Source of the DNA: Thioploca sp.
Lineage (GTDB): Bacteria > Pseudomonadota > Gammaproteobacteria > Beggiatoales > Beggiatoaceae
Direction of reading: 5' to 3'
Assembly (NCBI GenBank): GCA_030627125.1
Contig: DAOUSR010000014.1
Span: 1 to 32,773, forward strand
Length of the DNA: 32,773 bases
The stretch's first letter is position 1, and the number at the start of each line of letters is the position of its first letter. Made by a program: the position numbers and the translations under genes. Positions 1 through 32,773 of the stretch are shown piece after piece. A model generated the notes under the pieces. That model saw nothing but the letters and a program-made list of their open reading frames with translations. It ran no database searches and was not told the DNA's origin.

Positions 1-1
1 T

Positions 2-1942
2 AAAAGCGTAAACAAACAAGAGAAAAAATTAATTAATGGAAAATTAAAAAATATTAAAACCATTGCTTCTGGATTTTTGAGAATAGAAAAGGACAAAACG
101 ATTGAAATAAAGGCTAATAAGAACACATTTACAAAAGTAAATTTCTTTATTGGAAATCCCGGATTACAAGGCAGTAATCTATTTATTGAATTAAAAACAT
201 TTTGGACTATTGGAGGTTTTGACGAAAGTTTAAAAAGTGCAACTGATAGAGATTTAGCAATCAGATTAATTGACTACGAAAGAATAAGAGCATCAAAAAA
301 GATAGTTTTTGTTGATGATATTTTAGTTAATCATTATGCCATTTCTGAATATCGGGTAACAACAATTCCAAGTAACAAAAAACAAGGCTTAAACCTATTT
401 TATCGTAAATATTTACATCAATTTTCAAAAGAATTACAAGAAAAATCATTAGATAGAGCAAAAAAACTTTTCAATTATACTATTTCGGATAATGCAGAAA
501 AAGCTGAATTTATTTCAATCAAAGAGGACACAAAAAATGAAACTGTTAAACCATTTAATTTAATAATTGGTGCAATTTCAGATAATGCAGAAAATTTAAC
601 AGAATTATTCAAATCATTTTTAAATTTGCATCAAAAATACGGAAATTATTTAAGCGATTATAGATTTTTAATTTTAGAAAATACAAGTAATGAATATGAG
701 ATAAGACCAATTATAAATTACTTTGTTTCAAAAAAAAATCTAAAATTTGAACTGATAAAGAATATTTCAAATAGTCGATCGATTGCAGAGAACAGAACCT
801 TTTTACAACAAAAAGTTTATGAAAAAGGAAAGAGTTTATTTGATAAAAATTGTGTTTCTTGGATAATAGATGATGACCATTTATTTAAATTTGACAATCA
901 AAATAAGACTGTAATTCCGAATTATTTTAAAATCATATCAAAACAATCAAGTAATGGAATTGATGCAATGTTTGGGCAAATATCTGATGCAGCACCTCTG
1001 CCATTTTTAAGCACTTTACGCTCTCAACTTATTGATTTTTATTATAATTTAACATGCTTTGTAAATTGCGATCCAACAGAAAAGTTTGAACTTAATAAAT
1101 TACAAAAGGTCAATATCGAACGAAAAGAATTTTATTACGACCTGTCAAATAAGAATTTTCAACATCTTGAATATCCTTATTATCAAAATTCACAAGAGCA
1201 AACAAATTTTGAAGCATTTATAAATTTTCTAAAAGAAACTGCATTGCTATCAAACGGAGTAAATGTTTTTAGAAAACTAACTTTTGAACCTAAAACAGTC
1301 GGGAATATCATAAATAAAGCATCTATTTATCGTGGGGGAAATACAATTATTTTCAATCCTGAATTGTTAAAAATACCCAATTACACACCAGAAAAAGGAT
1401 ATAACAGAAGAAGCGATTTTAATTGGTCAATCATCAATAAAGATATTTTCAAACGAAAACTTTACGAAATTGTTTTGCCTTTAAAACACGATAGAAAACT
1501 ACAAAAAAGACCATTAGTTACTAATTCAACAAAATTGCAAGCGGACATAAAAGGATTGATTTTTTATAGGCTATTTGAAAATATATTAAGTAAAGAAAAT
1601 TGGGAAACTAAAACCCAACATAAAAATGAATTAAGATATTATGAACAAGTTAAAAATCAAACATTCAGGAAAATAAAAATAAATAATTACAGGACACAAT
1701 ATTTGATACATTTAATATTAGAAATTTTAAAAGATGTAAAACTTTGGTGGTTTAAAAATGAATATCGTGCGAAAATAAATCATGATATTCAACAAAATAT
1801 ATTTACATTAGAAGTTTTAAGAATTGAATTAGGAAAAAGAAAATTACAAATTTTAATTCAAGATTTAGAAGATAATATGAAAATGGATAATGATTTTATA
1901 GATAGAGTAACAGAAGAAATGAAAGGAATAAAAAATGTATAA
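2..1942 (+). CDS. Two-domain glycosyltransferase-like protein, 5' end outside window
   Basis: The reading frame is open to the first base, so this is the C-terminal part of a longer gene; the first in-window start-like codon, TTG at 77, is probably internal. Near the N-terminal end are GGFDE and TDRDLAIRL, which resemble the acceptor-binding end of a GT-A (family 2) glycosyltransferase. About 150 residues later a second region begins (FNLIIGAISDN...) and reaches WIIDDDHLF, a DxD-like metal/nucleotide-sugar motif. The protein is therefore probably two glycosyltransferase-type units in tandem, acting on surface polysaccharide or protein glycans; the donor and acceptor are unknown. Composition is strongly A+T rich, with AAA, AAT and TTT codons dominating, unlike the genes to its right. 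The stop codon lies inside a putative attC site, so the gene may be an integron cassette. The last 150 residues are lysine-rich, helical-looking and unassigned. Confidence 0.6.
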   Translation, partial: KSVNKQEKKLINGKLKNIKTIASGFLRIEKDKTIEIKANKNTFTKVNFFIGNPGLQGSNLFIELKTFWTIGGFDESLKSATDRDLAIRLIDYERIRASKKIVFVDDILVNHYAISEYRVTTIPSNKKQGLNLFYRKYLHQFSKELQEKSLDRAKKLFNYTISDNAEKAEFISIKEDTKNETVKPFNLIIGAISDNAENLTELFKSFLNLHQKYGNYLSDYRFLILENTSNEYEIRPIINYFVSKKNLKFELIKNISNSRSIAENRTFLQQKVYEKGKSLFDKNCVSWIIDDDHLFKFDNQNKTVIPNYFKIISKQSSNGIDAMFGQISDAAPLPFLSTLRSQLIDFYYNLTCFVNCDPTEKFELNKLQKVNIERKEFYYDLSNKNFQHLEYPYYQNSQEQTNFEAFINFLKETALLSNGVNVFRKLTFEPKTVGNIINKASIYRGGNTIIFNPELLKIPNYTPEKGYNRRSDFNWSIINKDIFKRKLYEIVLPLKHDRKLQKRPLVTNSTKLQADIKGLIFYRLFENILSKENWETKTQHKNELRYYEQVKNQTFRKIKINNYRTQYLIHLILEILKDVKLWWFKNEYRAKINHDIQQNIFTLEVLRIELGKRKLQILIQDLEDNMKMDNDFIDRVTEEMKGIKNV

Positions 1943-2006
1943 CAAATCGTTATACCTGACATTTTTCTGCTTTGCTTCAAAATGCAGGTGAACTCAAACG
2001 TTAGTT
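1937..2006 (+). other. Putative integron attC recombination site (59-base element)
   Basis: The site starts with GTATAAC (R'' box, containing the TAA stop of the preceding gene) and ends with GTTAGTT (R' box), with crossover expected between G2000 and T2001. The halves are imperfectly complementary: TAAC, GTT and ACCTG on the left pair with CAGGT, AAC and GTTA on the right, with spacers of unequal length between R and L boxes. The inner stem CCTG-a-CATTTT pairs with AAAATG-CAGG and leaves one unpaired A. Unequal spacers and extrahelical bases are hallmarks of attC sites. At 70 bp it is within the usual 57-141 bp range. No integrase gene or second attC is visible, so a solitary or edge cassette is inferred. 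Confidence 0.62.
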
Positions 2007-2381
2007 GGTCAATTATCTTTAATTGTTTTCAATATAAATCATTAACTTATACTATCTGTTTACTGTAATCTATTTATCTACGTAGTTCAAAGTTATGTTG
2101 AACGAATGTAATTTAGAATTATTTGATATAGTTCTAATCGGGTAGCCAAGGGTATTTCTCCCGCAGCCTCCTATCTAAATCTACTGTTTGTTGATATTGA
2201 TTAGCAATATCATAGGTTTAAATAAAGACTCAGCTTTCGGATTATTAACTTGCATTGGTACTCCTCAAGCTCGTAGTTTATTATACAAGGCTGGATAAAA
2301 CAAAGTGAAACCCAATATGTGAAATTAAATTACTGATAATTCGCATTAAATATGAATTTTCCTAAAAATAATACTCACTTA
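2007..2381. other. Gene-poor stretch between cassette and proB
   Basis: This 375-base, A+T-rich stretch carries no intact gene that I can recognise. Its right two thirds hold the small frameshifted remnant described separately. The left part (2007-2130) shows no clear promoter, terminator or repeat. It could be the non-coding part of a second cassette or the chromosomal flank of the insertion. Confidence 0.4.
2134..2255 (-). pseudogene. Small frameshifted gene remnant, function unknown
   Basis: On the minus strand a strong Shine-Dalgarno GAGGAG (2261-2266) lies 5 nt upstream of an ATG (2255). That frame encodes MQVNNPKAESLFKP and then runs out of protein-like sequence, stopping at 2181 after 24 codons. 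A different frame picks up at the same place and reads YDIANQYQQTVDLDRR followed by LREKYPWLPD before a stop at 2134. The span from ATG to the second stop is 122 nt, not a multiple of three, so a single indel would join the two parts into a protein of about 40 residues. The charged C-terminal segment looks like real coding sequence. I do not recognise the family. A decayed or shifted small gene is the simplest reading; chance is possible. Confidence 0.35.
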
Positions 2382-3482
2382 TCAAACCAATACCAAATTA
2401 TCTCGATGAATTAGTTCTGGTTCATCAACATAACCCAAAATATTTGCTATTTGACTGCTTGGATAACCTAAAATTTTTCCAGTTTCCACAGAACTATAGT
2501 TTACCAAACCACGAGCTATTTCTTGGCCATTTGGGTTAATACAAGCTACCATTTCGCCACGTTCAAACTGACCTTGAACTTTACTTACTCCAATAGCTAG
2601 TAAACTTTTACCTGAATAACTTAATACTTTAACTGCTCCATGATCCAAATATAATTTGCCCTGCATTTTTAAGTGTGAAGCCAACCATTGCTTACGGGCA
2701 GCAAGTGGTTCTTGAACTGGTTTTAATAAAGTTCCTACTGATTTACCATCTGCAATTTTTAATAACACCGATTCTACTCGTCCAGAAGCAAGTATAGTAG
2801 CAGTTCCAGAACGAGATGCTAAAGTTGCAGCTTTCAATTTGGTCAACATGCCACCACAACCTAATCTTCCACCAGTAGCACTAGCCATTGCTAACAAGTT
2901 AGAATCTCCAGCTTTGGCTTCGGTAATTAATTTTGCGGTTGGATTTAAGCGTGGGTCTTGTTCACATAAACCTTGCTGGTCAGTTAAAATTACTAAAATA
3001 TCAGCTTCAATTAAATTGGCCACTAAACTTGCTAAAGTATCGTTATCACCTAGTTTAATCTCTTCAGTTGCCACCGTATCATTTTCATTTACTACTGGTA
3101 TCACGTTTAAGTCAATTAAACTACGCAAAGTGCTGCGAGCATTCAAATAACGTTGTCGATTCACTAAATCATCATGAGTTAATAAAATTTGCGCAGTGTG
3201 TAAGGAATGTTGTTGAAAAAAGGCTTCGTAAGTTTGAATCATGCCCATTTGTCCAACCGCAGCGGCAGCTTGAAGTTTATATAATTCAGATGGTCTTTGA
3301 GTCCATTTTAATCGAGTCATACCCTCAGCGACTGCACCAGAAGAAACTAGAACTAGTTCTATACCACGTTGATGCAAACTAGCCATTTGTTCTACCCAAT
3401 TTTTGATAGCTTGTTTGTCTAACCCACGTCCTTCGTTGGTAAGCAATGCACTACCTATTTTGATAACCCAGCGTTGTTTCAT
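2382..3482 (-). CDS. proB: Glutamate 5-kinase
   Basis: ProB phosphorylates L-glutamate to glutamyl-5-phosphate, the first and feedback-controlled step of proline synthesis, in the cytoplasm. The 366-residue length is normal for the two-domain form. An amino-acid-kinase domain covers about residues 1-255: [11 protein letters not shown] nucleotide-binding start, [16 protein letters not shown] with [11 protein letters not shown] for the glutamate site, and the [14 protein letters not shown] segment. A PUA domain follows from about 275 to 360 ([13 protein letters not shown] onward). The ATG start is followed directly by the conserved kinase strand, so no alternative is needed. In many gammaproteobacteria proB follows obgE or precedes proA; neither is here, so it appears monocistronic. 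proA must lie elsewhere. Identification is secure. Confidence 0.96.
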
Positions 3483-3669
3483 TTGATATTAATAGCACTC
3501 AATGGCAAAATTTTATAAAATTTATGAATATAACATATATTATTGATTTTAATATATAACATATTGTAAATATTAGGATGATCGCATTAAAAATATTCTG
3601 CAAAGGTAAAGTTATAGACCTAACCATTGTTATGTATAGTTTTAGATATACATATAAATTTTACTCTAT

Positions 3670-4614
3670 TCACAATGGTTTTTTATAAGCCATCCCTGCT
3701 ACCTCTCGCACCATTTTAGGTACTAAATAACCGGGCAATTGGATCCGCATTTGTTCCAGTAATTCGATTGCTTCACTTTCTGAGACTTCAAAATGAGCTG
3801 CTCCTTGCACTCGATCTAGTAAATGCAAATAGTATGGCAATACTTTAACACTAAACAAAGTTTCACTAAGATTACTCAAAGCAGTTATGTTATCATTAAT
3901 ACCACGTAATAAAACTGATTGGTTCAATACGGTAATGCCAGCCGTAATTAAACTTTGTATAGCTTGTTTGACGCTATCATCGATTTCATTAGCATGATTA
4001 ACATGTACAACCATAACCGGCTGTAACCTAGTTTGGGTCAAACAAGTTAATAATGCAGAATTTATTCGTTCGGGCAGAACTATTGGCAAACGAGTATGGA
4101 TTCGTAACCGTTTGATATGAGGAATCTTAGCTATACTATTTATTAGTTTATTCAAATAATTATCTGGTAAAATTAACGGATCGCCACCACTTAAAATAAC
4201 TTCAGTAATAGAAGGATCAGCATTTATACTTGCAAGTATAGTTTGCTGTTGAGAAGTCGAAAATTTCGTGTGTTGCCGAAAACAATATCGACAATGAATT
4301 GCACAAGCTGTAGTCAATATCCATAATACCCGACCTTGATATTTTTGCAATAAACCGGGAACTTGTTCAGCTGCAAGATCACCAACTGGATCATGGATAA
4401 ACTTTGCTATTTGTTGACTTTCTGCTTGTAACGGTAATATTTGCCGCAATAATGGATCGTTTGGATCGCCTTTACGCATCCGTTTTACGTATCCTTTAGG
4501 AACCAAAAGACTTAATCCTTGGGTGGAATATTCCAAATTGGATAATTCTAACAATTCCAATAAATGTACAGGATCACGGATTGCTTGTCGCAAATTATAT
4601 TGCCAATCTATCAT
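3670..4614 (-). CDS. epmB: EF-P beta-lysylation protein (lysine 2,3-aminomutase-like radical SAM)
   Basis: EpmB converts alpha-lysine to (R)-beta-lysine, which EpmA then attaches to elongation factor P. The radical-SAM cluster motif is C104-x3-C108-x2-C111 in TTACAIHCRYCFRQH. LSGGDPL (SAM-binding GGD) and VVHVNHANEID are family signatures shared with lysine 2,3-aminomutases. At 314 residues it is slightly short compared with the E. coli protein, the difference being at the N-terminus. An in-frame TAA lies just upstream of the ATG, so the start cannot move upstream. The gene is divergent from efp with only 17 bases between start codons, an arrangement known from enterobacteria and strong support for the assignment. 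EpmA is not in the window. Confidence 0.95.
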   Translation of the reverse strand: MIDWQYNLRQAIRDPVHLLELLELSNLEYSTQGLSLLVPKGYVKRMRKGDPNDPLLRQILPLQAESQQIAKFIHDPVGDLAAEQVPGLLQKYQGRVLWILTTACAIHCRYCFRQHTKFSTSQQQTILASINADPSITEVILSGGDPLILPDNYLNKLINSIAKIPHIKRLRIHTRLPIVLPERINSALLTCLTQTRLQPVMVVHVNHANEIDDSVKQAIQSLITAGITVLNQSVLLRGINDNITALSNLSETLFSVKVLPYYLHLLDRVQGAAHFEVSESEAIELLEQMRIQLPGYLVPKMVREVAGMAYKKPL

Positions 4615-4631
4615 ATAATTAGGAGTTTTTT

Positions 4632-5195
4632 ATGGCTGTTTTTAGTACTAGTGAATTTAAATCCGGACTTAAATTGATGTTGGACGATTACCCTTGTAGT
4701 ATCATAGAGAATGAGTTCGTGAAACCAGGTAAAGGCCAAGCATTTAATCGAGTTAAACTTCGCAATTTAAAAACTGGACGAATAATAGAACGAACTTTTA
4801 AATCAGGCGAGACATTGGAAGGAGCTGATGTCATGGAAACAGAGATGGACTATTTGTATAATGACGAATTTTATCATTTTATGGTAACGGATACTTACGA
4901 ACAGTATGCAGCTAATGTCAACGCAGTAGGTGATGCTACAAAATGGTTAAAAGGTCAAGAAAAATGTATAGTTACCTTATGGAATAATGAACCTATAGCC
5001 GTAACAGTACCTAATTTTGTAAATTTGAAAGTATCCGATACTGACCCCGGTTTGCGTGGTGATACTTCCGGTGGTGGTAACAAAGCTGCCACTTTAGAAA
5101 CTGGTGCAGTCATACGAGTACCGCTATTTATAAATGTTGGAGATTTAATTAAAGTTGACACTCGTAGTGGTGAATATTTATCACGAGCTAAATGA
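4632..5195 (+). CDS. efp: Elongation factor P
   Basis: EF-P binds ribosomes stalled on polyproline stretches and stimulates peptide-bond formation. The 187-residue length and three beta-barrel domains are typical. The modified lysine is K34 in VKPGKGQAF, the same position as in E. coli, consistent with beta-lysylation by the divergent epmB product. The C-terminal OB domain carries the signature [14 protein letters not shown] and ends with [14 protein letters not shown] Shine-Dalgarno TAGGAG lies 6 bases before the ATG. Because the gap to epmB is so short, the promoter must lie inside the epmB coding sequence. A hairpin terminator follows directly. Confidence 0.98.
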
Positions 5196-5207
5196 TCGTT
5201 ATAGAAT

Positions 5208-5242
5208 TGTTTCGGAAATTTAACTATTCCCGAAACATTTTT
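5208..5242 (+). terminator. Rho-independent terminator of efp
   Basis: An 8-bp stem TGTTTCGG / CCGAAACA with a 14-nt loop is followed directly by TTTTT (5238-5242). It begins 12 bases after the efp stop codon. The methyltransferase gene on the other strand ends at 5244, so this hairpin separates two convergent transcripts; the opposite orientation lacks a good T-run. Confidence 0.75.
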
Positions 5243-5243
5243 A

Positions 5244-5909
5244 CTATTTTTCAGACCGATAAACATTTATCCGAGCTGGAGGTATATTTCTCCATATAAT
5301 TTTATGGTCTATGCGTTTAAAATGATGCGGTAAAAACGGAGAAGAACCACTTAGGTCATAAGTAAATTGTATATATATTCCATTATTATTGGAAATTAGG
5401 TCATCAATTTGTTTAACTATGCCATGAACTTGCATATGTGGAAGAGTACGAAAAGGTAAACCACAAACTATAGTATTAACTCTGTTACTATCTTGTCCTA
5501 ATAAATCTGTTAAATGAAAGGCATCGCCATTAACAATTCGGACTTGAGGAAATTTATGTTTTAAAAAATCAGCGAAAGCAGTGGATAATTCTACTGATAT
5601 TAGGTTTTCTGGAGCAATACCATGTTGTAATAATGCTTCTGTCACCCTTCCAGTTCCACTACCTAATTCTACTACACAGCCTGACTTATTATCTACAGAG
5701 ATAAAATCTGCTATAGCTTTAGCAAGCCTTGGCGAACTCTCACAGGCTGTTCCCATTGTTTTAGGATTACGAATAACTTCCTTAGCAAACACTATCCATC
5801 CTGGCAAAGATTGGTTTGAAGATTTCACTGAAGATGCATCAGTTCCACGTACCCTTGAAACAGAATCATTGATAAATGTCTTTGCTTTAACTATGTTACG
5901 TTGAATCAC
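5244..5909 (-). CDS. Class I SAM-dependent methyltransferase, phospholipid N-methyltransferase/rRNA-dimethylase-like
   Basis: The protein has the Rossmann methyltransferase motif I VVELGSGTGRVTEALL (about residues 79-94), an acidic motif II end ISVELS, a motif III region NGDAFHL, and VCGLPFRTLP where KsgA/PmtA-type enzymes have their NLPY-like motif IV. This pattern, with FAKEVIRNPKTMGTACESSP before motif I, resembles bacterial PmtA-like phospholipid methyltransferases, which share their fold with rRNA adenine dimethylases. The 221 residues fit that group. The substrate cannot be fixed from sequence. The start is GTG, supported by AAGGGA (5918-5923) 8 bases upstream; an ATG five bases earlier is out of frame. 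Confidence 0.75.
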   Translation of the reverse strand: MIQRNIVKAKTFINDSVSRVRGTDASSVKSSNQSLPGWIVFAKEVIRNPKTMGTACESSPRLAKAIADFISVDNKSGCVVELGSGTGRVTEALLQHGIAPENLISVELSTAFADFLKHKFPQVRIVNGDAFHLTDLLGQDSNRVNTIVCGLPFRTLPHMQVHGIVKQIDDLISNNNGIYIQFTYDLSGSSPFLPHHFKRIDHKIIWRNIPPARINVYRSEK

Positions 5910-5944
5910 TCATCTATTCCCTTATAAAAAATGGTAATAAAATT

Positions 5945-5972
5945 ATGCCTAATGAAATTATTCAATAGGCAT
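5945..5972 (-). terminator. Hairpin between osmC-like gene and methyltransferase, possible terminator
   Basis: On the minus strand the 28-nt element reads as a stem ATGCCTA-T-TGAA, loop TAAT, then TTCA-T-TAGGCAT: eleven base pairs with one T-T mismatch. It is followed by AATTTTATT. Lying between the end of the OsmC-like gene and the start of the methyltransferase gene, it could end upstream transcription or act as a processing or binding site. The U-tract is weak. Confidence 0.45.
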
Positions 5973-6047
5973 TGTTCTAATTATATAAACTAATTATACT
6001 TAAAATTATGATAAAAAATTAACATTTTCTAACAAATTCTGGAAAAT

Positions 6048-6431
6048 TTATCTAATTTTTACTTCAATTTGAGGTGGATTCATCAAAGTTTTTTTCACAG
6101 AACATTCGTTTGTGGCACGAATTAAAGCTGAGGCATATTTCTCTGGAAAAGAAGGCGGTAATTCGATTTCAATATTAATATTTTCGATTCGTCCAGCATT
6201 CCAATCATTAGATTGATGTAATTTAATTCCTTCTGTAGAAATATTGCGTGACTGACAAAAACGTAAAATAAAATATCCCGCACAAGTTCCTAAACTACTT
6301 AAAAAATAAGAAAATGGATCGGGAAAATTTTCTTTACCACCAGCTTTTTTAGCTTGATCAGTATTCACCATAAAATTGTTGAACTGAGCATTAACCTGCA
6401 TTCCTTCACCAAATGTAATAATAGCATCCAT
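6048..6431 (-). CDS. OsmC/Ohr-family protein (YhfA-like)
   Basis: OsmC-fold proteins are cytosolic, often thiol-dependent peroxidases acting on organic hydroperoxides. This 127-residue protein has the family's two cysteines, C50 in SSLGTCAGYF (on the central helix) and C110 in ATNECSVKKTL, plus the PDPFSYFLSSLGTC pattern typical of the YhfA-like branch rather than classical Ohr. Peroxidase activity is known for some family members only, so the function here is inferred. Twenty-five bases separate it from the upstream helicase gene on the same strand, so the two may be cotranscribed. Confidence 0.85.
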   Translation of the reverse strand: MDAIITFGEGMQVNAQFNNFMVNTDQAKKAGGKENFPDPFSYFLSSLGTCAGYFILRFCQSRNISTEGIKLHQSNDWNAGRIENINIEIELPPSFPEKYASALIRATNECSVKKTLMNPPQIEVKIR

Positions 6432-6456
6432 ATTTCTAAATTCTCAAATTGAATAA

Positions 6457-7761
6457 TTAAGCAACAGTTTTCTTAGGTGCTGCTCTTTGTTTTCTACGAT
6501 GGGCTGGCGGCTGAGTTAAATGCCGGCCTCCACCTTTATGCTTCGGATCGTTATAGCTATTCCGATTAGAGGTTGGACCTTTGCTGTTATATTTACGTTT
6601 TTTCTTTTTGCGAGCTAATGAGCGTGTAGGTTCTAAACCAGGAATGGTCAAACGTGGAACCTGTTTCCCAGTATAACGTTCGATTCGTTCTAAGTGCATC
6701 AAATCATCTGGCAATGCAAATGAAATAGCAGTACCATTAGCACCAGCCCTACCAGTACGACCGATTCTATGTACATAGTCTTCGGCAAATCTCGGTATAT
6801 CGAAGTTTATAACATGACTAACACTGGTCATATCAATTCCACGAGCTGCAACATCAGTAGCGACTAATAAACGTAATTTACCCCTACGCATATTTTGTAA
6901 AGTACGGTTGCGAGCTGCTTGTTTCATATCACCATGTAATGCAGCAGCAGAATGTCCCAGAGCTTTTAAATCTCGAGCTAAGATATCAGCTCCTAATTTA
7001 GTGGCTGAAAAAATAATTGCTTGAGTTAAACTATCATCATTAAGTAAATGTTGTAACAGCTTATTTTTATGTGCAACATCATCAGCAATATGCAGACGTT
7101 GTTCAATATTTTCTTGAGTAGGTTGACTATCCATTGCAACCCGCTGCGGGTCATTTAATAGATTGCGTGCCAAACTAGCCATTCTACCGTCCCAAGTTGC
7201 TGTGAATAGCATAGTTTGCCGTTCCTTAGGAGTAAAATTAGCAATTTTATTCACTTCATCAACAAAACCCATGTCTAACATGCGATCTGCTTCGTCAAGT
7301 ATCAGCATATTAACTTCAGATAAGTCAATATTACGATTTTCAATATGGTCAATTAAACGACCTGGAGTAGCCACTACAATATCAATCGGTTTAGATAAAC
7401 TTCTTAGTTGTGGTCCATAAGGCATACCCCCTACCAGACTTACACTAGAAACCTTGACATTCCTACCATAGTCCCGAATAGCCTGAGTAACCTGATTAGC
7501 TAATTCTCTAGTTGGGGTTAGTATTAATACGGAAGGTTGACCACGTTGTTTTTTATGATGACCTTTTTTCGTTAAAAGATGTAAAACAGGTAATACAAAA
7601 GCAGCTGTTTTGCCAGTCCCTGTATGAGCTGAAGCAATTATATCATGACCTTCTATGGCTATAGGAATTGCTTCTGCTTGAATTGGTGTAGGAACAGTAT
7701 AACCACATTTATCTATGGCTCTGAGAATGGCAGGGTTTAAATCAAAACTTTTAAAAGACAC
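6457..7761 (-). CDS. DEAD-box ATP-dependent RNA helicase, RhlE-like
   Basis: All core motifs are present: Q motif (GYTVPTPIQ), Walker A AHTGTGKT (45-52), PTRELA, TPGRLID, DEAD (154-157), motif III as TAT (185-187) instead of the commoner SAT, then IIFSATK, VATDVAARGIDM and HRIGRTGRAG. The 434-residue protein ends in a basic, low-complexity tail (about 370-434; KKKKRKY, RRKQR), typical of RhlE/SrmB-type helicases that bind rRNA or mRNA. These enzymes unwind short RNA duplexes in ribosome assembly or RNA decay, often at low temperature. The exact orthologue is uncertain. The start is GTG, with Shine-Dalgarno AAGGA (7768-7772) 6 bases upstream. Confidence 0.92.
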   Translation of the reverse strand: MSFKSFDLNPAILRAIDKCGYTVPTPIQAEAIPIAIEGHDIIASAHTGTGKTAAFVLPVLHLLTKKGHHKKQRGQPSVLILTPTRELANQVTQAIRDYGRNVKVSSVSLVGGMPYGPQLRSLSKPIDIVVATPGRLIDHIENRNIDLSEVNMLILDEADRMLDMGFVDEVNKIANFTPKERQTMLFTATWDGRMASLARNLLNDPQRVAMDSQPTQENIEQRLHIADDVAHKNKLLQHLLNDDSLTQAIIFSATKLGADILARDLKALGHSAAALHGDMKQAARNRTLQNMRRGKLRLLVATDVAARGIDMTSVSHVINFDIPRFAEDYVHRIGRTGRAGANGTAISFALPDDLMHLERIERYTGKQVPRLTIPGLEPTRSLARKKKKRKYNSKGPTSNRNSYNDPKHKGGGRHLTQPPAHRRKQRAAPKKTVA

Positions 7762-7897
7762 AAAAAATCCTTAGTTGGGAGAAAAATTAATGCTTAAGTT
7801 AACATAAAACTCTTGCAAGTATAAATCGTCGCCAACTAATTGTGAAACAAATTTCCATTTAAGATTAAATTGACCACGATTAAAAATTATTAATAGA

Positions 7898-8872
7898 TTA
7901 CTTCATTATCAGCCTTGGGTCAATCATATTTTGATTCAAGCTAACACTCCAATGTAAATGTGGACCAGTGGCACGACCTGTTTTCCCAACGGTACCAACA
8001 ATTTCTCCAATTCTAACAATTTGCCCAGAAGCAACATTAATTGAATTTAGATGTCCATATAAAGTTACTACACTTTGCCCATGATCGATCATTACAGTCT
8101 TGCCAGTAAAAAAAAAATCACCTGTAACTAAAACTTTACCGCCAGCAGCAGATAGAATTGGAGTATCCAATGGAGCAGCAATATCTAAACCAGTATGCGA
8201 ACTACGGCGTTGGCCATTAAAATAGCGTCTGGTACCGAAAGAACTGCTAAAACGCCCACTTACCGGTTGCATTAATGGTAAGGGTGAAGTTGTGGTTGGA
8301 CGCCATCCTGTAGCTAAAGCTGATTTCATTATTGCTTTTTCGTGTCGAATCCGTTGCAAATCATTAGGAGCAGGATTAACTTTACGTTTATTTTTAATAT
8401 TAATTTTTTGAACTTTATATTTTTTCTTATCTACTTTGAATGAATATTGTTGGTTAGTTTCTTGATCTTTAACAGTGTGTTGCCCAATACTAGCACTTAA
8501 TGGAATACCTACTAACGCTACCCATTGTAGTCCATTACGTAAAACTACTACTTGCTTATTTTGATAAGTAATTTTAGGCGGGAAATTAGTTTGACTGCGT
8601 AAAGATATCCAAGCAATACCACCAGGAACTGCCGGTGTATTCCGTAATGATAGCAATGAAGCTGGTAATTGAGCTGTTGGTAAAGACGATTCCTGTACTA
8701 TAGGGATTTGTATCGGTGGAGCTACTGGTAAAGGAGTTGGTGTATTTTCTATCCGACGTGAATAAATTTCATCTGGTTGCATACCTATTGGTTCATCTTG
8801 GGATTGAAGTGGTGCTGTAGTACAGGATGTAAATAGAATACAGAAACTAACCATAAAAATGCTCTTAATCAT
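7898..8872 (-). CDS. LytM/M23-family peptidoglycan hydrolase-like lipoprotein
   Basis: The product begins MIKSIFMVSFCILFTSC, a lipoprotein signal peptide with a lipobox-like FTSC at C17, so the mature protein is probably membrane anchored in the periplasm. A proline-rich linker and a beta-rich middle follow. The C-terminal M23 domain (about the last 110 residues) contains HTGLDIAAPLDTP, YGHLNS, and GRATGPHLHWSV, with zinc ligands H and D in HTGLD and the HLH motif. With these ligands kept it may be an active endopeptidase and not a degenerate NlpD/EnvC-like activator, though that is inferred. I chose the ATG at 8872 over a TTG at 8884 because the GGA overlapping that TTG serves as its ribosome binding site. 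Confidence 0.88.
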   Translation of the reverse strand: MIKSIFMVSFCILFTSCTTAPLQSQDEPIGMQPDEIYSRRIENTPTPLPVAPPIQIPIVQESSLPTAQLPASLLSLRNTPAVPGGIAWISLRSQTNFPPKITYQNKQVVVLRNGLQWVALVGIPLSASIGQHTVKDQETNQQYSFKVDKKKYKVQKINIKNKRKVNPAPNDLQRIRHEKAIMKSALATGWRPTTTSPLPLMQPVSGRFSSSFGTRRYFNGQRRSSHTGLDIAAPLDTPILSAAGGKVLVTGDFFFTGKTVMIDHGQSVVTLYGHLNSINVASGQIVRIGEIVGTVGKTGRATGPHLHWSVSLNQNMIDPRLIMK

Positions 8873-9033
8873 AATTTTTTCCAAGTTATAACATTTTCTG
8901 CAATTTTAATTTAGTACAAGCATGATATCTAACTTTTATCATACTTATACTATTTATCAATTTCATAAATACTAAATTACTAATATCAAGCATGTTGACC
9001 TAACATTTCTAAAACTTATGTGTCAAGTTATAT

Positions 9034-10245
9034 CTAATTTAACTCGATGCTACCATAGTTACCTACTTTATCTTCTTTAAACATATCTCTGATACCTCGC
9101 AAAGCTTGTCGAGTACGATGAGGATTTTCAATCAACGCAAATCGCACATGATCATCGCCATAACTACCAAAACCTATTCCGGGTGATACTGCTACTTTAG
9201 CTTTGGCCAATAATTTTTTGCAGAATTCTAACGAACCCATAGCTTTATATGGTTCTGGAATCGGAGCCCAGACAAACATGGTTGCCTTCGGTTTTTCTAC
9301 CTTCCAGCCAATAGCGTTTAAACCATCACACAATATATCTCTACGCTGTAAATACATATCGCAAATTTCTATTACGTAATCTTGACATTCTTCTAATGCG
9401 GCAATGCTGGCTACTTGAATTGGTGTAAATGTACCATAATCAAGATAAGATTTGATCCGAGTCAAGGCTGCAATTAGAGTAGGATTACCACACATAAAAC
9501 CCATTCTCCAACCCGGCATATTATAACTTTTAGATAAAGAAAAAGATTCGACTGCTACATCTTTAGAACCTTTAACTTGTAAAATTGATGGAGCTACATA
9601 GCCATCAAATACAATATCAGCATAAGCTAAATCATGTATGATCCAAATTTTATATTGTTTAGCAATTTCAACAATTTGTTCAAAAAATTCTAGATCAACG
9701 CATTGCGTGGTTGGATTGCCCGGAAAATTTAATACTAATATCTTTGGAGGTGGCCAAGAATTGGTAATAGCCTTCACTAATTCAGCAAAAAAATCCACTC
9801 CTGGAATTAATGGTACATGATAAATATCAGCTCCAGCAATCACAAATCCATAGGGATGAATCGGATAAGCTGGATTCGGCACCAATATCGTGTCTCCAGT
9901 ATCAACCGTTGCCAAAGCTAAATGAGCTAATCCTTCTTTTGAACCTATAGTAACAATGGCTTCGGTTTCTGGATTTAACAATACATTATAACGTCTTTCA
10001 TACCAATTAGTTATAGCCCGCCGTAAACGTGGAATACCTTTGGAGGCTGAATAACGATGAGTATCCTTACGTTGAGCAGCTTCAACCAATTTATCAATAA
10101 TTATTTTAGGTGGAGGTTGATCTGGATTACCCATCCCAAAATCAATAATATCTTCCCCTATAGTCCGAGCCTGCATTTTTAATTCATTAACGATATTAAA
10201 AACATAAGGAGGAAGACGTTTAATACGAGGAAATTCGTCTTTCAA
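9034..10245 (-). CDS. alaC: PLP-dependent aminotransferase, glutamate-pyruvate type
   Basis: This is a class I/II (fold type I) aminotransferase of 403 residues. It carries [14 protein letters not shown] and [13 protein letters not shown] at the N-terminus, near-diagnostic for the AlaC (YfdZ) group that makes alanine from pyruvate and glutamate. Further markers are the PLP contact [11 protein letters not shown], the HDLAYADI segment, the Schiff-base lysine K239 in [15 protein letters not shown], and the carboxylate-binding arginine in HVRFALIEN. Predicted start is TTG, because no ATG or GTG lies between it and upstream sequence and the N-terminus matches the family; AGG lies about 8 bases upstream. 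Related enzymes may have wider keto-acid specificity. No cotranscribed neighbour is evident. Confidence 0.88.
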
Positions 10246-10547
10246 AATTATAAGCCTTTTAGTGTTAAGGTTAAAATATTTTATATAGCAATTCTTAATT
10301 ATGAATGCTTAATTCTTAATGAACTTCAAGATAAATATCAAGTTGTTAATTTGTATTTATATAAATAATCCAATTGGGATATGCTATAAATACTTCTTAA
10401 CCAATGTTTAAATTATATATTTTTATTGTTAAATTTTTCAAAGCAATTTTAATAGGTACTAGCTTTCCCCAACTGGAGTTGTAGTAGAACGCTGTAATAT
10501 CTATAGTTGTTTGTTTCGCAATCTCCATTCCACTTACCATACTAATA
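10246..10547. other. 302-base gap between ispF and alaC
   Basis: The gap holds the 35-bp dispersed repeat copy listed separately and a small palindrome CAACTGGAGTTG near 10470. A minus-strand reading frame of 47 codons (10397-10540) starts just after the ispF stop but has no ribosome binding site and no recognisable family, so I do not call it a gene. The alaC promoter should lie here; I could not choose one convincingly. Confidence 0.4.
10284..10318 (+). repeat. 35-bp dispersed repeat, copy 1
   Basis: The sequence starting TATAGCAATTCTTAATTATG is repeated base for base as its reverse complement at 12151-12185. It contains the unit AATTCTTAA twice around ATGAATGC. Both copies are intergenic. 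The unit also recurs between lepA and lepB (16254-16342). Confidence 0.85.
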
Positions 10548-11042
10548 CTACGCATCATTTACCACAGTCACTACACAAAAAACTTGAATTCCTTTGCCCC
10601 GTCCAAAATCTGTCAATTTTTCACCACTAGTGGCAGTTATGCCTATGTCTTGGATTTGTAAATTCAATAACTTACTAATACTGCGTTGCATTTCAGAAAT
10701 TTTAGGAGTTATTTTAGGAATTTTACACTCAATGCTAAATGATACATGACAAATTTGCCAATCTTGCAAATATTTAAGAGCTTCTTTTACATATAAACTG
10801 CTATCTGTGATACCTTTAGCACATAAATCATCACTTATTTTACCTAAAATATTGACTCCGGTAACTCCAGAAATACCATTACACAACGCATGTAACACCA
10901 CGTCGGCATCACTATTACCTTGCAAAGATAAGTCATCTTTAAATTTTACCCCTCCAAGTATTAATGGTTCTAATATATCCCAACTCCAAATTTTTGCTTG
11001 AAAACGATGGCTATCTTGACCCAATCCAGTTTTTACCCGCAT
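10548..11042 (-). CDS. ispF: 2-C-methyl-D-erythritol 2,4-cyclodiphosphate synthase
   Basis: IspF closes CDP-methylerythritol 2-phosphate to the cyclodiphosphate in the non-mevalonate isoprenoid pathway; it works as a cytosolic trimer. Zinc ligands D10 and H12 are visible in GLGQDSHRF and the third is the histidine in DADVVLHAL. TATSGEKLTDFGRGKGI near the C-terminus matches the family's substrate/CDP loop. Two features differ from the enterobacterial form: GLGQDSHRF replaces GxGFDVH, and GNSDAD replaces AHSDGD, losing a histidine next to the active site. This is a recognised but less common sequence type of the family. The gene overlaps the ispD stop by 10 bases, so the two are translationally coupled. 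Length is 164 residues, normal. Confidence 0.93.
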   Translation of the reverse strand: MRVKTGLGQDSHRFQAKIWSWDILEPLILGGVKFKDDLSLQGNSDADVVLHALCNGISGVTGVNILGKISDDLCAKGITDSSLYVKEALKYLQDWQICHVSFSIECKIPKITPKISEMQRSISKLLNLQIQDIGITATSGEKLTDFGRGKGIQVFCVVTVVNDA

Positions 11043-11725
11043 TTCTGTTCCTGTAAATATAATTCAGCCAGAGCCAAATCTTGAGGATGAGTTATTTTTA
11101 TATTATCTGCATGGCCAGCAACTAATAAAGGTTTTAAGCCTTGCTTTTCTATAGCTTGAGCTTCATCAGTAACCATCTCATTTTTATCTAACACGGTTTG
11201 CAAAGCATTAACTAATAATTCCAAACGAAACATTTGCGGAGTCAAAGCGTGCCATAATCCATCACGTTCAACCGTTTCCACAATTTCAGCTTTAGTATTA
11301 CTACGTTTCATAGTATCACGCACTGGTAATGCCAACAAGCCACCGACTGGGTGACTAGTTAACCTATCTATCAAAGTTGCAATATCAGATTGTCTAACAC
11401 AAGGCCGAGCAGCATCATGGACTAATACCCAATCATCAGGTTGGGCCTGTTGTTGTAAAACCTGTAAACCGTTTAATACCGAATGACAGCGTTCGGTTCC
11501 ACCATTGGCACGTATAACTGGCATAGGTAAAGTTAAGTTATCCCAATAAGTGTCATGATCTGCTATACAAACCACAATCCCGGCAATACCTTTCAGATTA
11601 AACCGCTCCAAAGTATGTTGTAGAATGGTTTTTCCTTGGATTTTTAAGTATTGCTTAGGACAATCACCACCCATACGTGAGCCAATACCAGCAGCCGGTA
11701 TAATAACCCAATAATTATTCGACAA
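11033..11725 (-). CDS. ispD: 2-C-methyl-D-erythritol 4-phosphate cytidylyltransferase
   Basis: IspD couples methylerythritol 4-phosphate to CTP, the third step of the MEP pathway, directly before the IspE and IspF steps. The nucleotide-binding start IIPAAGIGSRMGGDCPKQYL with the G-x-G-x-R-M and PKQY elements is diagnostic; VLVHDAARPCVR and TDEAQAIE are further conserved sites, the latter near the C-terminus with IKITHPQDLALAE. Length is 230 residues. It overlaps ftsB upstream by 11 bases and ispF downstream by 10 bases, the compact ftsB-ispD-ispF order found in many gammaproteobacteria. Confidence 0.97.
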   Translation of the reverse strand: MSNNYWVIIPAAGIGSRMGGDCPKQYLKIQGKTILQHTLERFNLKGIAGIVVCIADHDTYWDNLTLPMPVIRANGGTERCHSVLNGLQVLQQQAQPDDWVLVHDAARPCVRQSDIATLIDRLTSHPVGGLLALPVRDTMKRSNTKAEIVETVERDGLWHALTPQMFRLELLVNALQTVLDKNEMVTDEAQAIEKQGLKPLLVAGHADNIKITHPQDLALAELYLQEQKCG

Positions 11726-11993
11726 TTTGATAAAATACCTCGCCTCGTTTAATCATACCTAGTTCTTCTCTAGCATATCTTTCTATAGTCAATAAACCTC
11801 GTTTAAGCTCAATTATTTCTGATTCTATTTTATCATTACGAGCTTTAAAATCACTATTTTTTTGCCGTTGCGATGCTAAAGTTTGTTGTAAAGCAGCATA
11901 TTCTTGATAGCTTCCTTTACCAAAAAAGATATTATATTGTAAACTTATTATTAGCAATATGCCAATTGATATTTTTAGGATTATTTTAAACAT
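11715..11993 (-). CDS. ftsB: Cell division protein FtsB
   Basis: FtsB is a small bitopic divisome protein that forms a coiled-coil complex with FtsL and FtsQ and helps activate septal peptidoglycan synthesis. The 92-residue product has an N-terminal membrane span (about residues 4-22, KIILKISIGILLIISLQYN), then the family's GKGSY box and a coiled coil (about 30-65), and the C-terminal ERYAREELGMIKRGEVFYQIV signature. Its place directly before ispD is the standard location. Enolase, the usual upstream neighbour, is not adjacent here. Confidence 0.95.
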   Translation of the reverse strand: MFKIILKISIGILLIISLQYNIFFGKGSYQEYAALQQTLASQRQKNSDFKARNDKIESEIIELKRGLLTIERYAREELGMIKRGEVFYQIVE

Positions 11994-12095
11994 CTTTTAT
12001 AAGTTGTATATGACTATCTATTAAGTTTATTAAGCAACTGGATTTAAAAATACAAATTGTCTCTAACATTCATGAGTTCATCTAGGAAAATTCTA

Positions 12096-12206
12096 AGAGT
12101 CTGTTAAAAAACTATAATTTCAGCTCTTAATTCACATTAAAGTGACTATATAAGAATTAAGCATTCATAATTAAGAATTGCTATAAATAGTTTTTTAACC
12201 GACTCT
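12096..12206. repeat. MITE-like element with 20-bp terminal inverted repeats
   Basis: The left arm 12096-12115 (AGAGTCTGTTAAAAAACTAT) and the right arm 12187-12206 are inverted copies matching at 19 of 20 positions. They enclose 71 non-coding bases, which contain copy 2 of the 35-bp dispersed repeat. Size, terminal inverted repeats and lack of coding capacity fit a miniature inverted-repeat element or an insertion-sequence relic. A TA precedes the left arm, but a clear target duplication is not visible. Confidence 0.6.
12151..12185 (-). repeat. 35-bp dispersed repeat, copy 2 (inverted)
   Basis: This is an exact reverse complement of 10284-10318. It lies inside the MITE-like element upstream of ftsB, which suggests that both copies come from related mobile or palindromic elements. 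Confidence 0.85.
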
Positions 12207-12252
12207 AAAACTTTCTGAATCATTGTACTCTAAATACTTAGTTTAAGTAAAC

Positions 12253-13233
12253 TTACATTTTTGGCAATACCTGTTCACTAACTAATTTGTGTAAATACTT
12301 AAGCTCTGGATAATAAGCACTTGCTTCTACTATATAATTCAAAGTTCTAGGTATATCTGTTAAATAACCAGATTTTCCATCTCGATGGTATAAGCGAGCA
12401 AAAATACCACTAGCCTTTAAATGTCGTTGAATGCCCATCCAATCAAAACAACGCAAAAAATTATCTTTTTCAATTGATTTTAGCTTATCTTTTTGATATA
12501 TTAGTATATAATAATATTCTAACCAATTATGCAATTGTTGGTGTGGCCAGCTGATATAACAATCCCGTAATAGAGATACTAAATCATAAGTCACTGGACC
12601 GATTACTGCATCCTGAAAATCTAAAATTCCCGGATTATGTTCAGGAACAACCATTAAGTTACGAGAATGATAATCACGATGGACGAATACTTGAGGTTGG
12701 GAAAGAGCCGATTCACTTAATAGTTCAAAACAGGCTGCTAATTCATCTTGTTGTGTTTTTGATAATGATAAATTTAAATGTTTATCCACTAACCAATTGG
12801 TAAATAAATTCATTTCACTATGTAACAAAGTATGGTCGTAAACTGGCAAACCATCGCTCACAGTTTTTGTTTGCATAGTAACTAAAGCCTTTAAGGCATC
12901 TTTATACAAATTATCAGCTTGGGTTGTATTCAAGTTTGCTAAATATAACTGTGAACCTAAATCTGTTAATACTAAAAAACCTTGAGAGAGGTTACTTGCT
13001 ACTATTTCAGGAACATTTAGTCCACTTATAGCCAAACGTTGAGCTATATCAATGAAAGGTCGACAATCTTCTTTAGCTGGTGGTGCATCCATCACTATAT
13101 GGGAAATATCACCTATCATTAATCTAAAATAACGTCTAAAACTAGCATCATTAGTAATAGCTATTAATTTAGGGTTGGGGATATTTAATTCTGTTTGTAA
13201 CCAGCTTTGTAATGCTTTAATTCGTTCAGACAT
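12253..13233 (-). CDS. amgK: Anomeric MurNAc/GlcNAc kinase, aminoglycoside-phosphotransferase fold
   Basis: AmgK phosphorylates the anomeric hydroxyl of MurNAc and GlcNAc, feeding recovered cell-wall sugars back to UDP-MurNAc with the uridylyltransferase MurU. The 326-residue protein has the APH-type kinase core: catalytic loop VHRDYHSRNLM with D187 and N192, the metal-binding D205 in GILDFQDAVIGP, and YDLVSLLRDCY. The N-terminus SFRRYFRL and the ending ASAYYPELKYL also match AmgK homologues. The usual partner murU is not next to it, and neither are lptD/surA, which often flank the pair on the other strand; rpoH is divergent instead. Assignment to the family is firm, the exact substrate is inferred. 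Confidence 0.82.
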   Translation of the reverse strand: MSERIKALQSWLQTELNIPNPKLIAITNDASFRRYFRLMIGDISHIVMDAPPAKEDCRPFIDIAQRLAISGLNVPEIVASNLSQGFLVLTDLGSQLYLANLNTTQADNLYKDALKALVTMQTKTVSDGLPVYDHTLLHSEMNLFTNWLVDKHLNLSLSKTQQDELAACFELLSESALSQPQVFVHRDYHSRNLMVVPEHNPGILDFQDAVIGPVTYDLVSLLRDCYISWPHQQLHNWLEYYYILIYQKDKLKSIEKDNFLRCFDWMGIQRHLKASGIFARLYHRDGKSGYLTDIPRTLNYIVEASAYYPELKYLHKLVSEQVLPKM

Positions 13234-13349
13234 ATTAAATCCAAATTGTAAATGATGTTAAAATTATTAACAGATATTCTGCATATAGATTATAAACTTA
13301 AAATAAATTATAAAATATAGATTTTCCTATAAAATTATTATCAAATAAC

Positions 13350-13378
13350 TTGACTTTTTATCAATACTTGACTACAAT
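13350..13378 (+). promoter_or_regulatory. Sigma70-type promoter of rpoH
   Basis: TTGACT (13350-13355) and TACAAT (13373-13378) are separated by exactly 17 bases. The predicted transcript start near 13385 gives a 5' leader of about 20 bases including the Shine-Dalgarno GGAGG (13394-13398), 7 bases before the rpoH ATG. Confidence 0.7.
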
Positions 13379-13405
13379 ACTCAAGAATATACTGGAGGAA
13401 ATGTT

Positions 13406-14272
13406 ATGTCATATAAATTACCTTTGAATCAGAGTCTTACTATCCCAGGTTCTAGTATTGAAAACTATTCACAAGCAATTAAAACTATTCCTATGCTAAC
13501 TGTTGAACAAGAGCGTGAATTAGCTAAAATATTACAGGATAATAATGATTTGGAAGCAGCTAGTGTTTTAGTAATGTCCCACTTGCGTTTTGTGATGCAC
13601 ATTGCCAATAGTTATCGTGGTTACGGTTTACCTCAAGCCGATTTAATTCAAGAAGGTAATATTGGATTAATGAAAGCGGTAAAAAGGTTTGACCCAAGTT
13701 TTGGAGTACGTTTAGTTTCATTTGCTGTACATTGGATACGAGCTGAAATCCACGAGTATATTTTACGTAATTGGCGAATTGTTAAAGTAGCGACAACTAA
13801 ATCACAACGTAAATTATTTTTTAACTTGCGTAGTGCGAAGAAACGTTTAGGTTGGTTGACTCAAGCTGAAGTTGAAAGAGTGGCTGAAGATTTAGGTGTT
13901 AGTACTAAAGATGTAAGAGAAATGGAAAAACGGTTAAATAGTCATGATATATCATTTGATGGGCCATCTGATAGCGATGATGATGAAGGAGAAACCTATG
14001 CTCCAGCTGGGTATTTAGAAGATAATCGTTATGATCCAGCTATTTTAGTAGAACAACATAATTGGAAAGAACGTGGTTATGGACATTTATATAGTGCTAT
14101 TAAAAAATTGGATATTCGGAGTCAAGATATTTTACAAAAACGCTGGTTAAGTGATAAAAAAGTTACTTTGCAAGAATTAGCTAAAGATTATCAAGTATCG
14201 GCAGAACGAATTCGGCAAATTGAAAGTAATGCTATTAAAAAATTAGGTAAAAATATTTCATTTTTATTATAG
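13406..14272 (+). CDS. rpoH: RNA polymerase sigma factor RpoH (sigma32)
   Basis: RpoH directs transcription of heat-shock genes. The 288-residue product has sigma region 2 ([20 protein letters not shown] and [16 protein letters not shown]), the RpoH box [18 protein letters not shown] that distinguishes sigma32 from RpoD, RpoS and FliA, region 3, and a region 4.2 helix-turn-helix ([21 protein letters not shown]). Codons follow the local A+T-rich style. The start is fixed by GGAGG 7 bases upstream and a clear promoter. The 5' leader appears short, so mRNA thermosensing of the E. coli type would have to involve coding sequence; this is not shown. It is divergent from amgK and convergent with ubiA. 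Confidence 0.97.
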
Positions 14273-14372
14273 ATATCAGCTCTATAATACAATATATTCT
14301 AATCGCCAAATTTTTGAGGAAAATGCTCTATTTATCCCCCCATAAAAAAAATATCATTTATTTCACTTCTAA

Positions 14373-14402
14373 ACCTGATATGATTTTAACAATATGTCAG
14401 GT
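14373..14402. terminator. Weak hairpin between convergent rpoH and ubiA
   Basis: ACCTGA (14373-14378) pairs with TCAGGT (14397-14402), with further partial pairing of TAT with ATA inside. There is no good T-run on either side, so terminator function is only suggested by its place just beyond the ubiA stop and between convergent genes. Confidence 0.35.
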
Positions 14403-14404
14403 AT

Positions 14405-15286
14405 CTAAAAACTATAATTAGCAGCTATACCAACAAAAATAATAGCTCCCAACCAATGATTATTCAAAAAAGCTTGTAAACATAAAATTGGCTTCCGCTC
14501 TTTTATTAGCCATTGTTGATAAATGCTTAAACCCAACCCACCCACCAAACTTAAATTATACCAAATTCCGAACTGAAGGTGTTGACCAATCCAGAATAAT
14601 ATTAACAACATTCCTAAATGTAAACTGGCAACAATAATTTTATCAGCCGGCCCAAATAAAATAGCAGTTGATTTAACCCCTATAGCTAAATCATCTTCAC
14701 GGTCTACCATTGCATACAAGGTATCATAAGCCACCGTCCATAACAGATTAGCTATAAATAACCACCATGCTAAAATAGGCACAGTACCGGTTTGAGCTGC
14801 AAAAGCCATTGGAATTGACCAACCGAAAGCCATACCTAAGTAAGCTTGTGGTAAGTGTGTATAACGTTTCATAAAAGGGTAAGTTATAGCTAAGAATATA
14901 GCTATCATGGACAGCATAATAGTCAATATGTTCATTAATAAAACTAGAGCAAATGCCATTAAACATAATACTGCAAATAAAATTAAGGCTTCAGATTCAC
15001 TAACCCGTTTAGTTGCTAATGGGCGATCATTGGTGCGGCGTACATGGGGGTCGATATTGCGGTCGGCATAATCGTTAATAACGCAACCAGCAGAACGCAT
15101 TAAGATAACTCCTAAGACAAATACCACTGTTACCAATATATCTGGATAACCATCTCCAGCAATCCACAGTCCCCATAAAGTTGGCCATAATAGCAGGTAA
15201 ATTCCAATAGGACGATTTAACCGCATTAATAGAATATATTGATAAAATTGGTTCATGACATATTGGTAATTGCTCACCCCATCCAT
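14405..15286 (-). CDS. ubiA: 4-hydroxybenzoate polyprenyltransferase
   Basis: UbiA attaches the polyprenyl side chain to 4-hydroxybenzoate in ubiquinone synthesis and is an integral inner-membrane enzyme. The two aspartate-rich Mg-diphosphate motifs are present: [21 protein letters not shown] and [20 protein letters not shown]. The start of the first helix [20 protein letters not shown] is also characteristic. About eight or nine hydrophobic segments fit the family fold. Length is 293 residues. An internal ATG ten codons downstream is an alternative start; neither has a strong ribosome binding site. ubiC, the usual partner, is absent; lepB lies about 100 bases upstream on the same strand. Confidence 0.96.
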
Positions 15287-15388
15287 TTATAACTAATCGA
15301 GTATTAAGTTATTTGTTGTTCCCAAGAAGTAACCATAATAGGTTTATCCTTACGTTAATAGGGATATGGCTACTTTGCCTAATAAGAA

Positions 15389-16231
15389 CTACTCAATTTG
15401 GGTTCCTATACGTGACCAACTAATACCACCATTTTTCCAGTCCCAGTTCATCCAAATAAAAAATGCCCTACCAATTAGATTTGCCTCTGGTACAATTCCC
15501 CAATAACGACTATCTTTACTATTGTCTCGATTATCACCCAATACAAAATAGGATTTATCAGGCACTGTTAACTTACTGTACTTTGTTGAAAATTCTGGGC
15601 GTTTAGGATTGATCAATATCTTATGCTCAATATTAGTTGATAAATATTCAATTCTAAGTTCGTTACCAGTCATATTACTACCAGAACCAACACCTATATA
15701 TCTTTGTATATCAACTTGTTGAATTATTGGTTCTCCATTAATATAAAGCATTTTATTAATATATTCTATGTTATCACCTGGCAATCCAACAACCCGTTTA
15801 ATAAATGGAATTTTAGGATTTTCTGGATAACGAAATACAACTACATCTCCACGTTCAGGCTTACCTATTTCTATTACTTTCATATTAGCAACTGGTAATC
15901 TAATACCATAACTAAATTTATTAACTAAAATAAAATCTCCAACTAATAGAGTTGGCATCATAGAGCCAGAAGGAATACGAAATGGTTCAACTAAAAAAGA
16001 GCGTAACAACAGGACTAATAAAAAAACTGGAAATAACGATTTTGCTAAATCAACGATAAAAGGTATCCGACCTTCATCTTTATATGCAATAGCACTATTA
16101 TATCTTAATCCTTGATTTGCCTTTATGCGTTTAGGTTCTAAAAATATTTTATCAAACAACCAAATCAATCCACTTATAAGCGTCAATACAACTAATATTG
16201 TTGCTAAATCCCAAGTCCATGTTACGTTCAT
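15389..16231 (-). CDS. lepB: Signal peptidase I
   Basis: LepB cleaves signal peptides from secreted proteins at the periplasmic face of the inner membrane. Two N-terminal membrane spans (about 9-27 and 62-80) precede the catalytic domain. The catalytic serine is S90 in RIPSGSMMPTLLVGD and the general-base lysine is K145 in PFIKRVVGLPGD; GDNRDNSKDSRYWG is the conserved box E. The 280-residue length is close to the E. coli type (324) but shorter in the large inserted beta domain. It follows lepA, the standard arrangement, although 132 repeat-rich bases separate them. Confidence 0.97.
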   Translation of the reverse strand: MNVTWTWDLATILVVLTLISGLIWLFDKIFLEPKRIKANQGLRYNSAIAYKDEGRIPFIVDLAKSLFPVFLLVLLLRSFLVEPFRIPSGSMMPTLLVGDFILVNKFSYGIRLPVANMKVIEIGKPERGDVVVFRYPENPKIPFIKRVVGLPGDNIEYINKMLYINGEPIIQQVDIQRYIGVGSGSNMTGNELRIEYLSTNIEHKILINPKRPEFSTKYSKLTVPDKSYFVLGDNRDNSKDSRYWGIVPEANLIGRAFFIWMNWDWKNGGISWSRIGTQIE

Positions 16232-16253
16232 TGCTTTAAAATTACCCTTGATG

Positions 16254-16342
16254 TTAATTCTTAAGATAATTCTTAATACTATAATTCTTAATTAACTACA
16301 AAATCTTTAAATATTTATCTATTAAAAATTTTAATTAAGAAT
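16254..16342. repeat. Cluster of AATTCTTAAT repeats between lepA and lepB
   Basis: The unit TAATTCTTAA occurs at 16254-16264 (preceded by T), 16267-16277 and 16282-16294 in direct orientation, and inverted as ATTAAGAAT at 16334-16342. The same unit builds the 35-bp repeat at 10284 and 12151. The cluster occupies most of the gap between the lepA stop and the lepB start. It could be remains of palindromic elements or a binding or processing site. Confidence 0.6.
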
Positions 16343-16363
16343 CTAGGATTAAAAATTAACTCA

Positions 16364-18157
16364 TTATTTTTTACCAATTTCTAATACTGCTAAAAAAGCA
16401 TCCTGTGGAATTGTAACCGCCCCCACTTGTTTCATACGCTTTTTACCTTCTTTTTGTTTTTCCAGTAGTTTTCTTTTACGGCTTATATCCCCACCATAGC
16501 ATTTAGCAGTTACGTTTTTACGAAATGCTTTTACCGTTTGCCGAGCTACAATTTTACTACCAATAGCTGCTTGAATGGCTATATTAAACATTTGTCGTGG
16601 AATAACTTCTTGCATTTTTTTAACTAATTCTCGGCCATGAGGAAGACTTTTATCCTTATGCACAATAATCGACAAAGCATCAACAGGTTCACTATTAATT
16701 AATATGTCCAGTTTTACTAAATTAGCAGCTTGAAAACGTAAAAATGTGTAATCTAAAGAAGCATACCCACGAGATACTGATTTCAGACGGTCAAAAAAAT
16801 CTAGTACCATTTCATTCATTGGTAATTCATAACTTAAAGATACTTGTGAACCAACATAAAGTAGCTTTTTCTGTACACCACGTTTTTCAATACAAAGACC
16901 AATAACGCTTCCTAGATACTCCTGTGGTAATAAAATATTAGTCTCTACAATTGGCTCTCGTATTTCTGCAATTTGAGTGGATGATGGTAAGTCAGCTGGA
17001 TTATCTATCATTATGATTTTTCCAGCAGTGTTAAGAACTTCATACACAACTGTAGGGGCGGTAGTGATTAAATCTAATTCGTATTCACGCTCTAATCTTT
17101 CTTGTACAATTTCTTTATGCAGCATACCTAAGAAACCGCACCGAAATCCAAAACCTAAAGCTTGAGAAGTTTCCGGTTCATAATACAAGGAAGCATCGTT
17201 AAGACGCAATTTTGACAAAGCTTCTCGCAAAGACTCATAATCATTAGCATCAGTGGGAAACATACCAGCAAATACTTGGGGTTGTATCGTTTTAAATCCC
17301 GGTAAAGGTTCGGTAATTGGCTCATTAGCATCAGTAAAAGTATCGCCTACTGGAGCTCCATAAATATCTTTAATATTTGCAACTACAAACCCAACCTCTC
17401 CTGCTTCCAATACTTCACATTCTTGACGTTTAGGGGTAAAAATTCCAACTTGTTCCACTTGAATTTTACGGCCTGTTGACATCACTAAAATTTTTTGCCG
17501 TTTTTTTAAACGACCTTGCATAACTCGTACTAAGGATACTACACCTAAATAATTATCAAACCAAGAATCAATAATGAGAGCTGCTAAAGGAGCATCAAGC
17601 TTGATTTCAGGTGCTGGAATACGCTTAACTAAAAATTCTAATAAATCATCAACCCCAACTCCAGTTTTAGCACTAACCCGTATAGCATTTTCGGCCTCAA
17701 TCCCAATTATATCCTCTATTTGCTTTATTACCATTTCTGGGTCAGCTGCTGGTAAATCAATCTTGTTTAATACTGGTACTACTTCAAGACCTTGACTAAT
17801 AGCTGTATAACAAGTTGCAACACTTTGAGCTTCCACACCTTGAGCAGCATCAACCACTAACAATGCACCTTCGCAGGCTGCTAAAGAACGTGAAACCTCA
17901 TAGGAAAAATCTACATGGCCCGGAGTATCAATAAAATTTAGCAGATAATTTTGTCCATCTTTTGATTTGTAGTTCAGAGTAACGCTTTGAGCTTTAATCG
18001 TTATGCCACGTTCACGTTCTAAATCCATTGAATCTAAAACTTGTTGGGACATTTCTCGTTCAGTTAAACCACCACAAATTTGAATAAAACGATCCGCAAG
18101 AGTTGATTTACCATGATCAATGTGAGCGATGATAGAAAAATTACGAATTTGCTTCAT
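16364..18157 (-). CDS. lepA: Elongation factor 4 (LepA), ribosome-associated GTPase
   Basis: LepA is a translational GTPase related to EF-G, implicated in back-translocation and in 30S ribosome assembly. The 597-residue length is exact for the family. G1 [15 protein letters not shown]3 [14 protein letters not shown], and G4 NKIDLP identify the GTPase; the C-terminus ends in the LepA-specific domain with [22 protein letters not shown]-type residues. Its ATG overlaps the stop of the glutaredoxin-like gene by 4 bases (ATGA), so it is coupled to the rseC-degP-grx run upstream. Confidence 0.98.
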
Positions 18158-18396
18158 TTAAAGTATTCCATCAACGACTCATTGTTTAAGTAATAATGAC
18201 AAATTTCTTGTTCTCCTACGGCTAAAACAGGAACTCGTTCACCATATCGTAATTTCAAATAACTATCAGCATCAATATTTACTAAGTTCAAGGAAAATTC
18301 ATATTGCTGTTGCAATACATCTAATTGTTGTTTCATTTCATCACAAAGATGACACCCTATCTTAGTATAAAGCGTCAATGCTGGTTTATCTGTCAT
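18154..18396 (-). CDS. Glutaredoxin-like thiol-disulfide protein
   Basis: An 80-residue protein of the small glutaredoxin/DUF836 group. It starts with a beta strand, [14 protein letters not shown], that holds a CxxC-type redox pair (CHLC), and has the cis-proline in [12 protein letters not shown]. It is likely to reduce or sense disulfides in the cytosol, but its partner is unknown. Placement between degP/mucD and lepA, with 4-base overlaps on both sides, is a recurrent gammaproteobacterial arrangement and suggests a link to envelope stress control. Confidence 0.85.
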
Positions 18397-19799
18397 TTGG
18401 CTGGAATTTTTAGAGCTAAGAAAAGTGGTGAACCACGTCGATGGATTAATACAGGAACTGTTGTTTCACTAAGCCCGGTTATTATTCCTTTAAATTGTAT
18501 AATGTTAGTAATATCAGTATTATCCATCATAATAACAACATCTCCTTTGCGAATACCTGCATCACGAGCAGTTCCTTCTTCAACATCGCCTACTAATACT
18601 CCACCTTCTACTATACTTAATTCTTCACGTTTTTTCTCATCTAAATCTTTTACTAATAAACCAATCCTAGTGATATTTGCAATACCTTGACCTTTTGTAG
18701 CTAATTTAATATCTTCTTCAGATGGTAACTCACCAATCTTAACTTTAACAGTCTCTTGCTTACCTTTACGAATCACAATAGTAGAAACTGTGGAATTAAC
18801 TTTAGTACGACCTACAATTGGAGGTAAATCAACTGAGCGTTCAATATCTTTACCATTAAAGGTAATAATAATATCTCCCACTTTTAACCCAGATTCTGCT
18901 GCAGGGCTATCAGGCAATACTTTGGCAATTAAAGCTCCTTGGGGTTTTTTCATGGCAAATGATTCGGCTAACTCATGAGTTACATCCTGAATTAGAACTC
19001 CTAACCAACCACGAGAGACTTTTCCACCATTTTTCAACTGTTCAACTACTTCTTTCATTACATCGACTGGAATAGCAAACGACAATCCCATGAAACCACC
19101 AGTACGACTATAAATTTGGGCATTTACTCCTACAACTTCTCCAGCCAAGTTAAATAATGGTCCACCAGAATTACCTGGATTAATTGCTACGTCAGTTTGA
19201 ATGAACGGAACATAAGTATCATTTGGCAAACTACGCCCTTTAGCACTCACAATCCCAGCAGTAACCGAATGTTCAAACCCAAAAGGTGAACCTATAGCTA
19301 ATACCCATTCACCAACCTTTAAATTTTCTGAGCTACCTAACTTTACTATTGGTAAACCATTAGCATCAATTTTTAATAAGGCAATATCACTACGTTTGTC
19401 AGCCCCAATAACTTCAGCGACTAACTCACGGCGGTCACTTAAACGTACAATTATTTCGCTAGCATCATCAATAACATGATTGTTGGTAATAATATAACCA
19501 TCTTCCGAAATAATAAAACCAGAACCTAATGAAGTTGATGGACGTTCTTCAAGAAACCCATTACCTTCATTATCAAAAAACCGTTTGAAGAAATCATGAA
19601 AGGGACTATCTTGTGGTAGTTGGGGAATTTTTTCACTAAAACTATTGGTAGTTTTTTTAGCAGTAGTACTAATATTAACTACAGAAGGGCCATATTGTGC
19701 TGCTAATTCTGTAAAGTCTGGTAATTCTTGTGCTGAAATAGAAATTGTCAAAAATAGGGTAGTTAAACAAATTCCTAAAATATATTTTGCTAAATTCAT
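18393..19799 (-). CDS. mucD: Periplasmic serine protease/chaperone, DegP/MucD type
   Basis: Do-family HtrA proteases degrade or refold misfolded envelope proteins. The 468-residue product has a Sec signal peptide (MNLAKYILGICLTTLFLTIS, cut near AQELP), then a trypsin-like domain with the full triad: H108 in TNNHVI, D138 in KRSDIALLKI and S211 in NPGNSGGPL. Two PDZ domains follow (about 265-355, GWLGVLIQDV onward, and 380-468). Length and its place directly after rseC match MucD of Pseudomonas. The Q-linker present in E. coli DegP is short. Stop overlaps the glutaredoxin-like gene by 4 bases. Chaperone versus protease balance cannot be judged from sequence. Confidence 0.95.
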   Translation of the reverse strand: MNLAKYILGICLTTLFLTISISAQELPDFTELAAQYGPSVVNISTTAKKTTNSFSEKIPQLPQDSPFHDFFKRFFDNEGNGFLEERPSTSLGSGFIISEDGYIITNNHVIDDASEIIVRLSDRRELVAEVIGADKRSDIALLKIDANGLPIVKLGSSENLKVGEWVLAIGSPFGFEHSVTAGIVSAKGRSLPNDTYVPFIQTDVAINPGNSGGPLFNLAGEVVGVNAQIYSRTGGFMGLSFAIPVDVMKEVVEQLKNGGKVSRGWLGVLIQDVTHELAESFAMKKPQGALIAKVLPDSPAAESGLKVGDIIITFNGKDIERSVDLPPIVGRTKVNSTVSTIVIRKGKQETVKVKIGELPSEEDIKLATKGQGIANITRIGLLVKDLDEKKREELSIVEGGVLVGDVEEGTARDAGIRKGDVVIMMDNTDITNIIQFKGIITGLSETTVPVLIHRRGSPLFLALKIPAK

Positions 19800-19865
19800 C
19801 AGTTTAAAATCTCATATAATGTTTAATTGTAGTATTTTAACATATAATATTAACTTTACCAACAT

Positions 19866-20318
19866 TTAATCTCTAATAATTTTGTGTATTATTGGTTGAT
19901 AATGAATGTTTTTGGACATATTGCTGGTTATTATTTTTACCACAATAAATCCAAGTAACAACCCAGTTAAACCTGCTAACGCTATTAATAATTCAGATTG
20001 TTGCCAATGTAACATCAATGCTAATGTTTTATAGCTAATAGCCATTACAAACATAGTTAACAGTGGCAATAAATATAAAAGTAAGGCACTCCTAACTAAG
20101 GTCTGCTCACTTAAGCCTATTATTACAGTATCACCAACTTTGGCATTTTCATGTCTAATAGCTTTGATTTCAGTATATTTCTGCCCTAACACATTTGCTA
20201 AACTTGCAGTACCACAACTTTTATTAGCAGCACATTCACCACAACTATTGCTGCGTTTAGTTTGTACGGTAGTAAACTGTTCATTAACAGAAATTACAAC
20301 TCCACGTTCTTCAAGCAT
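19866..20318 (-). CDS. rseC: RseC/MucC-family membrane protein
   Basis: RseC proteins are small inner-membrane proteins of the sigma-E regulon cluster, also tied to reduction of SoxR. The 150-residue product starts with the family's VVISVNEQFTTVQTKRSNSCGECAANKSCG segment, here split: a cysteine cluster C26, C29 and C35 that may bind metal or act in redox. Two membrane spans follow (about 76-97 and 106-127), then a short cytoplasmic tail. It lies 9 bases downstream of modC and 66 bases upstream of degP. The usual partners rpoE, rseA and rseB are not in the window. Confidence 0.9.
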   Translation of the reverse strand: MLEERGVVISVNEQFTTVQTKRSNSCGECAANKSCGTASLANVLGQKYTEIKAIRHENAKVGDTVIIGLSEQTLVRSALLLYLLPLLTMFVMAISYKTLALMLHWQQSELLIALAGLTGLLLGFIVVKIITSNMSKNIHYQPIIHKIIRD

Positions 20319-20327
20319 AATAAACCT

Positions 20328-21437
20328 CTAATGGCGGTAATTGGTGCGAAAATTATCTGAACTGTTAAACAATGCAACACTTTTAACTCTTGCATATACC
20401 AACATTCCTATTTGTAATTTTAATAAAACCCAAGATTTTTTGGTGATTCTAGTCAATAATATAGTTCCAGCGACATCTAATTTAACCATCAATTGTCCCG
20501 GTGATTCTTCTGTTATATCTAGTATAATAGCTCTAAAAGTATTGAGAATGCTAGAATTAACCTCATTTTCTAGGGCCAAACTAATATCTCTTGCATTCAA
20601 TACAACCCGAACTTTAGCACCTAATGGCAAATCTTCACGCCCTAAACTTATTATTTCACCATTAAACTCTAAATAAGTAAGGTGAAATTCTTCATCATGT
20701 TCAATTACTTTAGCTTCTATAACTACACCTGCCTCATATACATGAGCAAGTGGTAAATCTAAACGAGTCAATATCTCTAATAATGTACCATTGCCAATTA
20801 ATCTACCTTTATCAATCAGCAGTATATTGTCAGCTAAACGCATTACTTCCGCTATTGTATGGGTAATATATAGTACTGGGATAGATAATTCAGTGTGCAA
20901 TCTCTCTAAATAAGGTAAAATTTCAGCTTTGCTACTGTCATCAAGAGCCGCCATTGGTTCATCCATTAGTAGTAATTTAGGGCTAGTAAGTAAGGCCCTA
21001 GCAATTGCCACTCGCTGTTTTTCACCACCAGATAAGCTATTAGAATTGCGTGCTAATAAAGCGGATATACCCAATAATTCCACAACATCAGCAAATATTA
21101 TTTTACGAAGTTTAGGGGCAGTACGTTGCATTCCATATTCAAGATTTTTCTTAACTGATAAATGGGAAAATAAACTGGCTTCTTGAAACACATAACCCAA
21201 CGACCTTTGGTGAGTTGGTACAAACAATTTTTTAGCTTCATCTTGCCAGCAACAACCATTTATTGTCAAAAAACCAGATTTAGCTCGTTCTAAACCGGCA
21301 ATACAACGTAATAAAGTAGTTTTACCAGAACCAGATGCTCCAAAAATTGCTGTAACTCCTCGGCCAGGAATCTTAAAGTCAATATCAAGCAGAAAATCAC
21401 CTTGTGTAAGGTTAAAATATCCATGTATTTCTAGCAT
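20328..21437 (-). CDS. modC: Molybdate-type ABC transporter ATP-binding protein
   Basis: ModC is the ATPase of the ModABC molybdate importer. The N-terminal ABC domain has Walker A GASGSGKT (33-40), signature LSGGEKQ (135-141), Walker B LLLMDEP (155-161) and the switch histidine in YITHT. A C-terminal Mop/TOBE domain (about residues 290-360) binds oxyanion; LNARDISLAL is typical of ModC. Length, 369 residues, is slightly longer than E. coli ModC (352). modA and modB are not adjacent: the gene upstream is the giant hybrid kinase (gap 12 bases) and the gene downstream is rseC (gap 9 bases). The partner permease must be elsewhere, or the protein serves another importer. The family call is strong; molybdate as substrate is inferred. 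Confidence 0.85.
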   Translation of the reverse strand: MLEIHGYFNLTQGDFLLDIDFKIPGRGVTAIFGASGSGKTTLLRCIAGLERAKSGFLTINGCCWQDEAKKLFVPTHQRSLGYVFQEASLFSHLSVKKNLEYGMQRTAPKLRKIIFADVVELLGISALLARNSNSLSGGEKQRVAIARALLTSPKLLLMDEPMAALDDSSKAEILPYLERLHTELSIPVLYITHTIAEVMRLADNILLIDKGRLIGNGTLLEILTRLDLPLAHVYEAGVVIEAKVIEHDEEFHLTYLEFNGEIISLGREDLPLGAKVRVVLNARDISLALENEVNSSILNTFRAIILDITEESPGQLMVKLDVAGTILLTRITKKSWVLLKLQIGMLVYARVKSVALFNSSDNFRTNYRH

Positions 21438-21449
21438 TATTTTAAATTG

Positions 21450-24400
21450 CTAAAATTCAAATCCTATTATAGTAATATCGTCCTGTGGCTTATTGTCACC
21501 TCTATATTCATCAAAGAGTTTAAACAATTCTTTTTGTTGGATAGCAAAATCATGGTGATTATTTTTTAATAACATCTTTTCAAACCGTTTATTACCTAAC
21601 GGAAAGCGTTTTTTACCGCCAAATTGATCGATAAAACCATCAGTAGAAATATAGAAAGATGTTTCTGTAGTTGCAATTGTATGGGTAGTAAAAGGAAAAT
21701 TGTTTTTAGCCTTTTTATAACCTAAGCTCTCTCTATCACCTTTTATAGTAGTGATTACGTTATTTTTAATATAATTTAACGCTAATCTGGCTCCAGCAAA
21801 ATCTAAAGTTTTAGTCTGAAAATCAATCATACAAATTGCTGCATCTAAACCATCATCAGAATCAACATGTTCAGTATCTTGTTGTAAAGCAGTTTTTACG
21901 GAAAAGCCTAATTTTTGCAGAATTTTAGCTGGTTCATAACAATTTTCATCTCTAGTAATACGTCTTAAACTGGTTGAGGCAACCATAGCCATAAAAGCAC
22001 CTGGAACGCCATGTCCAGTACAATCCATTATCGCAATAACTAATTTATCAGCAAAAGATTCAGCATAAATAATATCGCCTCCAACAATATCTCGTGGCAT
22101 CCAGGCAAAAAAATGTTTAGGCAAAATAGCGTTAATTCGATCTGAATTAGGCAATAATGAGCTTTGAATAGTTTTTGCGTATCGAATGCTATCTATCATC
22201 ATTTCATTAACAGCCTCAATTGCCGCTAAACGGACAGTTTCTACTTGTAATTTTTTAATTTTAAGATGGGTTCTTAATCTAGCTAATAATTCATCTTTGA
22301 CAATTGGCTTAGTTAAGTAATCATTAGCTCCAGCATCCAAACCTTTGACTAAATCCTCAATTTGATTTTTAGCAGTCAACAGTAAAATTGGTAATTCATC
22401 AGCTTGCCATTTTTCCCTAAGTTTACTGGTTACTTCATAACCTGAGAGTTTTGGCATCATAACATCCAATAGAATTGCATCTGGTTTCAAACCAGCAGCT
22501 ATTAATTCCAAAGCTTTTACTCCTGAATTTGCCTGAATTATATTATGATTTTCTAATATTAAATAGTTCTCTAATACTTGTAGATTAACTGGCTCATCAT
22601 CAACAATTAAGATATTAGAACCTACGCTATCTTTTAAGATATTAGAATCTGTGCTATCTTTTACTATGGTTGCAATTTCAGCTTTTTTAACTTTTTGTCT
22701 TGCCGTATTTTCTTGAATACTTTCTATTTTAGATACTTGAACTGCTTCGGTTGCTAATGGAATTGCTTTGCCTTCTGCAATTGGTAAAGTGAAAAATAAT
22801 TGGGAACCTTTGCCAAGAGTCGATTCCGCCCAAATTTTACCACCATGTAGTTCAACTAATTGTTTAGTTACCGCTAAACCTAAACCAGTTCCACCATACT
22901 CTCTGGCAGTAGAACCTTCAGCTTGCTCGAATGAACCAAAAATACTTTCTAATTTATTTGTTGGAATACCAATTCCAGTATCGGCAACTTTTATTTCTAT
23001 ATATGAATCAATTATTTTAGTAGTAATTTCAATTGCTCCAGTTTCAGTAAATTTTATTGCATTCCCAATTAAATTATGAAAAATTTGTTGTAACCGATTT
23101 TCATCGGCCTGAACTGGGGGTAAATTTTGAGAAATAGTATTAAATAATTGAAGGTCTTTATCTTGTATCAAAGGTTGACTTAGATTAAATACTACTCCAA
23201 TAATATCTTGCAATGAGATTGACTTTAATTGTAATTCTAACTTTTTTTGTTTGAGAGTAGAAAAATCTAAAATATCATTTACTAAGTTAGCCAAACGTTT
23301 ACCGCTACTAGCAATCATAGCAAGGTTATTTATAGTTTTTTCTGATAATTGACCAGTTGCTCCATCAATCAAAGATTCTGCTAGACCAATAATCCCATTC
23401 AAAGGAGTACGCAATTCGTGGGAAGTATTGGCTAAAAATTCATCTTTTAGTTTATTGGCTTCTTGTAATTGTTCATTAAAAGCTCTGGTAAAAGCTAATT
23501 TTCTATGTTGAGCTATAAAAATTCCAATAATACTACCTAAGATAACAATGGTATAAATAGTATAAGCCCACCAAGTTTGCCACCAAGGTGGTAAGATAGT
23601 AACTTGCACTGAAGTACCGACTTCATTCCATAAATCATCATTGTTAGAAGCTTTTACGCTGAAATTATATTTACCAGCATCCAAGTTGGTATAAGTAGCA
23701 AACCGCCGAGTGCTGTCAACATAAGTCCACTCTTTATCGAAACCTTCCATCATATAAGCATATTGATTTTTATCCGAAGCTCGATAATTTAATGCAACAA
23801 ATTCTAAACTGAATACCGATTGTTCATATGATAAGGTAATCTGTTTGGCAAAATTAATAGGAACTTGTAAAGGAGAGGTTTTACTTGCTATTACTGATTG
23901 ATTAAATATCTGAAAATCAGTTAAAATTACTGGTGGAATATGAAGATTATCTTTAAGTTTATTTGGATAAAATGTATTAAAACCATTAATTCCACCAAAA
24001 AATAATTCTCCAGTCGTACTTTTATACACTGAACTTGGTAGAAATAAATTCCCCTGCAATCCATCACGTTTGTCATAATTTCTAAAAGTTTCAGTTTTGG
24101 GATTAAATTTGGATAAACCATTATTAGTACTGATCCATAAATAACCTTGTTCATCTTCTAAAATACCAGCAACACTATTACCAACCAAACCATGTTTAGC
24201 TTGATAAGAAGTAAATGTTTGAGATGACTTATTAAATTTGTTTAAGCCATTACTAGTTCCAATCCAAATTGTACCAGTTTTATCTTCCACAATAGTAGAA
24301 ATAACCGCACTGCTTAAACTATCAGGATTATCGGTTGGTATATAATTGGTGAAGGTTTGTTGAATTGGATCAAAACGACTCACTCCAGAATCATCGGCCC

Positions 24401-25979
24401 CAACCCAAATCATCCCAGACGAAGCTACCTTTACTACAGATAACGAATCAGCAACAACACTATTTGGATTGTCTGCATCATGTATGTAATGTTCAATAAT
24501 TTTAGTAATTGGATTAAATTTATCTAACCCACCACCCATAGTAGAAATCCACAAATTACCACTAGCATCAATATCAATATCCCATATAACATCAAAACTC
24601 AAACTATTCGAATCATTGGGAATATGTTGATAATGCACAAAATCTTCTGTTTTTGGATCAAAATGATTCAAACCGCCACCTTCAGTAGCAATCCATAATT
24701 TACCATCATTATCAGCTTGAATATCCATAACTAGGTCATTACTAATACTATGGGAATTTTTATTATTATGTCGGTAATGAGTAGAAGTTGTTTGCTCTAA
24801 TTTATTGAGTCCACCACCTTTAGTTCCTATCCATAATATATTATTGTCTTTGTAAATAGAGGTTACTTGATTGTTATTTAAACTATTTTTATCTGATGGT
24901 TTATGTTTATAAGTAATAAATCTATCATGGGCTGGGTCGTATTTATTTATCCCATTATCTGTTGTAATCCATAATATGCCAGTATTATCTTCATAAATCC
25001 CAAAAATCGTATTATTACTTAAACTATGTGGATTATTTGGTTCGGCTTGGTAATGAATAAAATGCTTATTAAGCCGATCAAATTGATTTAACCCGCCACC
25101 TAACGTACCTATCCATAACCTTGTTTTGCTATCTTCGTAAATTGAAGTTACTAAGTTATGACTCAAACTATTAGGATCATTTTTATCACTTTGATAATGG
25201 ACAAATGTTTGGGTTTTAGGGTCGAATCGATCCAAGCCATTTTCAGTAGCAAGCCACATAAATCCTTCACTATCTTTGATAATTGACCGCATAGAGTCAC
25301 TAGCTAAACTATTAGGATTAGTTGCATCATGTTGATAATGAACAAAAGATTTCGTTTGCGGATTAAATGTATTCAAACCTCCACCATAGGTACTAATCCA
25401 TAGTATATTATCATCATCTTGGTAAATAGAATAAGTTTTATTATGACTTAAGCTATTGGAATTATTTGGATCATGTTGGTAATTAGTAAAAGTTTCATTG
25501 CTAGGATTAAATCTACTAAAACCATTGTTATAAATTATTACCCATATAACACCAGTTTTATCTTCATAAACAGATTGGATATTATCACTGGTTAAACTAC
25601 TAGGGTTATTTGGATCATGCTGATACCTAGTAAAGGTTTCTGTTTTAGGATCAAATTTGTTTAATCCACCACCAAAAGTTGTAATCCATAAATTTCCGTT
25701 CCGGTCTTTAATTAAAAACCAAGTGTAATTATTACTGAGGCTATTTGAATTATCTGGATCATATTTATAAATAGTAAATTCTGCACCATCATATTTAGCC
25801 AAACCATTTTTAGTCGCAAACCATATAAAACCTTGATCATCTTGAACAACAGAACTAGTAAAATTACTGGGCAAACCGTCTTCAACATTTAAATGTTCAA
25901 ATTCGATATTATTCCCTTGAGCAGCTATAAACGCTACTAAAAAAATAGTTCCCACAATATTTTGAAATAAGATTTTCAT
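21450..25979 (-). CDS. Giant hybrid sensor histidine kinase with receiver and SpoIIE-type phosphatase
   Basis: From the chosen start the product is 1509 residues. It has an N-terminal signal sequence (MKILFQNIVGTIFLVAF) and 14 Reg_prop repeats of about 47 residues (pattern LWIxTxGGGLNKFDPxTxTF), which should form two seven-bladed propellers. A Y_Y_Y domain (about 690-780), one membrane span (WWAYTIYTIVILGSIIGIFI), HisKA with H854 in SHELRTPLNG, and a HATPase (DTGIGIP, GTGLGL) follow. A receiver with D1172 in ILLDVMMPKLSG and a SpoIIE/PP2C serine phosphatase (residues about 1260-1509; MDCTGHGVPGAF at 1318) complete it. The protein probably binds a periplasmic ligand such as a glycan and can send its signal through phosphotransfer or dephosphorylation of a partner. 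A longer frame reaches a TTG at 26051, but the ATG at 25979 gives a proper signal peptide. The partner protein is not visible. Confidence 0.9.
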   Translation of the reverse strand: MKILFQNIVGTIFLVAFIAAQGNNIEFEHLNVEDGLPSNFTSSVVQDDQGFIWFATKNGLAKYDGAEFTIYKYDPDNSNSLSNNYTWFLIKDRNGNLWITTFGGGLNKFDPKTETFTRYQHDPNNPSSLTSDNIQSVYEDKTGVIWVIIYNNGFSRFNPSNETFTNYQHDPNNSNSLSHNKTYSIYQDDDNILWISTYGGGLNTFNPQTKSFVHYQHDATNPNSLASDSMRSIIKDSEGFMWLATENGLDRFDPKTQTFVHYQSDKNDPNSLSHNLVTSIYEDSKTRLWIGTLGGGLNQFDRLNKHFIHYQAEPNNPHSLSNNTIFGIYEDNTGILWITTDNGINKYDPAHDRFITYKHKPSDKNSLNNNQVTSIYKDNNILWIGTKGGGLNKLEQTTSTHYRHNNKNSHSISNDLVMDIQADNDGKLWIATEGGGLNHFDPKTEDFVHYQHIPNDSNSLSFDVIWDIDIDASGNLWISTMGGGLDKFNPITKIIEHYIHDADNPNSVVADSLSVVKVASSGMIWVGADDSGVSRFDPIQQTFTNYIPTDNPDSLSSAVISTIVEDKTGTIWIGTSNGLNKFNKSSQTFTSYQAKHGLVGNSVAGILEDEQGYLWISTNNGLSKFNPKTETFRNYDKRDGLQGNLFLPSSVYKSTTGELFFGGINGFNTFYPNKLKDNLHIPPVILTDFQIFNQSVIASKTSPLQVPINFAKQITLSYEQSVFSLEFVALNYRASDKNQYAYMMEGFDKEWTYVDSTRRFATYTNLDAGKYNFSVKASNNDDLWNEVGTSVQVTILPPWWQTWWAYTIYTIVILGSIIGIFIAQHRKLAFTRAFNEQLQEANKLKDEFLANTSHELRTPLNGIIGLAESLIDGATGQLSEKTINNLAMIASSGKRLANLVNDILDFSTLKQKKLELQLKSISLQDIIGVVFNLSQPLIQDKDLQLFNTISQNLPPVQADENRLQQIFHNLIGNAIKFTETGAIEITTKIIDSYIEIKVADTGIGIPTNKLESIFGSFEQAEGSTAREYGGTGLGLAVTKQLVELHGGKIWAESTLGKGSQLFFTLPIAEGKAIPLATEAVQVSKIESIQENTARQKVKKAEIATIVKDSTDSNILKDSVGSNILIVDDEPVNLQVLENYLILENHNIIQANSGVKALELIAAGLKPDAILLDVMMPKLSGYEVTSKLREKWQADELPILLLTAKNQIEDLVKGLDAGANDYLTKPIVKDELLARLRTHLKIKKLQVETVRLAAIEAVNEMMIDSIRYAKTIQSSLLPNSDRINAILPKHFFAWMPRDIVGGDIIYAESFADKLVIAIMDCTGHGVPGAFMAMVASTSLRRITRDENCYEPAKILQKLGFSVKTALQQDTEHVDSDDGLDAAICMIDFQTKTLDFAGARLALNYIKNNVITTIKGDRESLGYKKAKNNFPFTTHTIATTETSFYISTDGFIDQFGGKKRFPLGNKRFEKMLLKNNHHDFAIQQKELFKLFDEYRGDNKPQDDITIIGFEF
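22609..22662 (-). repeat. 27-bp tandem duplication in the kinase-receiver linker
   Basis: Two adjacent 27-base copies (22609-22635 and 22636-22662) match at 24 of 27 positions. They encode KDSTDSNIL and KDSVGSNIL directly before the receiver strand ILIVDDEP, so the second copy seems to duplicate the start of the receiver domain into the linker. Confidence 0.85.
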
Positions 25980-26074
25980 TTCTTTAAGATATAGTTCGAG
26001 AAATTGGATGTAACTTATTAATTTAGGAAGCCAAGTTTTAAAATTTACCAAGTCTTGGATTCCTATATTTTGGA

Positions 26075-27625
26075 TTAAGCAATTAATAATGCAGTTTTAG
26101 CAGCAAAATTTAAGGTTTCTACTAATAATTTATTTAATACTTCTTGACGATTAGTTTCTGTTAATGTCAATTCTTCGCCAGTTTGTTGATTGGTAACATT
26201 GAGTGTAAGTTTACCATCTGCCACCCAATTTTCTAATAACTTTAGCAATTCAGCATGACTATGTTTACCATCTAAATAAGGTAGCATTCGTAGACAAACA
26301 GCATTTTGCATTATCTGCCATTCACTGCGTAAATTAGTTATCTTAGCACTTTGTTTGGCTTGCCAACTAGCTAAAGGGCTGGCTTGCGGATATTCACTTA
26401 CTGTATTGACAATTGCAGTTGGTTGACTGTGTAACTCAATTATACCCTTAGAATAACCCATTAATAAAACATTAGTGATAGTTTCTTGATCGGTTGCAGA
26501 GTTAGAATTAGTGTCTTGTCGAGCTTGTTCAAGCAATTCGTCAAATTTTACTGCTCTAGGCCATTCCTTACTTAAATACCGCAAAGCAGATTGTACAATA
26601 AGTTTAGGAGTAGATAAAGTTCCTCTACTATTTTCAAACTTTTCGTAGGAATCGGCAACTGGTTGCATGGAAGATGCAATATACAAATTGGCCAATATTG
26701 CTGGTGATAAATTGCGGTTTAATTTTATATCATTATGGCATAATAAAGTGTGACGAAAACTGCGGTTACTCAATATATCCATCATCTGTTCTTGAACCAG
26801 CAAATCACTGTTAAACATTTGTAATGCTTGTTTTTGTGATTCAGAAAAATTATCTGGTAACATAGTATGTAAAATAGCATCTCCCAGATAGTTTAAGTTA
26901 TGAGTCTTGGCTCGTTGCATAAATTGATGGAAGTACAAAGGTTGATTTTCCTCTTCCACCAGTTCGGTACAAACAAATGTTTCTGGTAACTTAATTAAGT
27001 TATTAACTTCTTCACCAATAAATTGTTCGTAAGGGTCTTGAGTTTCCTTAGTTGCGTCAAGTAAAAAACGTAACAAAGCTTTATGTTGATTAATCTTGGT
27101 AGCTGGCTCTTCAATTGAAGCTGATAAATACTGCATCATATCACGTATAGTGTTGTTAATATTCCAACCCGGTTTAGTATTAAAACCAATATAAGCAACT
27201 CCATTGGGAGCTAAATTATGTTCACAGATACTAAAAATTTTCTCTTGTACTTCTGGTGTCACCCATGAAAAAATTCCATGAGCTATAATATAATCAAACT
27301 GGCCAAAATCAGCATCAATATCTAAAATATCAGCCTGTTTTAGAGTAATATTTGGTAGTTTCAAGCCATCAATAACTGCTTGTCCGGTAGTTATATTTGG
27401 TTCAGATGCGTCTATACCTGTAATATTCGCCTCTGGTAACGCATAAGCGGTAGGAATAATATTACTACCATCACAACAACCTAGCTCTAAAACTCGACAA
27501 GTTGATAATGAAGGTGGGGTCATACCAAAGAGAGTAGCTAAAGTAGCCAATCTATCTGGTTGAGCATAAGGCATCGCATTACAGGTATGTGGTAATTCAT
27601 CAAAAGTTGTTTGAGATAATAGCAT
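26075..27625 (-). CDS. PKMT-like methyltransferase with methyltransferase regulatory domain
   Basis: The 516-residue product has a SAM-dependent Rossmann domain: motif I VLELGCCDGSNIIPTAYALP, ITGIDASEPNI as motif II, and FDYIIAHGIFSWV as motif IV. The next region (about 215-300) has the layout of the methyltransferase regulatory domain family, and the C-terminus (about 350-516, LRYLSKEWPRAVKFDELLEQA onward) looks winged-helix-like. This architecture is that of the Rickettsia lysine methyltransferases that modify outer-membrane protein OmpB. A protein-lysine methyltransferase acting on a surface or secreted protein is therefore possible; the substrate is not shown. It lacks a signal peptide. 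It lies just upstream of the hybrid kinase on the same strand (95 bases before its ATG), so they may share a transcript. The ATG has no clear Shine-Dalgarno sequence. Confidence 0.8.
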   Translation of the reverse strand: MLLSQTTFDELPHTCNAMPYAQPDRLATLATLFGMTPPSLSTCRVLELGCCDGSNIIPTAYALPEANITGIDASEPNITTGQAVIDGLKLPNITLKQADILDIDADFGQFDYIIAHGIFSWVTPEVQEKIFSICEHNLAPNGVAYIGFNTKPGWNINNTIRDMMQYLSASIEEPATKINQHKALLRFLLDATKETQDPYEQFIGEEVNNLIKLPETFVCTELVEEENQPLYFHQFMQRAKTHNLNYLGDAILHTMLPDNFSESQKQALQMFNSDLLVQEQMMDILSNRSFRHTLLCHNDIKLNRNLSPAILANLYIASSMQPVADSYEKFENSRGTLSTPKLIVQSALRYLSKEWPRAVKFDELLEQARQDTNSNSATDQETITNVLLMGYSKGIIELHSQPTAIVNTVSEYPQASPLASWQAKQSAKITNLRSEWQIMQNAVCLRMLPYLDGKHSHAELLKLLENWVADGKLTLNVTNQQTGEELTLTETNRQEVLNKLLVETLNFAAKTALLIA

Positions 27626-28028
27626 GTTTTTTTTGTTGGTAGTATTAAGAATTTAAAATTATAATAGCATATTTGATTGTAATTGTGCGAGTTTGAACAA
27701 TGATATCAACCTAGTTAAAACAGTTGATAATGAATTGTAGTGTTTGAAAGTTAAAGTAACATTTACATCAAGAGGAAAATATTTTGGTAACTTTGGTGGG
27801 ATTTGTATCATTATAAAATTGGGCTAAATTTAATGCTAATGACTCTGAAACATCAATACCATTTGGAGTCCAAAGCGAAGCTTTAAAAAGTATTATTTAT
27901 TTTTAAAAATTTCACAAAACTGGGCTTTGAACTCCAAAATGTCTTACTTAGCAATCAAAATTTAATAAAATCCAAAATTAAACCTTCCAGGTTTGGACAT
28001 TCAAGTTTTATTTGGCTTAAATTATAAA
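27626..28028. other. 403-base intergenic gap with palindromic elements
   Basis: No coding sequence is supported. It contains the inverted-repeat element 27862-27938 and a small perfect hairpin, AAACCT / AGGTTT around TCC (27980-27994). The remaining A+T-rich part before 27862 shows no clear motif. The transcript of the M48 operon ends at 28029, so the hairpin lies 35-49 bases past its stop and may act as a terminator, but it lacks a strong T-run. Confidence 0.45.
27862..27938. repeat. Palindromic element with 15-bp arms
   Basis: The arms TTTGGAGTCCAAAGC (27862-27876) and GCTTTGAACTCCAAA (27924-27938) are reverse complements except at one position. They enclose 47 bases; a second small hairpin, AAAGC-GAA-GCTTT, starts within the left arm. 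It looks like a REP- or MITE-type element and is distinct from the AATTCTTAAT family. Confidence 0.65.
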
Positions 28029-28925
28029 TTAATTTTCAGCTTCGCATTGTTCTTCATCCATATCTGGACAATGAATCCAATCGGGCAATGAAGTCAGTTC
28101 ACCTTCCATATTCCAACCTTTTTGAACAGCTAATGTATTAAGATAATCAATCCGTTCTTGATTCTCTGGATGGCTGGCAAAGTATTGAGAAACTTGTGAT
28201 AATTGTCGTTCTCCATCTTCAAATTTTTGAAATCCGTTAAAGAAATCTAAGCTGTGACCACCATGTCCATAATGATTTATTACTCTTGCCAAACCATATT
28301 CATCTGCTTTGGTTTCTTGATTTCTACTATAATGTAATATTGTCAATTCACCAGTCCAAGATACAATATCTGATAACCCTCCTGATGAACTTGAAGTACC
28401 GATACCGACAGCCGCTAGTGCAGATACCACAACCAAAGAACGGCCTAAACTTTTAAGAGGGTCTTGATGTTGAAAATGTCCTAGTTCATGGGATAAGATA
28501 AATGCTAATTCATTTTCTGATTTAACTTTTTGTAATAGCCCAGTATTTATTAAAACATGACCACCAGGCATAATCGCTGCATTGACAATTTCGGTATCAA
28601 GCAAATGAATTGTAAGAGGCAGGCGAGCAATTTCATCTACATCCAACATATCATGTAAAAGTTCATCTAAATAATAAATTCTTCGATCATCTATAACTTC
28701 AGTCTCGGAGATTGTGTTATACAGTAATTTACCAACTCTGATTTCGTTGTCCGCACCGATTCTAGTAGCTAACCAACTTGCAGTATAGCCTAACAATACA
28801 AAAATTATAATACTTATTATAACTACCGTACCCAGTAAATAAATAAAATTTTTTAATGGATGACGACGGGTTACATTAACATTATCATCTATTGGCAGCT
28901 CTTTTGGTACATATTTTATGCTCAT
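28029..28925 (-). CDS. M48-family membrane metalloprotease
   Basis: The 298-residue protein has one membrane span near the N-terminus (about 29-51) and a gluzincin domain. The zinc site is HELGH (146-150) with the third ligand E204 in NQETKADEYG; both parts are intact, so it is probably active. The middle has NAAIMPGGHVLINTG, typical of the Oma1/BepA/LoiP branch that processes or clears membrane and outer-membrane proteins. The absence of a signal for secretion and the single span suggest an inner-membrane anchor. It overlaps the upstream YbjQ-type gene by 4 bases (ATGA). Confidence 0.92.
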   Translation of the reverse strand: MSIKYVPKELPIDDNVNVTRRHPLKNFIYLLGTVVIISIIIFVLLGYTASWLATRIGADNEIRVGKLLYNTISETEVIDDRRIYYLDELLHDMLDVDEIARLPLTIHLLDTEIVNAAIMPGGHVLINTGLLQKVKSENELAFILSHELGHFQHQDPLKSLGRSLVVVSALAAVGIGTSSSSGGLSDIVSWTGELTILHYSRNQETKADEYGLARVINHYGHGGHSLDFFNGFQKFEDGERQLSQVSQYFASHPENQERIDYLNTLAVQKGWNMEGELTSLPDWIHCPDMDEEQCEAEN

Positions 28926-29374
28926 TTTATCCCGGTTCCATACGCTATAACCTCAATTGATCCTGGATCAGTTTTACCACCAAACCGACCACCTATCGCA
29001 ACTGTTTCTAATCGGACGTTTAAAACCTGACTCGCCCCCCATTCCATAGCTTCTTCTTGCATTCGCAATATTGCTTCTCGACGGCTTCGATCTAATAAAC
29101 TTTCATACACAGTTATTCTACCTCCTACCAAATTTCGCAACATTGCCGAAATTTTTTTAAAGTAGTCAATTGAAATAACCACAATACCAACAACTAGCTT
29201 AGTTTCAGTAATATCTGCTGGTAGATTACGCCCAATATTAGCGATTGGCATATTTAATACTTGTTTTTCTCGTAGCTGGAGATTGCGAAAATGCCTTTTT
29301 TCTCGATAGCTTCCAAAAAAATAGCCTAAAATTAATAAAAATAGAACCAGAGATATTTGCAGTATATTTTCCAT
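28922..29374 (-). CDS. YbjQ-family protein with N-terminal membrane anchor
   Basis: The first 20 residues (MENILQISLVLFLLILGYFF) form a membrane segment and the rest is a YbjQ (DUF74, heavy-metal-binding-domain) fold of about 105 residues: FKKISAMLRNLVGGRITVYESLLDRSRREAILRMQEEAM and the glycine-rich end VAIGGRFGGKTDPGSIEVIAYGT. YbjQ proteins form pentamers of unknown biochemical role. It is paralogous to the following entry, here with an added anchor. Two bases separate it from the upstream gene, and it overlaps the M48 gene by 4 bases, which supports one transcript. Confidence 0.87.
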   Translation of the reverse strand: MENILQISLVLFLLILGYFFGSYREKRHFRNLQLREKQVLNMPIANIGRNLPADITETKLVVGIVVISIDYFKKISAMLRNLVGGRITVYESLLDRSRREAILRMQEEAMEWGASQVLNVRLETVAIGGRFGGKTDPGSIEVIAYGTGIK

Positions 29375-29376
29375 AA

Positions 29377-29691
29377 CTATTCCACTTTAACCGCAGTTCC
29401 ATAAGCAAATAGTTCTGCTGCTCCTTGTGCTACCGAAGAAGTTGCAAACCTAATGTTAACTATAGCATTTGCTCCTTTTTGTTCTGCTTGTTTTTCCATA
29501 CGTTCAATAGCCTCTTCCCTAGCTTCTTGTAACAATTCAGTATAAGATGTTAATTCTCCCCCCACAATATTTTTTAAACTAGCTAAAATATCCTTCCCAA
29601 TATGTTTAGCACGAATAGTACTGCCTTGCACCAGACCATAATGTTCTATAATATTTTTACCTGGTACAGTCTCTAAGGTTGTTAAAATCAT
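29377..29691 (-). CDS. YbjQ-family protein (heavy-metal-binding domain fold)
   Basis: A 104-residue soluble protein with the complete family signature: LTTLETVPGKNIIEHYGLVQGSTIRAKHIGKDI-type start, LKNIVGGELTSYTELLQEAREEAIERM in the middle, and AELFAYGTAVKVE at the end. The name of the domain comes from early annotations; metal binding is not established. First gene of the ybjQ-ybjQ-M48 operon with a good promoter upstream. The pairing of a soluble and an anchored YbjQ protein with a membrane protease suggests a protease cofactor or regulator role, but this is inferred. Confidence 0.9.
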   Translation of the reverse strand: MILTTLETVPGKNIIEHYGLVQGSTIRAKHIGKDILASLKNIVGGELTSYTELLQEAREEAIERMEKQAEQKGANAIVNIRFATSSVAQGAAELFAYGTAVKVE

Positions 29692-29729
29692 TCTTGTTAT
29701 CCTAGGTTAATATCTAATTTTAAAAGTGA

Positions 29730-29758
29730 AGTATAAACTGATACCAGTAAAAACTCAA
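29730..29758 (-). promoter_or_regulatory. Sigma70-type promoter of the ybjQ-M48 operon
   Basis: On the minus strand TTGAGT (29753-29758) and TATACT (29730-29735) are 17 bases apart. The predicted start near 29723 lies about 32 bases before the ATG of the first ybjQ-type gene. Confidence 0.6.
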
Positions 29759-29808
29759 TGGTTTTAGTACAAACTACTAATTTTTCTATACCATAATGCA
29801 ACATATTC

Positions 29809-29838
29809 TTGACTATATCAGGTTTAATTTGCTAAAGT
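29809..29838 (+). promoter_or_regulatory. Possible promoter of the pilus-like operon
   Basis: TTGACT (29809-29814) is followed after 18 bases by TAAAGT (29833-29838), preceded by TGC, an extended -10. The leader to the ATG at 29919 would be about 75 bases. The ATG lacks an obvious Shine-Dalgarno sequence. Confidence 0.4.
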
Positions 29839-29918
29839 GTTATTAATCTACAATATATTTAAAATTCCAGTGTAATCCAAAAGCTATATTTGCTTTAAGT
29901 TTGAAATCCTAAAACTAT

Positions 29919-31430
29919 ATGTCAAAACGCATTATTTATCAGTCAGATCATGAGTTATTAGCTCTAGAAGTTAAAACTGTAATTCAACAAATTCAGCTAA
30001 AAAATGAAACTGAGTTTAATAATTATTTAACTAATGATCCAAAAACTCCAATATATTGGTTAATTGATACCGTCAAGGAAGAATATCAAATGGCCTCCTT
30101 ACCACATGTTTTGGGTAAAGACCGTAATGATTTGATTCGACATAAAAAAAAGCGTTTATTTAAAAATAATTCTTACAGTTATGCAGTTGTGCAAGATCGT
30201 GATAAACAAGGTCGAAAAGATGATCTGATATTATTTACTGCCATTAGTAACTCTGAAATTTTACAGCCTTGGTTAAATTTAATCTTAGCTTATAAAGTGC
30301 CACTGGTTGGGATTTATTCGGTACCAATACTGAGTCAACAATTATTTAACTTATTACCAAAAGCAGATTATACTCTATTAGTCACAGATAATCCTTCAAT
30401 TGAAACACGTCCAGGTAGTATTAGGCAAAGTTTTTTTCGTAAGCAAAAGTTACAATTTAGTCGTTTGATTCCTTTGCATGTTTCCACTCCACAAGAGTAT
30501 GCTAGTTACGTGTTGAGACAAATAACTATTACTCAACATTATTTAGAAAATAATCGCTTATTGCCAGAAGAATTATCCATAATAATTTTAACTACTGCGG
30601 ATAAATGTCAAGCTTGTGAAACTCTTAATTCTAATACAGTTAATTTAAATCTTCAGTTCACCGATAGCCAAGCATTAGCAAATCAATTAAATAGCAAAGA
30701 ATTGTCGCTCCAAAATTTTATCGTAACTCTGTTTACACGTAGTTGGCAAGTTAAAAACCATTATGCCAAGGTTGCTGACCGACTTTATTTACTCCATCGA
30801 CGTGGACGGATAATCATGTACTTGATTTCAGTGTTAATCCTAGCTGGAACAATTGTGGCAGGGGGATTCATCGTCCAAGATACGCTTAAGGTAAAACAGA
30901 AAGGTCAAAATTTTCTAACTAAAGCTAATATTGTACAAGAGGAATTAGAACAATTACGTCGAAAAGAATTACCCGATTTACCGTTCAGAAGCGAGTTGAT
31001 TGTTAGCATTGTGGATGTTGGTTTACGTTTACAAGCCAAGCATATTTCACCAAAAGCCACTTGGGAGAAATTGAGTATGGTTTTAAACGCACATAGCAGG
31101 CTAATTTTAAATAAATTGGAATGGGAAGTAGCTAATTTTCCTAATGAAATTTTTAAAGATAATAATACCCAAGAAGTTGCAGCAGATTTTCAACCTAAAC
31201 AATATTTTGTGGAAGGAGTTCGGGTACATGGAGAAATAGCTGATTCTAAAAGTTATAAAGAAATTTCACATATTTTTAACAAATTTGTACATGACTTGAG
31301 TCAGCACTGGCAAGTCAAAATATTGCAACAACCTTATAATACTAATAGAAAATTGCAAAAACGTTCTGAAGAAACTAAGGCCCCATTTATAGTAGAAATT
31401 TTAATCCCCCATAGTTATTCGCATGAGTAA
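29919..31430 (+). CDS. PilM/PilN- or GspL-like inner-membrane assembly protein
   Basis: The 503-residue product has a large cytoplasmic N-terminal region (about 1-290), one membrane span (298-319, RIIMYLISVLILAGTIVAGG), and a periplasmic part that starts with a coiled-coil-like helix (about 322-350) and ends in a mixed alpha/beta region. This layout, an actin-like or cytoplasmic domain followed by a single span and a coiled coil, is that of GspL or of fused PilM-PilN in type IV pilus and type II secretion systems. The next two genes have PilO- and PilP-like layouts, supporting the reading. Sequence similarity to canonical PilM is not obvious; the conserved ATP-binding motifs of PilM cannot be found. 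The family may be one of the MSHA-like or uncharacterised pilus clusters. The stop overlaps the next start by 8 bases. Confidence 0.55.
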   Translation: MSKRIIYQSDHELLALEVKTVIQQIQLKNETEFNNYLTNDPKTPIYWLIDTVKEEYQMASLPHVLGKDRNDLIRHKKKRLFKNNSYSYAVVQDRDKQGRKDDLILFTAISNSEILQPWLNLILAYKVPLVGIYSVPILSQQLFNLLPKADYTLLVTDNPSIETRPGSIRQSFFRKQKLQFSRLIPLHVSTPQEYASYVLRQITITQHYLENNRLLPEELSIIILTTADKCQACETLNSNTVNLNLQFTDSQALANQLNSKELSLQNFIVTLFTRSWQVKNHYAKVADRLYLLHRRGRIIMYLISVLILAGTIVAGGFIVQDTLKVKQKGQNFLTKANIVQEELEQLRRKELPDLPFRSELIVSIVDVGLRLQAKHISPKATWEKLSMVLNAHSRLILNKLEWEVANFPNEIFKDNNTQEVAADFQPKQYFVEGVRVHGEIADSKSYKEISHIFNKFVHDLSQHWQVKILQQPYNTNRKLQKRSEETKAPFIVEILIPHSYSHE

Positions 31431-32064
31431 GATTGATTGGTCAGCATTATTTACTGGTTTAATCGCCTTAATTTTAAGTATTGTGATTGGTACTAGTAGT
31501 ATTATTGCTAGCCAACATTATTATCAATCCACTAAAAAATGGCATAAAGATCAACAGAAAATTTTTTTGGATTTAACTGAAAAACGCTTTCGTTTACAAG
31601 AATCGTTAAATGTATTTGATAATTTATATTATGCTAGATTACAACAATTTATTCAACAAGGGTTTTTTATCCAAGACCAAAATTTAATAATGGATCAGCG
31701 TTTAGAAATGTATGAAGAGATTGATAAATTATTTAATGATAAGCTGAAAAATTTACTGTTTGCAGATAAAAGTAGTTATGAAATATCAGAACAAAATTTG
31801 TACGATATTCCTAAATTTTTAGCTACTGATCCAGAGTTTAAAACTTATCAAACTGAAATCCATTTTAAATTAGCCTTGTTACATGAGGGAGATATGTTGA
31901 AATTATTGGAACGAATAGAATTTCATAAACAAAAATTTACTAGTTTATTGAATTTACAAAGCTGTACCATTAAAAATACTGACGAAGTAATTGATACTAA
32001 TAACATATCTGCTCCGTATCTAAATGCTGATTGTGTTTGGGTTTGGTATGTATCCACAATATGA
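31423..32064 (+). CDS. PilO/GspM-like membrane protein
   Basis: A 213-residue protein with one N-terminal membrane span (about 8-29, FTGLIALILSIVIGTSSIIA) and then a long helical, coiled-coil-like region (about 35-75) before a small C-terminal domain with two cysteines (LQSCTIK and NADCVWVWY). The span-plus-coil arrangement and position after a PilN-like gene resemble PilO, which pairs with PilN in the inner-membrane alignment complex. I cannot see a diagnostic motif, so the assignment is by layout and context. It overlaps the preceding gene by 8 bases and the following one by 4 bases (ATGA), so all three are translationally coupled. Confidence 0.5.
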   Translation: MSKIDWSALFTGLIALILSIVIGTSSIIASQHYYQSTKKWHKDQQKIFLDLTEKRFRLQESLNVFDNLYYARLQQFIQQGFFIQDQNLIMDQRLEMYEEIDKLFNDKLKNLLFADKSSYEISEQNLYDIPKFLATDPEFKTYQTEIHFKLALLHEGDMLKLLERIEFHKQKFTSLLNLQSCTIKNTDEVIDTNNISAPYLNADCVWVWYVSTI

Positions 32065-32465
32065 AAAATTATCTAATTATATTATTATTATTTCCCCCGT
32101 TAGTGTTGGCAGACAGTTTACAGCGTTTATTTACTACTGCCCAAGAACGGGTGAAACTTGAAGTAAACCGTAATAAATCTAACAATGAGCCAATGACTCA
32201 GAAAACACCAAGCTATATAACGGTAAATGGCTTAATTATCCGTTCTAATCATCCCGCTACAGTGTGGGTTAATAACAGCAATGAGATATATCAAGAAGGT
32301 TTTACGGTCAAGTTAAATGAAGTAAATAAACTAACAACGCCTATTTTTTTATCTGATTCGGAACGGGTAGTTTTATTGAAACCGGGGCAAACAGTTAATA
32401 TTTTGGACGGGCAAATAACTGATAGTTTTAAACTAATTTCTAAACAGATAGAGATTAATCGTTAA
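32061..32465 (+). CDS. PilP/MshK-like small periplasmic protein
   Basis: Starting at the ATG that overlaps the previous stop (ATGA), the product is 134 residues with a Sec signal peptide MKNYLIILLLFPPLVLADS. Then comes SLQRLFTTAQERVKLEVNR, like the RLFFTPEQRAALD pattern of uncharacterised pilus-cluster proteins. A beta-rich segment follows, ITVNGLIIRSNHPATVWVNN, with VVLLKPGQTVNILDG near the end; this pattern of an NG(x)IxR...VWVN strand and a KPGQ turn is the HR/GspC-like fold used to link an inner-membrane complex to a secretin. A longer frame exists upstream (ATG 32031), but the coupled start gives the signal peptide. No secretin gene follows; the operon ends near the CRISPR array. Confidence 0.55.
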   Translation: MKNYLIILLLFPPLVLADSLQRLFTTAQERVKLEVNRNKSNNEPMTQKTPSYITVNGLIIRSNHPATVWVNNSNEIYQEGFTVKLNEVNKLTTPIFLSDSERVVLLKPGQTVNILDGQITDSFKLISKQIEINR

Positions 32466-32556
32466 TAATAAGCCTAACTCGAAAAAAATTATCAAGGTGT
32501 AGTGTAGCAGATTGGTATGCAAATTTCGGCTTGGGAAAATACCGGAGATGTTATTT

Positions 32557-32706
32557 AGTAGTGAGGAGTATGTGCGGGGAACATTTAAGGGCAACCACAA
32601 GGGATTGCCCCTACAAAGGTTCATCCCCACGTGTGCGGGGAACATACTCGCACTAGGGCTGTTGCTTCTTCTGCCTCCGGTTCATCCCCACGTGTGCGGG
32701 GAACAT
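32557..32706 (-). CRISPR. Type I-E CRISPR array, 3 repeats, 2 spacers
   Basis: Two identical 28-bp repeats (32618-32645 and 32679-32706) and a degenerate one (32557-32584) lie at an exact period of 61, with 33-bp spacers. Read on the minus strand the repeat is ATGTTCCCCGCACACG followed by TGGGGATGAACC, the Cas6e-type hairpin of type I-E systems. In the degenerate repeat only the 14 bases TGTGCGGGGAACAT (plus strand) are kept; decay at the trailer end is normal and shows that transcription runs leftward. Spacer 1 (32585-32617) contains GGGCAA and TTGCCC, an imperfect palindrome; spacer 2 is 32646-32678. No cas gene is in the window. Confidence 0.93.
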
Positions 32707-32773
32707 ACTTGCTGTATTTCACTGATTTTGAACCAAAAAAGTGATGGCAAAAATTCTACCACGAAAAAACTCA
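32707..32773 (-). promoter_or_regulatory. Probable CRISPR leader (partial)
   Basis: The 67 bases to the right of the first intact repeat contain no further repeat: the next expected repeat position, 32740, does not match. It is A+T-rich with runs such as TTTTTT and ends (minus strand) in GAAATACAGCAAGT before the repeat. Given the position of the decayed repeat at the other end, this should be the leader with the transcription start beyond the window. Confidence 0.6.

Follow-up and report, generated by a model that had tools for sequence, protein, structure and literature searches.

What does a periplasmic propeller sensor control when its signalling chain ends in a serine phosphatase? The question is raised by a gene in a 32,773-nucleotide stretch of DNA from Thioploca sp. 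(hereafter the window), which constitutes contig C138 in a draft genome of 3.28 Mb and 85% completeness. The original prediction held that a single protein unites 14 propeller blades, a histidine kinase, a receiver and a SpoIIE-type phosphatase resembling SiaA, and that the phosphatase might act on an unknown anti-anti-sigma-like partner, with no STAS gene visible. Our analyses favor a reading in which the protein is a sensor-fused SiaA whose relay reaches the PP2C domain, with phospho-SiaC as the substrate and SiaB as the opposing kinase. We give this reading as a whole a probability of about 0.6.

The gene occupies positions 21450 to 25979 of the minus strand, on which all of its features lie, and encodes 1509 amino acids in one uninterrupted open reading frame starting at an ATG (25979). 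The longest open reading frame starts at a TTG (26051) and has 1533 codons, but we prefer the ATG because the signal-peptide-like segment comes after it; residue numbers here follow the 1509-residue scale, which is the 1533-residue numbering minus 24. The N terminus resembles a signal peptide in sequence and hydropathy (residues 1-21, MKILFQNIVGTIFLVAFIAAQ; 25917-25979). It is followed by 14 Reg_prop blades making up two seven-bladed propellers (residues 22-700; 23880-25916; PF07494, 7.8e-53), as judged from the predicted structure and from 14 motifs located by eye at residues 53, 98, 146, 194, 242, 289, 337, 383, 429, 477, 525, 572, 615 and 660. A Y_Y_Y domain (residues 731-796; 23592-23789; PF07495, 2.3e-18) precedes a single transmembrane helix (residues 805-823; 23511-23567; hydropathy 2.12). 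Next come a HisKA domain with the phospho-acceptor His854 in the motif HELRTP (residues 845-910; 23250-23447; PF00512, 1.5e-17), a HATPase_c domain with intact N, G1 and G2 boxes (residues 959-1068; 22776-23105; PF02518, 1.3e-30), and a receiver in which the DD pair, the phospho-acceptor Asp1172, and the conserved T and K are all present (residues 1123-1235; 22275-22613; PF00072, 1.4e-27), so that the catalytic residues of kinase and receiver are intact. In the structural model, a continuous helix leads from alpha5 of the receiver into the PP2C domain (residues 1228-1274; 22158-22298), and the PP2C/SpoIIE phosphatase itself (residues 1254-1509; 21453-22220; PF07228, 3.5e-15) ends the protein; no DNA-binding domain was found at the C terminus in the Pfam search. 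All Pfam matches exceed their cut-offs (spans in 1533-residue numbering: Y_Y_Y 755-820, HisKA 869-934, HATPase_c 983-1092, Response_reg 1147-1259 and SpoIIE 1335-1531). The domain composition originally read from the letters is thus borne out by the reading frame, the Pfam search and the blade motifs.

Three further genomes of the genus contain the protein in full length, with 1525, 1509 and 1510 amino acids, and hence the domain fusion is not an assembly artifact. Identity to these orthologues is 74-77% in the propeller, 86-89% in the Y_Y_Y and transmembrane part, 79-80% in the kinase, 85-88% in the receiver and 76-78% in the PP2C domain, with only the connector between kinase and receiver falling to 29-38%; a chimera is ruled out by this 74-89% identity across the folded domains. 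The orthologue was not found in the fifth genome of the genus, which is 63% complete. Scans for promoters and terminators around the gene gave signals at the level of shuffled sequence, and the TAACTGA repeats known from marine Beggiatoaceae appear as six single copies, which is the level expected by chance.

A gene for a PKMT-like protein lysine methyltransferase (26075-27625, minus strand; PDB 5dnk, 7.6e-84) lies directly upstream and co-directional in all four sensor-bearing genomes of the genus, whereas the downstream flanks differ. The case for this enzyme as a dedicated partner of the sensor is weakened by its spread through the family (32 of 58 genomes) and by the failure to find it next to propeller genes outside the genus.

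When the C-terminal 256 residues were compared with PDB sequences by phmmer, the best match was the PP2C domain of SiaA (6K4E, 1.7e-42), and no other significant phosphatase match was returned. The predicted structure superposes on 6K4E with an rmsd of 1.9 A over 242 residues, and a fold search places 6K4E first, at Z 32.1 compared with 22.2 for the phosphatase domain of RssB and for Rv1364c. The metal ligands reported for SiaA (D457, D474, C475, D600 and D653; PMC7647112) are all retained: residues D1302, D1319, C1320, D1447, G1448 and D1500 correspond to SiaA D457, D474, C475, D600, G601 and D653, which rules out a pseudophosphatase. On the SiaA model NF038263 the protein scores 208 bits, through the PP2C part only, compared with 40-77 for the genome's three other full-length PP2Cs, which are RsbU-like. 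However, 208 bits is far below the full-length equivalog cut-off of 700, and the protein is therefore SiaA-type but not SiaA itself. Among the six SpoIIE loci of the genome, only the sensor gene carries the SiaA motif DCTGHGVPGAFM; the other five are RsbU-like PP2Cs on C123, C99 and C176 (GDVTGHGLESGVL where the motif is present) and two C-terminal fragments of RsbU-like type. That this is the only SiaA-type PP2C of the genome is provisional, given 85% completeness. The output domain is specifically SiaA-type, being closer to SiaA than to the RsbU, RssB and SpoIIE phosphatases, and the likeness to SiaA proposed earlier is upheld in fold, profile score, motif and metal-binding aspartates.

The likely partners of a SiaA-type phosphatase are SiaB and SiaC. 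Searching the genome for STAS-domain and anti-sigma kinase genes returned siaC, two siaB genes and three pairs of kinase and STAS-like genes. The reported absence of a STAS gene is thus true of the window but not of the genome, and in place of an unknown partner SiaC can be named as a probable one. The siaC gene (PF09345, also called DUF1987, with a STAS-like fold; 1.6e-40) is present in a single copy on contig C65, with siaB (PF19788, 9.2e-38) directly upstream; a second, lone siaB is on contig C43. The C65 siaB scores 172.5 bits against NF038262 (cut-off 85), and the two proteins match SiaC and SiaB of the PDB at 6.2e-20 and 1e-19, respectively. In the alignment, the P. aeruginosa SiaC peptide containing Thr68, LLYLNTSSIK, reads LIYFNSSSSK, so the residue at the place of the phospho-site is a serine (YFNSSSSK), as it is in all five genomes of the genus. 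The gene order on C65 (L015:1349-8608) is CheA-like, CheW-like, histidine kinase, siaB, siaC and rodA. The cluster from the histidine kinase to rodA is kept in all five genus genomes, four of which also have the CheA-like and CheW-like genes beside it. All four sensor-bearing genomes thus possess siaB and siaC side by side, on a contig separate from that of the sensor gene in every case. Neither finding that was to count against the earlier prediction, loss of the metal-binding aspartates or lack of a partner in every genome with the gene, was obtained.

The distribution of these genes in relatives also ties this phosphatase type to SiaC. In a sample of 276 Gammaproteobacteria drawn evenly, matches to our PP2C alignment A1 (E <= 1e-20) and to SiaC (E <= 1e-10) fall in the identical nine genomes, from eight families (Fisher p 1e-15 with our own genome left out, in a test that ignores shared ancestry). 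In eight of the nine, all but our own, the two genes share a contig and a neighborhood. Among 58 closer relatives, 17 have the PP2C and 15 have SiaC, with 13 having both, 4 the PP2C only, 2 SiaC only and 39 neither, leaving out weak SiaC matches in two genomes, G014 and G033 (p 7e-8, again ignoring shared ancestry). The four relatives with a PP2C but no detected SiaC are an assembly of 910 contigs (G005), a genome with a broken PP2C gene (G015), one that is 85% complete (G034) and one with diverged PP2Cs (G035). The broken gene (L107, G015:C104, about 256657-257189) consists of two overlapping fragments with a stop, and it is possible that the system as a whole was lost there. In the two nearly complete genus genomes, which have 6 and 3 SiaA-type PP2C matches and 3 siaC genes each, the pairing is not one-to-one.

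At 102 SiaA-type PP2C loci (one Thioploca locus being present twice, as L078 and L112), siaC lies within 4 kb in 32 cases, of which 27 are on the same strand. For example, a Cache-HAMP-HK-REC-PAS-PP2C gene is followed by siaB and siaC at L076, L077 agrees with it in gene order and domain matches, and an HK-REC-PP2C gene of 1112 codons has siaB and siaC upstream at L111. Within the genus, a propeller-YYY-PP2C gene without a kinase starts 7 bp after siaC (L084), and a gene of the same composition lies 1.7 kb from siaC on a Bacteroidota contig (L158). Through L076, L077, L111 and L084, both halves of the sensor protein, HK-REC-PP2C and propeller-PP2C, are thus physically linked to siaC in one organism or another. 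In the PP2C tree, the sister of the window clade is a PP2C of Thioploca sp. SL_4_0 (SH-aLRT 95) that adjoins siaB-siaC. Two Cache-type HK-REC-PP2C proteins, L075 and L111, have near-identical PP2Cs on short branches; the missing SiaC at L075 may be an assembly gap, as that contig is only 3.7 kb long.

On these grounds we strongly infer that SiaC is the substrate of the phosphatase. Alternatively, the PP2C could act on another STAS protein in the manner of RsbU and feed a sigma factor or some other partner switch. Candidates exist, as contigs C239, C230 and C197 each carry a divergent SiaB-like (weak DUF6272) kinase gene with a STAS-like gene of 114-120 codons, and these pairs are further partner switches besides siaBC; PF01740 proteins are also encoded on C36 and C218, and the sensor gene lies apart from siaBC. 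However, motif, tree and profile score all make the PP2C SiaA-type, phosphatases of that type co-occur and share operons with SiaC, and the RsbU-like PP2Cs of the same genome would suit the three pairs, so that we regard action on another STAS protein as quite unlikely. In Pseudomonas, SiaC activates a diguanylate cyclase, SiaD, and has no known action on a sigma factor (PMC8457831).

How the signal reaches the phosphatase is suggested by the receiver-PP2C segment. Its AlphaFold2 model (pLDDT 91) contains a 47-residue helix (112-158 of 393, mostly at pLDDT 78-93) and matches P. aeruginosa RssB, a receiver-linker-PP2C protein, over its whole length (Z 27.4). With an rmsd of 8.5 the domain orientation differs from that of RssB. 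Helical linkers of this kind set PP2C activity through dimerization in RsbU and RssB (PMC12143880), and in HsbR a phosphorylated receiver accompanies phosphatase activity (PMC6482189). We infer that the PP2C domain is controlled by phosphotransfer to the receiver. By analogy, the phosphatase probably becomes more active when Asp1172 is phosphorylated, although the sign is a guess.

The receiver might instead act as a sink for phosphate, or as a hub on which other kinases or phosphotransfer proteins converge, with the PP2C domain constitutive or driven directly by conformational changes of propeller and transmembrane helix. Such direct coupling has precedent. In the same-genus protein L084 and in several proteins of Bacteroidota, propeller-YYY leads directly into a SiaA-type PP2C, and these proteins, lacking kinase and receiver, work without a relay. 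Nevertheless, the receiver keeps its catalytic residues and is among the best-conserved parts of the protein, the model runs its helix unbroken into the PP2C domain, and HK-REC-PP2C combinations are spread over four distinct clades in the PP2C tree, albeit with modest backbone support. We consider a receiver that does not gate the phosphatase unlikely.

Under the preferred reading of a sensor-fused SiaA, the propellers and Y_Y_Y domain would sense an extracytoplasmic ligand in the periplasm, and the signal passing through the single transmembrane helix would set the activity of a dimeric histidine kinase. The kinase would phosphorylate the receiver (His854 to Asp1172), whose state would travel along the unbroken helix to a dimer of SiaA-type PP2C domains and turn phosphatase activity up or down. 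The PP2C would then dephosphorylate phospho-SiaC, which is encoded elsewhere in the genome, and the SiaB kinase of the siaB-siaC operon would oppose it by re-phosphorylating SiaC. Unphosphorylated SiaC would engage an effector, a role that the diguanylate cyclase SiaD plays in P. aeruginosa.

The effector in Thioploca may be a diguanylate cyclase or another protein. About 17 GGDEF loci are present in the genome, and the sole one near siaC is a fragment of 105 residues on C65 (L212, G000:C65:863-1141), 1.6 kb downstream and possibly a remnant. No stalked SiaD was found among the GGDEF proteins of the genome, and the short ones are mostly REC-GGDEF. At three loci from two genomes of one related genus, siaC adjoins a gene for a PAS-PAS-class III nucleotidyl cyclase-REC protein (L079:9762-12170, L080:8087-10633 and L081:6204-8845; Pfam-checked in the first two), which is a possible alternative effector. 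In our own genus, each of the five genomes has siaC just upstream of rodA, with 2-10 bp between them, and the cluster suggests a link of the partner switch to cell elongation. On the basis of this spacing, a periplasmic glycan signal might pass through the His-Asp relay and SiaC serine dephosphorylation to cell-wall elongation and not to a diguanylate cyclase, a scheme that we think very unlikely as a whole.

The origin of the sensor appears to lie in the exchange of modules. Paralogous YYY-HK-REC modules in the same genome, 55-60% identical to that of the sensor, carry other outputs: PAS-GGDEF-EAL in a protein of 1781 residues on C82 (L231), PAS-PAS-class III cyclase, cut by the contig end, on C18 (L230), and PASx3-HK-REC on C61 (L232). 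This is output swapping within one genome. In a tree resting on the HK-REC part (limited to columns filled in at least 30% of rows; a spurious weak kinase match in the propeller had lengthened the rows of the window and of G004), the clade of the window protein groups with a PocR-HK-REC-PP2C protein at 92/90. The propeller-HK-REC proteins with other outputs cluster separately at 94/91, and both support values fall short of the threshold of 95. The tree leans toward, and suggests, an HK-REC-PP2C core that existed before the propeller joined.

One could argue that ordinary output swapping is the whole story, with the sensor being one more mosaic of a propeller-YYY-HK-REC set with interchangeable outputs and having no distinct role. 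The paralogues with other outputs fit such a view, as does the description of Beggiatoaceae hybrid kinases as mosaics, two of them with a terminal SpoIIE, in an earlier report (PMC5108060). However, full-length conservation in four of five genus genomes, at 74-89% identity by domain and with intact active sites, indicates that the protein is maintained. Swapping explains the origin of the sensor more than it competes on function, and we find a mosaic without a role of its own highly improbable.

The sensor is a new domain combination of known modules. Among the 58 relatives and the best 80 loci of a wider contig search, the exact string of propeller, YYY, HK, REC and SiaA-type PP2C occurs only in this genus, although it may well occur in organisms beyond it. 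A literature search for Reg_prop or two-component regulator propellers joined to SpoIIE found none. Hybrid kinases ending in SpoIIE were described from Beggiatoaceae, the family of Thioploca, and from cyanobacteria in 2016 (MacGregor 2016, PMC5108060); the accessible part of that paper does not mention propellers or a link to SiaB and SiaC, and calls those SpoIIE domains cyanobacteria-like.

The closest known counterpart of the periplasmic part is BT4663, the heparin sensor of a Bacteroides hybrid two-component system, which likewise has 14 blades, Y_Y_Y, a transmembrane helix, kinase and receiver in one chain. Its ectodomain is the top PDB match by sequence (1.5e-124), and the predicted structure of our sensor part (pLDDT 82, lowest between the two propellers) superposes on it at rank 1 of a PDB fold search (Z 44.2, 737 residues aligned). 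By analogy with the Bacteroides sensors, the ligand is possibly a poly- or oligosaccharide. Those systems end in a transcription factor, whereas the Thioploca protein ends in a SiaA-type PP2C.

Receiver and PP2C are joined by a helical linker in HsbR, CrsR and RssB as they are here, but those proteins are separate soluble response regulators, whereas in our protein a membrane sensor carries kinase and receiver in the same chain and the phosphatase is of SiaA type. HsbR and CrsR moreover have their own C-terminal HATPase kinase/anti-sigma domain, a part that the Thioploca protein lacks. The propeller-YYY-PP2C proteins of Bacteroidota (L158, L161 and L167) share both sensor and PP2C subfamily but have neither kinase nor receiver, and one of them, L158, is encoded near siaB-siaC.

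The output side resembles SiaABCD of Pseudomonas aeruginosa in PP2C subfamily, in the complete set of metal ligands, and in the SiaB and SiaC homologues with the position of the phospho-site kept (Ser for Thr68). In P. aeruginosa, SiaA is a sensor-TM-HAMP-PP2C protein (PMC7647112), and here propeller-YYY-HK-REC replaces sensor and HAMP, with the gene outside the siaBC operon. Probable partners can now be named for what had seemed an orphan phosphatase. One family also offers a natural test series, in which a single type of SiaA-like PP2C is preceded by cache-HK-REC, PocR-HK-REC, propeller or propeller-HK-REC. With it one can test the general idea that PP2C phosphatases freely accept receiver, HAMP, PAS or GAF modules in exchange for one another on a preceding coiled coil. 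The sensor looks like a hybrid of two known bacterial signaling circuits, a sugar-sensing hybrid two-component system and the SiaABC partner switch, which are normally apart and are here joined in one chain.
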